Assembly (NCBI RefSeq): GCF_024347315.1
Contig: NZ_AP025461.1
Coordinates: forward strand, 1,054,001 to 1,118,000
DNA: 64,000 bases
Source: Vibrio atlanticus
GTDB lineage: Bacteria; Pseudomonadota; Gammaproteobacteria; Enterobacterales; Vibrionaceae
Reading direction: 5' to 3'
The notes under the pieces are model-generated. The model made no database searches. It was not told where the DNA came from and saw only the letters and a list, made by a program, of their open reading frames with translations. Positions 1-64,000 of the stretch are shown here, in pieces. How positions within the stretch are numbered: the stretch's first letter is position 1; each line of letters opens with the position of its first letter. A program made the position numbers and the translations under genes.

Positions 1-1
1 T

Positions 2-79
2 GAACCGTCTCCTGAGGCTAAAGGGTGGATCAAATATTTGACTCAGCTGAGAACGGTAAGCGAAAGTGGAAACGCCTAA
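2..79 (+). CDS. C-terminal end of an unidentified protein (partial)
   Basis: An open frame enters from the left edge and ends at the TAA at 77-79, giving 25 residues that finish TVSESGNA. A strong terminator lies 50 bp downstream, so this is very likely the true end of a gene that starts outside the window. The tail is too short to assign a family. Confidence 0.6.
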   Translation, partial: EPSPEAKGWIKYLTQLRTVSESGNA

Positions 80-129
80 TCACATATAGTTAGAAGCTAG
101 AAAACAGAGTACTAAATAAGACAGTGAAA

Positions 130-166
130 GGGTGTCATTTGAATGTTCAAATGACACCCTTTTTTT
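130..166 (+). terminator. Rho-independent terminator
   Basis: A 13-bp perfect stem (130-142 with 147-159) and a 4-nt loop are followed by seven T. It ends the partial gene at the left edge; an A-rich 5' flank is absent, so it acts mainly on the plus strand. Confidence 0.85.
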
Positions 167-254
167 GTATTCAATAGACTTAAATCGTAAACCTAGGTGC
201 TTGAGCGGTGCTGTTGTTTGACTGAGGTAAGAATAAAGATAAAGAGAATTCAAG

Positions 255-575
255 TTAAAGGCTGCACATCTCACCACTGTGTGATCCCGCAATGATCACT
301 CCGCTTTGGTCTACAATCCAGTTAATGGTGCAGTCACGATAGGGGTTTTTGAAAGAATGTTGTATTTCACCATTCTCGAGTGAGGTTTGAGTTTCTACCC
401 AAGCAAATGTGCGTGACTCCCAAAATGTAACGGCTTGAGAGTGGGGCGTTAAATACAACGTTTGAGCATCTGCAATATTGGAACCGATGTAACTCTCGAT
501 ATGTTCGTCAGTACTAACAATCTGGCTAGTACAAGCGCTGATAAAAATCATAGCAATGGGAATATAGATACGCAT
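255..575 (-). CDS. Small hypothetical lipoprotein
   Basis: This encodes 106 residues with a short hydrophobic signal (MRIYIPIAMIFISAC), where ISAC is a lipobox and Cys15 the likely lipidated residue. The mature part has two further Cys near the C-terminus (RDCTINW and GEMCSL) that could form a disulfide. I do not recognise a family and no function can be inferred. It is a single gene with no same-strand partner close enough to suggest an operon. Confidence 0.65.
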   Translation of the reverse strand: MRIYIPIAMIFISACTSQIVSTDEHIESYIGSNIADAQTLYLTPHSQAVTFWESRTFAWVETQTSLENGEIQHSFKNPYRDCTINWIVDQSGVIIAGSHSGEMCSL

Positions 576-740
576 TAAAAATCCTTTTTAGTGAGTATGA
601 TTATTCATATATCTAAATATACAACAGCGTTATTTAAATTTGTAAACACGCCATTGCAGTATCTCTATTTTAGCCATGCTTAATACCAACCTTTGTCTGA
701 AAACGTGACATACCGACGAACAGGAGTGGACATACTTGAG

Positions 741-1835
741 TTATCTCAGTGAAGAGTATTTTATTGCGTCCTTTTCAAATCGAGCGACTTTAGTGCCTAC
801 TGATTTTAGTGCTCGTTGATATGCATCAACATCATGCCCGACAACAGATAATGCAGCGTCGTAAGGCGATATTGCTTTTTCGAGTTGTTCTATTTTGTAA
901 CCAAGTTGGTCTAAAAGATAAATGACAGAGGCGCCACTGTTATAAAAAACGTAGAATCCAAAGTGCCACTTTACGTCTTTTTTATTTTTTAGATTCAAGC
1001 TAAAACTTCTTCCTTTATCGAAGCTCAAGCTATTGTTTTTATATACTTTTCTGGCAGTTAAGACGGTGATGTATTCTGCCGAGCCTTCTATGCGTTCTTG
1101 TGCTAGGGCCATGTTTTCAACCAACGATGTATTGTCGTTAAGCATTTGTCGTTGCCTAATTGCCACATATTGTTTCAACAGCTCACGAGCTTCCACCTTA
1201 GTCAATTTTCTAGGTAGTCCATCAAACAGCTCGGTGAGTATTAACTCGTTTTGGATAATGCTTTTGGTTGTAGGGTAATTGTCAACGTCCTGTCGCCAAT
1301 TGCTTTTGTTCGCCCAAGAGGTTTGATAGATGTGGAATACCTCATGAGGCGCAAATAAAAGGTCATTGGTAAATGGGTGTTGATTGTTAGCGACTGCATC
1401 CGTGTATTTTTGTGCGTAGTATTTGTGACCATCAATAAGTAAGTCGAAGGTGTACAGGTTATTTGAACCGTTGTTTATCTTAGTTACGGCACTATGCATT
1501 TCCTTTTTGTATTCATAGATTTTCATACCACCAGATTCTGCTGAACTGATCTTGGTCGCACTTTTTAGAACTGACTGAGGATTAATAATGAATGCATTTA
1601 TAGGCTGATCCTTAGCATTGACACGAATGAGGTAGTGGGGTCTTTTGGCGTAATTATATCCATCCCAGTAATTCAATTTCATGTACTCTCAGACCTGTTT
1701 GATCATCGCTTTGTCAGCCACATTTTCAACGCTAGCAACGGCCGTCGGTGTCGTGGATTTAGGTGAACTCGAGCTTGAATTTGAATTACAAGCAGACAGT
1801 AGAAGAATGGTTACCCCTAGCAATAAACTTTTCAT
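741..1835 (-). pseudogene. HExxH zinc-peptidase-like lipoprotein gene interrupted by an in-frame TGA
   Basis: The reading frame begins with ATG at 1835 behind an AAGGGT ribosome site and encodes a classic lipoprotein signal (MKSLLLGVTILLLSAC) plus a Ser-rich linker. A TGA stands in frame at 1691-1689 (codon 49). The same frame then continues from codon 50 for about 315 codons to 741. The long part contains HEVFH (an HExxH zinc motif) and, further on, EGSAEYI, which could supply a third zinc ligand, as in gluzincin-type peptidases. The 313-residue downstream ORF alone would lack a secretion signal and has no obvious ribosome site. Most likely this is a recently inactivated lipoprotein or, less likely, a sequencing error. 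The peptidase assignment rests only on the motifs. Confidence 0.7.
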
Positions 1836-1958
1836 GATGACCCTTATCTAAGCAAATATTGGTTAATACATTAACGGTATTCTCAGGTTCGTTCTGTAAT
1901 AACTTGTAACTCGGTTACTTACATTAGGAGAACGTAAATAATGTAAATTGAATGCCAA

Positions 1959-1973
1959 TACGAATGATTATCA
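1959..1973 (+). promoter_or_regulatory. Possible Fur box upstream of the iron/metal operon
   Basis: The 15-mer ending GAATGATTATCA matches the 7-1-7 Fur motif (TGATAAT-N-ATTATCA) at 11 of 14 fixed positions, and the right half-site is perfect. It lies 40 bp before the PepSY gene start. Fur control fits the predicted iron or siderophore role, but the left half-site is weak. Confidence 0.5.
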
Positions 1974-2012
1974 ACTAAATTGTCGCCATAAAATCTATAG
2001 GTATTGGTTTGT

Positions 2013-2642
2013 ATGTCGTTAAAAAGTAGGGCAGTTCAATCATGGGCTCGTCGACTCCATGTTTATATTTCTATGGCGCTGCTGTTTGTTGTTCTTTTCT
2101 TTTCAGTGACAGGCATCACCCTTAATCGCCCTGAGCTATTCGAATCAAGCCAACCCAATATCCAACGTTCTACGCTAACGCTTCCCACGAGTTTGTTTAC
2201 GATCCAAGACGGTCGACTGAAAGCCGACGAGTCTGCTTTTGAAAAGTTTTTATTTGAAGAAGCAAACTTATCTGGCGTTCCTTCGGGGTTAGACATCTAC
2301 GCAGAGATTGAAGACGGTGAGTTACTCATCGGTGAAGTGTCTATGGACTTCAAAGGACCTGGCTACAACGCTTCTGTGTTTGTCGATGTGACTTCTGAAA
2401 TGGTGGAAGTCGAAACAACGAATTATGGCGTTATCGCATTGTTGAATGACCTACACAAAGGGCGTAATAGCGGTGAAGTGTGGAAATGGTTTATCGATAT
2501 CACAGCGCTGCTGATGATCTTCTTTGTACTGACTGGCGTGTGCTTACTGTTACCTAAGAAAAAAACGCTCAATACCTCCATTAAATGGACGGTATTTGGG
2601 TCTGCAATCTCACTTGCTATCTATTTTGTCGCCGTACCTTAA
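2013..2642 (+). CDS. PepSY-associated TM helix protein (FpvG-like inner-membrane protein)
   Basis: This encodes 209 residues from the ATG at 2013 (a TTG three codons earlier is less likely; AGGT lies about 10 bp before the ATG). The N-terminus has the PepSY-TM signature: an RRLH motif, a long hydrophobic helix, then TGITLNRPELF. Two more hydrophobic segments follow near the C-terminus (WFIDITALLMIFFVLTG and a terminal helix). Such proteins sit in the inner membrane with a periplasmic loop and, in Pseudomonas, FpvG helps reduce siderophore-bound ferric iron. It opens a run of same-strand genes ending in a two-binding-protein metal transporter. The link to FpvG is from layout and topology and was not tested by alignment. 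Confidence 0.75.
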   Translation: MSLKSRAVQSWARRLHVYISMALLFVVLFFSVTGITLNRPELFESSQPNIQRSTLTLPTSLFTIQDGRLKADESAFEKFLFEEANLSGVPSGLDIYAEIEDGELLIGEVSMDFKGPGYNASVFVDVTSEMVEVETTNYGVIALLNDLHKGRNSGEVWKWFIDITALLMIFFVLTGVCLLLPKKKTLNTSIKWTVFGSAISLAIYFVAVP

Positions 2643-2726
2643 CCCTCCATTAGGTTGATGAGTCTGCTTGATGAATCAGCTTGAAGAACGAACTAAAGGT
2701 TAAACGGATTTAAAAGGTTGTTAAAC

Positions 2727-3245
2727 ATGAAAAAAATGAATTGGAGTAAGGCTCTTTTGGCTTTGTCTCTTTTGCCTAGCCTTGGAATGGCACAAGCGAT
2801 TCCTGATACGGCGAAATTGGATGTGAATTTAGAGTTGCCCAAGATTGATACCTCTATGTATGCGCGTCCTTACGTGGCGGTGTGGGTAGAAAACAGTGAA
2901 CGAAAGTCAGTGAAAACCATTGAGCTTTGGGTCGGTAAAGATGAATGGCTAAAAGACTTACGCAGTTGGTGGAGAAAAGTTGGCCGTTACGATCGTGAAC
3001 TTGTCGATGCTGTGACTTCTGCAACACGCCCGGCTGGTCAATATCGTTTCGTTTGGGATGGCAAGAGCGACAGCGGTGAAACCCTTGAACAAGGTGAGTA
3101 CACGGTGCATGTCGAAGTCGTTCGTGAACACGGTGGCCGTAACTACCTTCGCCAAAAAGTATCACTGACAGATTCAAACGCCTCTTATGAATTAAAAGCA
3201 ACGGAAGAGACGGGGAAAATTATCTTGAGCTACATTGCAAAATAA
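2727..3245 (+). CDS. DUF2271 periplasmic protein
   Basis: This encodes 172 residues from the ATG at 2727, with AAAGG about 8 bp upstream. A signal peptide ends at GMAQA. The mature domain matches DUF2271 in its pattern (PYVAVWVE, WVGKDEWLKDLRSWWRK, GQYRFVWDGKSDSGETLEQGEYTV), a beta-sandwich resembling FlgD-type Ig folds. DUF2271 genes commonly sit beside PepSY membrane proteins, as here. The role is unknown; I infer a periplasmic helper for metal or siderophore handling. Confidence 0.75.
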   Translation: MKKMNWSKALLALSLLPSLGMAQAIPDTAKLDVNLELPKIDTSMYARPYVAVWVENSERKSVKTIELWVGKDEWLKDLRSWWRKVGRYDRELVDAVTSATRPAGQYRFVWDGKSDSGETLEQGEYTVHVEVVREHGGRNYLRQKVSLTDSNASYELKATEETGKIILSYIAK

Positions 3246-3358
3246 TTAGCACGTCGGATAACACAAGCTGTGCTTTACAAGCGACAGAAAAATCAAAGAT
3301 TGGAATCGTAGGCGCCATCGAGCGACACGGTTAAAGATTACAAATAATGGAATTGAAC

Positions 3359-4195
3359 ATGATGAAACAGACAAAAATAAAGGCGCTTGCTCTTGCAGGT
3401 GTAATGGCGTTCGGTCTAGCAGCAACGACGACAGCACAAGCTCACCCTCGTTGGGTTTTGCCTTCTCATTTCACCGTTTCTAAAGAAGGTGGTGACTGGT
3501 TAACATTTGATGTGACGGCATCCCACGGTACGTTTGTTTTTGATAAGCCAGCAGGAAGTGATAAAGCATTCGTTATCATGCCTGATGGTCGTAATGAGCG
3601 TCCTAACTTCGTTGTAAAAGGCAAGCGTCGCTCAATGTTTGATTTCTATTTTGAGGAAGAAGGTACACACAAAGTAGCAATCAACAACGAACCAACGTAC
3701 TGGACACAGTACAAAGCGGGTCGTCGTGACACAGTAAAATGGATTAAAGCGACTAAAGCTGAGCGTGATGCATTATTACCTGAAAAATCACGTGACGTGG
3801 TAACTCAAGTCGGTTTCACTCGCGCAGAAAGTTACATCACAGTAGGCAAGCCGACGGATTCAGTTTTCAAAATTGAAGGTAAGCTTCTTGAAATGAAGCC
3901 GGTTACACACCCTTCAGACATCGTTGAAGGCGAACCAGTGACATTCCAATTCTTCTACAACGGTGAAATCCAGAAAGACGTAAAAGCGGAAATTACTCGT
4001 GAAGGTACGCTTTACCGCAATCACCAAGAGCAGATTGATGTAGTGAGCGATGAAAACGGTGAAATCACGTTTACTCCAGACGTAGCGGGTCGTTACGTAA
4101 TGAAAGCGAACTACAAAGGTGAGTTGGTTGACAACCCACTGGCAGACAAAGCAAGTACGAATGTGCACCTGACATTCGAAGCATTGCTTCAATAG
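3359..4195 (+). CDS. DUF4198 periplasmic metal-uptake-associated protein
   Basis: This encodes 278 residues. Of three in-frame ATGs (3347, 3359, 3362) I prefer 3359, since GGAA lies 6 bp upstream. A signal peptide ends at TAQA and the mature protein starts HPRWVLPSHF, as in the DUF4198 family, which is linked to nickel and cobalt uptake genes. The C-terminal half is an Ig-like domain (GEPVTFQFFYNGEIQKDVKAEITREG). It lies between the DUF2271 gene and a terminator-like hairpin. Confidence 0.75.
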   Translation: MMKQTKIKALALAGVMAFGLAATTTAQAHPRWVLPSHFTVSKEGGDWLTFDVTASHGTFVFDKPAGSDKAFVIMPDGRNERPNFVVKGKRRSMFDFYFEEEGTHKVAINNEPTYWTQYKAGRRDTVKWIKATKAERDALLPEKSRDVVTQVGFTRAESYITVGKPTDSVFKIEGKLLEMKPVTHPSDIVEGEPVTFQFFYNGEIQKDVKAEITREGTLYRNHQEQIDVVSDENGEITFTPDVAGRYVMKANYKGELVDNPLADKASTNVHLTFEALLQ

Positions 4196-4241
4196 TCGTT
4201 TTTATCGGGAGAAAGCTCCTGATTATTAGATAAAAAGAGAC

Positions 4242-4262
4242 AAGGGCTCATTAGAGCCCTTT
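4242..4262 (+). terminator. Intra-operon terminator or attenuator
   Basis: An 8-bp stem (4242-4249 with 4254-4261), a 4-nt ATTA loop and a very short T run follow the DUF4198 gene. It may partly separate the envelope genes from the transporter genes downstream. Confidence 0.6.
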
Positions 4263-4311
4263 AACGGTCAGTATACCACTGAAAATTTGTAACGTGGCGA
4301 GGGTACGAACG

Positions 4312-4647
4312 ATGAAAATAACAATAAAAGCAAACACCATAATTGCCCCGTGCTTAGCTCTGGGGCTTGGTTTAGCGGCATTACCTGCGCAAGCACACTT
4401 TCCATTGATGAGCTGTTGGTTTGAAGGCAAAACGGTTGCCTGTGAGGCGGGTTACTCTGATGGTAGTAAAGCGATAGATTACGCAGTCGCGATGTACGAC
4501 TATGAAGACAACTTGATAGCGAAAGAGATGACGGATAAACGCTCTATTGTCGAATTTCCAAACCCAAATTCTGAGTTTTACCTTGTGTTTGATTCAGGTC
4601 ACGAGTTTCCTGTTGAAGTCGACGTTGTAGAGATCAAAGAAAAATGA
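4312..4647 (+). CDS. Small secreted protein of the metal transport cluster
   Basis: This encodes 111 residues. The start is the ATG at 4312, because GAGGG lies 8 bp upstream; the GTG at 4294 has no ribosome site. A signal peptide ends ALPAQA and the mature protein starts HFPLMSCWFEG, with a second Cys in VACEAGYSDG. The fold looks like a short Ig or beta-sandwich. The stop overlaps the start of the next gene (ATGA), indicating translational coupling. It occupies the place of FpvJ in the Pseudomonas layout; I do not recognise the family. Confidence 0.7.
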   Translation: MKITIKANTIIAPCLALGLGLAALPAQAHFPLMSCWFEGKTVACEAGYSDGSKAIDYAVAMYDYEDNLIAKEMTDKRSIVEFPNPNSEFYLVFDSGHEFPVEVDVVEIKEK

Positions 4648-5240
4648 TGATTCAAAGTGTACGCGCTGACACAGGCGGAAGAGAGGGCAAGTGGGTTGGC
4701 CTAATCATTATATTCATCCTTTGTTTTGCGACGGTTGCTATTCCGTTTAATCAAGCAGAATCTCATATCGAAGTGACCCTTGATCACCAAGTCTTAGTGA
4801 CTGATGTTGAGCAAGAAAATTTGGCGATGCTGTCAGAACTCCGTTTGGCTCATGAAGAGATTCGAGATCTTCGTATGGACTTAGACGGCGATTGGCCAAG
4901 TGTTGTGTCACTTAAAGATGAATGGGTCGCGCCTTTTGTTGAAGACCAGAGTTGGAAGCGCAAAGGTTCTCATACTTGGTTATTGGACGAGCGTGGTTAT
5001 TACTTTTCTACGCCAAGTGAATACGCTACACCAAGCGAACAAGCTACGCCAAACACTCATGGCTTCGCGGACTCCTTTATTTTGAACGCGAACAGTGTTT
5101 CTCCGGAAATCTGGATTTTCTTTGGTGGTGTCGCAAGCCAACCTACTCAATTTGATGAAAACACATTGGAATCTGCAGGATGGAAAGTGGTGGTGAATGA
5201 GTCAGAAGTTGCTGATCAGCATGAAGCTTCTTCACATTAA
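4644..5240 (+). CDS. DUF6162-like single-pass membrane protein
   Basis: This encodes 198 residues with a cytoplasmic start, one membrane helix (about residues 18-36, VGLIIIFILCFATVAIPF) and a periplasmic domain opening with a coiled-coil-like stretch. A short degenerate repeat (TPSEYA, TPSEQA, TPNTHG) sits near the middle, and the C-terminus is His-containing (DQHEASSH), possibly metal-binding. It overlaps the genes on both sides in the operon. Proteins of this type are usually found next to metal ABC transporters; the FpvK position is the closest analogue. The family name is from memory. Confidence 0.6.
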   Translation: MMIQSVRADTGGREGKWVGLIIIFILCFATVAIPFNQAESHIEVTLDHQVLVTDVEQENLAMLSELRLAHEEIRDLRMDLDGDWPSVVSLKDEWVAPFVEDQSWKRKGSHTWLLDERGYYFSTPSEYATPSEQATPNTHGFADSFILNANSVSPEIWIFFGGVASQPTQFDENTLESAGWKVVVNESEVADQHEASSH

Positions 5241-5289
5241 TCCCGGACTCTCGAAAAACAAAATGCTGACTAATAATAAGAGATTTACT

Positions 5290-6225
5290 ATGCGATTCAT
5301 GACTCTATTGATGTCGTTAATGGCGGTGCTATCGACACCCAATGCATTGGCAAAAGAATACACAGTCGACAGCGATAAGTTGACGATAGGTATTACCCTA
5401 CAGCCTTACTATAGCTACGTAAAAGCTGTGGTAGGTGACAAAGTGAACATCCTTCCTTTGGTTGATGCTGGCTTTAACCCGCATAACTACTTGCCGCAAC
5501 CGAATGACTTGAAGCGATTGAGCCAGATGGATGCAATCGTGGTAAACGGTATTGGCCACGATGACTTCGCATTAAAAGTCATTTCAGCTGCGCAACGTGA
5601 TGATTTAATGGTTATTGAGGCGAACAAAGAAGTACCTCTACTTCCTGCATTAGGCCAGTCTGTTGGTCAAGGCGCAGTGAACCCACATACGTTTGTTGGA
5701 CTTTCTACAACAATCCAAAAGGTGTACACCATCGCGAGTGAAGTTTCTAAACTCGATCCAGACAATGCAGCTTTTTATCGTAAGAATGCACGTAAGTACG
5801 CCAAGCAATTTCGCTTTATGAAGCGTGATGCGATGTTGTCATTAGGTGAACTCGATACATCAGGTATGAAAGTGGCGACCACGCACAATGCTTATGGCTA
5901 TATCCTTCAAGAGTTTGGTGTGGATGTTGCGGCGGTGATTGAGCCTGCACACGGTGTTGAACCAAGTGCGAGCCAACTGCAAGATACGATCGAGAAGATC
6001 CGCGCATCAGGCATTGATGTTCTGTTCTACGAGCTAAACATGCCAAACCGCTTTGTTGACACCATTGAAGCAGAAACAGGCGTTCAGCTTTACCGTTTCT
6101 CTCACATGACGCACGGTGAGTATCAAGACGATAAGGTAGAAGTTGAGATGAAGAAGAACTTAGAAACGTTAATCGAAGCCATGAAATTTGCTGCGGCTAA
6201 CCAGGCTAAAAGCGGGAAGGCGTAA
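5290..6225 (+). CDS. Metal ABC transporter substrate-binding protein (ZnuA/FpvC type)
   Basis: This encodes 311 residues from the ATG at 5290, where AAGAG lies just upstream and a clean signal peptide ends NALA; the GTG at 5197 would hide that signal. It is a cluster A-I binding protein, with candidate metal ligands in GFNPHNY, GIGHDDF, NPHTF and TTHNAYGY, plus the conserved ELNMPNR loop. It lacks the His/Asp-rich loop typical of zinc ZnuA, so manganese or iron is as likely as zinc. Its stop overlaps the ATPase start. Confidence 0.85.
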   Translation: MRFMTLLMSLMAVLSTPNALAKEYTVDSDKLTIGITLQPYYSYVKAVVGDKVNILPLVDAGFNPHNYLPQPNDLKRLSQMDAIVVNGIGHDDFALKVISAAQRDDLMVIEANKEVPLLPALGQSVGQGAVNPHTFVGLSTTIQKVYTIASEVSKLDPDNAAFYRKNARKYAKQFRFMKRDAMLSLGELDTSGMKVATTHNAYGYILQEFGVDVAAVIEPAHGVEPSASQLQDTIEKIRASGIDVLFYELNMPNRFVDTIEAETGVQLYRFSHMTHGEYQDDKVEVEMKKNLETLIEAMKFAAANQAKSGKA

Positions 6226-6959
6226 TGCAAGGTCCATCGATTTCAATCAACCAACTCGGTCTGCAATACGACAACAACGTGATTCTTGATGATATCACGC
6301 TAGATCTTAAAGCGGGTGAGTGCCATGTGATCATGGGGCCAAACGGCGGTGGCAAAACCTCTTTGCTACGTTCAGTTCTTGGTTTGACGCCTTTCTCTGG
6401 TCAAATCAACATTCATTGGCCAGAAAAGCCAAGCATTGGTTACGTTCCTCAGAAAGCGACCTTCGAATCGAGTTTACCTCTGACGGTAATGGACTTTGTA
6501 CTACTCAACCAAACTCGAATTCCGCTGTTTTGGCGTCGTAAGTCTAAGCAATTGGATCTTGCATTAGCGCAACTCGACCGTGTGGGTATGGCGACTCGTA
6601 GCGACCGCCGTATGGGGCAGCTATCGGGTGGTGAGCAGCAACGCGTGTTGTTTGCACAAGCATTACTGGATAACCCAAGTTTATTGGTGTTGGACGAACC
6701 CACTACCGGCATGGATGAACAAGGCGTTCGTTATTTAGAATCGCTAGTTCGTGAATGCGTTAATGAAGGGCGTACCATTCTTGCTGTTCACCATGATGTA
6801 ACCGCAGTACGTCGTCTTGAAGCGAATGTACATGTTGTGAATCGATTCTTGGTGGATAGTGGTCCACATGAACAAGTACTACACCCTACTAAAATCGAGA
6901 GTCTGTTCCAGCACTATAGCAGTGGATCTGTCATCGCAAAATCGAAGGAGGTTGCGTAA
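6225..6959 (+). CDS. Metal ABC transporter ATP-binding protein (FpvD type)
   Basis: This encodes 244 residues with a complete ABC ATPase set: Walker A GPNGGGKTS (38-46), signature LSGGEQQR (133-140), Walker B LLVLDEPTTG and switch His in AVHHD. It powers the permease encoded by the next gene, whose start overlaps this stop (TAATG). It belongs to the zinc/manganese/iron chelate subfamily. Confidence 0.9.
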   Translation: MQGPSISINQLGLQYDNNVILDDITLDLKAGECHVIMGPNGGGKTSLLRSVLGLTPFSGQINIHWPEKPSIGYVPQKATFESSLPLTVMDFVLLNQTRIPLFWRRKSKQLDLALAQLDRVGMATRSDRRMGQLSGGEQQRVLFAQALLDNPSLLVLDEPTTGMDEQGVRYLESLVRECVNEGRTILAVHHDVTAVRRLEANVHVVNRFLVDSGPHEQVLHPTKIESLFQHYSSGSVIAKSKEVA

Positions 6960-7834
6960 TGGAGTGGTTACGACAACTTGCCATTAGTGGCGTTGAAGCG
7001 GGTTGGTTATCAGACAGCTTCATGTATGCGTTTATGGTGAATGCACTGGTTGCCGCATTGTTACTTGGCCCGTTATTAGGTGGCCTTGGTACTTTGGTGA
7101 TTGCTAAGCGCTTGGCATTCTTCTCTGAAGCGGTAGGTCACGCAGCATTAACCGGTATTGCCATTGGTGTTTTGCTTGGCGAGCCACCAGAAAACCCAAT
7201 TATTGGTCTGTTTAGCTTCTGTATGATCTTTGCTTTGCTTCTCCACTTTGTAAGAAACAGAACCAACGTGCCATACGATACCTTAGTCGGCGTTTTTCTT
7301 GCGCTCGCTTTAGCGGTCGGTGCGGCATTGTTGATGTACGTGGCACGTAAGATCAACATTCACATGCTTGAGAATGTGCTGTTTGGTTCGATTCTGACGG
7401 TAACAGATCAAGACTTAGCGATTCTCGCAGGCAGCTGTGCACTCATCATTTTGCTCTTGATACCGACGTTCAACCGTATTCTTCTCACTTGTATTAGCCC
7501 GGATATTGCCAAGGTGCGCGGCTATAACACCAGCTTCTATGACTACCTGTTTGTGATGATGATTACTTTGGTGACGATTGCTGCGGTGAAGATCGTGGGT
7601 GCTGTTTTGGTTGGCGCGTTATTACTGATTCCGGGCGCGACGGCGCGATTGTTGACTAAACGCATGGGAAGCTTTGTTTTGCTTTCTGCGTTGCTGGCAA
7701 CCATTGCATGTTTAGTCGGAACGGTATTACCGATGGAACTTAAACTGCCTGTGCCGTCAGGCGCTTCAATCATCATCGTTTCTGCAACGTTTTTCCTAGC
7801 AGCAACGCTATACCGAATTATAAGAAAGGCTTAA
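6959..7834 (+). CDS. Metal ABC transporter permease, ABC-3 family (FpvE type)
   Basis: This encodes 291 residues with about eight hydrophobic helices and the ABC-3 features GGLGTLVIAKRLAFFSEAVGHA and KIVGAVLVGALLLIPGATARL. It forms the inner-membrane channel of the transporter and overlaps the ATPase gene by one base. Confidence 0.9.
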   Translation: MEWLRQLAISGVEAGWLSDSFMYAFMVNALVAALLLGPLLGGLGTLVIAKRLAFFSEAVGHAALTGIAIGVLLGEPPENPIIGLFSFCMIFALLLHFVRNRTNVPYDTLVGVFLALALAVGAALLMYVARKINIHMLENVLFGSILTVTDQDLAILAGSCALIILLLIPTFNRILLTCISPDIAKVRGYNTSFYDYLFVMMITLVTIAAVKIVGAVLVGALLLIPGATARLLTKRMGSFVLLSALLATIACLVGTVLPMELKLPVPSGASIIIVSATFFLAATLYRIIRKA

Positions 7835-7836
7835 CC

Positions 7837-8757
7837 ATGACTCCTTTAATGAATCGTATTTCAAGCTCAGTAAAAACAGCGGCTCAAGTGAGTGCAGTCA
7901 GTATGTTGTTAGGTGCCTCAATGGTGTCTTTCAACGTAAATGCAGAGGATATCCTAACCAGCACACCTGTGACTTATGCACTGGCAACAGAGTTAACCAA
8001 AGGCACTGACATTACCACTGAGTACCTACCACCAAAACGTTACGGCATTGATCGCTTACCTAACTGGTTTGGCACTAAGGGTGAAAGCAAGGTGCTTAAG
8101 TCAGGAGCGAAGGCGACCGTTGCGTTAACGCTGTCATCTATTTGGCAAGCGGATCCTACATTTGTATACGCAAGGCAAGGCAACATCCGCTTGGTTGAGG
8201 TGGATGCGGCTCAAGCGATTACACCACGCGCGCAAGGTGTTGCCGCGTTGACGCTATCGAGTGGTGAAGTGTCTAAGTATGCTTGGCTAAACCCAACTAA
8301 CTTAACGCGCATGGCGGCAATTGTGGCTGACGACTTTAAGTTATTGTGGCCAGCGCAAGCAGAGACGATTGATCGTAATTTGCAGCGTGTGATGCTTGAT
8401 GTACGTGAACTGATTAACAAGCAACAAGCGGTGTTATTGGATAACGACGTAGATTCAGTATTGTTGCTTTCAGAAAGCTTGGAAGATTTTGCTTCTGGTA
8501 GCCAACTGTTTGTTGAAGAACGTATGTTCAAAGCTGAACTGGAATGGACAGAGCAAGATAAAGCGAAGCTCAAAGCGATGTTTTCAGAAGACGATGCGCT
8601 ATGGTTAGTGACAGCGAAAAAGCCGACGACTTTGATTAAGTCATTGGTGCCTAATGAGCGAATTCTTGTAGTTGACTCGGTAGACCGCTGGGGAAGAGCA
8701 GGGATTAATGCAAAAGCGCCGTTCGCACGTTGGGAAGTTAAACCATTCAAAGGTTAA
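7837..8757 (+). CDS. Second periplasmic binding protein of the metal transporter (FpvF-like)
   Basis: This encodes 306 residues with a signal peptide ending NVNA and a ZnuA-like fold pattern. It lacks the usual metal-ligand histidines of the first binding protein. Two binding proteins for one ABC transporter are unusual; in Pseudomonas aeruginosa FpvC and FpvF form such a pair and FpvF contacts pyoverdine. A siderophore-contacting role here is inference. It starts 2 bp after the permease stop and is followed by a strong terminator. Confidence 0.7.
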   Translation: MTPLMNRISSSVKTAAQVSAVSMLLGASMVSFNVNAEDILTSTPVTYALATELTKGTDITTEYLPPKRYGIDRLPNWFGTKGESKVLKSGAKATVALTLSSIWQADPTFVYARQGNIRLVEVDAAQAITPRAQGVAALTLSSGEVSKYAWLNPTNLTRMAAIVADDFKLLWPAQAETIDRNLQRVMLDVRELINKQQAVLLDNDVDSVLLLSESLEDFASGSQLFVEERMFKAELEWTEQDKAKLKAMFSEDDALWLVTAKKPTTLIKSLVPNERILVVDSVDRWGRAGINAKAPFARWEVKPFKG

Positions 8758-8794
8758 TTGAATAGCTAAGTCGCTAGGTTAATACGGTAGGATC

Positions 8795-8827
8795 AAAAAA
8801 GCAGCCCAAATAGAGGCTGCTTTTTTT
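8795..8827. terminator. Rho-independent terminator of the metal operon
   Basis: A 6-bp GC stem (8801-8806 with 8815-8820) has six A before and seven T after, so it can work on both strands. It separates the metal operon from the opposing DUF2986 gene. Confidence 0.85.
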
Positions 8828-8886
8828 GTTCTTGTCTACAGGCTCTGATCTGAGCGCTGAGCAAGAGTATCTCGTGAGTCAAAAGC

Positions 8887-9117
8887 TTACTCTGCAGCTT
8901 TTGCCTCTTCAGTTTCGATACCAGCTTCTTCCGATTCAACAGAAGCTTCAACTGTGCCTTCAGCATGCTCTTGAGCGGCTTTCGCTTGTTCTTCAGCTTC
9001 CATTTTTGCGCGATCAGCTTTAGAAATATAGCGAGGCTTGTTGCTACCATGCAGTTTAGAATTCGCCTGTTTCTGTCTTTTCTTTAGAATTTGATTGATT
9101 TTTTTCTTACGGTTCAT
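8887..9117 (-). CDS. DUF2986 small basic/acidic protein
   Basis: This encodes 76 residues. The N-terminal half is very basic (MNRKKKINQILKKRQKQAN) with the DUF2986 pattern KPRYISKADRAK, and the C-terminal half is an acidic Glu/Ala tail. The family is known from Vibrio and relatives and has no established function. It converges with the metal operon across the terminator. Confidence 0.8.
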   Translation of the reverse strand: MNRKKKINQILKKRQKQANSKLHGSNKPRYISKADRAKMEAEEQAKAAQEHAEGTVEASVESEEAGIETEEAKAAE

Positions 9118-9210
9118 TGCTGCATAGCCTTGTATTTAGTTTATGCGGTGGAGGATAATCATTTTAGATCTAGAACTCAACCTGTACGGTCTCTCATTAG
9201 GTAATTAATC

Positions 9211-9606
9211 ATGTTCCAACATAACAACATTCTACAAGGCGAACTCGCAACGGAGTACAAAACCGTTATTGCGATGGTGCACATCTACTGTAAAGATCAC
9301 CACGGTGCGGTTCGTCAGAATAACGCGTTATGTGAAGAGTGTGAGCAACTGTTGCGTTATGCAGAGACACGACTTGATAGATGCCCTTATGGCGAAGCAA
9401 AGCCGACCTGTAACAAGTGTCCGATTCATTGTTATAAGCCTGATCCTAAAGAGCAGATGCGTTTAGTGATGCGCTATGCAGGGCCAAGAATGCTACTTAA
9501 GCATCCGATTTTAGCAATACGACATTTGATTCATGAGAAACGTAAAGTGCCAGAGAAGCCACTGCCGAATGTGTCTAATCGCCATATCCGAATGAACAAG
9601 AAGTAA
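9211..9606 (+). CDS. ygbA: Nitrous oxide-stimulated promoter family protein (YgbA-like)
   Basis: This encodes 131 residues with the family's Cys/His pattern: HIYCKDHH, LCEECEQLL, RCPYGEAKPTCNKCPIHCY. These probably bind iron or zinc. E. coli YgbA is induced by nitric oxide through NsrR and is reported to help recovery from nitrosative stress. No NsrR site was obvious in the short upstream gap. It is followed by a bidirectional terminator. Confidence 0.8.
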   Translation: MFQHNNILQGELATEYKTVIAMVHIYCKDHHGAVRQNNALCEECEQLLRYAETRLDRCPYGEAKPTCNKCPIHCYKPDPKEQMRLVMRYAGPRMLLKHPILAIRHLIHEKRKVPEKPLPNVSNRHIRMNKK

Positions 9607-9638
9607 CTGGTGCTTTAAAGTGGTCGCAGAAGAAACGA

Positions 9639-9663
9639 AAAGGTCTGATTGCTCAGACCTTTT
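9639..9663. terminator. Bidirectional terminator
   Basis: A 10-bp stem (9639-9648 with 9653-9662) is flanked by A and T runs. It lies between the convergent ygbA-like and MATE genes. Confidence 0.8.
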
Positions 9664-9725
9664 GTGTTTCTGCTAACTGCCTTATCAGAAGGCAGTCTTG
9701 TAGAAAGAATACTTTATGTATAAAG

Positions 9726-11123
9726 CTACGCCGCTTGAGGCTCGTCGTAGGTCACTGTGAGATTGTTGATCCAGCGTCGGCTCAAGTAGCGGTGCGAGCA
9801 TATTGCCAATTTCACCACTTCTTCTACTAACATCAGACCATAGATGTATTTGAAATCCCATCCAGCGACAAACGCGCCATAAACACACACTGGAATGCCC
9901 ACCATCCACATCGCGATGAAATCCATGCGAAGGCAAAAAGCGTTATCACCACCAGCACGAATAATACCGTTAATGATCACCATGTTGAGCATACGAATCA
10001 CCACTGCAAAACACATGATCATCATTGCTGGCGAAGCAAGCGGGTACAATGCATCTGTAGAAAGGTTTAACCATGATAGTACATGCTCTTTACCCATAAA
10101 CAGTAGCAAGCCAACGACAGCGCCAAAGCCAACGACGGCTTTAATGAATGTTAGACCCATGCTCATAGCATCATCAAATTCATCACGGCCCAGCGAATGG
10201 CCAAGCAATACTGAACACGCTACGGAGATACCAAAGAAGATCGAGTAACACAGCGATTCGAACGGCGCGAGCATCGAGAACACCGCAAGTTCAGTCGTGC
10301 CCATGTGACCGAAGATCATTTGGTACGCCATGGTACCCATTGCCCACAACACGGCATTCATCGTTAGCGGCAACGCAATACGACGGTAAGAAAGCCACAG
10401 TGACGGACGGTGTGGTGAGCTTGGGGTGGTTAGCAGCCAGTGTTTACGCACACGCATGTAGCTATACATTAAGCCCACTTGAATCAATCGCGCTAAGGTT
10501 GTCGCCAATGCAGCACCTGCAACGCCCATTGCTGGAATGCCGAAAGCCCCTTTAATTAGAACGAAGTTAAGCGCAATGTTGAGTGCAATAGTAATACCAC
10601 CTAACAATAGTGGAGTTACGGTGTCACCTGATGAGCGCATGCTTGCTTCTACCACTACAACAATGTGAGTTAGAAGTAGAACAGGGAACCCATACCAAAG
10701 GTAAGTCGCTCCAAGCTCAATCACGGTTTGATCGCTAGTTTGCAACATCATTAAAAACTGAGAACCAAGAGTGATGATTGCTGTAACAGGCAGCAGAACT
10801 TTTAAACCAAACACCATCGCGATAGATGACACGGTACGTGCACTTTTTCGGTCATTCTTTCCCCAGTATTGAGCAACTAATGTACCGTTTGCTGAGGCCA
10901 ACCCTGCCATAATCATAATAGCAACGAAGTGCCATTTTGATGCGATTCCCACAGCGGCTGCTGCTTCCATACCAAAATCACTGACCATCAAGACGTCAGC
11001 AAGGGCAAGAATAGCAACCAGCGCACTTTGCAAAGCTACAGGTAAACCAAGTTTAACGATACGAGGTAATATGCTCTTTGGCTTGTTATTCATAGATGAG
11101 TTAGGGTTGATGTTAGTTGTCAT
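9726..11123 (-). CDS. MATE family efflux transporter (first copy)
   Basis: This encodes 465 residues with twelve predicted helices in two homologous halves. MATE landmarks include LPVALQSALVAILALADVLMVS, GMGVAGAALATTLAR and RMLNMVIINGIIRAGGDNAF. It exports cationic drugs or metabolites driven by sodium or protons. GGAGAG lies 5 bp before the start. It is divergent from an AraC regulator with a 50-bp shared promoter region. The same two-gene arrangement recurs at 24.9-27.3 kb. Confidence 0.9.
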   Translation of the reverse strand: MTTNINPNSSMNNKPKSILPRIVKLGLPVALQSALVAILALADVLMVSDFGMEAAAAVGIASKWHFVAIMIMAGLASANGTLVAQYWGKNDRKSARTVSSIAMVFGLKVLLPVTAIITLGSQFLMMLQTSDQTVIELGATYLWYGFPVLLLTHIVVVVEASMRSSGDTVTPLLLGGITIALNIALNFVLIKGAFGIPAMGVAGAALATTLARLIQVGLMYSYMRVRKHWLLTTPSSPHRPSLWLSYRRIALPLTMNAVLWAMGTMAYQMIFGHMGTTELAVFSMLAPFESLCYSIFFGISVACSVLLGHSLGRDEFDDAMSMGLTFIKAVVGFGAVVGLLLFMGKEHVLSWLNLSTDALYPLASPAMMIMCFAVVIRMLNMVIINGIIRAGGDNAFCLRMDFIAMWMVGIPVCVYGAFVAGWDFKYIYGLMLVEEVVKLAICSHRYLSRRWINNLTVTYDEPQAA

Positions 11124-11173
11124 AAGCTCTCCGATTTATGGCAGAACTATAGTGATTTGAGCGAAGTAACAAC

Positions 11174-12067
11174 ATGTTTAAAAAACAACAAAACCTGTGC
11201 GAATCCGTCATTGATACCATGGAGCCTAAATCAACGTGGCAAGATGATGTTTTTCTCGCGGAATATTGCAAAGAACGTTTTTTGACCGTTGAAGATATCC
11301 CAGAGATGAAAAGCTTTGGTGTCTATATGGGCGGTATGGCAAAACTATACGATGGTTATTGGGTTGAGCGAGAATCCGTTAATGTTCATACGTTGATTTT
11401 CACTATGGAAGGTGGCGGCATTCTAACAACCACGACATCAGTACAAGCGATTACACCGTATACGCTGGTGGTTCTTCCTGCCGGAACCCCATTTCGTTTT
11501 GAACTCGATCCGCAATATAACTATTGGAAAATGGCGTGGATGTTGACCCCCGATACTAAGCAGTGGCAGCACATAGCAAGTTTAGGTCAGGGGATTGTGC
11601 CTTTTGGAGAGTGTGAACAGGTTTGGTCACTAATGAACTTGGTTTACTTTGAGATAGGGGGCCGAGCCAGTTACCGTAAGTTACTCTTGAGTGAAATAGT
11701 CCGAACGTTGACGGGGTTTGAACCCAAGTCAACAAGCACCACCGCTCGTGTTCAAGCGCTCTATAATGAGATTGAAAGTAGTCTGCATCAACCATGGACA
11801 GTAGCTGGTATGGCTCAAAGGGTGTTTATCAGCGAAGAGCAGCTTAATCGAGTCACCAAAACGCTTTTCGACCTATCACCACGCAGCAAGTTGATTCAAC
11901 TAAGAATGGATAAAGCGACCAGCTTGTTAAAATATCAAGATTGGTCGGTATCGATGATTGCCAACCGTTTGGGTTACAAAGATCCTTATAACTTCTCACA
12001 TCGCTTTAAAAAGCATTTTGGTTTATCTCCAAGCCAATACCGTAAAAGCCATCGACTTCCCGGGTAG
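11174..12067 (+). CDS. AraC-family transcriptional regulator (partner of first MATE gene)
   Basis: This encodes 297 residues. The N-terminal part is cupin-like (VNVHTLIFTMEGGGIL, TPYTLVVLPAGTPFRFELD), and the C-terminal part has two helix-turn-helix motifs ending in the AraC signature (MIANRLGYKDPYNFSHRFKKHFGLSPSQYR). Divergence from the MATE gene suggests it controls that pump in response to a small ligand. The exact start is uncertain, since no strong ribosome site is seen. Confidence 0.85.
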   Translation: MFKKQQNLCESVIDTMEPKSTWQDDVFLAEYCKERFLTVEDIPEMKSFGVYMGGMAKLYDGYWVERESVNVHTLIFTMEGGGILTTTTSVQAITPYTLVVLPAGTPFRFELDPQYNYWKMAWMLTPDTKQWQHIASLGQGIVPFGECEQVWSLMNLVYFEIGGRASYRKLLLSEIVRTLTGFEPKSTSTTARVQALYNEIESSLHQPWTVAGMAQRVFISEEQLNRVTKTLFDLSPRSKLIQLRMDKATSLLKYQDWSVSMIANRLGYKDPYNFSHRFKKHFGLSPSQYRKSHRLPG

Positions 12068-12211
12068 AGTTGGTTGTCCACTAAAAATTCGTTTTTTAGA
12101 ACAATTCCACAAGATCAATTTTGCAGTAAATGTACGGTATTAAGTGATCTATCAATTTGGTATTTTTGTACCATTCGATAATATTGGAAATATCTTAAAA
12201 GACGACTGCTT

Positions 12212-12562
12212 ATGAAACGTGAGGAATCCATACCAAAAATAGGGGATCACGTAGACGATTTTAAACTTCCGTCTAAGTGGGTTCTAAATAAAAAAGAGTT
12301 TCAATCTGATACGAGGATCGTCCGAAAGCAGGAGTGTGGCTCGATAATAGGGACGCTTTCAGAGCCTCATCGTAAGGTTCTTTTTTACTTGTATCAAAAT
12401 AAAGGACATGTGATTAGTAAGCGAGTTTTGAAGCGTGTAGGTTGGGCGGGTAAAGCCGTGACATCTGCGTCAGTTCTGGTTGCGATCTACGAGATAAGAA
12501 GGATCTTAGACTGTCGTTGTATAAAAACGGTTTCCAACGAAGGTTATGTACTGGAGGATTAA
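12212..12562 (+). CDS. Stand-alone winged-helix DNA-binding protein (first of pair)
   Basis: This encodes 116 residues. After a 40-residue N-terminal arm comes an OmpR/ToxR-type winged helix: LSEPHRKVLFYLYQNKGHVISKRVLKRVGW, SASVLVAIYEIRRIL, then the wing IKTVSNEGYVLED. There is no receiver domain and no membrane segment, unlike OmpR or ToxR/CadC. A paralogue lies 172 bp downstream. The targets are unknown. The surrounding sequence is AT-rich. Confidence 0.65.
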   Translation: MKREESIPKIGDHVDDFKLPSKWVLNKKEFQSDTRIVRKQECGSIIGTLSEPHRKVLFYLYQNKGHVISKRVLKRVGWAGKAVTSASVLVAIYEIRRILDCRCIKTVSNEGYVLED

Positions 12563-12733
12563 TTACCCTTTATTGATATCCTGTTCATATATTAATAATA
12601 AAAATTTAATCTCTTTACCGTATACGCTGCTTTCATTATCTTCGATTTTAAACGTCCACTTATAAGCGACGTTATACAAAAATGACTTAATTTAACTTTG
12701 TTGCTGGCTATATCGTAAGGGAACTGTATAAAA

Positions 12734-13069
12734 ATGGACGCCTATCCTGTAATAGATACTCACCACTCTGAACACAACGTAATACTTGAACTCAACGGAA
12801 AAATAGTTGAACTCGACACCAAACTTATTCGCAATGTTGAAAATGGCTATGTTCTCGCTACCATGCCTTTAGCGTATCGTAAGATCATTCTGTTTATGAA
12901 TCAAAACCGAGGGAAATTGTTCAGTGTCGGGCAATTGAAGAAGATTGGCTGGGAGAATGGGTCAGTCACTAACTCGTCAGTGATTGTTGCGATATCTGAG
13001 ATCAGATCACTATTCGGGGATGGCCTAATCATTACCATTACTGGTGAAGGCTACATATTTCAGCCTTAA
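12734..13069 (+). CDS. Stand-alone winged-helix DNA-binding protein (second of pair)
   Basis: This encodes 111 residues with the same plan as the gene upstream: MPLAYRKIILFMNQNRGKLFSVGQLKKIGW, then SVIVAISEIRSLFG and a wing ITITGEGYIFQP. Recognisable but diverged similarity to the first copy indicates an old tandem duplication. AAGGG sits about 16 bp before the ATG. No partner kinase or sensor is nearby. Confidence 0.65.
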   Translation: MDAYPVIDTHHSEHNVILELNGKIVELDTKLIRNVENGYVLATMPLAYRKIILFMNQNRGKLFSVGQLKKIGWENGSVTNSSVIVAISEIRSLFGDGLIITITGEGYIFQP

Positions 13070-13180
13070 CCTGAAGAGCACCTCGATTGTTATTATTGAT
13101 GCTTTTTGTCGACTTTGCTCAGAAGTCATCAAACAAAAGAGCTCTTCGTTAGACGGAAAGTCATAACTAAGAGCTCTAGA

Positions 13181-13212
13181 GGTAACTATCCTACCTGAGG
13201 AGGATAGTTGCC
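13181..13212 (-). terminator. Hairpin downstream of the MFS gene
   Basis: A 12-bp stem with one G-U pair (13181-13192 with 13201-13212) has an 8-nt loop and lies directly after the MFS stop on the minus strand. It lacks a clear T run, so it may instead protect the transcript end. Confidence 0.5.
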
Positions 13213-13220
13213 ATTCGAAC

Positions 13221-14372
13221 TTACTCGCCTGCAATCTGTAGAGGAGAGCGTTTTAAGCTAGCAATCAACATGTAGATCGTTGTAGCGAGTAAAGACGCGA
13301 ACAGGTAAGTGAATAATCCCGCCTGTGAATCCATAAAGCTATCTGCAACCAATGGTCCTGCGACTGAACCGATGCTGTAACACAACAGCATAACCTGAGT
13401 CACTGACACTAGATAGCTTGGGTCTAAGTTACGACAACCCAAGTTAATCGCAATTGGGTAAAGTGCAAAAGTCGCCATACCTAACACAAACAAGCTCATG
13501 CCTAGTACGTAGAAATCATGGTTAATCGTTAGTACACCAATGCTTGCAACCCCTAGTAGGCAGAACAGCGCCATCAATAACACTTGCCCTATGTGGTGAG
13601 ATAACCATGTCACCATTGGTTGAACGGCCATACCACCCATAATCACCAACGCCATCAAACCACCAATATCTTGGTGTGCGATGTTGCGTTGAGCAAGCTC
13701 AACAGGCATCAGCCCGTAAATAGATCCAAGTGTCAATCCAGATACAATACAGCCAATCAAAGCGCTGTGGCTCAGTTTGCTGATTTGCTTTAATGATAAA
13801 GACTGCGCATCGTGAATTTGTGGTGCTGTCGCTTGTCCGTACATCAACACAATGATTGCACCAAACAACAAGGTGAACATTGCAATGAAAGGTACGCCAC
13901 CTGTAATACCAAGGTAACCGATGCCGAGTTGGCCAACGGCAGAGCCGCCGTATAGCGAACACATGTAAACGCCTAAACGTTTCGCGCGCTGAGATTCGTC
14001 ACCGCTCATTAGCCAAGACTCTACAATCACGAAGATACCTGCAACCGCTACACCAGCGACAAAGCGGGCTAATAACCATACCGCTTGATGTGGGATGAGT
14101 GGTAACACAAGGATCGTTGCGATAAAAATAGCCAGAGCGATAACAAACGCATCTCTGTGACCAACACGTGCAATCGCACGTTCAATCAATAACGTACCGG
14201 TTAAAAGCCCTGCATAGAATGCACTCGCCAACCAACTCGATAGATTTTTGTCTAAGCCATACTCAGACAACATTAATGGTAATGAACTCATTAAATAGCC
14301 TGAAGCGATCGCGTAAAAAGACAATGCAATAACCGGAACAGTTATGCGAGTTGTTGGTTGGATGTTGTCCAA
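13221..14372 (-). CDS. MFS transporter, YcaD-like
   Basis: This encodes 383 residues with twelve hydrophobic segments. The opening (ALSFYAIASGYLMSSLPLMLSEYG) and the motif FVAGVAVAGIFVIVESWLM resemble the YcaD group of major facilitator proteins. The substrate is unknown. The gene is monocistronic. Confidence 0.8.
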   Translation of the reverse strand: MDNIQPTTRITVPVIALSFYAIASGYLMSSLPLMLSEYGLDKNLSSWLASAFYAGLLTGTLLIERAIARVGHRDAFVIALAIFIATILVLPLIPHQAVWLLARFVAGVAVAGIFVIVESWLMSGDESQRAKRLGVYMCSLYGGSAVGQLGIGYLGITGGVPFIAMFTLLFGAIIVLMYGQATAPQIHDAQSLSLKQISKLSHSALIGCIVSGLTLGSIYGLMPVELAQRNIAHQDIGGLMALVIMGGMAVQPMVTWLSHHIGQVLLMALFCLLGVASIGVLTINHDFYVLGMSLFVLGMATFALYPIAINLGCRNLDPSYLVSVTQVMLLCYSIGSVAGPLVADSFMDSQAGLFTYLFASLLATTIYMLIASLKRSPLQIAGE

Positions 14373-14821
14373 TGCAGGAGCCTCTAAATAGTGAAAGAAA
14401 CGATGAATTTTCCGCGACTATGGGGGAGAAACTGAATTGGGTAAAACGAATAAAAATAGTCGTTAAGATAAAAGAAATTTATCGAGATCTTGAGCTAAAA
14501 TACCATGGCGGAATTTACGATTTGGCGAGATTTTATGCGGTCAAAAAGCCATTAGGATTATGTTCATTATGGTTTTGTAAGCGATACAATCATCCGCGTA
14601 GGTCATCCGTGATGGTTGTTGATCATCACGATAATTCAAGCGAAGAAAGTTAAGCTCATTGGTGCTTCATGAACATACGTAACGTCGTAGAGCAGGCCAG
14701 AGAGGAATGGTGTTGTGTTCAACTTGATGATTACAAATACCTGCGTAAAATGTTCATTCGTATGGTGTTATCAATCACGGCAATAGCGTAAACGAGAGTT
14801 ACACCCAATGGAGATAGGCAA
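14373..14821. other. Gap with possible decayed short ORFs
   Basis: No convincing gene is seen here. Two short plus-strand frames exist: 14420-14653 (77 codons, no ribosome site) and 14669-14791 (40 codons, NIRNVVEQAREEWCC). Their composition could be that of decayed coding sequence, but nothing supports translation. GGAG at the right end belongs to the GMC oxidoreductase gene. Confidence 0.35.
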
Positions 14822-16471
14822 ATGGATAGTTATGATTTTATTGTTGTTGGCGGGGGCTCGGCAGGATGTGTAATGGCTGCAAGGCTGTCTGAAGATCCCA
14901 ATGTTACGGTTTGCCTATTGGAAGCAGGTGGTAAAGACACAAGCCCATTAATCCATACACCCGTAGGTATAGCCGCGATGATGCCAACTAAGCTAAACAA
15001 CTGGGCCTTTGAAACCGTCGAACAGCCGGGTTTGAATGGTCGTAAAGGTTATCAACCAAGAGGCAAGACACTTGGTGGGTCCAGTTCTATCAATGCGATG
15101 ATGTACGCTCGTGGGCACCGTTACGACTACGACACTTGGGAAAGTTTGGGTAATGCCGGTTGGAGTTATGAATCGTGCCTGCCTTACTTTAAGAAAGCCG
15201 AAAATAACGAAGTTCACCAAGATGAGTATCACGGCCAAGGTGGTCCTCTGAACGTGGCTAACCTTCGATCGCCAAGTCCGATGTTGGAACGTTACTTAAC
15301 GGCGTGTGAGTCGATAGGGGTTCCTCGTAATGAAGACATCAACGGTGCTGCTCAGTTTGGGGCGATGCCGACGCAGGTAACCCAGCTGAATGGCGAACGG
15401 TGCAGTGCTGCCAAGGCTTACTTAACGCCAAATCTTTCGAGACAGAATCTCACGGTCGTAACCAAAGCAACCACACATAAAGTTTTGTTCGAAGGTAAGA
15501 AAGCGGTCGGAGTCGAATATGGCTTTAACGGACAGCGTTATCAGATCCAATGCAACAAAGAAGTGATTCTATCCGCTGGCGCGTTTGGTTCTCCTCAACT
15601 GCTGTTATTGTCGGGTATCGGCGCGAAAGCTGAACTAGAGATGCATGGCATCGAACCGGTTCAAGAGCTACCAGGCGTCGGCAAGAACCTTCAAGACCAT
15701 ATCGACTTAGTACATTCGTACAAATGCAGTGAAAAGCGTGAAACTTTTGGTATCTCATTGCAAATGGCCTCCGAAATGACCAAAGCCTTACCGCTATGGC
15801 ACAAAGAGCGTCGTGGCAAGATGACCAGTAATTTTGCAGAAGGGATAGGCTTTCTGTGTTCAGAAGATCATATCGCCGTGCCGGATTTAGAGTTTGTATT
15901 TGTCGTCGCTGTGGTTGATGACCACGCCCGAAAAATACATACCAGTCATGGGTTTACCTCTCACGTCACCTTGCTACGACCGAAAAGCATAGGAACCGTA
16001 ACGCTCAATAGTAGTGATCCTTATGATCCGCCTAAGATCGATCCTGCGTTTTTCAGTCATCCTGAAGACATGGAGATCATGATTAAGGGCTGGAAGAAAC
16101 AGTATCAAATGCTAGAGAGCTCGGCGTTTGATGACATCCGTGGCAATGCTTTCTACCCAGTGGACGCCAGTGATGACGAGGCTATCGAGCAAGATATTCG
16201 CAACCGTGCAGACACTCAGTATCACCCAGTCGGGACCTGTAAAATGGGCCCTAACAGTGATTCATTAGCCGTGGTAGATAACAATCTGAAAGTCTATGGG
16301 TTGAATAACTTAAGAGTTATTGATGCTTCTGTGATGCCGACATTGATTGGGGCAAACACAAACGCGCCAACCATTATGATTGCTGAAAAAGTCTCAGATC
16401 AAATCAAAGAGGAATACGGGTTAGGTAAGCAAGCATCTAGTATTCAATCGAAAGGCGAAGCTGTGGTTTAA
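14822..16471 (+). CDS. GMC-family FAD-dependent oxidoreductase (choline dehydrogenase-like)
   Basis: This encodes 549 residues. The Rossmann FAD motif DFIVVGGGSAGCVMAARLSED is at residues 5-25, followed by GMC signature 1 (PRGKTLGGSSSINAMMYARGH) and signature 2 (GAFGSPQLLLLSGIG). The C-terminal active-site region has YHPVGTCKMG and RVIDASVMPTLIGANTNAPTIMIAEK. It oxidises an alcohol, possibly choline or another primary alcohol. No betaine-aldehyde dehydrogenase or BetI neighbour is present, so the substrate is open. GGAG lies 8 bp before the start. Confidence 0.85.
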   Translation: MDSYDFIVVGGGSAGCVMAARLSEDPNVTVCLLEAGGKDTSPLIHTPVGIAAMMPTKLNNWAFETVEQPGLNGRKGYQPRGKTLGGSSSINAMMYARGHRYDYDTWESLGNAGWSYESCLPYFKKAENNEVHQDEYHGQGGPLNVANLRSPSPMLERYLTACESIGVPRNEDINGAAQFGAMPTQVTQLNGERCSAAKAYLTPNLSRQNLTVVTKATTHKVLFEGKKAVGVEYGFNGQRYQIQCNKEVILSAGAFGSPQLLLLSGIGAKAELEMHGIEPVQELPGVGKNLQDHIDLVHSYKCSEKRETFGISLQMASEMTKALPLWHKERRGKMTSNFAEGIGFLCSEDHIAVPDLEFVFVVAVVDDHARKIHTSHGFTSHVTLLRPKSIGTVTLNSSDPYDPPKIDPAFFSHPEDMEIMIKGWKKQYQMLESSAFDDIRGNAFYPVDASDDEAIEQDIRNRADTQYHPVGTCKMGPNSDSLAVVDNNLKVYGLNNLRVIDASVMPTLIGANTNAPTIMIAEKVSDQIKEEYGLGKQASSIQSKGEAVV

Positions 16472-16615
16472 TTCAAGAAGTTAAGTGATAAACATAAATA
16501 AAACAGTAGGTTAGATAGTCTTGATTTGATAAGACTCTCTAACCAATTTTGTGTGCTTACTTAGAATAAAGCCAAAGCTAATTCAATCGCTTAACCAATA
16601 GCTTAAATAATAGTG

Positions 16616-17050
16616 TTACTTGGTTAGAGCTTGATTAAGCCATTGATCAAATTGACCTTTTGGTAACGCACCGTTAATCGTATCGACACGTTTGCCATCT
16701 TTAAACACCATCACCGTGGGAATACTTCTGATTTGGTACATCGCGGCAAGCTGTTGTTGAGCTTCAGTATCAATCTTAACGAATCGAATATCTCCTGAAC
16801 GCTCTTTAGCAACGTCACTGAACACTGGCGCAAAGCCAACACATGGGTTGCACCATGTTGCCCAGAAATCGACAACCACTGGCTGTGAACTATTCAAAAT
16901 AGATTGGAAATTAAGTGACGTTCCTTCGATAGGAGCGCCATCGAGTAATGCTGTTTTGCATTTACCGCAGGTTGGGCTTTCTGAAATTCTTTCTGAAGGA
17001 ACTCGGTTTACGCCATTACAAGAAGGGCAACGTGTGTTGAATGTAGACAT
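16616..17050 (-). CDS. trxC: Thioredoxin 2 (TrxC)
   Basis: This encodes 144 residues. The N-terminal zinc ribbon (CPSC and CGKC) is diagnostic of TrxC and is followed by a thioredoxin fold. The active site reads WCNPC where E. coli TrxC has WCGPC; the Gly-to-Asn change would be expected to shift redox potential. The cis-Pro loop (IRSIPTVMVFKDG) is intact. TrxC reduces protein disulfides in the cytoplasm and is usually part of the oxidative stress response. Confidence 0.9.
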   Translation of the reverse strand: MSTFNTRCPSCNGVNRVPSERISESPTCGKCKTALLDGAPIEGTSLNFQSILNSSQPVVVDFWATWCNPCVGFAPVFSDVAKERSGDIRFVKIDTEAQQQLAAMYQIRSIPTVMVFKDGKRVDTINGALPKGQFDQWLNQALTK

Positions 17051-17169
17051 AACTTTCTCTTTTTATTGTAACTCCGTGTCTAACGCGATTTACGAATCAC
17101 GCACGGAGCGCTTATACTGTTTAAAACTAGAATACGATACTTAAATAAAAACAAACAATAAATAGGTAA

Positions 17170-18270
17170 ATGATGACAAAATTTTACGCCGAGATTACGG
17201 GCTGGGGAAAGTGTCTGCCACCAGCCGTGTTGTCCAATGATGATCTAAGCACTTTCATTGATACGTCTGACGAGTGGATTCGAACTCGAACTGGTATCGA
17301 AAACCGTCGTATCAGTCATGTAAATACCTCTGAGTTAGCGACTGTTGCTGCTCAACACGCCATGGCGTGTGCTGGCCTAACTGCTGAAGATATCGATCTT
17401 GTTATCATCGCGACGTGCAGCCCAGACTCCCTTATTCCAAATACCGCATCTAAGGTTCAACAGAACTTAGGCATTAAGAGTGCAGCGGCTTTCGACCTTA
17501 ACGCAGCGTGTACGGGCTTCATCTACGGCGTTGAAACCGCAACTCGACTGATTCAAGCGGGCAACTACCGCAATGCCATTGTTGTGGGTGCAGAACGTCT
17601 TTCATTCTTCATCGACTGGACCAAGCGTGATACTGCGGTTCTATTTGGCGACGGCGCAGGTGCTGTGGTTCTATCTCGCACTGAAGAGCAGGTTGGCTTA
17701 CAAGAAGCGCAAATCGGTTGTGACGCCGAAGGCCGTGACATTTTAGCGGTACCAAAATTCGGTACTTCTATGGATCGCTTTGCTGCAGATAATGGCTACT
17801 GGGACTTTGATTTCGTAGGTAAAGAGATCTTCAAGCGTGCAGTGAAAGGCATGGGCGCTGCGGCACACACAGTATTAAGCCGTACTGGCATCTCAACCGA
17901 CAATATCGATGTTGTGATTCCGCACCAAGCCAACATCCGAATCATCCAGACTTTGTGTGATATGGCGGGTATTGAGCGCGAGAAAGCGTTTGTTAACATC
18001 CAAAACTACGGCAACACATCCGCAGCGACTGTGCCAATTGCACTGTGTGAATCATTAGAGCAAGGTTTTGTTAAACCTAACTCAAACATTCTTGTGGCGG
18101 CATTTGGTGCAGGTTTAACTTGGGGTGCTGGCCATATTAAGTGGGGCAGTCGTGTTGAACCGTTAGGTCAATCGGATGCGAAGCTTCCAGAAGCGGATAA
18201 ATCTGCTTTGGAGCTTCTAGAAAGAGCCATTTTACACTGTAAAACGCGTCCTAACTCAGAAAGTGAGTAG
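17170..18270 (+). CDS. Beta-ketoacyl-ACP synthase III-like protein (FabH homologue)
   Basis: This encodes 366 residues with the Cys-His-Asn catalytic triad of KAS III: Cys in [12 protein letters not shown], His in VIPHQANIR and Asn in [11 protein letters not shown]. It is about 45 residues longer than E. coli FabH, mostly a C-terminal tail ([18 protein letters not shown]). As no other fatty-acid genes are nearby, it is likely a second FabH copy for an unusual primer or for fatty-acid salvage. A terminator follows. Confidence 0.85.
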
Positions 18271-18348
18271 CGGAGTATGGTACGAGTTCGCCTTTTAAGT
18301 CGGATTCGCCTCATGATATAAATCGACCACCATAGTGCTCGTTTAATC

Positions 18349-18370
18349 AGGGACAGATCTCGTCCCTTTT
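18349..18370 (+). terminator. Terminator of the FabH-like gene
   Basis: A 6-bp stem (18349-18354 with 18362-18367) is followed by TTTTG. It lies between the FabH-like gene and the glycosyltransferase. Confidence 0.65.
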
Positions 18371-18390
18371 GTTATTTCTTAGGAAGTGTT

Positions 18391-19623
18391 TTGAAGAAAG
18401 TTTTAGCAATTGGCTACGTTTGGCCAGAACCGAATTCATCGGCGGCTGGCAGCCACATGATGTCTCTTTTACGTCTATTCAAGAGACAAGGTTGGTCAGT
18501 TGAATTCGCAACGCCAGCTCAAGAAACCGAGCACATGATTGATCTCTCTGAAGAGGGCATCACAAGCCAATCTATACAGTTGAATTGCGACAGCTTTGAC
18601 CAGTACATCGAAGAGCTGCAACCCGATGTCGTGATGTTTGACCGTTTCATGATGGAAGAGCAGTTTGGTTGGCGCGTGGAGAAGGTATGTCCGAATGCAT
18701 TTAAGTTATTGGATACCGAAGACTTACAGTTCCTACGTAACGCGCGCCATGAAGCAGTTAAGAAAGAGACTGAACTGACCAAAGCGCATTTGTACAGTGA
18801 CTTGGCTAAACGTGAAATTGCCGCAATTTTACGCTGTGATCTTTCGTTGATCATTTCAAGTTACGAGATGGATCTGCTTAAATCTGAGTTCAATATCGAT
18901 CCAAAACTGCTTCACCACTTGCCGTTCATGGTTGATCTTAATACACTTCCTGAAAGCACGAAAAGCTTTGAAGAACGTAAGCATTTCATGACGATAGGTA
19001 ACTTTAGACACGCACCGAACTGGGATGCTGTGCTTCAGTTACAGAAGATTTGGCCGAAGATTCGCAAGCAGTTACCTGAATCCGAACTTCATATTTACGG
19101 ATCTTACCCGCCGCCGAAAGCAACGGCTTTGCACAACCCTAAAATCGGTTTCCATATAAAAGGTTGGGCTAAAGACGCTCAAGAAGTGATGGAGCAAGCT
19201 CGTGTGTGTGTTGCACCTCTACGATTTGGCGCGGGCATTAAAGGCAAGCTGCTTGATGCGATGAAGCTGAAAACTCCGAACGTGACGAGTGAAATCGGCA
19301 GTGAAGGCATGCTACCGCAAGGTGAATTGCAATGGCCGGGCGCGGTTGCTGATGATATCGACGAGTTTGTTGAAGCTGCAGTTGCTCTGTACAAAGATGA
19401 AGAGAAGTGGCTTAAGGCACAAAGCCAATGTCATTCAATCCTTGAAGCGCACTACGAGCAAAATCAACTGGGCGACACATTGATTGAGCGATTAACGGCG
19501 TTAGAGTCTGATCTTGAATCTCATCGACTGGATAACTTCTTTGGTTCGATGCTTAAGCACCACAGCATGGCGAGCACCAAGTACATGTCGCAGTGGATAG
19601 CTGAAAAGAACAAGACTAAGTAA
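18391..19623 (+). CDS. Glycosyltransferase, GT4/GT-B type
   Basis: This encodes 410 residues and starts with TTG behind a strong AGGAAG site. The C-terminal half has the GT-B nucleotide-sugar region (FMTIGNFRHAPNWDAVLQLQKIWPKI, GWAKDAQEVMEQARVCVAPLRFGAGIKGKLLDAMKLKTPNVTS). The N-terminal domain starts AIGYVWPEPNSSAAGSHMMSLLRLF, typical of GT4 acceptor domains. The acceptor is unknown. It stands alone between terminators, not in a polysaccharide cluster. Confidence 0.8.
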   Translation: MKKVLAIGYVWPEPNSSAAGSHMMSLLRLFKRQGWSVEFATPAQETEHMIDLSEEGITSQSIQLNCDSFDQYIEELQPDVVMFDRFMMEEQFGWRVEKVCPNAFKLLDTEDLQFLRNARHEAVKKETELTKAHLYSDLAKREIAAILRCDLSLIISSYEMDLLKSEFNIDPKLLHHLPFMVDLNTLPESTKSFEERKHFMTIGNFRHAPNWDAVLQLQKIWPKIRKQLPESELHIYGSYPPPKATALHNPKIGFHIKGWAKDAQEVMEQARVCVAPLRFGAGIKGKLLDAMKLKTPNVTSEIGSEGMLPQGELQWPGAVADDIDEFVEAAVALYKDEEKWLKAQSQCHSILEAHYEQNQLGDTLIERLTALESDLESHRLDNFFGSMLKHHSMASTKYMSQWIAEKNKTK

Positions 19624-19652
19624 CTAACAAAACTACAACCGAATCAAATCAT

Positions 19653-19684
19653 AAGCCCTTAGGTTAACGCCTAGGGGCTTTTTT
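19653..19684 (+). terminator. Terminator of the glycosyltransferase gene
   Basis: An 11-bp stem with one internal mismatch (19653-19663 with 19670-19680), then six T. Strong. Confidence 0.85.
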
Positions 19685-19824
19685 CATGCAGGGCGCTTGT
19701 TAATTTCAGACTTACAAACCGAACATTCTAGCAATACATTAGCATTGACTAATTTATATTTATTAGTAAACTCTAATTTAAATTAAGGGTGATGAGTTAA
19801 TCGACGTTATGAGAGAGGTCAGTG

Positions 19825-20301
19825 ATGAGTTTAATACCTTGGGATGCATTGTTCGGTGGCATGTTGTTAGGCGCGTCGGCAATTATTCTTATGTTAGGAA
19901 TAGGGCGAGTAGCAGGTATTAGTGGCATTGTTGGCCGCTTGTTACCGTCGAGAAAGAACAAAAGATTAGAATCAGGACCCGAATCGAACTCGGACTCCAG
20001 CATTGAGAAAACCGAAAAACATTGGCGACTTGCTTTTGTTGTCGGAATGGTTGCGAGCGGTTGGTTATTGATTCCGACGGGTTATCAACTTCCACAATTA
20101 GAAGAGATCAACTTCGCAGTGGTTATCATAGCCGGATTATTGGTGGGCTTTGGTACCAAGATGGCGAATGGCTGTACTAGCGGCCATGGCATTGTGGGGA
20201 TGGCTCGTTTGTCCAAGCGCTCAATCATCGCTACTTGTGTATTCATGGGTGTGGCAATCGTAACTGTGTTGGCTAAGAACTTGATCGGTTTGGGGGCGTA
20301 A
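19825..20301 (+). CDS. YeeE/YedE-family sulfur transporter, N-terminal half protein
   Basis: This encodes 158 residues from the ATG at 19825 behind GAGAGAGG. There are four or five helices and the family motif NGCTSGHGIVGMARLS, where the Cys is the conserved thiosulfate-handling residue. In many proteobacteria YeeE is one polypeptide; here the other half is the next gene, which overlaps by one base. They probably import thiosulfate or a related sulfur species. Confidence 0.85.
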   Translation: MSLIPWDALFGGMLLGASAIILMLGIGRVAGISGIVGRLLPSRKNKRLESGPESNSDSSIEKTEKHWRLAFVVGMVASGWLLIPTGYQLPQLEEINFAVVIIAGLLVGFGTKMANGCTSGHGIVGMARLSKRSIIATCVFMGVAIVTVLAKNLIGLGA

Positions 20302-20732
20302 TGAAAAACTCTTCACTTACTATCGTTATCGGTTTGGTCGCAGGTATTCTTTTTGGCTCCGGTATGATCATTTCAGGTATGGTTGACCCGAACAAAGTAC
20401 TTGGGTTTTTAGATATTGCTGGCGACTGGGACATTAGCTTGGCATTCGTCATGGGTGGCGCGTTATTGGTGTTTGCTCCGTTTTATCATTTGGTCATTAA
20501 AAAGCGCGTCCAAGCCATCAATGGCGAACTTTTAGAGAGCAGGAATAATCCACTAATAGATAGAAAGTTGATCTTAGGTTCAACTGCTTTTGGTTTAGGC
20601 TGGGGGATTGCAGGCTTTTGCCCGGGCCCTGCAGTAACCAGCCTTAGTGGGGGTAATCCAACGGTATGGCTGTTCGTCTTAAGCATGCTGGTGGGAATGT
20701 GGTTGGCGGGTCGTACGAACAAAGCCTGTTAG
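20301..20732 (+). CDS. YeeE/YedE-family sulfur transporter, C-terminal half protein (DUF6691)
   Basis: This encodes 143 residues with four helices. The second family motif, GWGIAGFCPGPAVTSLSGG, carries the other conserved Cys. It overlaps the preceding gene (TAATG), so the two halves are made together and likely form a heterodimeric pore. Confidence 0.85.
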   Translation: MKNSSLTIVIGLVAGILFGSGMIISGMVDPNKVLGFLDIAGDWDISLAFVMGGALLVFAPFYHLVIKKRVQAINGELLESRNNPLIDRKLILGSTAFGLGWGIAGFCPGPAVTSLSGGNPTVWLFVLSMLVGMWLAGRTNKAC

Positions 20733-20794
20733 TAGCAAGCTTATCGCTGATTACATTGGCTTTGACGTTATTCGTTCTGAACTGACCAAGCATA

Positions 20795-20836
20795 GAGGTT
20801 GACTCGCTTTTAGCAAAAAAGCCAGTCAGCCTCTTT
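20795..20836. terminator. Convergent terminator region
   Basis: A 10-bp stem with one G-U pair (20795-20804 with 20824-20833) is followed by TTTCT on the plus strand. It separates the YeeE pair from the convergent nuclease-fold gene. Confidence 0.6.
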
Positions 20837-20851
20837 CTATATCTCTATCTA

Positions 20852-21727
20852 CTATTTAATAGTCGTTGAAACTGGGCAGTGGTCGCTAAGTTTGTAATCA
20901 AGCACATCTTGCGTTTCAAATACCTTTTGCTTCGCAGGAGTAGCATCTAAGGACTTGCTTACCACAATATGGTCTATTACTGAACGGAACTGGTGCGTGC
21001 GGTGGTTATTACGATTTGAACGAACCTTACAATCTGATCGAGTTTTTCGTGTTGCCAATTGAGCATCGGTGTTTTGCGTCATATCTTTCCACATCCAATC
21101 TCTTGTATAGGAGAGGTTGTGGTTAAAGTCGCCCAGAATCGCGTAGTCTTCGCCTTTACGTTCTCTTTGCTGTATCCACTTATTCAGTTGTTGAGCTTGG
21201 TCTTTGAGCCTTGAACAGTCACGGGTAGACTTATACGCGCCGCTGCAACCCGCCTTTAAATGCACTGACAACATGTGAATTGGTTTTGTTTCTGTTTCTA
21301 CAACTATATAGCTGGCAAACCTAAGCTTGCTGTTAGCACTCGACTCTAGAGGAAAGTCAGCGTAGTCAGTGAGAGCAATCCCTTTACGCACCGCGAAGCC
21401 CGTATATTGATTCACTTCTTTGAATTGTCGGTTACTGTTTTCTGGTAATGTTCGGTCAGACATTAATATCTTGTATTGATCGCCCGCGATGTGCTGAATG
21501 GCATTTACGTCATCGACTTCTTGAAAAGCAACCACATCCGCATCTAAGGATTGGAAATACTGTTCGAGTTTATTGAAGTCCGAGTGGGTTCGTTTGGAAG
21601 AAAACTTATTCACAGCCTCGTTGGTTGATAACCATTCGATATTCCAACTGGATATGGTCAAAGGTTCAGCAAATGTCTGACTAGTGAGTAAGCAACCTAA
21701 CATTATCCAATTTTGAAGTCGTTTCAT
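20852..21727 (-). CDS. Secreted endonuclease/exonuclease/phosphatase-family protein
   Basis: This encodes 291 residues with a signal peptide ending TFA. DNase I-fold motifs appear in order: ISSWNIEWLS, FQEVDD (metal Glu), HLKAGC, ILGDFNHNL (catalytic Asp/Asn) and SDHCPV (catalytic Asp/His). Four Cys suggest disulfides in the periplasm or medium. It could be a nuclease or a phosphodiesterase; the motifs do not decide. Confidence 0.8.
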   Translation of the reverse strand: MKRLQNWIMLGCLLTSQTFAEPLTISSWNIEWLSTNEAVNKFSSKRTHSDFNKLEQYFQSLDADVVAFQEVDDVNAIQHIAGDQYKILMSDRTLPENSNRQFKEVNQYTGFAVRKGIALTDYADFPLESSANSKLRFASYIVVETETKPIHMLSVHLKAGCSGAYKSTRDCSRLKDQAQQLNKWIQQRERKGEDYAILGDFNHNLSYTRDWMWKDMTQNTDAQLATRKTRSDCKVRSNRNNHRTHQFRSVIDHIVVSKSLDATPAKQKVFETQDVLDYKLSDHCPVSTTIK

Positions 21728-21894
21728 CCCAAATATCCCTAATTTTGGTGTCCATTATAGTTGAGCCGTTATCCTACAACACTTACCAAAAATTCAACTC
21801 TTTTTAGCAGTTTTTTTATTGTTACATTGTTTCTTTTCGACTTGAGAAGTAGCGTAATAATATTGAATTGATCTTAGTCAGCGTGAGAGTTTTA

Positions 21895-21908
21895 TTGATC
21901 CAAATCAA
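21895..21908 (+). promoter_or_regulatory. FNR site upstream of nrdD
   Basis: TTGATCCAAATCAA is a perfect match to the FNR consensus TTGAT-N4-ATCAA. It lies about 120 bp before the nrdD start, fitting anaerobic induction. Confidence 0.85.
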
Positions 21909-21939
21909 TACTCAAAGTTGGTGGTTCTCGTTAAATACG

Positions 21940-21986
21940 CCACAATATCTAGTGTTAGTTAAACGATAAATCGCTCTATATAGTGT
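21940..21986 (+). promoter_or_regulatory. Pair of NrdR boxes upstream of nrdD
   Basis: CCACAATATCTAGTGT (21940-21955) and TCGCTCTATATAGTGT (21971-21986) match the NrdR box consensus at about 14 and 13 of 16 positions. They start 31 bp apart, three helical turns, which is the usual spacing of NrdR box pairs. ATP-cone repressor NrdR should bind here to shut nrdDG off when dATP is high. Confidence 0.8.
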
Positions 21987-22030
21987 GTTTGTGGATAAGT
22001 CTGTGAATACCTCAAGAGTAAGGAGAAGTG

Positions 22031-24151
22031 GTGAAATCAATCGTAATCAAGCGTGATGGCTCAAGAGCTCCATTCAGTAGAGATCGCATCCAAGCTGCAG
22101 TGGAAGCAGCATCAGACAAAACCGATAAGGAAATTGCTATTTATGCTCTGAATGTGGCATTAGCAGTTGAGTTGAAGCTCGAAGACTACGATGAAGTTCA
22201 TATCTCTGAAATTCAAACCATGGTCGAGAACGAGCTAATGCAGGGACCATACAAGTCTCTTGCTCGTGCCTACATTGAATATCGTCATGACCGTGACATC
22301 GCACGTGAAAAGCAAAGCGCTTTAACTCGCGAGATCGAAGGTCTGATCGAAGAAAGCAATGTTGATCTGATCAATGAGAATGCCAACAAAGATGGCAAAG
22401 TTATCCCAACTCAGCGTGATTTGCTGGCGGGTATCGTGGCTAAGCATTATGCAAAAACTCACATTTTGCCGCGTGATATCGTACAAGCTCACGAGTGTGG
22501 TGACATTCACTATCATGATTTAGACTACGCACCGTTCTTCCCAATGTTTAACTGTATGCTTATCGATCTTAAAGGCATGTTAACGCATGGCTTTAAGATG
22601 GGTAACGCGGAAATCGACACACCTAAATCGATCTCTACGGCGACAGCGGTAACTGCACAGATCATCGCGCAAGTGGCAAGCCACATATACGGCGGTACAA
22701 CGATTAACCGTATCGACGAGGTTCTAGAACCTTACGTAATGGCGAGTTACGAGAAGCACCTATCACTAGCGAAAGAGTGGGATATTCACAGCCCAGAAGC
22801 TTTTGCTATCTCTCGTACAGAGAAAGAGTGTTACGACGCATTCCAGTCTTTGGAGTACGAAGTAAACACGCTACACACGGCTAACGGACAAACACCATTC
22901 GTCACGTTTGGTTTCGGTCTTGGCGAAAGCTGGGGTTCAAAACTTATCCAGCAATCTATCTTGAAGAACCGCATTGCAGGTTTGGGTAAGAACCGCAAAA
23001 CAGCGGTATTCCCTAAACTGGTATTTGCAATCAAAGATGGCTTGAACCACCAGAAGCAAGATCCAAACTACGACATCAAGCAATTAGCGCTTGAGTGTGC
23101 ATCTAAGCGTATGTACCCAGACATTCTTAACTACGACAAAGTGGTAGAAGTGACAGGGTCATTCAAAACGCCTATGGGTTGTCGTAGCTTCTTGAATACT
23201 TACGAAGAAAATGGTGAGTTAATTCACGAAGGCCGTAACAACTTAGGTGTGGTTAGCCTCAACTTGCCACGTATTGCGATTAACGCAAAGCAAGATATGG
23301 TTAAGTTCTACGAACTGCTTGATGAAAAACTGAAGCTGGCTCGTCGTGCACTAGAAACTCGTATCTCGCGTCTAGAAAACGTGAAAGCACGTGTTGCTCC
23401 AATCCTATATATGGAAGGCGCATGTGGTGTTCGCTTGAAAGCTGACGACTCTATTGCTGATATCTTCAAGAACGGCCGTGCTTCTGTTTCTCTTGGCTAC
23501 ATTGGTATCCACGAAGCAATGACTGCGCTTTACGGCACAGATGTTCACCTGTATGACGACGGCGAAATGCGTGCTAAAGCGCTTGAGCTGGTGGAATACA
23601 TGAAGCGTGAAGTGGAATCTTGGACGAAAGAGACAGGTTACGCATTCAGTCTATACGGCACACCAAGTGAAAACCTATGTAGCCGTTTCTGTAGCATCGA
23701 CACCAAAGAATTTGGTGTGATTGATGGAGTAACAGACCGTGGTTACTACACCAACAGCTTCCACTTAGATGTACAGAAGAAAGTGAATCCATACGACAAG
23801 ATCGATTTCGAGATGCCTTATCCTGAAATTTCTAGCGGTGGTTTTATCTGTTACGGCGAATTCCCGAACATGCAGAAGAACATCGAAGCGCTAGAAAACG
23901 TATGGGATTACAGCTACACACGTGTTCCTTACTACGGCACCAACACGCCGATTGATGAGTGTTACGAATGTGGTTACAACGGTGAGTTCGACTGTACAAG
24001 TAAAGGCTTTACATGTCCTAAGTGTGGCAACCATGACTCAACCAAAGTGTCGGTAACGCGCCGCGTATGTGGTTACCTTGGTAGCCCAGATGCACGACCA
24101 TTTAACTTCGGTAAACAAGAAGAAGTTAAACGTCGCGTGAAGCACCTTTGA
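22031..24151 (+). CDS. nrdD: Anaerobic ribonucleoside-triphosphate reductase
   Basis: This encodes 706 residues. I choose the second of two adjacent GTG codons, as AGGAG lies 5 bp upstream. Residues 1-95 form an ATP-cone (KRDGSRAPFSRDRIQAAVEAA) for allosteric control. The C-terminus has the zinc site (CYECGYNGEFDC, CPKCG) and the glycyl radical motif RRVCGYLGSP. It makes dNTPs without oxygen and needs NrdG to generate the radical. It is regulated by the FNR site and NrdR boxes upstream. Confidence 0.95.
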   Translation: MKSIVIKRDGSRAPFSRDRIQAAVEAASDKTDKEIAIYALNVALAVELKLEDYDEVHISEIQTMVENELMQGPYKSLARAYIEYRHDRDIAREKQSALTREIEGLIEESNVDLINENANKDGKVIPTQRDLLAGIVAKHYAKTHILPRDIVQAHECGDIHYHDLDYAPFFPMFNCMLIDLKGMLTHGFKMGNAEIDTPKSISTATAVTAQIIAQVASHIYGGTTINRIDEVLEPYVMASYEKHLSLAKEWDIHSPEAFAISRTEKECYDAFQSLEYEVNTLHTANGQTPFVTFGFGLGESWGSKLIQQSILKNRIAGLGKNRKTAVFPKLVFAIKDGLNHQKQDPNYDIKQLALECASKRMYPDILNYDKVVEVTGSFKTPMGCRSFLNTYEENGELIHEGRNNLGVVSLNLPRIAINAKQDMVKFYELLDEKLKLARRALETRISRLENVKARVAPILYMEGACGVRLKADDSIADIFKNGRASVSLGYIGIHEAMTALYGTDVHLYDDGEMRAKALELVEYMKREVESWTKETGYAFSLYGTPSENLCSRFCSIDTKEFGVIDGVTDRGYYTNSFHLDVQKKVNPYDKIDFEMPYPEISSGGFICYGEFPNMQKNIEALENVWDYSYTRVPYYGTNTPIDECYECGYNGEFDCTSKGFTCPKCGNHDSTKVSVTRRVCGYLGSPDARPFNFGKQEEVKRRVKHL

Positions 24152-24225
24152 TCTAACGAAGGATCTTAGTAAGGTCTGCGATTTTTAGCGAGTTCACTTA
24201 GAAGAGCTACGTTTCAAGAAATAAG

Positions 24226-24260
24226 ATTGGTATCGGCGCTATGTCGATACCAATTCTTTT
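24226..24260 (+). terminator. Hairpin between nrdD and nrdG
   Basis: A perfect 10-bp stem (24226-24235 with 24245-24254) is followed by TCTTTTG. It is likely a partial terminator that lowers nrdG expression relative to nrdD. Confidence 0.65.
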
Positions 24261-24322
24261 GTTTCAGTTGTTACAGCACTTCCTTCAAACTATTAAGCAA
24301 TAACGAGTTTCAATACTGCCTT

Positions 24323-24793
24323 ATGAATTACCATCAATATCACCCAATCGACGTTGTAAACGGCCCAGGAACACGCTGCACTTTGTTTGTGTCGGGTTGT
24401 GTGCACCAGTGTCGCGGGTGTTATAACCAGTCGACGCAACGATTGGACTCTGGGCATTTGTTCACTCAAGAACTACAAGACCAAATTATCGCTGATCTCA
24501 ATGATCCGCGAATCAAGCGTCGTGGCTTATCGCTTTCTGGTGGTGACCCAATGCATCCGGCAAACGTGTCTGAAGTGCTTAAGTTGGTTCAACGTGTAAA
24601 AGCGGAATGCGAAGGCAAAGACATCTGGATGTGGACGGGCTACGAGCTAGATGAGCTTGATGAAAAGCAGAAGCAAGTATTGGAATACGTTGATACCTTG
24701 ATTGATGGTCGCTTCGAGCAAGATAAAGCGGATCCAATGTTAGATTGGCGTGGTAGTTCAAACCAAATCATCCATCGGTTTACTGACTTATAA
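24323..24793 (+). CDS. nrdG: Anaerobic ribonucleotide reductase activating protein
   Basis: This encodes 156 residues from the ATG at 24323 (MNYHQYHPIDVVNGPGTRC); longer in-frame extensions run into the upstream hairpin. The radical-SAM cluster motif is CVHQCRGC, followed by the GGDP motif (SLSGGDPMHP). It makes the glycyl radical on NrdD using S-adenosylmethionine. Confidence 0.95.
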   Translation: MNYHQYHPIDVVNGPGTRCTLFVSGCVHQCRGCYNQSTQRLDSGHLFTQELQDQIIADLNDPRIKRRGLSLSGGDPMHPANVSEVLKLVQRVKAECEGKDIWMWTGYELDELDEKQKQVLEYVDTLIDGRFEQDKADPMLDWRGSSNQIIHRFTDL

Positions 24794-24831
24794 GATTTGT
24801 TCTGATTCAGTATTCTCGTAAACAGAAACAG

Positions 24832-24875
24832 AAAAAAGGGCTTCATCGTTAGCGCAATGCTACAAATCAGCCCTT
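24832..24875 (-). terminator. Terminator of the second MATE gene
   Basis: A 7-bp stem (24836-24842 with 24869-24875) with a long loop is followed on the minus strand by a T run. It also separates nrdG from the convergent MATE gene. Confidence 0.55.
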
Positions 24876-24931
24876 GGGTGTGAGTTCTTTTGAATCTATC
24901 GCCCGAACGTAAGTGTCGGTTTGGCGCCTGT

Positions 24932-26317
24932 CTAAATAGGAATATGCTCAGGCTCGTCGATTAGATTATTTATCCATTTCTTAGATTGAATCCGTTGGCT
25001 CGTCAGAACTATTTTGGCTAGCTCTTCGAGTAACACAATCATCAAAACCCATTCTAACGGCCAACCCAACACTAGCGCAGTAAAGTAGGCAAGGGGAATA
25101 CCAATCGCCCATTGGCCAAACAGGTCGATGAAGATGCTGTAGTTGATGTCTCCACCACTTTTCAACACTCCGCCTATACCAACCATATTGAAGACTCTTA
25201 GTACCATACCGAGTGCCATTATTAAGGTAACGTTAACGGCCGTATCTTTGAGCTCTAAGTGAGTAAGACCGATCATGGATACGATCGCGGGTTTGGCGAT
25301 AAAACACATTAACGCCAGTAAAGCAGCAAGCCCACAACTCACTAACACATAACCCCAAGCTGTATTCTCGACTCGTTGATAGTTCTTCGCGCCGATCTCG
25401 TTACCTAGAATGATTGAAGCCGCGACGGCAAACCCCATGAATGCCGAGATCAAGATGCTTTCAACAGGCGATAATAGTGAAATGATCGCAAGCTCTCCAA
25501 CCCCCATTTGGCCAACAATAACGTTGTAAATAAGAATCCCGCCCGCCCATGCTGTGTCATGAACCAACATAGGTATGGCTATCGTGAAGTACTTCTTTCT
25601 ATGCTTCGGTAATAACGCATCTCGCCAATTGCTTAACGTCGGGAATAGGTGCGGATAATGTTTTCTTGTCATAACAAGCAATGCAACCGTTTGAAAGAAC
25701 CTAGACACCGTAGTACCAATTGCCGCACCAACCACACCCAGTTCTGGAAACCCAAACAAGCCGAAGATCAATAGGGCGTTGAGAATTGCATTGACGATAA
25801 TTGCCCAGATACTGATTTTCGTGGGCAGCTTGGCTTCGCCCACAGAACGAAGTGCACTCTCTAGCGGCACAACTACAGCGGTACCAATAAGGCTGGCTCC
25901 TGTTATCCAAAGGTAATCCGTTGCCAAGCGGACGTAATCAGGGTCTGAGGCCACCACAGACACGACTGATTCAGGAGCCAATGTATAGATGAACACAAAG
26001 GGAATGATGGCAAAGATCGAAAGTGCCCATGATTGCGCTAGTGTACGTCGAATTCCGTTGAAATCACCGGCACCAAAATATTGCGAAGCTAGCACGCTCA
26101 CAGCTCCGCTAATCCCCGATACCATGATCAAGTTGAAGAAGAAGATACGGTTGCCAACACCAACAGCGGCGGTTGCAGAATCACCAAGCTGGTTGACCAT
26201 AAAAATATCGACCACGCCTAGTAATGAAAACAACATGGTTTGCAGTGAGACAGGTAAACCAATGTGTAATAGTTTTTGCCAAAACTCTTTGTCCAAATGA
26301 CGATATGTCGAGAGCAT
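24932..26317 (-). CDS. MATE family efflux transporter (second copy)
   Basis: This encodes 461 residues starting at MLSTYRHLDKEFW, chosen because GGGGA lies 7 bp upstream; an upstream in-frame ATG at 26359 would add 14 residues. Landmarks are LPVSLQTMLFSLLGVVDIFMVNQLG, GVVGAAIGTTVSRFFQ and VFNMVGIGGVLKSGGD. It is clearly paralogous in organisation to the MATE gene at 9.7 kb and also faces an AraC gene. Confidence 0.9.
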   Translation of the reverse strand: MLSTYRHLDKEFWQKLLHIGLPVSLQTMLFSLLGVVDIFMVNQLGDSATAAVGVGNRIFFFNLIMVSGISGAVSVLASQYFGAGDFNGIRRTLAQSWALSIFAIIPFVFIYTLAPESVVSVVASDPDYVRLATDYLWITGASLIGTAVVVPLESALRSVGEAKLPTKISIWAIIVNAILNALLIFGLFGFPELGVVGAAIGTTVSRFFQTVALLVMTRKHYPHLFPTLSNWRDALLPKHRKKYFTIAIPMLVHDTAWAGGILIYNVIVGQMGVGELAIISLLSPVESILISAFMGFAVAASIILGNEIGAKNYQRVENTAWGYVLVSCGLAALLALMCFIAKPAIVSMIGLTHLELKDTAVNVTLIMALGMVLRVFNMVGIGGVLKSGGDINYSIFIDLFGQWAIGIPLAYFTALVLGWPLEWVLMIVLLEELAKIVLTSQRIQSKKWINNLIDEPEHIPI

Positions 26318-26449
26318 CGCATTTCCCCGGTAGTGATTATGCGAGAAGTTTATCGGCATTTGTTTTCGCTGTATTCTTCATACTCATCACAAACTTTTGC
26401 CAAACTATCCACTTTGATAAGTTGGCCAATTGAATGAGTTAGCAGTGAT

Positions 26450-27289
26450 ATGAGTGATAAACAAGAAAGGTATGAGATCTCTGAAAAGACGCATCAAGAG
26501 TTTGTCGATCAAAGCCACGTATTGGCATTTGAAGAGCTCGGTATCGTTCAGTGTGGTACGGCGTCGTGCCGCGATTTTTTTTCGGTGTATCGGAAAAACC
26601 AACAAAAACACATGTTGCTGTATACCGTGAGAGGTAAGGGATGGCTCGAAAGCGAAGGGTGTCGCTACATTCTAGAACCAGGCTCTTGCATTACTGTTCC
26701 TGCAGGCGTTGAGAACGGTTTTGGTATTGAAGAAGAAACATGGCAGATCGCATGGATCTTTCTCTCGCCTAATAAACAATGGGAAAATGTCGTCAGTGAT
26801 GAAGTGAGTTATACGCTGTCTCCGGCGGCAGAAGTCGTCTCGTCGTGCATTCATACTCTGTTGAGAAGTATTGCCTTGCCCATCGATTTGGGAGGAGCGA
26901 TTGCGATTCACAGTGTAGCCCAAATAGAGTTCATGATTAATACGCCAGCGCCTCAGCAACAGTCACGCAATTTGATCCGCTTAAGACGCGTTTTCGACAA
27001 CGTACAAAAGCAGCTCCATAAAGAATGGAACGTTCATGAACTCGCGAGCTTATTCCCGTGCTCAGAACCGCACTTCCATCGTTTGTGCCAGCGCTATTAC
27101 TCACATAGCCCTATGACTCATGTCATGCGTATGAGAATGGAATACGCTGCGCGGCTACTTAGATCGAGTGATTGGTCGATTCAACACATTGGTGAGATAG
27201 TCGGATATCCAAATGCCGCTAACTTTAGCACTCGGTTTAAGGCGTGGTCAGGAATGACACCAAGACAATTCAAACAAAGTGCCCAATAG
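26450..27289 (+). CDS. AraC-family transcriptional regulator (partner of second MATE gene)
   Basis: This encodes 279 residues with an N-terminal cupin domain (LLYTVRGKGWLESEGCRYILEPGSCITVPAG) and a C-terminal AraC DNA-binding domain (IGEIVGYPNAANFSTRFKAWSGMTPRQFK). It is divergent from the second MATE gene, probably its regulator. Confidence 0.85.
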   Translation: MSDKQERYEISEKTHQEFVDQSHVLAFEELGIVQCGTASCRDFFSVYRKNQQKHMLLYTVRGKGWLESEGCRYILEPGSCITVPAGVENGFGIEEETWQIAWIFLSPNKQWENVVSDEVSYTLSPAAEVVSSCIHTLLRSIALPIDLGGAIAIHSVAQIEFMINTPAPQQQSRNLIRLRRVFDNVQKQLHKEWNVHELASLFPCSEPHFHRLCQRYYSHSPMTHVMRMRMEYAARLLRSSDWSIQHIGEIVGYPNAANFSTRFKAWSGMTPRQFKQSAQ

Positions 27290-27312
27290 CGATCTTTAAA
27301 GGCGCATGCAAA

Positions 27313-27346
27313 CATAAGACACATAGAAGCATAAGATACATAGAAA
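27313..27346 (+). repeat. Two 17-bp tandem repeats
   Basis: CATAAGACACATAGAAG and CATAAGATACATAGAAA follow each other directly (15 of 17 identical), in the leader region of the aminotransferase gene. This could be a binding-site array or a chance slippage duplication. Confidence 0.6.
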
Positions 27347-27540
27347 TACAGCGCTTTGAATTGTGCAATTGGTTATTAGGTGTTTGAAATTCGCACTATT
27401 TATCCGTTTGAAATGACCAATCTCTGATTACTTCTAATTACTAATGGTAACTAAGCGCTTCTATTAAAAAATGTTTCTGATTTGTCTACGATAATGTTAA
27501 CGTGAAACTCATACTTGAATTTCAAAGGGTTGTGACTTTC

Positions 27541-28725
27541 ATGTTTTCACATCTACCAAAACCAACTTTAGATCCAATTCTATCTCTGTCTGTCGCTTAC
27601 CGCGGCGATACTCGTACTGATAAAGTCGACTTAGGCATTGGCGTTTACAAAAACGACCAAGGTGAAACACCGATCATGAAAGCCGTCTCTAAGGCTCAAG
27701 ATATCGTTGTTGAAACACAGAAAACCAAAGCTTATGTTGGCCTAGCAGGCTGTGAAGAGTTTAACCAGAGCATGGTTGATCTGTTGCTTAAAGGGACTTC
27801 TGCAATAGGTCGCGTTGCTGCGATTCAAACACCAGGTGCAAGTGGTGCACTTCGTATGTTGGGTGACTTGATGAAAGTCTCTCAACCAGACACAACGGTT
27901 TGGATTTCAAACCCAAGCTACGTTAACCATAAACCGGTGATGGAAGCGGCGGGCTTAAAAGTTCGATACTACAATTACTTCAGTCCTGAAACGAAGCAAG
28001 TTGATACGGCTAAAATGTTGGCCGACCTTTCAAAAGCGGGTCCATCAGACGTGGTACTTCTTCACGGTTGCTGTCATAACCCAACGGGTGCTGACATTGA
28101 TTTTGAAGCGTGGCAGGAAATTACTAAGTTATCGCAAAAGAATGGTTTCTTACCGTTTGTTGATATTGCCTACCAAGGCTTTGGTGATGGCCTAGAAGAA
28201 GACGCAAAAGGTCTTCAACATATGGCGAACAACGTAGAAGAGATGTTGATTACGACGTCATGTTCGAAAAACTTCGGTTTGTACCGTGAAAGAACGGGTG
28301 CCGCGATTGTTATCGGTAAGAACAGCGAACACGTAGGCAATGCTAAAGGTAAGCTACTGACACTGGCTCGTTCAACTTACACAATGCCGCCAGATCATGG
28401 TGCCGCGTTGGTTAAAACAATTCTTCAGAATCAAGAACTAACGACGGTTTGGAAACAAGAGTTGAGTGAAATGCAGCAACGTTTGTTAAATCTGCGCAAA
28501 AGTTTATGTGACGAATTGCGAAATACTTACAACACGTCACAATTTGACTTCATCGAAAGCCATAAAGGCATGTTTAGTGTACTAGGCTTTAAAGAAACTC
28601 AAATGAATCAACTACGTGAAGAATATGGAGTCTATGGTGTTGGTGATGGACGCATCAATATCGCGGGCCTTTCTGAATCCCATATTCCTTATGTGGCTAA
28701 AGCGATAGCCAACGTTTCAAAATAG
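27541..28725 (+). CDS. Aspartate/aromatic amino acid aminotransferase
   Basis: This encodes 394 residues from the ATG at 27541 (MFSHLPKPTLDPILSLSVAYRGDTR). It is a class I PLP enzyme of the AspC/TyrB subgroup, with VDLGIGVYKNDQGETPIMKAV, the HGCCHNPTGAD loop and the PLP lysine in SCSKNFGLYRERTGA. It interconverts aspartate or aromatic amino acids and their keto acids. A lipoprotein gene follows 11 bp later and may be cotranscribed. Confidence 0.85.
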   Translation: MFSHLPKPTLDPILSLSVAYRGDTRTDKVDLGIGVYKNDQGETPIMKAVSKAQDIVVETQKTKAYVGLAGCEEFNQSMVDLLLKGTSAIGRVAAIQTPGASGALRMLGDLMKVSQPDTTVWISNPSYVNHKPVMEAAGLKVRYYNYFSPETKQVDTAKMLADLSKAGPSDVVLLHGCCHNPTGADIDFEAWQEITKLSQKNGFLPFVDIAYQGFGDGLEEDAKGLQHMANNVEEMLITTSCSKNFGLYRERTGAAIVIGKNSEHVGNAKGKLLTLARSTYTMPPDHGAALVKTILQNQELTTVWKQELSEMQQRLLNLRKSLCDELRNTYNTSQFDFIESHKGMFSVLGFKETQMNQLREEYGVYGVGDGRINIAGLSESHIPYVAKAIANVSK

Positions 28726-28736
28726 AAGGTGACTGA

Positions 28737-29423
28737 ATGTATAATTGGAAAGCGATTGTAGTCTTAATGCTAAGTGGTGGCCTGTTTGCTTGTTCGACAA
28801 CGACTCAAGTTCCTGTCGAGCCAGAGCAAAAGCCTCAAGTAGAACAACCTGTTGTGGATGAATCTTCCAAGACTGACACAACGGAAGGCGAGAAAGTAAC
28901 GGAACCTACAGAGAAGCCTCAAGAAGTAAAACCAACGGAACCAGAAGCGAAACCAAAGCCTGAACAAAAACCGACTGCAAAACCAACCAAGACAAGCGAT
29001 GGCAAACTGATTCTTGGCGAAGAGGAGTGGGTGTTTGTTCCTGGTCTTAAAGAAGCGTTTAAAGCACGAGTTGATACAGGTGCAACAACATCATCAATCA
29101 GTGCCGTTGATATTGTTGATTTCGAACGTGACGGTAAAGATTGGGTTAAGTTCAAAATTGAACATGATGGCATCACAACTGAAGAGATCAGCTTGCCGGT
29201 AGAGCGTTGGGTTAAGATCAAGCAGTCGAGCGCGGAAGGTACACAACGACGTGCTGTTGTTGTCGCTTCAATTCAAATCGGCGATCTAAAAGATAAGACT
29301 GAATTTACGCTAGCAGATCGAACGCATCTTTCTTTCCCAATTCTGTTGGGGAGAAGCTTCTTTAGAGATGTTGCCGTTGTCGATGTTGGTCAAAAATACG
29401 TTCAGAAAAAAATAACTAAATAG
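28737..29423 (+). CDS. Retropepsin-like protease-family lipoprotein (PF05618 type)
   Basis: This encodes 228 residues with a lipoprotein signal (GGLFAC). A 60-residue Pro/Glu/Lys-rich linker is followed by a C-terminal domain annotated in databases as ATP-dependent zinc protease. Its sequence shows an aspartyl-protease-like DTGATTSS motif and the ILLGRSFF strand typical of retropepsin folds. The linker probably spans from the outer membrane into the periplasm. Protease activity is not proven for this group. Confidence 0.75.
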   Translation: MYNWKAIVVLMLSGGLFACSTTTQVPVEPEQKPQVEQPVVDESSKTDTTEGEKVTEPTEKPQEVKPTEPEAKPKPEQKPTAKPTKTSDGKLILGEEEWVFVPGLKEAFKARVDTGATTSSISAVDIVDFERDGKDWVKFKIEHDGITTEEISLPVERWVKIKQSSAEGTQRRAVVVASIQIGDLKDKTEFTLADRTHLSFPILLGRSFFRDVAVVDVGQKYVQKKITK

Positions 29424-29478
29424 CGTCAATCGGTATTTATTCGAATTAGAGTCTGATGCTTTTATTGATGAGAAATGG

Positions 29479-29517
29479 AATCCCTACTAATGGAATTAGT
29501 GGGGATTTTTTCTTTTT
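29479..29517 (+). terminator. Rho-independent terminator
   Basis: A 13-bp stem with one G-U pair (29479-29491 with 29495-29507) is followed by a T-rich run. It ends the aminotransferase-lipoprotein unit. Confidence 0.85.
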
Positions 29518-29715
29518 ATGATGTAATAAACGACGAAATACACTTTATTGTGCGTTGTTCTTCATTCGTTCACTGTTTAACCTCGACAATGTGATCCTGA
29601 TCTCTATATAATCCGCGCTTCGTTTTATGTTTAATCCATACTTTCGTACTTCTTATTTTGGCTAATTGAAATAGCCAAATAATTATCTGTCAGTACACGC
29701 TTAGGAATTAGTTCT

Positions 29716-31323
29716 TTGATATCTACCGCGAACATCACAATGCAATTTGGCGCAGAGCCGCTGTTTGAAAACATCTCTGCTAAATTTGGTAACGGAAACC
29801 GTTATGGTTTGATCGGCGCCAATGGTTGCGGAAAATCAACGTTCATGAAAATCCTAAGTGGCGCATTGACGCCAAGCTCGGGCAACGTTTCGATCACTCC
29901 TGGAGAGAAACTGGGTGTGCTAAGCCAAGATCAGTTCGCTTTTGAACAGTACAGCGTTATCGATGTAGTAATCATGGGTGACAAAAAACTGTGGGAAGTA
30001 AAACAAGAACGTGACCGTATTTACTCTTTGCCTGAAATGAGCGAAGACGATGGTATGAAAGTCGCTGAGCTTGAAAGTGAATTCGCGGAAATGGATGGCT
30101 ACACAGCAGAAAGCCGTGCAGGTGATATCCTAATCCAAGCGGGTATTGAAGAAGAGTTTCACTTCGGCCTGATGCAACAAGTTGCTCCGGGTTGGAAACT
30201 GCGTGTGCTATTGGCACAGGCATTGTTTGCAAACCCAGATATCCTACTTCTTGATGAACCAACCAACAACTTGGACATTCACACGATTAACTGGCTTGCT
30301 GAAGAGCTAAACCAGCGTAAATGTACAATGATCATCATTTCGCACGATAGACACTTCCTTAACTCTGTATGTACGCATATGGCGGATATCGACTACGGCG
30401 AGCTACGTGTTTACCCGGGTAACTACGAGTACTTCTTAGAAGCGTCGGGTTTGATTCGCGATCAACTTCTAGCGAGCAATGCTAAGAAAGCGGCTGAGAT
30501 CAGCGAGCTTCAAGATTTCGTAAACCGTTTTGGTGCGAACGCTTCTAAAGCGAAACAAGCAAGTTCTCGCGCTAAGAAAATGGATAAAATCACGCTGGAT
30601 GAAGTGAAATCATCGAGCCGTATGAGCCCATCAATTGATTTTGGTGAAGGCAAGAAACTGCACCGTCAAGCGCTTGAACTTAAAGAGCTTGGTCACGGCT
30701 TCGATGGCGAAACACTGTTTGCTGGTGGTAACTTGCTACTTGAAGCGGGTACTCGTCTTGCCGTTATCGGTGAGAACGGTGTGGGTAAAACAACACTATT
30801 GAAGTGCCTAGTTCAAGAGCTAGAGCAAAACGAAGGTATCGTTAAATGGTCTGAAAACGCATCAGTCGGCTACTGCCCACAAGATAGCACGTCTGACTTT
30901 GATAACGACCTGAGTATCTTCGATTGGATCTCACAATGGCGTACAGTGAAGCACGATGACCTTATGGTACGTGGTATTCTAGGTCGTCTATTGTTTACTG
31001 CTGATGATGCGAACAAGAAAGCGCGTAACTGTTCTGGTGGAGAGAAAAACCGTCTGTTATTCGGCAAGCTAATGATGCAAGACATCAACGTGCTTGTGAT
31101 GGACGAACCAACGAACCACATGGACATGGAAGCAATCCAAGCCCTGAACGACGCATTGAAGGTTTACACGGGGACGCTTATCTTTGTAAGCCATGACCGT
31201 GAGTTTGTTTCTTCGCTAGCAACACACATCATTGATGTAAAAGACCAACAATTAGTGAGCTTCCAAGGTACTTATGAAGAGTACTTGGATCATCAGAAAA
31301 AGATGCTGATGGTTAGCTTATAA
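29716..31323 (+). CDS. ybiT: ABC-F family ATPase (YbiT-like)
   Basis: This encodes 535 residues with a TTG start behind TAGGAATT. It has two ABC domains: Walker [10 protein letters not shown] and GENGVGKTT, Walker [14 protein letters not shown] and [13 protein letters not shown]. Between them is a P-site tRNA interaction linker ([16 protein letters not shown]). There are no membrane segments. ABC-F proteins bind the ribosome E site and relieve stalling; the domain order and length fit YbiT. The first signature motif (VAPGWKLR) is degenerate, as is common in YbiT. Confidence 0.85.
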
Positions 31324-31440
31324 CAGTCTTAGTTGGTCTATAATCGTATTGGTTGACCTATAATTGCATTAGTAAATAGGTAAACGGCTAGCAGCTAACC
31401 GTTTATTTGCTAACTATAATAAAAAAGTAATGAGAATAAG

Positions 31441-31476
31441 AAAGCCCCCGAACACAATAGTGGTCGGGGGCTTTTT
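31441..31476 (+). terminator. Terminator of the ABC-F gene
   Basis: A very GC-rich stem (AAAGCCCCCGA with TCGGGGGCTTT) is followed by TTTTTG. Confidence 0.9.
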
Positions 31477-31505
31477 GTCGTTCTGATGTTGGTTCTAATT
31501 TTAAA

Positions 31506-31533
31506 CGCGGTTAAACAACATTGTTTAACCGCG
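31506..31533 (-). terminator. Perfect palindromic hairpin after the chemoreceptor gene
   Basis: A 13-bp perfect inverted repeat (31506-31518 with 31521-31533) with a 2-nt centre lies 30 bp beyond the chemoreceptor stop. It may be a terminator on the minus strand, but the T run is weak (TTTAAAATT). Confidence 0.55.
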
Positions 31534-31563
31534 CTCAAGAGCTAGAACGAATTATCCGTACGT

Positions 31564-33450
31564 CTAGTATTTAAACAATTGAACTTGAGTATTCAACTGT
31601 TGAGCAATGCCGCGCAACTCTTCAGACAAGTGACGAGAGTTATCAGCCTCAGTAGACATGTTTTCTGATACATCATTAACCAACTGAATATTCTTACTGA
31701 CTTCACCGGTAACCGATCTTTGTTCAGAAGCAGCATTCGAGATATGTGAAGCCATCTCTGAGATCTGTTGAATCGATGTCGCGATCTCTTCCAATGCAAT
31801 CGTCGCATTGTTTGCATCATCGACACTTGATTGCGCCAAGTCTTGGCTACGTTGCATTGATTCAACCGCACTGACGCTGTTTTTCTGAAGAGTCTCGATC
31901 ATTTCGCGAATCTCGTCTGTAGAACTGTGAGTTCGTTGAGAAAGAACACGAACTTCATCTGCCACAACCGCAAAGCCGCGACCTTGTTCACCCGCACGTG
32001 CTGCTTCAATCGCTGCGTTTAAGGCCAATAGGTTAGTTTGTTCTGCAATATCAGAAATGGTTGATAGAATAGTGTTGATGTCTAACGCATTCTTCTCAAC
32101 TTCTTGAATGATTCCTGAAGCGTTCTCAACTTGTTGAGCAAGACTAGTGATGGAATCTTGGTTACGAATGATGACTTGCTTACCTTGTTCACAATTCTCT
32201 GTTGAACTGATCGCTGAATCAGCCGTCATTTGCGCGTTGTTTGCTACTTCTTCTGCTGTTGCCGACATTTCATGTACGGCTGTAGCAATCTGAGAAATTT
32301 CGTGAAGTTGGACTGATAGACCTTCACTTGTTTGACGAGCGACATTGGTACTAATTTCAGATTGCTGATTAAGCTGGTTCGAAGAGCCCGCAATATCACG
32401 CACTATCTCTTGAAGTTTTGCTATGAACGCGTTGACGTGATGCGCTAGGGTGCCAATCTCGTCTTTACTATGAACAGTCATACGCTGTGTTAAGTCGCCG
32501 TCACCTTTGGACAATGCTTCCATTGCCGAGCTTAGTGTCGTTAATGGCGACAGTGCTTTCTTGATGATAAACATCGCAACGAATGCGATTACAGCAAGTT
32601 GTATTAGACCAAATATTACCGACTGACGAACTAATGAATAGTAAGAAGCAAAAGAGTGGTCTTTATCGATAACAACAGTGAAATACCAGTCTGTATGAGG
32701 AACTTTCTGAGCAGAAAGAAGGGAGTCGGTACCTTTAATCGTTAGCTCTTCAAATTCTGGATTTTGCGCAAGTGATTTGATTTTCTGAGCAGAAAGGTTG
32801 TTTGAAATATTAGAAACAGGCTTTAGCGTTAGGCTGCGGTCTCTATGGGCAACAATGTTACCTTTACCATCGACAAGAAAAGCGTAAACACCAGGTTGCT
32901 CAATACTTACAATATCATTGATGAGGGTGTTTAAGTTCAGGTCTGCACCAATAACGCCAGAGAAACCGTTGGCATTGAATGGGCTTGCAATTGTTACCAC
33001 TAGGTCATTCGTAGCCACATCAACATAGGGTTCAGTGACGACTGTTTGACCTGCCGCCATAGGCGCTTTGTACCAATCTCGAGTACGTGGGTCGTAATCT
33101 TGCGGTACTGGCAAATCACCACCTAGAAGAAAGCGACCGTCAGAAAGTCCTGCGTAGGCAATTTGGAACTTACCAGCACTCGTACTTTGAGTTAAATAGC
33201 TGGTTGGGTCATCGGTAAAAGTAAACGAATTTTTCGCTGCATTTACAACGTTGATTCGGCCTTCAATCCATTTTTCTATACCCGATACCGTTGTATCAGT
33301 TAGTGTATTTGAATACTGCTGAATGGAACGATAGGTTTCGTTAAGAAGTTGCTTACCTGTTACATAAGTCTGAATCATAGTCATTGCGAAAATAATGACA
33401 ACAAACATTAATGTTAATTTGTTCTTGATTGAAATATTGCTAACACCCAT
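31564..33450 (-). CDS. Methyl-accepting chemotaxis protein with Cache sensor
   Basis: This encodes 628 residues: one N-terminal membrane helix (about 10-30), a periplasmic double-Cache domain ([26 protein letters not shown]), a second helix near 280, a HAMP domain, and a cytoplasmic signalling tip ([20 protein letters not shown]). It should sense a small molecule, often an amino acid or organic acid, and act through CheA/CheW encoded elsewhere. There is no C-terminal pentapeptide for CheR binding. Confidence 0.9.
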
Positions 33451-33740
33451 TTACGGTACTTCACTCTATTAGAAATTTGGAAGAGAGTAGCAGTACGCCG
33501 TATTACCGTAAAGATATTTTATTACTGATTTCTATCAATAAGTGAATAGTATAAAAATGAGTTATAAACGGAAGTAACGAGAAAGGGTGATTTTCGAGGA
33601 TTTTAAGCTAAATGTTTGGTTTTTAGTTGAAAAATCAAGCATTAAGGCCAATAGATCACGAGACTATTAGCCTTTAAGTTACCGTTTAAACAATCGAATT
33701 TAACATTTGATCACTGATGGATCATAAGTGCTGAATAGAC

Positions 33741-34265
33741 TTAAAAGCCAAATCGAGCTGACATTAAGAATTGGTGGCCGTAAGTACCGTTATTTCGAAG
33801 GTCAATACCTACTGAAAGCTGTTCTGTTGAGTGGAAGCGAGCCCCTACACCGACAATTGAACTCGTGTCGTCGCTGTCTACGAGTTGACCAAGGCGGGCG
33901 TTAACTTCAATGTTTGCCAGCAACCAAGCTCTTAAACCAATATTGATTTCAGTTTTAATGTGGTTACCATCATTACGTTCGATGTTGTGCAGTAACATCT
34001 GTCCAGTAATATCAGCCAACTGATTAATTGGGCCGTTGAACCCCATACCTACAGCCGCATCCCAATCCCCTTCAAATTCAGAATCGATTCGAGCAACAAA
34101 GTGTGAGTTTTGAGTGAACATTGTTGTGACTTCGCCACCAAATGTACTAGGGCTAATACCTGTGCGCAGCTCAAATGTATTGTAGTTAAAGTTGTTTGCA
34201 TACGCAGAGAATGAACACAGTGTAACCAACCCCAAAAGGACCGTCTTGTTTGCGCTACCTAGCAT
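33741..34265 (-). CDS. Putative small outer-membrane beta-barrel protein
   Basis: This encodes 174 residues with a signal peptide ending SAYA. The mature protein alternates polar and hydrophobic residues, is rich in Gly and aromatics and ends in Phe (MSARFGF), the usual BAM recognition pattern. Its size would allow an eight-stranded barrel. I do not recognise the family. Confidence 0.6.
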   Translation of the reverse strand: MLGSANKTVLLGLVTLCSFSAYANNFNYNTFELRTGISPSTFGGEVTTMFTQNSHFVARIDSEFEGDWDAAVGMGFNGPINQLADITGQMLLHNIERNDGNHIKTEINIGLRAWLLANIEVNARLGQLVDSDDTSSIVGVGARFHSTEQLSVGIDLRNNGTYGHQFLMSARFGF

Positions 34266-34304
34266 GGTGACTCCATATTAATTATATTTTTCGGCATTAT
34301 AATG

Positions 34305-34328
34305 CAAAAAAGCCTGCAATATGCAGGC
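34305..34328 (-). terminator. Terminator of the YgiW-like gene
   Basis: A 7-bp stem (34312-34318 with 34322-34328) is followed on the minus strand by seven T. Confidence 0.75.
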
Positions 34329-34377
34329 CATTTGTTATAAATCATGTCTTAGAAGTCGACGGTACGGAGTTTGTATC

Positions 34378-34785
34378 TTACAAAACTTGAATATGATCTA
34401 CTTCGATCTCTGGTGTTTTACCACCTTCGTATTCGCCAAATATACGAACTTTTGTATCTGCGGTGAGCGGTTGCGCTAGAAGGATACCGTCATCCAGTTC
34501 GATCTGAATTTCACTCTGACCATCAGAGAATACGAACGTATCGTTCTTTAGTTGACGCACAATCTTGCCATCTACGATTGCCTCTTGCTCTGCGAACATG
34601 CTGGTGTCTGCTAGTAGAGTCGCAACTGAAACGGTTTCAATCGGTCCCGTGTACGCAATAGCGCTCTGATGCTTGTGGTTACTGTCGCTATTGTTGTGAT
34701 TACTGTCGCTGTGATGGTCACTAGCCATTGCGAAAGTAGGAGCGAGGATAATAGTAGATGCGATAGCTAATACAGTTTTTTTCAT
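34378..34785 (-). CDS. YgiW/YdeI-family OB-fold stress protein
   Basis: This encodes 135 residues with a signal peptide ending AMA, then a His/Asn/Ser-rich stretch (SDHHSDSNHNNSDSNHKHQ) that may bind metal. The BOF (bacterial OB-fold) domain follows (VATLLADTSMFAEQEAIVDGKIVRQL, DDTFVFSDG-like region, VRIFGEYEG). The family is periplasmic and linked to stress and metal tolerance. The His-rich arm is an unusual addition. Confidence 0.8.
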   Translation of the reverse strand: MKKTVLAIASTIILAPTFAMASDHHSDSNHNNSDSNHKHQSAIAYTGPIETVSVATLLADTSMFAEQEAIVDGKIVRQLKNDTFVFSDGQSEIQIELDDGILLAQPLTADTKVRIFGEYEGGKTPEIEVDHIQVL

Positions 34786-35047
34786 GGTGAATCCCTTAAT
34801 GTTGTTTTTAGTAGAAACGTTTTTCTGAATTTGAAACGTTTCTTTTCGTTAGTGTGCTTATTTTGTTTGTAAGCTTCGTTTCGATGGAGCTATTAAACAA
34901 CACTGGGGTTGAATCCAGAGTGAGTAACACATTCATTTTCCATTCATTTTATTGAGCATCTACACGACAATGACGTTAAGATGGAGGCAGAGAAATATTG
35001 CCCACAGCTATAAATTGAAAATTAAGAAATAAAGGATTTAAGTACAG

Positions 35048-36514
35048 ATGCGATCACCGTTAAACGCCCTTATGGTTCAAGGGACAACGTCAGATGCCGG
35101 AAAAAGTGTTTTGGTGGCAGGTTTATGCCGTGTTTTGGCAAGGAAAGGCATCAAAGTGGCACCTTTTAAGCCTCAAAATATGGCGCTAAATAGCGCAGTG
35201 ACAAAAGATGGTGGCGAAATTGGTCGTGCTCAAGCGGTTCAGGCACAAGCTTGTAATATTGAGCCTACCGTCCATATGAATCCTGTATTGCTAAAACCCA
35301 ATTCAGATACGGGTGCGCAAGTGATTCTACAAGGAAGAGCACTGACGAATATGGAAGCGACCGGATATCACGACTACAAGAAAGTTGCGATGAATTCGGT
35401 TATCGATTCGTTTGATCGACTTTCTGAAGAATACCAAAGCGTGATGATTGAAGGTGCGGGCAGTCCCGCAGAGATAAATCTTCGAGAAAACGATATCGCG
35501 AACATGGGCTTTGCTGAAAAGGCAGACATCCCAGTGATCATCGTTGCTGATATTGATCGTGGCGGCGTTTTTGCACACCTCTACGGCACATTAGCTCTAT
35601 TATCTGAATCTGAACAAGCGCGCGTAAAAGGCTTTGTGATAAACCGTTTTAGAGGCGATATTGCGTTACTTCAATCTGGTTTAGATTGGCTAGAAGAGAA
35701 AACAGGTAAGCCTGTGATAGGGGTTTTGCCTTATCTGCATGGTTTTAACTTAGAAGCGGAAGATGCCATTACCTCAGCCCAAGAGTCTGATGGAGAAGCT
35801 AAACTTAAGGTTGTAGTGCCAGTACTAACTCGAATCAGTAACCATACAGACTTTGACGCTCTGCGACTTAACCCTTCGATTGATTTACGTTACGTAGGCA
35901 AAGGCGAGCGCTTGAACAGCGCTGATTTGATTGTGTTGCCGGGAACAAAATCGGTAAGAGCCGATTTGGAATACCTAAAACAGCAAGGTTGGGACAAAGA
36001 TATTCAGCGTCATCTTCGCTTGGGCGGGAAAGTGATGGGTATTTGTGGCGGTTATCAGATGCTAGGGAATATCATCCACGATCCAGATGGCGTTGAAGGG
36101 AAACCTGGAAGCAGTGAAGGGTTGGGGTATCTTGATACTGAAACGACACTAACACAGCAGAAAACTTTAACCAATGTGTGTGGAACCATGACACTTGATG
36201 GCAAAACAGCACAAGTAAAAGGGTATGAAATCCATGTAGGTAGGACTGATGTCAATGAAACGGTATTACCGGTTCATTTAGAATCTGGCAGTGTTGATGG
36301 TGCTGTGAATCAAGATAACTCAATTTTTGGTACTTATCTGCATGGCGTATTCGATAACAGTGATGCATTGTCGCTTATTTGCGAATGGGCAGGTGCTAAT
36401 GATGTGACAGCGATTGACCATGAACAGCTTAAAGAGTTGGGTATCAATCGAATCGCTGATGCCATCGAAGATCACTTGAACCTTGACCTGCTTTGGCCTG
36501 AATTAACAGCTTAG
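35048..36514 (+). CDS. cobQ: Cobyric acid synthase
   Basis: This encodes 488 residues. The N-terminal P-loop-like ATPase domain ([24 protein letters not shown]) and [11 protein letters not shown] motif are followed by a class I glutamine amidotransferase domain with the catalytic Cys in [13 protein letters not shown] and His in TYLHGVFDN. It amidates cobyrinic acid a,c-diamide side chains in B12 synthesis. AAAGGA lies 10 bp upstream. No cobalamin riboswitch box is visible, and no other cob gene is in the window. Confidence 0.9.
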
Positions 36515-36570
36515 GCCGCAACTTAGAAGTTAGCTCAAGAATTTAAACGAATAATAGATAAGTGATAACA

Positions 36571-37329
36571 ATGAAAAAGCGAGTCATCCTTTTAACCATA
36601 GCCTTAGTTTCAGCACTGAGTTCTACTCACCTTTTGGCTGCTGAAAAACTACGAGTTTATGCTGCATCGTCTATGACGAACGCGGTTAACTTGTTGGTTG
36701 AAGAGTTTGAGAAAGATCATTCTGTCGATGTTATTCCAGTGTATGCGAGCACGTCGTCTTTAGTGCGCCAAATTGAACGAGGTGCGCCAGCAGACATTTT
36801 TATCTCGGCAAACGAAAAATGGATGACGCATTTAGTCGATCGTCAATTGGTTTCTGGTGACAATGTCACAAACTTGTGCGAAAACGAACTCGTGCTAATT
36901 TCCCCGAAAGATACGCCAATATCTTTGGACCTCTCTAACGGTGACCAATGGGCTAAACTTCTAATGAATGAAAGACTTGCAGTTGGCAACACCATGTCGG
37001 TTCCTGCGGGTATCTATGCGAAAGAAGCGCTAGAAACGTTAGGTGTATGGGACGATGTGAAGACTCGATTGGCACCAAGTAACAATGTACGTATGGCATT
37101 GGCTTTGGTAGAGCGTAGTGAAGCTAAGCTTGGCATTGTTTACAAAACAGATGCATTGCTATCTAAAGAAGTGAACCTAGTGTCGACGTTCCCATCAGAT
37201 TTACATACGTCAATACGTTACCCTGTAGCTAAATTGAGCGATAAAGTCGTCGCAGAACAGTTCTATACTTTCCTAAAGAGCGAAAAAGCGAAGGACACCT
37301 TGAACAGTTTTGGATTTGAAGTGCGTTAA
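36571..37329 (+). CDS. modA: Molybdate-binding periplasmic protein
   Basis: This encodes 252 residues from the ATG at 36571, with a signal peptide ending HLLA. The ModA pattern is clear: LRVYAASSMTNAVNLLVEEF, YASTSSLVRQIERGAPADIFISANEKWM and VNNVRMAL-like loop (SNNVRMALALVERSEAKLGIVYKTDA). It delivers molybdate to ModBC. It starts 56 bp after cobQ on the same strand. Confidence 0.9.
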   Translation: MKKRVILLTIALVSALSSTHLLAAEKLRVYAASSMTNAVNLLVEEFEKDHSVDVIPVYASTSSLVRQIERGAPADIFISANEKWMTHLVDRQLVSGDNVTNLCENELVLISPKDTPISLDLSNGDQWAKLLMNERLAVGNTMSVPAGIYAKEALETLGVWDDVKTRLAPSNNVRMALALVERSEAKLGIVYKTDALLSKEVNLVSTFPSDLHTSIRYPVAKLSDKVVAEQFYTFLKSEKAKDTLNSFGFEVR

Positions 37330-38028
37330 ATGATGTATCTATCGGAATACGAATACCAAGCCTTAATGCTGAGCTTGAAAGTCGCTGGTTTTGCCATCTT
37401 GTGGCTTATTCCTATCGGCATCGGCTTGGCATGGTTGCTTGCTAAGAAACAATTTGTGGGCAAAAGCATTATAGAAAGTATTGTCCATTTGCCTTTGGTA
37501 CTTCCACCCGTGGTTATTGGTTATTTGTTGCTAGTGATGATGGGCAGACAAGGCGTTATTGGCTCTTGGCTTAATGACGTGTTTGGTATTGTATTCAGTT
37601 TTAGCTGGAAGGGCGCTGCTCTGGCGTGTGTTGTTGTCGCGCTGCCATTGATGGTACGTTCTATACGACTGAGCTTAGAAACCGTAGACAGTAAACTTGA
37701 AGAGGCCGCAGCTACATTGGGCGCTTCACCTCTTCGTGTGTTTTTTACCATCACTTTACCGCTGATGATCCCTGGGATCATTACTGGCACCATGCTTTCA
37801 TTTGCAAGAAGTCTGGGTGAATTTGGTGCGACCATCAGCTTCGTTTCCAATATCCCTGGAGAAACTCAAACCATTCCTTTAGCCATGTATACCTTTATTG
37901 AAACCCCTGGAGCTGAAATGGAAGCGGCTCGTTTGTGTGTCATTTCTATTGTGATCGCACTGAGTTCACTGATGCTTTCTGAATGGCTCAACAAAAAGTC
38001 AGCAAAACGTTTGGGGGGTAACGCATGA
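37330..38028 (+). CDS. modB: Molybdate ABC transporter permease
   Basis: This encodes 232 residues with five or six helices and the permease EAA motif ([28 protein letters not shown]). It begins immediately after the modA stop and overlaps modC by 4 bp. Confidence 0.9.
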
Positions 38029-39140
38029 GTCGCATGAGCGCTTTGGTCCTCCAATATCAGCAACAGCTTGGTGAAACATTTTTTGATATTGACTTGGAAT
38101 TGCCGAGTACTGGTATTACGGCAATTTTCGGTCGTTCTGGTGCGGGTAAAACTTCACTTATCAATGCCATTAGTGGTCTCAAACAACCAGATAATGGCTT
38201 GATCAGCGTATCTGGAACTACTTTGTTCGATAGTGATAAGGGCATTAACTTGCCGACGCACAAACGCAACGTCGGCTATGTATTTCAAGAATCACGATTG
38301 TTTCCGCACATGAAGGTGTCAGGCAATCTTAAATATGGCATCAAAGACTTCGATAAAACGCATTTCGATCAGATTGTCTCCTTATTATCTCTCGGTCTAT
38401 TGCTAGACCGTTACCCAGCACGTTTGTCGGGTGGTGAGAAGCAACGTGTTGCGATTGGCCGCGCACTGTTGTCTAAGCCCAGCATTCTATTGATGGATGA
38501 GCCATTGGCGTCTCTGGACTTACCTCGTAAGCGTGAAGTAATGCCGTTTCTGGAAAACTTATCTGAAACCGTTCAAATACCGATTATCTATGTAACTCAT
38601 AGTCTCAATGAAATATTACGCTTGGCAAATCACCTTGTGATCATTGATCAAGGCAAAGTTATTTCATCGGGGATGACGGAAGAGGTATGGGCATCGAGAG
38701 CCATGCAACCGTGGCAATCTTTTTCAGAGCAAAGTTCGTTGTTTGAAGCGACATTAGCGGAACATAATGATGATTATGCGTTGTCACGTCTAACGTTAGG
38801 TAAATCAACGTCACTTTGGGTTCAAAAGGTGTCGAGCGAGCTTGGCACTACGGTAAGGCTGCAAGTGAGGGCAAATGATGTCTCTATCACGCTACAGCAG
38901 CCGCAAGGCACTTCGATACGTAATATCCTTCCTGTCACTATTAAAAGGGTAGAGACGCACCAACAAGGCTCGAATAAGCAGAGTGTCGCTGTCGAGTTAG
39001 AACTTGAGGCCGGATGCTACCTATGGGCAACCATTACATTGTGGGCGCTGGATGAGCTGAATTTAGAAATTGGACAACGTGTCTACGCACAAATTAAAGG
39101 CGTGAGTGTCGCGCAAAAAGATATCGCGATAACGCACTAA
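38025..39140 (+). CDS. modC: Molybdate ABC transporter ATP-binding protein
   Basis: This encodes 371 residues: Walker [10 protein letters not shown], signature LSGGEKQR, Walker [14 protein letters not shown], and a C-terminal Mop/TOBE domain ([28 protein letters not shown]) that binds molybdate for feedback control. It overlaps modB (ATGA). Confidence 0.9.
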
Positions 39141-39500
39141 GCTTATGAACTAAGTTTATGCAGCAAGCTCATGCGATAATATATTCAGATCTAGCGGTAA
39201 TACATTAAGACCCCGCGACGTACTTGGTTTTTGGTTTCATTTTAGAACGGGTAAAACTCGAAGTTGATTCTGTGACTCGATCTTGATTCCATAAATGACT
39301 ACATGCGTCATTTTTATACGGTATAACTGCCAGTTCTGCGTCATACTATATGGGTGTATGTGCATACTTTCGTGCGATGAGAAAAGTTAGAATTCTAAGA
39401 GCCACAATGAGAATCCCTACACTAACAAGACCCCAGACGTTACATTCGAATAATAGAAGAAGCGAGCAGAAAAAGAACGTATAGAAAAAGCTGCTGGTAC
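39141..39500. other. Intergenic gap after modC
   Basis: About 360 bp with no ORF, no clear terminator and no repeat I can name. The next recognisable element is the terminator of the opposing DUF3069-like gene. Confidence 0.5.
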
Positions 39501-39534
39501 AAAAAAGCCGCATGTTTTAAATAACATACGGCTT
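39501..39534 (-). terminator. Terminator of the DUF3069-like gene
   Basis: A 12-bp stem with one mismatch (39505-39516 with 39523-39534) is followed on the minus strand by six T. Confidence 0.8.
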
Positions 39535-39587
39535 AATCATTAAGTTTTCCTTAAGCATTCAACCTAAATTTAGGTGCTTTGAATGGC

Positions 39588-40025
39588 TTAGCGGATGAAA
39601 ACTTCTTTGAAATCACGCTTCAAGATAGCATCACGGCGCGCTTTCTTGATTTGCTTAGCCATGTCTTTTACACAGTTATGTAAAATTTGGTCAAGCAGTT
39701 GAGCTCGGTACTCTTCTTTTTCTTCATCAGTCATGCCTTCTGGAAGTTTAAGAGTAGGGAACTCCTCCATCATGTTTACGCCAGCGAAAGCTTGGCTAAC
39801 AGAGATTAGAGCGTGGAATTGCTCGAAGTTGTCTAAAACATTTTGTGCGCTTGCTGGAAGGCTGCTCCAAGTTTCACGCACTGCTTCTTCAGACACTTCG
39901 TGAATAGAAGTAACCATGTTGTGCATCTCTTTAGGCACTTCATCAAATTCGATAACTTGGCGAAGCTCTGGTGAGATAGTGGTTAAATCGATTTCTTGTA
40001 CTTCGTTGTTTGTAGCGTCTGACAT
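39588..40025 (-). CDS. DUF3069-like hypothetical protein
   Basis: This encodes 145 residues, acidic and helical, without signal or membrane segments. It has the pattern SPELRQVIEFDEVPKEMHNMV and a basic C-terminus (AKQIKKARRDAILKRDFKEVFIR). I associate it with DUF3069, a Vibrio family without known function, from memory only. It is divergent from a GGDEF response regulator. Confidence 0.6.
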   Translation of the reverse strand: MSDATNNEVQEIDLTTISPELRQVIEFDEVPKEMHNMVTSIHEVSEEAVRETWSSLPASAQNVLDNFEQFHALISVSQAFAGVNMMEEFPTLKLPEGMTDEEKEEYRAQLLDQILHNCVKDMAKQIKKARRDAILKRDFKEVFIR

Positions 40026-40156
40026 AGTATTTCTCTTTAAAAAGAAACAATGCTAAAAAGATCTGTAAAAAAGTCAATATAATATAGAGATTAGGGCATG
40101 ATTTAAGCCCAAATTTGAGCTACTTTGAATATTCAACACTAGATAAAGGTGATGTG

Positions 40157-41128
40157 ATGATAGAAAAGGGATCTTCGATGCGCATATTGCTGGTTGATGA
40201 CGTTCAACTGGATAGGATGCAACTCGCTATTCGACTCAAGCAACTGGGTCACGTTGTAGAAGCTGTTGGTAGCGGAAAAGAAGCCCTGAATGTTTATTCT
40301 GATTTTGATCCTGAACTCGTGTTACTGGATATCAGTATGCCAGACATGGATGGTTTTGAGGTCGCTAACGAAGTTCGTCGGCAATTCCCAGAATGGGTTC
40401 CGATCATCTTTTTGAGCGGTCATGAAGAGCCTGAAATGATCGCAAAAGCGATTGATGCTGGTGGCGATGATTATTTGATCAAACCGGTAAACAAAGTTGT
40501 TTTGAACTCTAAGTTGATTGCGATGCAGCGTATTGCGCACATGAGACGAGAGTTAAAACAGAGTACCGCCAAACTCGAAGAACTGAATATTTTACTGCAA
40601 CAACAAGCCAACGAAGACGGCCTAACCAAATTATACAACCGTCGATATATGGATACTAAGCTTGAAGAGAGCATTGCGTGGCACGGACGACGTAATATAT
40701 CCATGACCGTCATACTACTCGATGTTGACTTCTTTAAGCCTTACAACGATAACTATGGCCACATTCAAGGGGATAAGTGCCTACAAGGGCTTGCCAATAC
40801 TTTGAAAGAGCTCTTTGTTCGAGCTGGAGAGTTTGTTGGACGTTACGGCGGCGAAGAGTTCGTCATCATTCTGAGTGATACCGACAGCTCCGCGGCTAAT
40901 TTACAGGCCAATCGTGTAAAAGAAGCACTGCATCAAATGAACTACGTCCACGACTACTCAGCAGTGTCTGACAGGGTGACAGCGTCACAAGGCGTGTTGT
41001 CATTCGTGCCTGAGGGTGGTGAGGCTATCGCTTCTATTTACGAAAAGGTTGACCAAGCACTGTACCAGGCCAAGCAAAGTGGAAGAAATACCTACATACA
41101 ACGCGATATTATGGAGCTTGAGCAATAG
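40157..41128 (+). CDS. Response regulator with GGDEF output domain (diguanylate cyclase)
   Basis: This encodes 323 residues from the ATG at 40157 (AAAGG 7 bp upstream). The N-terminal receiver domain (MRILLVDDVQLDRMQ, phospho-Asp in LVLLDISMPDMDGF, Lys in LIKPVN) is joined by a short coiled coil to a GGDEF domain with an intact active site (GRYGGEEF). Phosphorylation should control cyclic-di-GMP synthesis, like PleD or WspR. No cognate kinase is adjacent. Confidence 0.9.
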   Translation: MIEKGSSMRILLVDDVQLDRMQLAIRLKQLGHVVEAVGSGKEALNVYSDFDPELVLLDISMPDMDGFEVANEVRRQFPEWVPIIFLSGHEEPEMIAKAIDAGGDDYLIKPVNKVVLNSKLIAMQRIAHMRRELKQSTAKLEELNILLQQQANEDGLTKLYNRRYMDTKLEESIAWHGRRNISMTVILLDVDFFKPYNDNYGHIQGDKCLQGLANTLKELFVRAGEFVGRYGGEEFVIILSDTDSSAANLQANRVKEALHQMNYVHDYSAVSDRVTASQGVLSFVPEGGEAIASIYEKVDQALYQAKQSGRNTYIQRDIMELEQ

Positions 41129-41193
41129 TTGACGAGCTTCGGTAGTAACCTGAATTATACTTCTAGTAGCTTATAAGCTAGGAAGTGACTTAA

Positions 41194-42216
41194 GTGATAA
41201 AAGAAATGCAGCATTCCAAGTCATTCGTCATGACTAACTCAAACAAAGGTCTTGTATTAACTCTGTTTGTTTCCGTGTCTCCAACTGCTGTTAACGCATC
41301 TTCGCTCTCTGAACTGGTCAGGAAAGACATTGAACAAACCTTCGCAACGAGTGTTTTGCTCAATGATACGGATGTGTTTACCTTTGGCATAAATAATTTT
41401 GATCCCAACAAAGTCTTTAGTTTGGACAATGAAGATATTGGCTCTAATGACTCAGTAAGTCGCCGACAAAATATCGCGTCCCTCAGCCTTCCTTATACCT
41501 TTGAAGTGCCAAGTTATATTGAAGACAACCATCAAGAAGTAACACTTCGTTTATCTGCGTTGCGGATAGAGAAGGATGTTCAATATGCCAGTTCAACGAT
41601 AAGCGACTTTCAAAAAGAGTCTGTTGTTTCTGGTTACGTTGAGTATGCGAACGTATCCCAGTTGAACGAATACTGGAGTTTTAGTTCTGCAATTGGTAAC
41701 CATATTTCCTATTATCGAAACGATTTTGAATATCGTTCTTCGTTGCTTGCACCAATTCAAGGTCAACTGGATGGTCTTTATCTGAACACGGATGCTTGGG
41801 CATACATAATAGAGCCTAAGATAAAGTTGATGTTTGAAGATAAGAATGACTGGGGTAAATATAAACTCAGTACCAGTTGGCATTACTTTAATGGTATAGG
41901 TTGGGGAGAAGCCAATAATGGTAGTATTGGTCACCCAGAAGGTTGGTACATAGCAAATGAAGCTAAGATCTTCTATGACTTAGTTCGTTGGGACAAAAAC
42001 ATCACATCCATGTATTCGAGTATAAGAAGAATAGATATTGGTGGTGATACTGTCGCGTCTATGGGCACTACAGCTTACTACGAAGGTAGTGTAGGTTGGT
42101 TGCTTAACCCAAATCTGTTTAATGACTGGGTCGACAATGTAGGAATAGGGTTTACTATCAATTACGGAAGTAGTTTGAAAGGAGGGAGCTTAGTCATCTT
42201 CTTTAACCAAGACTAG
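41194..42216 (+). CDS. Solitary outer-membrane autotransporter beta-barrel protein
   Basis: This encodes up to 340 residues. The hydrophobic segment LVLTLFVSVSPTAVNA is the likely signal peptide, so a start at one of the Met within the first 13 residues is plausible. The rest has the alternating pattern of a beta barrel and matches the solitary autotransporter barrel domain of Vibrio (no passenger domain). The function is unknown. Confidence 0.7.
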   Translation: MIKEMQHSKSFVMTNSNKGLVLTLFVSVSPTAVNASSLSELVRKDIEQTFATSVLLNDTDVFTFGINNFDPNKVFSLDNEDIGSNDSVSRRQNIASLSLPYTFEVPSYIEDNHQEVTLRLSALRIEKDVQYASSTISDFQKESVVSGYVEYANVSQLNEYWSFSSAIGNHISYYRNDFEYRSSLLAPIQGQLDGLYLNTDAWAYIIEPKIKLMFEDKNDWGKYKLSTSWHYFNGIGWGEANNGSIGHPEGWYIANEAKIFYDLVRWDKNITSMYSSIRRIDIGGDTVASMGTTAYYEGSVGWLLNPNLFNDWVDNVGIGFTINYGSSLKGGSLVIFFNQD

Positions 42217-42295
42217 TCTAAGCACCAACGCTTTCGATGTTCACACCGTTAAATTACGATGTTCAGAGCTTTACATTCCAAGACTTTCAACGTCT

Positions 42296-43537
42296 TTAAC
42301 TATCGACACACAGCTTGTTTCGGCCAGTTTCTTTTGCTTTGTACAGTGCGTTATCGGCAAGTTTCAAGACTTCTACGGGTTGTTTAGTGGTTCTACTATC
42401 AGACAGCCCAATGCTCACCGTTACGTTTACGACTTCAGTTGATTTGTTGCTCTGACCACGCTTTTTAATGCCGGCTTCATGGTCGTCAGGGCGATCGTTG
42501 CTATTTCGAATCGTCATATCGTAGTTTTGTACTTCCGAAATGAGAACTTGAAGGTGCTCTTTAACCTGTTCCGAGTATTTGCCTTTAAAAATAATCGTAA
42601 ACTCTTCACCACCATAGCGATAAGCTTTTGCACCACCGGTTGTTTCACTCAATATACGTGCTACCAACTTCAACACATCGTCGCCAATGTCATGCCCGTA
42701 GGTATCGTTAAATTTCTTGAAGTGGTCGATATCAACCATCGCCATTGAGTATTTTCGCCCTAAGTGCTTCATATCCACTTCTAGTGCGTGTCTACCTGGA
42801 ATGTTAGTTAAACGGTCATTAAAGGCCATATCGTGGCTAGCAGAGACGACATAGATAATGAATAACGTACCAGACAGCGAGAACATCGTACTAGAGATGT
42901 ATTGCACATCAAAAAATATGAATGTGCTAGTAGAAAGTAAAATTGCGCTGTATACGACAACATCAATCGCGCGGTTGTATACCAGAACTAAAATCGAAGT
43001 AAGGCCAAGTAAACAAAGGCTATACAGCACTAAAACGAAAGGTAGCCTCGAGAATCCGTTAACGATAAACAGGATACCTTCGCTCCATGACTCAAATCCA
43101 CCTGACTGGAAATGAGAAACAATTAATTGTGCCCATACCGTAAACAGAACGAGAACCAAAGCATATAGGAACATAGATTTCGAGTTAACGCCGTTATCTG
43201 GGAAGGCATACACCAGTAAGCATGTTACAGGAACTAAAGCGGTTAACAGAGACAGTTCTAATAGAGTGGTGCCTGTGTTGAGTGGCGTTTGTAAACGAAC
43301 TTGAATGATGAGGTATGCGACGAGCATGGTTAAGGACACCATGGCCATACGACCTTGCTTAAATGTGTGGCACAGCAAAACCGCAACGCTCAATAGAATG
43401 TATGGGAGGTTGCTAGCAAACCCTAAGTTTGAATCCGTCACTAGGATGACGTTGTTCATACCTGCAAGTAATATTGCTAATAGAAGTAAGGGAAAGCAAA
43501 ATCGAAATATGCTCGACGTGACGAAAGAAGATGTCAT
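42296..43537 (-). CDS. Membrane-bound diguanylate cyclase
   Basis: This encodes 413 residues. About eight N-terminal hydrophobic helices (a MASE-type membrane sensor) are followed by a GGDEF domain with the active motif YRYGGEEF and the RxGD-free start DRLTNIPGRHALEVD. It probably makes c-di-GMP in response to a membrane cue. A 20-residue insert rich in charged residues sits inside the GGDEF domain before VTVSIGLSD. Confidence 0.85.
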   Translation of the reverse strand: MTSSFVTSSIFRFCFPLLLLAILLAGMNNVILVTDSNLGFASNLPYILLSVAVLLCHTFKQGRMAMVSLTMLVAYLIIQVRLQTPLNTGTTLLELSLLTALVPVTCLLVYAFPDNGVNSKSMFLYALVLVLFTVWAQLIVSHFQSGGFESWSEGILFIVNGFSRLPFVLVLYSLCLLGLTSILVLVYNRAIDVVVYSAILLSTSTFIFFDVQYISSTMFSLSGTLFIIYVVSASHDMAFNDRLTNIPGRHALEVDMKHLGRKYSMAMVDIDHFKKFNDTYGHDIGDDVLKLVARILSETTGGAKAYRYGGEEFTIIFKGKYSEQVKEHLQVLISEVQNYDMTIRNSNDRPDDHEAGIKKRGQSNKSTEVVNVTVSIGLSDSRTTKQPVEVLKLADNALYKAKETGRNKLCVDS

Positions 43538-43913
43538 TTATGTGGTGAGCCTAACTATAATGATGATCTTATATTTTAATTTTATACGTAGGATACGGGT
43601 AAACAAGCAATTGCCAAGCTTTTTCATTAAATTATAGCAAAAACATGATCATAGCTCGCTAATTGTACAACTAAATTTATATGTGTTTCAGTTGCTATTA
43701 ACCTAAGAACGAGCTAAACAGTATATATGATAAATGAAACAGCCGTTATTGATACTTAACTAAATCAACATAGTTTGTGCTCAAGAGTTAGGTGGTTACC
43801 TAAGTAGCAATGAACAGATGTTATACGCCTAGCTGCAGAAGCGGTTAGCAACAACCGCGATTAGTTACAACAACGATTAAACTAGAAACAACCGCTCAAC
43901 ATGGAGGTGTATT
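43538..43913. other. Intergenic gap between a GGDEF gene and comFB
   Basis: About 375 bp of AT-rich sequence with no ORF or strong hairpin. It must hold the divergent promoters of the two flanking c-di-GMP-related genes. AACATGGAGG at its right end is the comFB ribosome site. Confidence 0.5.
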
Positions 43914-44282
43914 ATGCAAATCAGTGTCGATGTCCATAACTATATGGAAACTTTGGTGGGAAATGTATTAGCGACAGAAGAGTATGTTTCTGGCTATACC
44001 AACGAGCAGTTAGCCGATCTTGCGTGTTTGGCTTTAGGTCAGCTTAAACCCATCTATATTCGCTTCGATGTCGATTTTCTATCGGCATTGCCAGAGGATA
44101 AATTGGTACTGTATAAACGAAATAGTGAGATCGCGGTCAAAAATGCAGAAAGCATGATCATTGACGACAGAAGACGCGAGCGTGACGACAATGTACCCGT
44201 TATCTTTAGTCAACATAATTTTGATGATGACGTAGAATTGCAATGGTATGAAAAGCCATTGTTGAGCGGTAAACAGTCATGA
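43914..44282 (+). CDS. ComFB-like protein
   Basis: This encodes 122 residues with a GGAGG ribosome site. The pattern MQISVDVHNYMETLVGNVL, then LADLACLALGQLKPIYIRFDVDFLSALP is that of the late competence protein ComFB. Recent work links ComFB proteins to cyclic dinucleotide binding. Its position beside a membrane diguanylate cyclase makes a c-di-GMP receptor role attractive, but this is inference. Confidence 0.75.
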   Translation: MQISVDVHNYMETLVGNVLATEEYVSGYTNEQLADLACLALGQLKPIYIRFDVDFLSALPEDKLVLYKRNSEIAVKNAESMIIDDRRRERDDNVPVIFSQHNFDDDVELQWYEKPLLSGKQS

Positions 44283-44320
44283 TAGTTTACGGTTAATGCG
44301 GTCATTTAAGGAGTAAAAAC

Positions 44321-44602
44321 GTGGGATTCTTTTCTAGATTATTTAGTGGCAAAGAAAAAACCGAACAAAAAGTAGCGATTGAGCCAGTCGAATATAAAGG
44401 TTTCAATATCTATCAAGATGCCATTGCTGAATCTGGTCAATACCGTGTAGCTGGGCGAATCGAGAAAGAATTTGATGGTGAAATCAAAACCCATCGTTTT
44501 ATTCGTTCAGATGTTGTTTCAAACAAACAAGATGCCGATGAACTGATGCTTAAAAAATCGCAGATGTTCATCGACCAAATGGGCGATAGCATTTTTAGCT
44601 AA
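44321..44602 (+). CDS. HlyU-type transcriptional activator family protein (PF10115 type)
   Basis: This encodes 93 residues with a GTG start behind AAGGAG. The sequence GFFSRLFSGKE, EYKGFNIYQDAIAESGQYRVAGRIEK matches the small HlyU family named in Pfam, which is distinct from the ArsR-type HlyU regulator of V. vulnificus. It lacks a helix-turn-helix, so direct regulation is doubtful. A terminator follows. Confidence 0.75.
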   Translation: MGFFSRLFSGKEKTEQKVAIEPVEYKGFNIYQDAIAESGQYRVAGRIEKEFDGEIKTHRFIRSDVVSNKQDADELMLKKSQMFIDQMGDSIFS

Positions 44603-44640
44603 CCAAATAGGGTTAGAATTGATGTTGGTCATAATTTAGA

Positions 44641-44673
44641 GAGCTTTCAGTGTATATGCTGAAAGCTCTTTTT
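44641..44673 (+). terminator. Terminator after the HlyU-type gene
   Basis: A perfect 10-bp stem (44641-44650 with 44659-44668), then five T. Confidence 0.9.
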
Positions 44674-44901
44674 AGTTTTAGGAACAAAGAACAGCTAGTA
44701 GGTTGTTATTTAAAGGAATATTTGCAAGTGGTTTGACCTCTTGGCTCAAAAGAGGCGTCATTTCTTCAAATGAAGTGCTCCAATTCCATCCAAATCGTTA
44801 TAAGTAATAACTTTTCCTGTTCTTTGAATAAAACGCTTGAAGTATTAGTTGTCGTTAGATACAAACGAATAAGTCATTGTGCCAATAGTCAAGGAATAGC
44901 T

Positions 44902-46449
44902 ATGCAAATTGGTGTACCAAGAGAAACACTCGCAGGTGAAACGCGAGTCGCTGCTTCACCGAAATCGGTAGAACAGCTTCTGAAATTAGGATTTGAAGTT
45001 TGTGTTGAATCACAAGCAGGTGCGTTAGCAAGTTTTGAAGATGCAGTTTATGAACAAGCTGGAGCAAAAATTGTCACCGCAGATGAAGCTTGGAAATCCG
45101 ATATTATTTTTAAAGTTAACGCTCCGATCGTTGACGAAACTAAAAATGAAATTGATCTTCTTAAAGATGGCGCAACATTGGTCAGCTTTATTTGGCCAGC
45201 TCAGAACCCAGAATTAATGGAACAATTGTCCACTCGTAATATCAACGTGATGGCGATGGATTCTGTACCTCGTATTTCAAGAGCTCAAGCGTTAGATGCA
45301 TTGAGTTCTATGGCTAACATCGCGGGTTACCGTGCTGTTGTTGAGGCGGCGCATGAGTTTGGTCGATTCTTCACAGGTCAAATTACGGCGGCAGGCAAAG
45401 TTCCACCCGCGAAGGTACTGGTTGCTGGTGCGGGTGTTGCTGGCCTAGCAGCAATTGGCGCTGCGGGTAGTTTGGGTGCGATCGTTCGTTCGTTCGATGT
45501 TCGTCCTGAAGTAAAAGAGCAAGTCGAGTCTATGGGCGCTGAATTCTTGGAAGTGGATTTCAAGGAAGATACCAGCGCGGGCGACGGCTACGCAAAAGAG
45601 ATGTCTGAAGCATTCAATAAGAAAGCTGAAGAACTGTATGCAGCTCAAGCTAAAGATGTCGATATCATCATTACAACGGCGCTGATTCCAGGTCGTCCGG
45701 CTCCTAAGCTGATTACCAAAGAGATGGTAGACAGCATGAGTGCTGGTAGTGTGATTGTGGACCTTGCGGCAGCCAATGGCGGCAACTGTGAATATACCGT
45801 TGCGGATCAAGTCATTACAACGGCTAACGGCGTGAAAGTGGTAGGTTACACAGATATGGTTGGTCGACTACCGACTCAATCATCTCAACTGTATGCAACG
45901 AACCTCGTTAACTTGCTGAAACTGCTTTGCAAAGAGAAAGATGGCAACATCAATATTGACTTTGAAGATGTCGTGCTACGCGGTGTTACTGTGGTTAAAG
46001 AGGGTGAAGTCACTTGGCCTGCACCACCAATTCAAGTTTCAGCTCAACCACAACAAGCTAAGCCCAAAGCGGTCAAACCAGAGCCAAAAGTTGAAGAGCC
46101 GGTTTCTCCAATTAAGAAAGTGGCAGGCATGGCGGTTGCTGTAGGTGCATTTGCTTGGGTAGCGTCGGTTGCTCCTGCTGCGTTCTTATCTCACTTTACC
46201 GTTTTTGTACTCGCTTGTGTGGTGGGTTATTACGTCGTTTGGAATGTAAGCCATTCTCTGCATACGCCTTTGATGTCCGTAACTAACGCGATTTCAGGAA
46301 TCATTGTAGTCGGTGCACTGTTACAAATAGGACAAGGAAGTGGCGTTGTCACGTTCTTATCATTTATTGCCGTATTAATTGCAAGTATCAATATCTTTGG
46401 TGGCTTTACCGTAACCAAACGTATGCTTGAAATGTTCCGTAAAGACTAA
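44902..46449 (+). CDS. pntA: NAD(P) transhydrogenase subunit alpha
   Basis: This encodes 515 residues from the ATG at 44902 (AAGGA upstream, [15 protein letters not shown]). Domain I binds NAD ([28 protein letters not shown]). A Pro/Lys/Glu linker (residues about 375-400) and four C-terminal helices follow. With PntB it uses the proton gradient to reduce NADP with NADH at the inner membrane. Confidence 0.95.
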
Positions 46450-46459
46450 GGAGTGACAG

Positions 46460-47857
46460 ATGTCTGAAGGATTAGTACAAGCAGCTTATATTGTTGCTGC
46501 TGTATTCTTTATTATGAGCTTAGCTGGGTTGTCGAAACAGGAATCTGCGCGTGCAGGTAACTATTACGGTATCACGGGTATGGCAATCGCGTTGATCGCG
46601 ACGATCTTTGGCCCACATTCTGCAGGTATTGTATGGATCATCATTGCTATGGTGATCGGTGGTGGTATTGGTATCCACTACGCAAGAAAAGTAGAAATGA
46701 CTGAAATGCCTGAGCTGGTGGCAATTCTGCACAGCTTCGTAGGTATGGCAGCAGTACTTGTAGGTTACAACAGTTACATTGATCCACCTGCTACTGTTTC
46801 TATCAACCCTGCTGATATTCATGCAGAGCACGTGATCCACTTAGTGGAAGTGTTCCTTGGCGTGTTTATCGGTGCGGTGACGTTCACGGGTTCTATTGTT
46901 GCGTTTGGTAAGCTTCGCGGCGTTATCTCTTCGTCTGCATTGAACATTCCTCATAAGCATAAGTGGAACCTAGCGGCGATCGTAGTTTCTACACTACTGA
47001 TGATCATGTTCGTTAAAGCGGACGGCAGCATGTTCGCGCTAATGGTCATGACTCTTATCGCATTCGCATTCGGTTACCACCTAGTGGCATCGATTGGTGG
47101 CGCAGATATGCCAGTGGTTGTCTCTATGCTGAACTCATATTCTGGTTGGGCAGCAGCAGCGGCAGGTTTCATGCTTGCGAACGATCTGCTTATCGTAACC
47201 GGTGCATTGGTTGGTTCGTCAGGTGCAATTCTTTCTTACATCATGTGTAAGGCGATGAATCGCTCTTTCATCAGCGTTATTGCTGGTGGGTTCGGCCAAG
47301 ACGTGGTCGTGTCTGATGGTGATGAAGAGCAAGGTGAACACCGCGAAACATCAGCTGAAGACGTTGCTGACATGCTGAAAAATTCAAAGTCAGTCATCAT
47401 CACTCCTGGATATGGCATGGCAGTAGCTCAAGCTCAATACCCAGTGCATGAAATCACTGAGAAGCTACGAGCGCAGGGCATCAATGTTCGATTTGGTATC
47501 CACCCAGTTGCTGGTAGGTTACCGGGTCACATGAATGTGTTACTTGCTGAAGCAAAAGTACCTTACGATATCGTTCTTGAAATGGACGAACTCAACGATG
47601 ACTTCAATGAGACCGATACTGTTTTGGTTATCGGTGCAAACGACACTGTGAACCCAGCAGCACTTGAAGATCCAAACAGCCCAATCGCTGGCATGCCAGT
47701 ACTTGAAGTTTGGAATGCTCAGAACGTTATCGTATTCAAACGTTCGATGAACACAGGTTACGCAGGTGTGCAAAACCCACTGTTCTTCAAAGAGAATACG
47801 CAGATGTTGTTTGGTGATGCGAAACAGAGCTGTCTCGGTATTCTAGAGCATCTATAG
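46460..47857 (+). CDS. pntB: NAD(P) transhydrogenase subunit beta
   Basis: This encodes 465 residues: about nine helices, then the NADP-binding domain III ([56 protein letters not shown]). It starts 10 bp after pntA behind AAGGAG, so the two form an operon ended by the terminator at 47911. Confidence 0.95.
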
Positions 47858-47910
47858 GAAACACTTTTTAAGTATTTTCTAAGCAAAAGCATTAAGTCGT
47901 AACTAAATAA

Positions 47911-47935
47911 GGAGCTCATTAGAGCTCCTTTTTTT
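47911..47935 (+). terminator. Terminator of pntAB
   Basis: A 7-bp GC-rich stem (47911-47917 with 47922-47928), ATTA loop and seven T. Confidence 0.9.
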
Positions 47936-47961
47936 ATTCATCTGAAAGTCGCTGTATCCTA

Positions 47962-48003
47962 AAGCAACAATCTATGACCCATAAGCAGCAATCTATGGCC
48001 CAT
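47962..48003 (+). repeat. Two 21-bp tandem repeats upstream of vxrA
   Basis: Two adjacent 21-bp units (47962-47982 and 47983-48003) differ at only two positions; a partial third unit (AAGCAATAAGCA) follows. They lie 200 bp before vxrA in the 345-bp gap after pntB. This may be regulatory or a slippage product; the rest of the gap is AT-rich with no ORF. Confidence 0.7.
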
Positions 48004-48202
48004 AAGCAATAAGCACAGTCCGATAGACGGCCGTAAAACTCATTGGAATGAAGTTATGACTACTCAAACGATTATTGAGTACAGCTGTGCAACATAGTCC
48101 TAATATGATCGTAATTGTCGCTATAACTCGTCATTAGCACGGTTTTTCATGCGGTTATAAATTTATCTTTGATAACGAATGGTATATATTTGATTGATCT
48201 AT

Positions 48203-49675
48203 ATGAATTTGCGTTGGTTTGTGATCATCAAAAGAACATTTACTCTGCTTATCGCTACATTATCAGTTTCAGTGAACGCGTTTGCTGACTCTTTACCTGA
48301 GCGTATCGATAACTTCACTAAACTTTTTGATCATGAAATGGCAATTGAATCTTATGATATTCGACTGCTTCAGGCTGATTACCCGACTCGCTTGATCATG
48401 CCGTCTTCTATGCTGCCGCAAACTGCTGAATACCCACTAAAAGACATCCAACGCTTATACCGGTTATCAAAAACATGCAGCGGAAAGTTGCCCTTAAGCC
48501 CTCTAATCACAGAGCCTTTGGTCTTTACTCGTGCAATGTGTAAAGGGACTAAACTTTCTGATCGTTGGTTTACTCGAAGTGGTTTGATTCATCCCGGTGG
48601 CGGTTCATATGCCGCACGCTACGTTGAGTTATACCCAGAGAAATTTGACTCGTTGAAGCGCTACATGCACATTCAAGAGCGACCGAACACCGAACACGAT
48701 GAACTACTGTCTCGTCTACAGAAGATGGACAATGAAGCCATAACAGCTTTGTTAGCGGGTGCGAGTATGTTTGTTGAGCTTGATGAAATGTGGGTCAAGC
48801 GCGGTGATAGATATTACCTGTATAAAGAATCAGTTTGGAACGAAAACGCTACGCTCGCGGGCTTATCCTTTAGTTTGTCCTCAGAAGGCAACAGCTGTTT
48901 CGTCCAACGCGGCAATGTATGTTGGGAAATAGAAGATCATTCAGAACTTCTGCAGATCGCCATGTTTATTTTGGTGATTGCCAATATCCTACTCGTGTTG
49001 GGGTGGGCGGTTTACCGTTGGAACAGTAAAAAACAAGAGATGAAGAGCCGCATGCTGGTTCTTCAAATTCTAACGCATGAATTAAGAACGCCGATTGCGA
49101 GTTTGTCATTGACGGTTGAAGGGTTTAGGCGAGAGTTCGAACACTTGCCAGAATCGGTATATGATGAATTTCGTAGGTTGTGTGAAGATACACGCCGTTT
49201 AAGGCAGTTGGCAGAAGCAAGTAAAGACTATTTGCAATCAGACAACCAACCGCTTGCAACAGAGTGGGTGCCAAGTGTTGAAGAGTGGCTTCAATACAAA
49301 GTTGAAGAAGACTTTGCACCGGGCATTGAACTCCGCGTAAACAAAGATATTGCTGCAAAAGTAAACGTATATTGGTTAGGAACGTGTATAGATAACCTGA
49401 TCAGAAATGCCGTGAAATACGGCGTTGCCCCGGTGATACTAGAACTGAATACTTCTGACAAGAAGCTGACATTCAAAGTTATAGATAATGGAGACTTGTC
49501 TCGCAAAGATTGGGGGCAACTAAGAAAGCCATTCGTAAGTAAGAGTGGACTCGGTTTAGGTCTGACGATAGTAGAATCTATGGTCGGAAAAATGGGCGGT
49601 CACATGACGCTTATCGGCCCCCCAACAACATTTATTTTGGAGATACCTTGTGAAACAGACATTGCTTCTCGTTGA
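48203..49675 (+). CDS. vxrA: Sensor histidine kinase VxrA (WigK)
   Basis: This encodes 490 residues from the ATG at 48203. A signal/first helix ends near AFA, then a large periplasmic DUF3404-type sensor domain (about 30-250, with two pairs of Cys), a second helix (IAMFILVIANILLVLGWAVY), the phospho-acceptor His in LTHELRTPIASL and an ATPase domain (NLIRNAVKYG, GLGLGLTIVESM). In V. cholerae VxrA responds to cell-wall damage and controls type VI secretion, biofilm and wall repair. The gene overlaps vxrB by 26 bp. Confidence 0.9.
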   Translation: MNLRWFVIIKRTFTLLIATLSVSVNAFADSLPERIDNFTKLFDHEMAIESYDIRLLQADYPTRLIMPSSMLPQTAEYPLKDIQRLYRLSKTCSGKLPLSPLITEPLVFTRAMCKGTKLSDRWFTRSGLIHPGGGSYAARYVELYPEKFDSLKRYMHIQERPNTEHDELLSRLQKMDNEAITALLAGASMFVELDEMWVKRGDRYYLYKESVWNENATLAGLSFSLSSEGNSCFVQRGNVCWEIEDHSELLQIAMFILVIANILLVLGWAVYRWNSKKQEMKSRMLVLQILTHELRTPIASLSLTVEGFRREFEHLPESVYDEFRRLCEDTRRLRQLAEASKDYLQSDNQPLATEWVPSVEEWLQYKVEEDFAPGIELRVNKDIAAKVNVYWLGTCIDNLIRNAVKYGVAPVILELNTSDKKLTFKVIDNGDLSRKDWGQLRKPFVSKSGLGLGLTIVESMVGKMGGHMTLIGPPTTFILEIPCETDIASR

Positions 49676-50309
49676 AGACGATAAAAATTTAGCTGACGGT
49701 TTATTAGTTAGCCTTGAGCAAGCTGGATATGAATGTTTACATGCCGAGCTGATCTCTGAAGTTGAAGGCTATTGGGAACAAGCGGATCTTGTGATCCTAG
49801 ACCGTCAACTTCCTGATGGCGACTCAGTAGATTCACTTCCAGGTTGGAAGAAAAAGAAAGACATCCCAGTTATTTTGCTAACGGCTCTCGTAACAGTAAA
49901 AGACAAAGTAGCCGGCTTAGACTCAGGTGCGAACGACTACCTAACGAAACCATTTGCAGAAGCTGAACTGTTTGCTCGAATCCGTGCACAACTACGCCTA
50001 CCTGATGCTGAAGACCAAGATGCATCAAAAGTGATGGCTCAAAACCTTGTAATTGACAAAGCAACACGTGAAGTGTTTTTTAACGAACTGGAAGTCACGT
50101 TAACGCGTACGGAATTTGATTTACTATTATTCTTGGCAAGTAATCTTGGTCGAGTGTTTACTCGCGATGAGCTACTCGACCACGTTTGGGGTTATAACCA
50201 CTTCCCAACAACTCGTACTGTAGATACGCACGTTCTGCAACTAAGACAGAAGTTGCCAGGTTTAGAAATTGAAACCTTACGTGGCGTTGGCTACAAGATG
50301 AAAGCGTAA
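49650..50309 (+). CDS. vxrB: Response regulator VxrB (WigR)
   Basis: This encodes 219 residues with a GTG start (TTGGAG upstream). It has an OmpR-type receiver (LLLVEDDKNLADGLL, phospho-Asp in LVILDRQLPDGD, Lys in YLTKPF) and a winged helix (LTRTEFDLLLFLASNLGRVFTRDELLDHVWGY). It overlaps both neighbours, so vxrA, vxrB and vxrC are translationally coupled. Confidence 0.92.
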   Translation: MKQTLLLVEDDKNLADGLLVSLEQAGYECLHAELISEVEGYWEQADLVILDRQLPDGDSVDSLPGWKKKKDIPVILLTALVTVKDKVAGLDSGANDYLTKPFAEAELFARIRAQLRLPDAEDQDASKVMAQNLVIDKATREVFFNELEVTLTRTEFDLLLFLASNLGRVFTRDELLDHVWGYNHFPTTRTVDTHVLQLRQKLPGLEIETLRGVGYKMKA

Positions 50310-51187
50310 TGAAAAAAGCCTTACTTCCACTACTCATTTTATCAAGTGTCATCAATACTGCACACGCAGCCGATTGGTTTAAGGACAGTGATGCGCTGAC
50401 ACAAGTGCACAAGCACCTGCTAGATAATGATTTAGCGTTGATGTTTGATTCATTGGTGGAAGTTTGGCAAATCAATGCTTCGCAATCTCGCGAAGATCAT
50501 CTCAATCAGCTGTTCGAGCAAGCATTGAACAAAGATTGTGGGAAAACGCTCACCAAAAACACTTTACCGGATTGGATCAGCTCGGTCGTAGTGAAAAGAC
50601 ACATTATTCAAAGTCCAGGCAGGGAAACATTCCGCGTGGCTATTGATGTTGAATCGGAAAGCAACATCCAAGACATCACCTTTGAGAAGTGGGTCGACAA
50701 GGTCGTTTCGTCTGACAGTGAGTTCACCAAAGGCAACCCGGTAATCAATAACACTTCAGTGAGCGTATACAGCAAACGTTATAGCTTAGCGTCTCAACTT
50801 GATTCAGGGCTTTATCGCCTGACTGTAAAAGGAAATAGCGGTAACTCCTGGAGCACTTGGGTCATTCTTGGTGAGGTGGTTATGCGTCAACAAGTTCGTT
50901 GGGCATCTAAAGACTCTTGGTTGATCGATAAAAAAGCACTGCTGAACCCATACTGCCCATTACCAAAGCTAGACGTCGGTTTATACGATTATGTCGATGA
51001 ACGATATAAGCAGGTGTGGGGTAAAAGTTATGAATCCGATTATCCGACCAATTTAACGGGTGAAGAACTGCCCAATGATCGTTATGTTTTAGCTGTTTCA
51101 ATGGTGCATTCGCGCTGGCAAGGTGACATAGCGATAGAGCAAGCACAAACTATCAGTAAAACTTATGATATTTCTAGCGAAGAGTAG
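50309..51187 (+). CDS. vxrC: VxrC, DUF2861 periplasmic protein
   Basis: This encodes 292 residues with a signal peptide ending AHAA. The order and size match vxrC of the V. cholerae vxr operon, and the family is DUF2861. Its role is not established; loss affects vxr outputs in V. cholerae. It starts within the vxrB stop (TAATG). Confidence 0.8.
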   Translation: MKKALLPLLILSSVINTAHAADWFKDSDALTQVHKHLLDNDLALMFDSLVEVWQINASQSREDHLNQLFEQALNKDCGKTLTKNTLPDWISSVVVKRHIIQSPGRETFRVAIDVESESNIQDITFEKWVDKVVSSDSEFTKGNPVINNTSVSVYSKRYSLASQLDSGLYRLTVKGNSGNSWSTWVILGEVVMRQQVRWASKDSWLIDKKALLNPYCPLPKLDVGLYDYVDERYKQVWGKSYESDYPTNLTGEELPNDRYVLAVSMVHSRWQGDIAIEQAQTISKTYDISSEE

Positions 51188-51246
51188 CTAAAGTAATTTA
51201 GAATTGAGCCGTTAATAATGTAAGGGATCTAACAAAGATAAACGGC

Positions 51247-52401
51247 ATGAAAAATACAACTAAACTACTCGCAGCATCAATTGCATTCGCCAGTCTTCCT
51301 CTTTCAGCAGCAAACTACGCCATTGAAGCGCGTGGTGATGCGATGGGTGGTGTTGGTGTTGTTTCAGCAAACTTCCTAACAGCTCCATTCTATAACCCAG
51401 CACTTGTTGCTATTTATCGTCGTAACGATGATATGGGTATGATCACGCCAAGTTTTGGTGGTAGTTATAATGACCCCCAAGACATGAAATCAAATATTGA
51501 TTCCGCTCTGGCTGCGACAAACACTGCAGATTTAGATGCAGCTCTTAAAAAACTCGATGGTAACCAAGCTAATGTTGAACTTGGTGGTGTTGTCGCATTC
51601 GCTATCCCAAATCAATTTATAGCGGCGAACCTATTCGGCAAAGCCTATACAGAATCGTTCGCTACACCAAATGTTTACAACGAAGCGTCAGCGACAGATG
51701 CCGATAAACTTGAGTTGTCGACGGTAGAAGCCGTTGCTATTGGTGTTACCGAAGTTGGATTAACTCTCGCTAAATATCAAACCTTTATGGGGCAGCATAT
51801 TTCATTTGGTATCACGCCTAAACTTCAACGTATTTACACATACAACTACGTTGCTTCTGTTAAGAGCTACGATTTGTCTGATGTAAGAGACAATGGTGAA
51901 GGTGAAACTTCTTTTAATATGGATGCTGGCGCGCTTTGGTTCACAGGTCCATTTCGAGTTGGCTTTTCGGCTACCAACTTAATATCTAGAGATATCAATA
52001 CCAAAGATACATCTCAAACTTTAACGAGTACGACCAGCGGTGTGACACACAAAGTCGGTGGCCAATACGCATACAAACTAGAGCCAGTATATACCGTAGG
52101 TGCTGGTATCGTAGCGGACTACTTCACGCTTAGTGTCGACTATGACTTAAATGAAACCGAAAAGTTTACTTCGTTCAAAGATAATGAACAGATGATTCGC
52201 GTTGGTACAGAAGTTGATGTTCTGCGTCAGCTACAGCTAAGGGCAGGGTACTACAAGAATTTGGCATACTCTGGTTCAGAAGGTACAGTCACTGCAGGTA
52301 TTGGTTTGTCGCCACTCAATTTGTTCCAGTTAGATTTAAGTGCTAACTACACAAATGAAAATGCAATGGGTGCATCAATCAATTTCCTTGCTAGTTACTA
52401 A
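51247..52401 (+). CDS. vxrD: VxrD, TraF-like outer-membrane barrel protein
   Basis: This encodes 384 residues with a signal peptide ending SAA. It is annotated in relatives as conjugal transfer protein TraF, but the sequence (NYAIEARGDAMGGVGVV, FYNPALVA, GFSATNLISR, LRAGYYKN) looks like a FadL/PorV-type outer-membrane barrel. No conjugation genes are near. It lies 60 bp after vxrC. Confidence 0.8.
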   Translation: MKNTTKLLAASIAFASLPLSAANYAIEARGDAMGGVGVVSANFLTAPFYNPALVAIYRRNDDMGMITPSFGGSYNDPQDMKSNIDSALAATNTADLDAALKKLDGNQANVELGGVVAFAIPNQFIAANLFGKAYTESFATPNVYNEASATDADKLELSTVEAVAIGVTEVGLTLAKYQTFMGQHISFGITPKLQRIYTYNYVASVKSYDLSDVRDNGEGETSFNMDAGALWFTGPFRVGFSATNLISRDINTKDTSQTLTSTTSGVTHKVGGQYAYKLEPVYTVGAGIVADYFTLSVDYDLNETEKFTSFKDNEQMIRVGTEVDVLRQLQLRAGYYKNLAYSGSEGTVTAGIGLSPLNLFQLDLSANYTNENAMGASINFLASY

Positions 52402-52442
52402 CAGTCCTTATATAGTTCTGCTCCTAAATAAAGGAGCAGACT

Positions 52443-52595
52443 ATGCTAAACGACTTACCAACCCTTTCTCACGAAGAACAACAGAAAGCTGTTGAACGAA
52501 TTCAAGAAATGATGACCCAGGGCATCAGCACAGCACAAGCTATCAAAATCGTTGCTGAGCAAATTCGTGAAGAAATGAGTAATAAAGAAGAGTAG
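52443..52595 (+). CDS. yoaH: YoaH-family small protein (vxrE position)
   Basis: This encodes 50 residues ([20 protein letters not shown] at the start) with a perfect AAGGAG site. It matches the UPF0181/YoaH family. As I recall, the V. cholerae UPF0181 protein is VC_A0569, the gene called vxrE, so this should complete vxrABCDE. The function is unknown. Confidence 0.85.
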
Positions 52596-52615
52596 GGCAT
52601 TAGCCCTTCTTTTTT
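52595..52615 (+). terminator. Terminator of the vxr operon
   Basis: A short GGGC-ATTA-GCCC stem is followed by TTCTTTTTT. Confidence 0.7.
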
Positions 52616-53359
52616 AACACCCTAGCGCACTATAACTAAACAAATTACCCTCTAGAATATTATCTCGTACATACCAACTCTTTAGTTACCCTAAATCCCG
52701 AGCTATTCAAAACCATTAAATGCTTTTTATTCAGTGAGTTACGTTAGAGTAATCCGCTTATCAGGCTTTTGGGGGCTTCTATTTGTAATTAAATTACAGC
52801 AAGATCTAAAAGCAATACAACTATCACTTTGGGTGTCAGTATTTATGTCACCATGTCTAAGTGGTTCAATCTATGGCGTTTTTTAAGGCTAGTGACGTTG
52901 TGACTTCCATTTTTAGTGGATAAGAGTGCGTGATTGGAAGCGTGTAGGGAACAGAATAATAAGGATTTCCTCGAAGACCAGCGCGAGATAAGTAACGACG
53001 GTAATGTTCAAAACCGATACCGCGAGTGACTTACGACTGCTGAGAGAAAGCTTTTACTAGTCAGATATGTGCGGTTTAGAACAAGTAGTTAGGAAGCTTA
53101 GAAACGATACATCTCAACCTGAGAATGCGATTAATGGCGTTACTACAGAATGTGTTATTACCGATGGTGAGAGCGCGCTTAGAGGCGTACGCATCGATTA
53201 GAACCCTAATGAGACAGTAAAGCTTTTGGCTTCTTTAGTCTGCGTTGAAAATCTGACGGCAGCTTAAATGGAGAGTAGATATCGACAGGGTATTAATGGC
53301 GTCTTGATTGAGTATTGGCAGAGAGTTGAATGTGTAACTGCAGTCTAGTCAAGCGAGTT
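52616..53359. other. Long gap with a possible decayed coding fragment
   Basis: About 745 bp without an intact gene. A plus-strand frame from 53067 reads MCGLEQVVRKLRNDTSQPEN, passes TDGESALRGVRID, meets a TAG at 53199 and continues NPNETVKLLASLVCVENLTAA to a TAA at 53265. The composition looks like decayed coding sequence, but I recognise no family. The rest shows nothing I can name. Confidence 0.35.
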
Positions 53360-54676
53360 TTAGTGCAACTTTGCGACTTGGTTTCGTCCGTTGTCTTTCG
53401 CTTGGTAGAGTGCCTTGTCTGCACGTTTAATTGCAGAACGTATCGATTCATGTTGCTTAAGCTGTGTTACTCCAGTCGAAGTCGTTACTTTAAGCGCTTT
53501 AGGCCAAACGCTTTGGTCGATTGCTAGGTATAGATTATTGATAGATTCGTTACACTGTAGCGCAGTTTGCTCCAGGCAAACTAAAAGGAACTCCTCACCA
53601 CCCCAGCGATAAAGTAAATATTGCTCACCAAGACTCTCGTTCGCCGTTGCGACAAACTGAATAAGTACTTTGTCACCCACTTCATGGCCATGTTGATCAT
53701 TGATTTGCTTAAAATGGTCTAAATCAAACAAAGCGATGTGAATTGTTTTTCCTTGCTGGGCTAACCATTCAAAATCATAGAAAGCATCTAAAGCTTCAGT
53801 TCTGTTCCTACAGCCGGTTAACGGATCGGTTGTAGCCTTTATCTTTAGCTCTTCAATTTCTTGAGTCAACAAACGTTGTTGCTGTGCGGCATCTGTTCTT
53901 GTTCTTCTGGCTAGATATAACGCACAAGATATATAGTAAATCGCATACAGCACCCATAAACTAATTAAGAGTTTTCCTAGTACAAACTTGTCGATCGTCT
54001 TGCCGTGAAAAACGATGCTTTGTACTGTCAGTTTATGGTGCCCATCAAGTGTGCTAGCACCAAGCCCTAACTCAACAGACACTGCGTTGGTAACGTCTAC
54101 GGCGCTATTCGTAATAGGGTGGTTGTAATAGTCGATCCACCACAAAGGGACATTGAAATAATCTAAGTCGATGTGTTTTCTATCGGGTAACGAGAAATCT
54201 AAACGATTGAACTTATTAGACATAGCGTCACCTTGAACGCTGTAATTCTCGTCGTAATTTCGAATGTAAAAGCGAAACCTTGGCTGTTCTTGGCCTTCGT
54301 AATCTATATTGATGGTCACTGAGTCATACACTGAGAGATCCAGACCTTTACCTTCCGTAGAGATAACGAACTCAATCTCACAGAATGGCGAGCTATAGGT
54401 ACGCTTAAAGTCACACTGTAACTCAATGGTGTCTTCTGACTTATACAGCACCCCTTTGGTGCCACCATTATGTTCTTGGTCAGTGTTAACGAGTGTAGGG
54501 AATCTATCTGGAGTGATAACGTAGTTTTGATCCATGATCATATGGTAAGAGATAAACGACAGTAGAGTGGCAGCGAGGCAAAAAACCGAAAGGAATATAT
54601 TGATTTGCCTGAATACGTTGTCGCTCAAAATGTTAATCATCCATACATGTAACTTTGTGGTTATGCGTGATGTCAC
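53360..54676 (-). CDS. Membrane-anchored diguanylate cyclase (GGDEF)
   Basis: This encodes up to 438 residues from a GTG; a Met 12 residues in is an alternative start. One helix near residue 30, a periplasmic domain of about 200 residues with a beta-sandwich feel (GLDLSVYDSVTINIDYEGQEQPRFRFYIRNYD), a second helix, and a GGDEF domain with active motif YRWGGEEF and DPLTGCRNRTEAL. It should make c-di-GMP. It is the last gene I would assign to the conserved chromosome. Confidence 0.85.
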   Translation of the reverse strand: MTSRITTKLHVWMINILSDNVFRQINIFLSVFCLAATLLSFISYHMIMDQNYVITPDRFPTLVNTDQEHNGGTKGVLYKSEDTIELQCDFKRTYSSPFCEIEFVISTEGKGLDLSVYDSVTINIDYEGQEQPRFRFYIRNYDENYSVQGDAMSNKFNRLDFSLPDRKHIDLDYFNVPLWWIDYYNHPITNSAVDVTNAVSVELGLGASTLDGHHKLTVQSIVFHGKTIDKFVLGKLLISLWVLYAIYYISCALYLARRTRTDAAQQQRLLTQEIEELKIKATTDPLTGCRNRTEALDAFYDFEWLAQQGKTIHIALFDLDHFKQINDQHGHEVGDKVLIQFVATANESLGEQYLLYRWGGEEFLLVCLEQTALQCNESINNLYLAIDQSVWPKALKVTTSTGVTQLKQHESIRSAIKRADKALYQAKDNGRNQVAKLH

Positions 54677-54851
54677 CGCAAACAGAGATTCTATCGAGTA
54701 TTCACATTCGAACCCAATAGTTAAAATTGAATTGAAGATTATACAGAAAAGTTAATGATTAAACTGATTTTTAGAACAAATTCTGTACGCATGGCGTTGG
54801 TTTTGAATGCTATTCACTCGATAAGTGTGGTTTTTGCGGGGGTATCAATTT

Positions 54852-54871
54852 AACTGTATATTTATACAGTT
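54852..54871. promoter_or_regulatory. LexA (SOS) box
   Basis: AACTGTATATTTATACAGTT is a near-perfect palindrome that fits the LexA consensus CTG-TN8A-CAG exactly. It lies 50 bp before the overlapping small genes, suggesting damage-inducible expression of a phage-derived cassette. Confidence 0.75.
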
Positions 54872-54922
54872 AAATTTAAAGTGGATCGTTTTGTTGTAAT
54901 CAGAGTGGTGTGTACGAGTTTT

Positions 54923-55045
54923 ATGGCTTGCTGTGATAACGAGTCACGAGTCCGCTGTTACTGTCCATCAATTAAAGTGGAGGGCAGTTATGTTGCAGTG
55001 TCACTTTTTAGGCTCAATTTTATCGAGACACTTTGTTGTCTATGA
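54923..55045 (+). CDS. Possible 40-residue Cys-rich ORF
   Basis: The frame reads MACCDNESRVRCYCPSIKVE and ends ETLCCL. Its TGA overlaps the next ATG (CTATGAG), the sort of coupling seen in phage operons. No strong ribosome site is present, and a competing frame with a good GGAGGG site starts at 54990 (MLQCHFLGSILS). Support is weak. Confidence 0.3.
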   Translation: MACCDNESRVRCYCPSIKVEGSYVAVSLFRLNFIETLCCL

Positions 55046-55239
55046 GAGCGTTTGTACCACTCATCTTGTCTTTCATTCCCAATTACGCGCCATATGTCGA
55101 ACAAGGCTTCAATGCACTGCAGAACATCCCTAACCCTTATTGGTTTGTAGTCGGTGCTGTTGTAATCGATACGCTAGGCATGCGCGCCATGGTGCGATAT
55201 CTACTTGAATACTACGCGTCTCGATGGAAAACGAAGTGA
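55042..55239 (+). CDS. Small membrane protein, phage holin-like
   Basis: This encodes 65 residues with one or two hydrophobic segments (AFVPLILSFIPNY; YWFVVGAVVIDTLGM) and a basic tail (YASRWKTK). Size, topology and overlap with the following gene (TGATG) resemble phage lysis cassettes. I infer holin-like from organisation, not from a family match. Confidence 0.5.
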   Translation: MRAFVPLILSFIPNYAPYVEQGFNALQNIPNPYWFVVGAVVIDTLGMRAMVRYLLEYYASRWKTK

Positions 55240-55394
55240 TGGCGTTCCTTGATGCGTTAATTATTGCATTCATGACAGGCGGAGTCTCAAGCCTTGGCAC
55301 GATTGCGGCTTTGAAAACAGACGTCAACTGGATAAAGCGAGTGCAACAAGACCAAGAGCAACGGATAGGAAAACTGGAGGACCCTAATGGCTAG
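55239..55394 (+). CDS. Small membrane protein with coiled coil, phage lysis-like
   Basis: This encodes 51 residues: a hydrophobic helix (FLDALIIAFMTGGVSSLGTIAAL) followed by an amphipathic coiled coil (KTDVNWIKRVQQDQEQRIGKLE), a plan seen in XhlA-like and other phage lysis accessory proteins. Its stop overlaps an ATG (55387) opening MARKVTNTGPLFQ, after which the sequence turns AT-rich, so a downstream phage gene seems to have been cut off here. Confidence 0.5.
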   Translation: MAFLDALIIAFMTGGVSSLGTIAALKTDVNWIKRVQQDQEQRIGKLEDPNG

Positions 55395-55452
55395 AAAGGT
55401 TACAAATACCGGGCCTTTGTTCCAAAAAATTATCCTTTTGTATATCAGTGAT

Positions 55453-55476
55453 AATTATAGTAATTGCACTATAATT
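55453..55476. promoter_or_regulatory. Palindromic operator candidate
   Basis: A perfect 9-bp inverted repeat (AATTATAGT, 6-nt centre, ACTATAATT) includes a TATAAT and lies about 85 bp before the gene at 55561. It looks like an operator over a promoter, perhaps for autoregulation. Confidence 0.5.
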
Positions 55477-55560
55477 GGGACCTATAGAACAAAAGTTGCA
55501 TATCATGCGTTGAGATATGAGTGTAAGGTATCATATTACCCTTAATCCCTTATATCGAGC

Positions 55561-56481
55561 ATGGAGAATGAAGTGAAGCAAGAACCTTTGAATCTTGTTC
55601 CTGTTAAAATTCAGGAAGTTGATAATATTAGTATGGGTGTCCTACCTAACGGTGAGACGTTTCTTTCACTTCAAGGTTTAGCCAAATTTTGTGGTTTGGC
55701 GCCTAGTTCAGTGATTCAATTGGCACAAGATTGGTCCGCGGGTGAAGCTCAGGGGAAAATCCGAGGTCAACAACTAACAGAATTAATAAAGGAATGGACA
55801 GAGTCGGACTTTGTTCCAGACAGTCTTTATGTAGAGATAGACAGTAAGAACTCGATTACTGGCGTGATTCACGCTGTGCCCGAACAAATTGTAATGGCTA
55901 TTACAGATTATTACGCGCACTATGCTCAGGTAATTAAACCAGAAGCTGTTCGCAACTATCGTAGAGCTGCCAAGCTAGGTTTGCGTAAGTATATATATGA
56001 TCGTCTTGATTACAATGAACAGGATCTAATATCTGAAAGCTGGAAACTATTCCAAGAGCGAGTCCTAAATAATGAATGCCCTAAAGGGTATTTCACGATG
56101 TTTGATGAAGCTACTACGATTATTGCTTCTCTTATTCGCAATAATATTATTGTTGACGACTCTATAATGCCGGACGGTAGTTTGGGCATCCATTGGGCTA
56201 AGTTTTGGAAAAATCAAAGCTTAGAGGTTGTTCATGGTGAGCGAATCAAAATCGCTCATAAATATCCAGATTCATATCGACAACTAGATCCCGAGATCAA
56301 TGCATACCCTGTGGGCGCATTATCAGAGTTTAGAGTGTGGTTTCAAGAGACCTATCTGCCGGAGAAATATCCAGCATACATTAAACGTAAAATTAAAGAT
56401 GGGACAGTAGCCTTAGAAGCTGTTCCCGTACTTCTATCAGCGGTTATGCCTCCAGAAGTGTCAGAAAGACTATTAAACTAA
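55561..56481 (+). CDS. Unrecognised phage-type protein, possible KilA-N/BstA-like
   Basis: This encodes 306 residues (or 302 from the GTG at 55573, which has GGAG 6 bp upstream). The N-terminal part (MGVLPNGETFLSLQGLAKFCGLAPSSVIQLAQDW) looks like a phage antirepressor or KilA-N-type DNA-binding module. The C-terminal part is distinctive: CPKGYFTMFDEATT, LGIHWAKFW, YPVGALSEFRVWFQETYLPEKYPAYIKRK. I do not recognise a named family. Next to a reverse transcriptase and phage remnants, an antiphage or phage-regulatory role is plausible but unproven. A terminator follows. Confidence 0.6.
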   Translation: MENEVKQEPLNLVPVKIQEVDNISMGVLPNGETFLSLQGLAKFCGLAPSSVIQLAQDWSAGEAQGKIRGQQLTELIKEWTESDFVPDSLYVEIDSKNSITGVIHAVPEQIVMAITDYYAHYAQVIKPEAVRNYRRAAKLGLRKYIYDRLDYNEQDLISESWKLFQERVLNNECPKGYFTMFDEATTIIASLIRNNIIVDDSIMPDGSLGIHWAKFWKNQSLEVVHGERIKIAHKYPDSYRQLDPEINAYPVGALSEFRVWFQETYLPEKYPAYIKRKIKDGTVALEAVPVLLSAVMPPEVSERLLN

Positions 56482-56505
56482 AGGTCCTTGAAAAAGTAAG
56501 AATAC

Positions 56506-56545
56506 ACCCAACGTTTTGTATATTTATCTACGTTGGGTTTGTTTT
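56506..56545 (+). terminator. Rho-independent terminator
   Basis: A 9-bp perfect stem (56506-56514 with 56530-56538) is followed by TTGTTTTT. It separates the two unrecognised accessory genes. Confidence 0.75.
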
Positions 56546-56618
56546 TAGTAACACTGATTTGAGTTAGGTGGGAGCCTTATTCATATATTATCTTGACGTT
56601 TCTTTCCCAGGAGAATTT

Positions 56619-57287
56619 ATGGAAAATTTGAATAAATTAGAGTCAATTGTCGATTTGTATTTTAGTAAAAAGTACAAATTATTTAAACCTCAAGATGCAA
56701 ATGGAGATACCTTGGGGAAATGCTTTGAGTTTGAGAGTCGTGCTGATTTCTTGGATGCATACCTGCAATACTACCGTAATTTACCGAATTTGGACGCTGC
56801 TATTGCGAATGGGTGTAGTGCAAAGTTTAAAATCCTATATGAGTCACAAGAATATGAGCTTAAGCATATTCACCAAGAAGAGTTTAAAGACGACAAGGGT
56901 AATCTTCGAGGCGTAAATAATACTATATTATCAAGCATGGCAGTTAAGCTTAGATCAAAGTCCTCTCAGTTAAAAAAGGCTAAATCATTTGATGATGTCT
57001 ACAGTATTGTGAAAGCGACTAAAGTTTCTGGTTTCGGTGAGTTATCAATTTATGATGCCGCGGTAAGAATATCAGCATATTTAGGCTTTAAACCGACGAA
57101 GGTATTTCTACATGCTGGCACTCGAATAGGGGCTAGCTATTTGGAGGATAAAGAACTATTGCCGGAAGACTCTTCTCTTGAAGAAACTCTAGAGATCTTT
57201 GATTTCCCAAAACCAATTCAAAAGTTAAATGCTATACAATTAGAGAACTTCTTGTGTTCTTTTAAGAGTGACTTAAAAAAAATATAG
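56619..57287 (+). CDS. Unrecognised accessory protein with HhH-like motif
   Basis: This encodes 222 residues from the ATG at 56619, which has AGGAG 5 bp upstream. There is no signal or membrane segment. The C-terminal half holds VSGFGELSIYDAAVRISAYLGFKPTKVFLHAGTRIGA, which looks like a helix-hairpin-helix unit as in DNA glycosylases. It is AT-rich compared with the backbone. It sits directly before the RT noncoding RNA; whether it belongs to that system is unknown. Confidence 0.6.
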   Translation: MENLNKLESIVDLYFSKKYKLFKPQDANGDTLGKCFEFESRADFLDAYLQYYRNLPNLDAAIANGCSAKFKILYESQEYELKHIHQEEFKDDKGNLRGVNNTILSSMAVKLRSKSSQLKKAKSFDDVYSIVKATKVSGFGELSIYDAAVRISAYLGFKPTKVFLHAGTRIGASYLEDKELLPEDSSLEETLEIFDFPKPIQKLNAIQLENFLCSFKSDLKKI

Positions 57288-57397
57288 TAACCACAAGGCT
57301 CCTAAAGGTTTGTTATTCCTGTTACGCCGGGTGTCTGGGGCGTTCTAAGTTACACATGGAACTGGATGTTAGATTCTTGAACTGACATCATACTTTA

Positions 57398-57427
57398 TTG
57401 ATTACATTGCATTTTGTTTCTTATGAT
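57398..57427 (+). promoter_or_regulatory. Promoter of the RT-associated noncoding RNA
   Basis: A TTGATT -35 and TATGAT -10 are 18 bp apart. The predicted transcript starts near 57434, just before the first hairpin of the noncoding RNA. Confidence 0.65.
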
Positions 57428-57484
57428 CGTATCATTGACTGGCTTTTGGTAGGGGCTTATTAGTTCCTGATCAAAAGGAACTTA

Positions 57485-57604
57485 ACAGGTTGTCAACTCC
57501 CAGCGGTATGCCAATAAGGCAAGCTGAGCAGATAGACAGCAGGAACTGGAATAGGGTCTTCATAGATACCTCCACGGTTATAGTTACAGTATAATCCATT
57601 TCTA
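57485..57604 (-). other. neo: Cryptic neo repeat: 120-nt unit with a stop-free antisense frame
   Basis: On the complement, the frame whose codons fall on 57486, 57489 and so on has no stop in 40 codons, and joining 57485 to 57604 gives a Leu codon (TTA), so concatemers stay open indefinitely. The ATG at 57563 has GGAGG 5 nt upstream; the product begins MKTLFQFLLSICSACLIG, runs through a more polar stretch and then repeats every 40 residues. The hydrophobic helix-like half alternates with a Thr/Val-rich half (TVTITVEV). In plain genomic DNA the frame is not an expressed gene; it would exist only after rolling-circle reverse transcription. Confidence 0.85.
57485..57604 (-). promoter_or_regulatory. 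Split promoter that becomes functional only at the repeat junction
   Basis: TTGACA (complement of 57491-57496) lies near one end of the unit and TATACT (complement of 57588-57593) near the other. In genomic order they are about 90 bp apart and in the wrong order. When 57485 is joined to 57604 they are separated by 6 + 11 = 17 bp, the optimal sigma-70 spacing, and point into the neo frame. Confidence 0.85.
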
Positions 57605-57726
57605 ACATGACGCGGCTAGAGTCTTCGGATTCGTGGATGGTTGTTTTAACAACTTGGTTAAGCCGAGGTAAGGCGTAAGGAATTGCCGCAGTTCTAAGTC
57701 TGCCTCGGTTTTGCTAGAGTACTCTA

Positions 57727-59010
57727 ATGTCATCAAATATTCCTCTCTGGTATCGAAATCGCGGGTATCTTCATTTCGATTTGCCGATCAGCTTAAAAAA
57801 AGCACGCAATCTAGTCACTAACTCAGATCTTGTAGCAAAACATGCGTTCTTTCCCTTAATCAATTATGCGGTTGAATCTAAGAAAATAAGTAAAGATAAG
57901 AAAACGCGAAAAATCGATATTGCAGTCAAAGAGCGTCCAATTGCTTATTCAGCACATGTAGATAGCCATATTTATGCTTACTATACCGAAATTTTGAGTA
58001 GAAAGTACGAATCTAGATTAAAGCAACTAGGGCTATCAGAGTGTATTCTTGCTTTCCGTGGGTTGGGGAAAAGTAATATCGATTTTGCCTTTGAAGCGTT
58101 CGAGCAAATTAAGGATATGGGGGAGTGTAGTGCAGTAGCTTTAGATTTCTCTAAATTCTTTGACACGCTAGATCACTCAATTTTGAAACAAAGTTGGGCT
58201 GGTTTACTAAGCAAAGACAAACTCCCACCTGACCATTTCAATGTGTTTAAATCTATCACTAAGTTTGCCCAAGTAAATAAAGTTGATTTGTATAATGAGT
58301 TTGGCATTTCGCCTAATAACCCCAAAAATGGACGAAATCGAATTTGTACTGCTAAGGAGTTTCGAGATATCGTTCGGACGAAGAAGCTTATAAAGCCAAA
58401 CAAAAACTCATTTGGTATACCTCAAGGTTCTCCAATAAGCGCACTTTTATCAAACATTTATATGCTTGAGTTTGATGCAGAAATGAAAAGGTACGTAGAT
58501 ATTCATGGTGGAAAATATTATCGCTACTGTGATGATATGTTGTTTATAGTACCGACACCTCTCAAAGTTAGAGTAGCGGGCTATGCTCAAGATCGAATAA
58601 AGAGCTTAAAAGTTACAATTAATCCAAAAAAAACCGAATTAAGAACATTCAAATATAAAAATGGCTCTTTAACTTCGGAGCAAATGCTTCAATATTTAGG
58701 TTTCATGTTTGATGGTGAAAATGTTTATATTCGGTCATCTTCACTGGCGAGGTATTCGGAAAAAATGAAACGTGGGATTCGTTTAGCTAAAAGAACAATG
58801 GACAAGTATAATTCGGTTCGGATAACTAAAGGTTTGCCTGAGAAAAAACTTTATAAGCGTAAATTGTATAGTCGCTATACTCACTTAGGTGGGAGGAATT
58901 TCGTTACCTATGGATTGAGGGCCGCAAAAACTATGCAAAGTAAAACTATCAAACGCCAACTTAAGCCTCTCTGGCGTAGATTTCATGAAGAAATAGAGAG
59001 AGAAATATAA
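57727..59010 (+). CDS. drt2: DRT2-type antiphage reverse transcriptase
   Basis: This encodes 427 residues. RT motifs in order: first catalytic Asp in AVALDFSKFFDTLDH (Asp140), FGIPQGSPISALLSNIYMLEFD (residues 229-250), and YRYCDDMLFIV with the YxDD active site (267-270). The N-terminus (PLWYRNRGYLHFD) and ERPIAYSAHVDSHIYAYY block, and a basic thumb-like C-terminus (KRKLYSRYTHLGGRNFVTYGLR), are features I associate with the UG2/DRT2 group. No protease, integrase or maturase domain is present. The upstream noncoding RNA with a cryptic neo repeat supports DRT2 strongly. The start is the ATG at 57727; the ribosome site is weak, inside a 12-bp palindrome (57715-57726). The stop lies a few bases before a truncated transposase. 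Confidence 0.9.
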   Translation: MSSNIPLWYRNRGYLHFDLPISLKKARNLVTNSDLVAKHAFFPLINYAVESKKISKDKKTRKIDIAVKERPIAYSAHVDSHIYAYYTEILSRKYESRLKQLGLSECILAFRGLGKSNIDFAFEAFEQIKDMGECSAVALDFSKFFDTLDHSILKQSWAGLLSKDKLPPDHFNVFKSITKFAQVNKVDLYNEFGISPNNPKNGRNRICTAKEFRDIVRTKKLIKPNKNSFGIPQGSPISALLSNIYMLEFDAEMKRYVDIHGGKYYRYCDDMLFIVPTPLKVRVAGYAQDRIKSLKVTINPKKTELRTFKYKNGSLTSEQMLQYLGFMFDGENVYIRSSSLARYSEKMKRGIRLAKRTMDKYNSVRITKGLPEKKLYKRKLYSRYTHLGGRNFVTYGLRAAKTMQSKTIKRQLKPLWRRFHEEIEREI

Positions 59011-59011
59011 T

Positions 59012-59557
59012 AGGTGCTCACGCGTGGTCAGCATGTAATCAAACGCGGATTCTGTCTCACTGAATCTTAGGTTCATCAAGCGGCCAGTCGCATCGTCAAT
59101 GAACACCAATAGGCAGCATTTGTCGCTGCGGCCTTCAAACCAGTCATGATGGGATCCGTCAATTTGGATAAGTTCACCCAAGCAATCACGACGGTAACGA
59201 GGCTGATAGATCCGAGGTTTTCGTTTCGCATGTGGAAGCCACAGTCCGTCGGCGATCATCCATTGACGCAGTGTTTCTTTAGAGACTGATAGATTGTGCA
59301 GTTCAGTCAGTTTTTCCAGAGCGAACGTTGGTGAGAAGTCAGAATAATGCTCACGAACAAGTTTCAGTTTTTCAATTCTGAAATGTTCTGAGTAGCGTCG
59401 ATTACTTGGGCGTCCACGCGAGACTTTGCGCGCCAAGAGAGACAAGTTGGTTCACCAAACGCCGGATATGACGCGCAGATAGATTCAAAATGACAGCAGC
59501 GTCAACTTGGCATAGTCGTTTTTCACGTACATCAGTCAGAACCTTGAATCTAAGCAT
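59012..59557 (-). pseudogene. Truncated and frameshifted ISNCY-type transposase
   Basis: The frame starts with ATG at 59557 (MLRFKVLTDVREKRLCQVDA), a helix-turn-helix region that runs to a TAA at 59402 after LGAQSLA. The continuation SRGRPSNRRYSEHFRIEKLKLVREHY lies in another frame, so a small indel has shifted it. It includes the catalytic-domain start ELIQIDGSHHDWFEGRSDKCCLLVFIDDATGR and stops matching after SETESAFDYMLTT at about 59012, where the RT gene begins. The C-terminal half is missing. The family is judged from these motifs. Confidence 0.8.
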
Positions 59558-59633
59558 CCAGATAACTCCTAAGCAGACCAATATAGGTAAGCTTAGGAGG
59601 ACATTTTAAAATGGCTCAAACCGGACATTACTA
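59012..59633 (-). mobile_element. Remnant of an insertion sequence
   Basis: Besides the broken transposase it keeps one end: a TGTCCGGTTTGAGCC-type terminus near 59633 on the complement and a perfect 9-bp hairpin (59566-59574 with 59591-59599) inside it, a common device to block outside transcription. The other end has been lost at the junction with the RT cassette. Confidence 0.7.
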
Positions 59634-59651
59634 AATTGCTCTAACAAATTC

Positions 59652-59680
59652 AGTGCGTATTATGTCTGCTTATGTTCAAT
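59652..59680 (+). other. dif-like Xer recombination site (prophage attachment site)
   Basis: AGTGCGTATTA (XerC-type arm), a 7-nt centre TGTCTGC, and TTATGTTCAAT (XerD-type arm) match V. cholerae dif1 (arms AGTGCGCATTA and TTATGTTAAAT) with one mismatch in each arm. A 7-nt centre is typical of phage-modified sites rather than the native 6 nt. It directly precedes the phage regulator gene, so it is probably the left boundary of the filamentous prophage. Confidence 0.75.
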
Positions 59681-59747
59681 AGTGCATATCTTATCATTAC
59701 AGTGCAACCTCTTGTATTTAGAGGTTTTATCGGTGAAGTATCGCGAA

Positions 59748-60098
59748 ATGAGTAAGAATTACATTTTTCGAGAGTTAGAGTGCCAAATGACCAAGGAAGA
59801 GGTCGCGGAACTGTGTTTTAAAACTGTGAGGACTGTCACGGGTTGGGATGAAGGAAAACCGATACCACCTGAATGTAAAAGGCTTATGCGTATGGCTAAA
59901 GGCCGGGAACTAAGCGTAAGTAATGATTGGGAACAGTTCAAAATGTTATACGACAGTTTGGAACTGCCGACAGGACAAGTCGTGAGGCCACAACAAATAC
60001 TAGCAGGGATTGCGTTATTGGGGATTCAGTCAGAGTTAGAGATAAAGACTTCAACCCACTTATTAAAGATCGCTCGTTCTATAGCAAAAATTAGATAA
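59748..60098 (+). CDS. Phage regulatory protein, DUF3653-like
   Basis: This encodes 116 residues from the ATG at 59748 (MSKNYIFRELECQMTKEEVA). A helix-turn-helix-like region (EEVAELCFKTVRTVTGWDEGKPIPPECKRLMR) is followed by LELPTGQVVRPQQILAGIALL and a helical tail. I recall this pattern as DUF3653, common in Vibrio filamentous phages. It probably regulates the prophage. It converges with the NACHT gene. Confidence 0.7.
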   Translation: MSKNYIFRELECQMTKEEVAELCFKTVRTVTGWDEGKPIPPECKRLMRMAKGRELSVSNDWEQFKMLYDSLELPTGQVVRPQQILAGIALLGIQSELEIKTSTHLLKIARSIAKIR

Positions 60099-60115
60099 AA
60101 ATAGTTAGAAAGAAC

Positions 60116-60149
60116 AAGAAAGATTGTGATGAAAACCACAATCTTTCTT
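60116..60149. terminator. Bidirectional terminator
   Basis: A perfect 13-bp stem (60116-60128 with 60137-60149) with an 8-nt loop lies between convergent genes. Confidence 0.85.
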
Positions 60150-60163
60150 ACATGAAAAGTAGC

Positions 60164-62038
60164 TTACATATCAAAGTCTATATCTAATATTCGTGAGACT
60201 TGTTCGCTCTTATCGTTAATAGGTTTGTATATTTCTTCATAATAATTAGTAATTTGCTCTTTCACTATACCTTTATAAAAATCTAGCGATCCTTGAAGGT
60301 TCAAGTAACTATACATATCTATTGTAATAAACTCATCATCACGACTATTAGTTGAAACCAAAAGGATTTCTTCAGCAGACAGTTCGCGTAATTTAAGTGG
60401 GTCTACTCTTTGAGATTTCTCACCAATTTCAAATAAATGTCTAGATATAATGCCTTCAAAATCAGAACTTGATCTTCTAGTTCCGTTCTTTAAAAAACTA
60501 AGAGTTGATAGGACATTATTTTGCTCTAATATATGTTGGCTTTCACAAGAGAAACTATTAAGTTCAAAATTCGCTTGAAATACTATTTTTTTTGATTTCA
60601 GTATATCGACAACCATTGAATCTAATACTGTATCTTTACTTTCTGTATTGAGGTGATTCAATTTTTTATGTTTAAAGTATTCAAGTACAAGTAAAGTATT
60701 GAAGTCATCAGTGTCGATATATTTAAGGAATAGCATAACATTATCAAACTTATCTTCTTTGTCTATTACACTTGAAAGTTTAGAGTAAAACTTTTCCTTA
60801 TGTTTATGTGGCAAAGAAGCAATAAATTTAGCAGCATGGAACTCTTGTATGGACTTATGTAAGAAAACATACTTGTCGAAACCATCTTTTTGTAAAAGGC
60901 ATGTTATATTCAAGAGGTCTTGCTGAATTGATTCTGTATGTTCTAATGGCAATTGGGTAAGGTTAATTGCCGACTGTAGGAAGTGATGAAGAGACTCTTC
61001 GGAAAACTCTAAAGCATTTTTGTTTATACTATCGAAACACAGCGCGTTAAATACTTTCCCTGCGTCTATAGCACCAATTTGAGAATACTTCTCTCTATTA
61101 AAGTTCTTGATTTTATCATGCCTACTAAATAAAGTTATAAATAGCTTGTCATAAAAATCAACTACACTTTCTGGAACTATGTCTAAATAGGGGTAGCAGA
61201 CATATAGCAAATTTACCAAAATAGGGCTTATTAATGTTTCTTGTAAAGGAATATTTCCTTTTATTAATGATGGTAATTCTGCGATATCTTTGTTTTTGTC
61301 GAGCTTAGAAATTATAGAAATAATATCATCTAAATCTAGTTTTTTAACCTTTAAATTTGTAATGTCAACTTCACCACAAATTTCAGTGCCAGGTCTAGTT
61401 GTTACTATAACATCACAATCATATCTGGTTTTTAATTGTGTTATTTCAAGTAGCATTCTTAAGCGATTTTTTGATGAAACTTCATCATAACCATCTAGCA
61501 TCATTACTATTTTATTTGATTGTAATAATAACTCTACATCTCCATCATTGAAGGCTAGCCCTATATCCCGTAATTGTTGTTTGAAATAATCGAGAATAGT
61601 ATCTTCACCAACACGTCTTAGTTCGATCATAAAAGGAAAACGTTCACCTTTCTTAAGCTCTTCAAGGAACAATTTTCTTAGAATTGTGCTTTTTCCTTGA
61701 CCTGCAATACCTATGATGTTGATAACTTGACGATAACTAAGTGTAAAATTGTCATCTACAGTTAATTCATCTAAATTTGATTGAACCACTAGTTTCAATG
61801 GAGAGTATATTTCATCTAAGTAGATATCTGACTCTGCACTATGAAGCGTACGCATTTTCATAAAACGGCTGACATATTTTTCAGCATATACCTGAGCAGG
61901 GTAGTCTTCTGACAACTGTCTTAGCAGTCCTTTTCCTGACTCAGTATCTTGTGTCCATGGTTTATCAAGGATTTTTTTTGCCACATGCGTCACTATCTGT
62001 TTTAACGCAACCATCGTTAGAGTAGTAGCTGGTTCCAT
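60164..62038 (-). CDS. NACHT-domain NTPase, likely antiphage protein
   Basis: This encodes 624 residues from the ATG at 62038 (AAGG upstream); an in-frame ATG at 62086 would add 16. After an N-terminal helical region comes Walker A GIAGQGKST (110-118), a Walker B of NACHT type (IVMMLDGYDEV, about 177-187) and sensor region VIVTTRPGTE. The C-terminal half is helical with no leucine-rich repeats, as in short bacterial NACHT (bNACHT) defence proteins. It sits as cargo in the filamentous prophage and is much more AT-rich than the backbone. Confidence 0.85.
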   Translation of the reverse strand: MEPATTLTMVALKQIVTHVAKKILDKPWTQDTESGKGLLRQLSEDYPAQVYAEKYVSRFMKMRTLHSAESDIYLDEIYSPLKLVVQSNLDELTVDDNFTLSYRQVINIIGIAGQGKSTILRKLFLEELKKGERFPFMIELRRVGEDTILDYFKQQLRDIGLAFNDGDVELLLQSNKIVMMLDGYDEVSSKNRLRMLLEITQLKTRYDCDVIVTTRPGTEICGEVDITNLKVKKLDLDDIISIISKLDKNKDIAELPSLIKGNIPLQETLISPILVNLLYVCYPYLDIVPESVVDFYDKLFITLFSRHDKIKNFNREKYSQIGAIDAGKVFNALCFDSINKNALEFSEESLHHFLQSAINLTQLPLEHTESIQQDLLNITCLLQKDGFDKYVFLHKSIQEFHAAKFIASLPHKHKEKFYSKLSSVIDKEDKFDNVMLFLKYIDTDDFNTLLVLEYFKHKKLNHLNTESKDTVLDSMVVDILKSKKIVFQANFELNSFSCESQHILEQNNVLSTLSFLKNGTRRSSSDFEGIISRHLFEIGEKSQRVDPLKLRELSAEEILLVSTNSRDDEFITIDMYSYLNLQGSLDFYKGIVKEQITNYYEEIYKPINDKSEQVSRILDIDFDM

Positions 62039-62181
62039 CGTGTTTAACCTTGTATTTGATGATTTTAGTAGTTTGTCACATACCATCCAGATATAACAAG
62101 ACGTTTTGCAATGTCGTTGAGTAATGCGATATGAAGATCAAAAGCTTAGTTAGTCAAACGTTTATGGTTAGGTCGAATTTA

Positions 62182-62203
62182 CCCCCGTGATACAACACGG
62201 GGG
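62182..62203 (-). terminator. GC-rich hairpin of the phage intergenic region
   Basis: A perfect 8-bp stem (62182-62189 with 62196-62203, five G/C pairs at the base). It follows the small phage gene on the minus strand and has no clear T run, so it may be a terminator or the packaging/origin hairpin of single-stranded phage DNA. Confidence 0.5.
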
Positions 62204-62298
62204 TTGTCCCCATCTTCCGCGCTCGTCGTCCTCAGTCTTCGTCCTCCTTGCTTGTCATCAGGGGAACTCACGTTCTTATTCAGTTAAGCAAAGCAAAT

Positions 62299-62329
62299 CC
62301 TCAACATAACTCTGCTAATAATACGAACT
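62299..62329 (-). other. Second, inverted dif-like site
   Basis: On the complement, AGTTCGTATTA (9 of 11 to the dif1 XerC arm), a 9-nt centre, and TTATGTTGAGG (8 of 11 to the XerD arm). It is inverted relative to the site at 59652. CTX-type phages carry two inverted dif-like sites in their attachment region. Confidence 0.5.
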
Positions 62330-62576
62330 ATGAGCTAATTTGTTTAAGACCGTCTAAGGCATTGAGAAAATCAGACACCGCCTGATTGTTATCGTAAAGC
62401 TTATCCGTTAGCTGCTTATTCTTGTGGCACTCAGAAAGATAAAGCTCTTTATATCTCAAAGCATCATAACCGCCTTTGATAAGAGCTTTGCTCATAGTTG
62501 ACGTGTTGGTCTGCTCTTTTAAATCTGAAAGCATTTTTTCGTGCTCTGTAGTATCTCGAATTGTTATTGCCATCAT
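62328..62576 (-). CDS. Small filamentous-phage-associated protein
   Basis: This encodes 82 residues; AAAGGA lies 4-7 bp before two adjacent ATGs. The N-terminus ITIRDTTEHEKMLSDLKEQTNTSTMSKALIKGGYDAL looks like a ribbon-helix-helix-type DNA-binding or replication accessory protein, followed by a coiled coil. It lies downstream of zot on the same strand. Its function is not known. Confidence 0.65.
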   Translation of the reverse strand: MMAITIRDTTEHEKMLSDLKEQTNTSTMSKALIKGGYDALRYKELYLSECHKNKQLTDKLYDNNQAVSDFLNALDGLKQISS

Positions 62577-62685
62577 TTTTCCTTTCTGCAGAAATTGCCT
62601 GGTTCAATTATGATAGCAAAGTTTCATCTCGAGTCCTGGAGCCGGTTAACGTTTTGATAGCAAAAATAAACACCATAATACGTAC

Positions 62686-62847
62686 TTAACGAAAAGTTAA
62701 AATCATCTGAAGCCGAGTAATATGAAGCCTAAACTCTAGAAGCTCTGCAAATGTCGGAGCTCCTACACGTTTAAACATTCCAAAAGATGAATTGTAAAAA
62801 ACTCGATAGATTTCTACCTGTTTAGCCGTCAAATCAACACTTTCCAC
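62686..62847 (-). CDS. Small phage ORF with strong ribosome site
   Basis: This encodes 53 residues from a GTG preceded by GGAGG at 6 bp (MESVDLTAKQVEIYRVFYNS). It has a mixed helical composition and no membrane segment. It lies between zot and the 82-residue gene on the same strand, the typical place of small inovirus genes. I do not recognise it. Confidence 0.55.
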   Translation of the reverse strand: MESVDLTAKQVEIYRVFYNSSFGMFKRVGAPTFAELLEFRLHITRLQMILTFR

Positions 62848-63008
62848 TTAACACCTCCAGTAAAACTATAACCACCAATTAAGACTCAACAAAGCCTACC
62901 CAAGTTTAAAGAGCGCCTAGCAAGATGAAGGGTTTTCGTTTGTCTCTCGAACGCCAGCTGCGCTTCGCTGATTATCGCTCATCAAGCTGAATCGACCCCT
63001 TAACATGA

Positions 63009-63101
63009 TCATGTTCGCTTATCCCTGCGGGGCTTGGTTCTGCACACTCTATCAATCAAGTAGAAATAACGACCATTGCGAATAACACATTGAACACTCA
63101 T
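63009..63101 (-). CDS. Possible 30-residue phage ORF
   Basis: ATG at 63101 with AGGTG upstream; MSVQCVIRNGRYFYLIDRVC with a very basic tail (TKPRRDKRT). It begins 18 bp after the zot stop on the same strand. It is short, so support is limited. The following 160 bp contain hairpin-prone sequence but no gene. Confidence 0.35.
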   Translation of the reverse strand: MSVQCVIRNGRYFYLIDRVCRTKPRRDKRT

Positions 63102-63119
63102 AAAAACACCTATTTATAA

Positions 63120-64000
63120 CTAAAATAATTTAACATCAGCTCGTTTTAATTCGGGCTCATCTGAAAGTACATCATGAGGCTTACACGTTATAAATTTGGT
63201 TAACTGGCCTCTGTTGAGTTTCAGTAGGCAATCGTCAATAACATCGTAGGTCACATCGTAAGCCCTTAGATAATTCTGATTAAGGCTATAAACCCCATCG
63301 GACGCGACTATCTCAATACTGATATGACGTTCAATTTTCTTTGGCTTGATAGCGAAATTAACACCCGTTACAAATGCCTTTTGGATACCGTCAAACGGTA
63401 AGATATCCGCTATAGAAATACTCGAAACATCATCATTGTTATCAGCTTGATTGCTATTCCCACCATCAGATACACCGCTAGCACCTTGACCGCTTTCTTG
63501 AGCTTTTGAGCTGTCTTTCCCAGTAGGGGAATCTTGATATTGTGGCGTTTCCGCTTCCTGAACTTCCTCAGTAGAATCAAAAACGCGATTGGATATTTCA
63601 TTGGCCATGTACCCCAAACAACTAATAAAAAGTAAAAACACTGCAATCACTTTAGGACTGCGATAAAGCGTATTCATAGCTCCGGCTTGCTTGGCTATGC
63701 CTGTTCCCGTTGACTTATAAAGTAGAAAAGCATCCAACGGTATTTTTTGAGTAGTGGTGTTAACGTCTTTGGATTTTGGAATCACTGGAGTCGATACCGA
63801 TTTGTCATGCTTCCATATTAACGGTTTGCGTTTAGTCCAAAAAAATTGGTCACGTCCCTTGTGATAAAAGTTCTGCTCACCACATGCTTTGATGCCCGTA
63901 TCAATCTGTTTCCAGTCAGGCGAAAGCAATTCAATATCCCAGTTATATTTCCTATGACGCATGAATCCCTCATTGAAAGTATGAGGATAGATAATGCGCC
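63120..64000 (-). CDS. zot: Zonular occludens toxin (Zot) family phage assembly ATPase, C-terminal part
   Basis: The frame is open to the right edge, so the N-terminal P-loop domain lies outside. What is seen starts ...YPHTFNEGF and continues with RHRKYNWDIELLSPDWKQID, the end of the Zot ATPase domain. One membrane helix follows (VIAVFLLFISCLGYM), then a periplasmic Ser/Gln/Asp-rich linker and a C-terminal domain with two Cys. Zot/pI proteins drive extrusion of filamentous phages through the inner membrane. It marks the element as an inovirus. Confidence 0.85.
   Translation of the reverse strand, partial: RIIYPHTFNEGFMRHRKYNWDIELLSPDWKQIDTGIKACGEQNFYHKGRDQFFWTKRKPLIWKHDKSVSTPVIPKSKDVNTTTQKIPLDAFLLYKSTGTGIAKQAGAMNTLYRSPKVIAVFLLFISCLGYMANEISNRVFDSTEEVQEAETPQYQDSPTGKDSSKAQESGQGASGVSDGGNSNQADNNDDVSSISIADILPFDGIQKAFVTGVNFAIKPKKIERHISIEIVASDGVYSLNQNYLRAYDVTYDVIDDCLLKLNRGQLTKFITCKPHDVLSDEPELKRADVKLF

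What the first reader, a model, noticed from the sequence alone, without database searches (positions are those of the whole stretch)
57485..57604. Hidden neo gene: a 120-nt stop-free antisense frame that is endless when concatenated
The complement of the presumed template in the RT noncoding RNA has one frame without any stop over 40 codons, and the end-to-end joint adds TTA (Leu), so tandem copies encode an unlimited protein. The unit is exactly 120 nt, divisible by three. From the ATG at 57563 the product starts MKTLFQFLLSICSACLIG and repeats every 40 residues. This is the scheme described for Klebsiella DRT2, in a Vibrio locus with a different repeat sequence. No ordinary annotation would show this gene.
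Basis: partly seen in the sequence, partly recalled or inferred. Interest (0 to 1): 0.97.

Follow-up and report, generated by a model that had tools for sequence, protein, structure and literature searches.

The report
Hidden repeat gene of Vibrio DRT2
A stretch of noncoding RNA beside an antiviral reverse transcriptase in a Vibrio looks like the template for an endless toxic gene that only comes into being when the stretch is copied into head-to-tail DNA; this is a clear new example of a defence trick first described in Klebsiella in 2024.

Summary
57485-57604 is the template of a DRT2 noncoding RNA. Beside it lie an Rfam RT-12 scaffold starting at the second TAACA and a full-length Drt2 reverse transcriptase (57727-59010). 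The endless frame alone is weak evidence: about 14% of shuffles have one. Tandem copies create a TTGACA-17-TATACT promoter across the joint and place GGAGGT four bases before ATG 57563, in the endless frame. None of 20,000 shuffles has all three features, and a blind scan of 18,252 120-mer circles of the window finds only this locus.

Template units from 27 DRT2 loci (25 by scripted anchors, 2 by hand) all have lengths divisible by three (111-132 nt) and are endless in the same frame; the RT-12 matches beside them have free lengths. In three clusters, substitutions avoid stops and keep hydropathy in that frame only, without a synonymous excess. L026 (RT 44%) does not fit, and other divergent loci are unresolved.

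Mechanism and broad conservation are published (Wilkinson 2024; Tang 2024): a new member of a known kind. Possibly new: divergent relatives seem to replace ACA by other terminal repeats while keeping promoter spacing and frame.

The parts
57407..57435 (+). Predicted promoter of the noncoding RNA: TTGCAT (57407-57412), 17-bp spacer, TATCAT (57430-57435)
   Evidence: Read by eye; the five close relatives show TTG(C/T)AT, 17 bp and a TA-type hexamer at the same place, also by eye. The scanner did not list it and chose 57398-57427, at chance level
57442..57720 (+). DRT2 noncoding RNA, about 279 nt (ends inferred from promoter and scaffold)
   Evidence: the published Klebsiella RNA is 280-281 nt
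57443..57477 (+). 5' handle hairpin
   Evidence: 13 pairs, 4 with changes on both sides in 7 sequences, 100% of cells paired
57485..57604 (+). Template / repeat unit, 120 nt, from ACA-1 to the base before ACA-2
57485..57604 (-). Proto-neo: 40-codon stop-free frame that becomes an endless gene when concatenated; start ATG at 57563-57561
57568..57573 (-). Shine-Dalgarno GGAGGT, 4 nt before the neo ATG
57588..57593 (-). -10 hexamer TATACT of the junction promoter
57491..57496 (-). -35 hexamer TTGACA of the junction promoter; 17 bp from the -10 only in tandem copies
57598..57602 (+). Predicted primer-binding site ATTTC (primer GAAAT), by position from the Klebsiella structure
   Evidence: Inferred from the position of the primer-binding site given in PMC12039810; not tested
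57603..57717 (+). 3' scaffold, Rfam RF03016 RT-12, beginning with TAACA (ACA-2 at 57605-57607)
   Evidence: 71.7 bits, E 3.9e-10
57727..59010 (+). Drt2 reverse transcriptase, 427 aa, YCDD present

Best explanation
This is a DRT2 antiphage system. The reverse transcriptase binds the roughly 280-nt RNA, primes from the RNA's own 3' end on the site before ACA-2, copies the 120-nt template to ACA-1, re-anneals the cDNA end (a copy of ACA-1) on ACA-2 and copies again, giving tandem cDNA. On phage infection the cDNA becomes double-stranded. The joint then brings TTGACA and TATACT together as a sigma-70 promoter, and RNA polymerase and ribosomes make an endless hydrophobic, probably helical protein (Neo) that stops the cell's growth. 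Shown here by sequence: RT, RNA scaffold, template limits, joint promoter, Shine-Dalgarno and start, endless frame, and conservation of length modulo three, frame and hydropathy. Taken from the Klebsiella work and not shown here: priming, jumping, second strand, phage trigger, toxicity.
For: RT is Drt2 by two curated libraries and matches solved Drt2 chains over residues 7-423 (E 1.3e-155 for 9lje, 1.7e-155 for 9c0i). RT-12 starts at the second TAACA. Promoter, SD with start and endless frame together: 0 of 20,000 shuffles and a single place in the window. Units: 25 of 27 loci divisible by three and endless in frame 2 by scripted anchors; final set 27 of 27 with L008 and L016 anchored by hand and L026 left out; all 27 have a -35/-10 pair of at least 10/12 exactly 17 bp apart at the same place. 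RT-12 match lengths of 25 of these loci are spread 5/11/9 over the three remainders. Parsimony on the RT tree needs 7 changes of unit length (six lengths need at least 5 on any tree), all by multiples of three. L029 has a 3-nt insertion in the template and a 1-nt insertion in the scaffold. In three clusters of six loci, 84 changes outside motifs: 0 stops (3.6 expected, P 0.02) and mean hydropathy step 1.94 against 2.64 (P 0.002), in the neo frame only. AlphaFold2 of one unit: helix 2-31, mean pLDDT 76.
Against: No excess of synonymous changes (22 against 21.7 expected outside motifs; 4 of 18 in the window's own clade), so conservation of the amino-acid sequence itself is not shown. The -10 is TATACT here and TATGCT in the five nearest relatives (10/12 with the -35), short of the TATAAT consensus. 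For L008 the best-scoring promoter in the scan had a 16-bp spacer. L026 (RT 44%) gives 158 nt by the RT-12 anchor and 145 nt by promoter spacing, neither a multiple of three. No cDNA, RNA or peptide data for this locus were available.
Confidence: 0.94

Rival explanations
1. The RT makes concatemeric cDNA from this template, but the product acts as DNA or RNA; the endless frame is a by-product of base composition and motifs.
For: An endless frame occurs in 14.7% of shuffles; no synonymous excess; Wilkinson et al. also attribute most conserved Neo residues to nucleotide motifs.
Against: Length divisible by three in all 27 units of the final set, in 11 clusters, while RT-12 match length is free; SD and start stand in that same frame in the window; stops avoided and hydropathy kept in this frame only, in three clusters; a promoter across the joint in all 27.
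Confidence: 0.04
2. The system is decayed here (promoter drift in the template, insertion-sequence remnant against the RT end) and no longer works.
For: An ISNCY transposase fragment abuts the RT's 3' end (58885-59445).
Against: RT is 427 aa and aligns to residue 423 of the solved chain, YCDD present; scaffold at 71.7 bits; template signals present.
Confidence: 0.02
3. Chance: an unrelated intergenic stretch with an open antisense frame.
For: The frame alone is not rare.
Against: All features together 0 of 20,000 shuffles and one place in 64 kb; Rfam, PADLOC and NCBIfam matches.
Confidence: 0.003

Closest known systems
Klebsiella pneumoniae DRT2 (KpnDRT2; Wilkinson et al. 2024, PMC12039810; Tang et al. 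2024 preprint, PMC11100668)
   Same: Drt2 RT, about 280-nt RNA with 5' handle and 3' scaffold, 120-nt template between two ACA motifs, TTGACA-17-TATAAT-like joint promoter, SD and start, endless 40-codon hydrophobic frame
   Different: Different template and Neo sequence; -10 is TATACT instead of TATAAT; no experiment on this locus. RT is diverged by the alignment printed (9lje), identity not computed; that these solved chains include the Klebsiella protein is my recall
The published homologue sets (42 close homologues in Wilkinson; a larger tree with 5 homologues tested in Tang)
   Same: All 42 Wilkinson homologues are stop-free with unit lengths divisible by three (117, 120, 111, 129 named); Tang reports broad conservation and that Neo was harder to call in divergent clades
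   Different: The papers' supplements could not be read here, so whether this Vibrio clade was among them is unknown. Unit lengths 123 and 132 seen here are not among those named in the passage I saw
Rfam RF03016 RT-12 RNA
   Same: 3' scaffold of the RNA
   Different: In the window the match covers only the scaffold from the second TAACA on; it holds neither template nor neo

Membership tests
DRT2 (neo-forming) | Drt2-family reverse transcriptase | tested here: met
   PADLOC Drt2 E 1.4e-209; NCBIfam NF041746 601 bits, cut-off 390
DRT2 (neo-forming) | Structured noncoding RNA directly upstream | tested here: met
   RT-12 at 57603-57717; 5' hairpin with changes on both sides of 4 pairs
DRT2 (neo-forming) | Template bracketed by ACA-1 and ACA-2 | tested here: met
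   ACA at 57485 and 57605
DRT2 (neo-forming) | Unit length divisible by three with one endless frame | tested here: met
   120 nt, one of three reverse-complement frames; relatives 25 of 27 by scripted anchors
DRT2 (neo-forming) | Sigma-70 promoter formed only across the joint | tested here: met
   TTGACA-17-TATACT across the joint
DRT2 (neo-forming) | Ribosome-binding site and start downstream of the -10, in the endless frame | tested here: met
   GGAGGT, 4 nt, ATG
DRT2 (neo-forming) | Concatemeric cDNA, double-stranded on phage infection | not testable with these tools
   needs cDNA sequencing
DRT2 (neo-forming) | Neo translated and growth-arresting | not testable with these tools
   needs peptides and growth assays

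The most novel reading that the evidence does not exclude
The conserved core of the neo scheme is the promoter spacing across the joint plus an endless hydrophobic frame, while the terminal repeat used for the jump is free as long as its two copies can pair. In these data ACA/ACA becomes ACA/AUA in six loci of a 111-nt clade (L017-L021, L023), AUA/AUA in L031 and ACA/GCA in L041, all pairable with at most one wobble. In divergent loci CGTT/CGTT (L034, RT 35%, RT-13 RNA, 129 nt), TATGT/TATGT (L027, 138 nt) and perhaps TTGA/TTGA (L026, 144 nt, 16-bp spacer) give endless frames with TTGACA/TATAAT-like joint promoters. These last three were picked among several candidate repeats after the fact. 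The neo mechanism would then reach beyond the ACA-type, RT-12-bearing clade.
Probability: 0.4. Interest if true: 0.5.

Novelty: new member of a known kind. Interest (0 to 1): 0.36.

Why it matters
It shows that a gene invisible to ordinary ORF annotation can be called from raw sequence by several signals together, and that a blind scan for them finds only this locus in a 64-kb window. For DRT2 itself it adds a clade of units (Vibrio, Zobellella, a Marinobacterium genome), an internal control (template length held to multiples of three, scaffold length free), and evidence that selection keeps hydropathy and the absence of stops rather than an exact sequence.

Tried and rejected
Endless frame as sole evidence: rejected, 14.7% of shuffles have one, and so do 786 of 1,597 window 120-mers (40-base steps) taken as circles in the reverse complement. 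Synonymous-excess test of neo: negative in the window's clade and in three clusters pooled. The null ignored fixed motifs; one search repeats it outside motifs, but there the Shine-Dalgarno stretch was left out in two of the three clusters only (in the 111-nt cluster my script did not find it). Relatedness of sequences was not corrected for. Nearest plasmid DNA by megablast: no match. Viral contigs with the window protein: 11 stretches, none a relative; an exact scaffold pattern: 0. Phage records: 3 relatives at 31-33% identity, not fetched. A dif-like pattern in the window: 0 matches at up to 3 mismatches (motif recalled). RT-13 family in 195 genomes of the order of G1322: 1 hit, G1322 itself. 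Loci L009-L011 (Bacteroidota, recalled): no convincing unit with a sigma-70 or Bacteroidota-type promoter (motif recalled).

In one search, 19 of 21 loci fitted; L008 (weak RT-12 hit; 134 and 128 nt) and L026 (158 nt) did not. L008 was re-anchored by hand on L015 (129 nt) and L016 added by hand (no RT-12 hit). L031's TGACA was coded in by name, while TGACA candidates of 119 nt in L017, L018, L020, L021 and L023 were not used; L022 had a second candidate of 121 nt without ACA-1, which was dropped. In one search, 6 of 6 fitted.

Full report
What is there. The RT at 57727-59010 (427 aa) is Drt2 in PADLOC and NCBIfam and matches solved Drt2 chains over residues 7-423. Rfam RT-12 begins at 57603, on the second TAACA. 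The RNA, about 57442-57720, has a 5' handle hairpin in which 4 of 13 pairs change on both sides among 7 sequences. The consensus structure has 5 pairs with changes on both sides against 1.5 in shuffles (3 of 500 as high) and at most 1 when slid; it was derived from the same alignment, which favours it.

The observation. The frame alone is no proof: 14.7% of dinucleotide shuffles have an endless reverse-complement frame. The proof is the order of signals in tandem copies: TTGACA, 17 bp with the joint inside, TATACT, then GGAGGT, 4 nt, ATG, all serving the one endless frame. None of 20,000 shuffles has a promoter of 11/12 or better anywhere in the circle, an in-frame start with SD and an endless frame together; of 18,252 circles of window DNA only the two that start at 57478 and 57485 do.

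Relatives. RT relatives came from genome contigs (9 loci), 329 genomes of the family (11 hits including the window's own), 369 of the class (2 including the own), 394 of the order (6 including the own), 398 of the phylum (3 including the own), plasmids (21 records, 3 fetched), E. coli genomes (3 of 5,426; 2 fetched) and viral contigs (161 stretches, 80 kept, 7 of them DRT2-like at 49-59% identity). Of 35 distinct DRT2-like loci, 27 gave a template unit that I use. The anchors know nothing of the frame: six bases before the TGTC(A/C) motif for ACA-1 (TGACA in L031) and two bases into the RT-12 match for ACA-2. By these, 19 of 21 and 6 of 6 are multiples of three and endless in the same frame. 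L008 needed re-anchoring, L016 was anchored by hand, and L026 stays a misfit and is outside the 27. Lengths are 111, 117, 120, 123, 129 and 132. The RT-12 matches in 25 of these loci fall 5/11/9 over the remainders. Parsimony on the RT tree needs 7 changes of unit length; six lengths need at least 5 on any tree. If each were free, all being multiples of three has a chance of about 1 in 2,000 for seven, 1 in 240 for five (my arithmetic). L029 carries 3 extra template bases and 1 extra scaffold base against the window's clade.

Selection. In the window's own clade (6 loci) 18 changes give 4 synonymous and 14 not, no excess (5.6 expected). In three clusters of six loci pooled, outside motifs, 84 changes: synonymous 22 against 21.7 expected; stops 0 against 3.6 (P 0.02); mean hydropathy step 1.94 against 2.64 (P 0.002). 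Frames 0 and 1 show neither effect. Relatedness was not corrected for, and the SD stretch was excluded in two of the three clusters only. Neo of the window has a mean hydropathy of 1.09 against 0.00 for random fillings with fixed motifs (P 0.004). One unit is predicted as a helix (2-31), mean pLDDT 76, pTM 0.39, in line with the helices reported by Tang. A single unit says nothing of the repeated fold.

Mechanism and what is known. Wilkinson et al. (PMC12039810; abstract, passages, sections 6 and 23 and part 1 of section 9 seen) and Tang et al. (PMC11100668; passages and section 10 seen) show concatemeric cDNA, the joint promoter, the growth-arresting endless Neo, and conservation among homologues; self-priming from the RNA's 3' end is Wilkinson's. 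Each sequence-level feature of theirs that I tested is met here (membership table). Nothing biochemical is shown for this locus. Two paper searches listed no title on a Vibrio DRT2; of the three papers I opened only Tang's, where Vibrio occurs once, in a reference; the other two were seen as listings. Supplements could not be read.

What may be new. ACA-2 reads AUA in six loci of the 111-nt clade (L017-L021, L023) and in L031, where ACA-1 reads AUA too; L041 has GCA. All can pair with the cDNA copy of ACA-1 with at most one wobble. L034 (RT 35%, RT-13 RNA) has a 129-nt unit when cut by hand at the promoter spacing, an endless frame, a TTGACA-17-TATAAT joint, GGAGGT before ATG, and CGTT at both ends of an equally long reading; other repeats there give 117 and 141 nt, also endless. 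L027 (TATGT, 138 nt) and L026 (TTGA, 144 nt with a 16-bp spacer) can be read likewise, picked among 3 and 13 candidates. By the spacing rule L026 is 145 nt and speaks against.

Noticed in passing
L034 (G1322), upstream of the RT: Divergent DRT2-like RT (35% identity) with an RT-13 RNA instead of RT-12 shows a 129-nt unit, endless frame, TTGACA-17-TATAAT joint promoter and GGAGGT before ATG, with CGTT rather than ACA at both ends.
   Followed up: partly
L017-L021, L023, L031, L041 template ends: ACA-2 is AUA or GCA, pairable with the copy of ACA-1; L031 has AUA at both ends.
   Followed up: partly
L026 (N. vulgaris plasmid pDVUL01): Drt2 whose template by promoter spacing is 145 nt, not a multiple of three; a TTGA/TTGA reading gives 144 nt with a 16-bp spacer.
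   Followed up: partly
window 55561-56481 +: BstA-like protein (PADLOC E 6.6e-97), a phage-defence family, about 1 kb upstream of the RNA.
   Followed up: no
window 60164-62086 -: NACHT protein with a SNaCT1 C-terminal domain, so the DRT2 locus sits among defence-like genes.
   Followed up: no
window 59682-60098 + and 63120-63962 -: Match below cut-off to the VC1465-family Xer recombination activation factor (41.7 bits, cut-off 70) and a Zot-domain protein, as in filamentous-phage-type elements (recalled); no dif-like site found with my pattern.
   Followed up: partly
window 58885-59445 -: ISNCY-type transposase fragment abutting the 3' end of the RT.
   Followed up: no
window 56568-57287 +: 239-aa ORF just upstream of the RNA with no match in PADLOC, Pfam or NCBIfam.
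   Followed up: no
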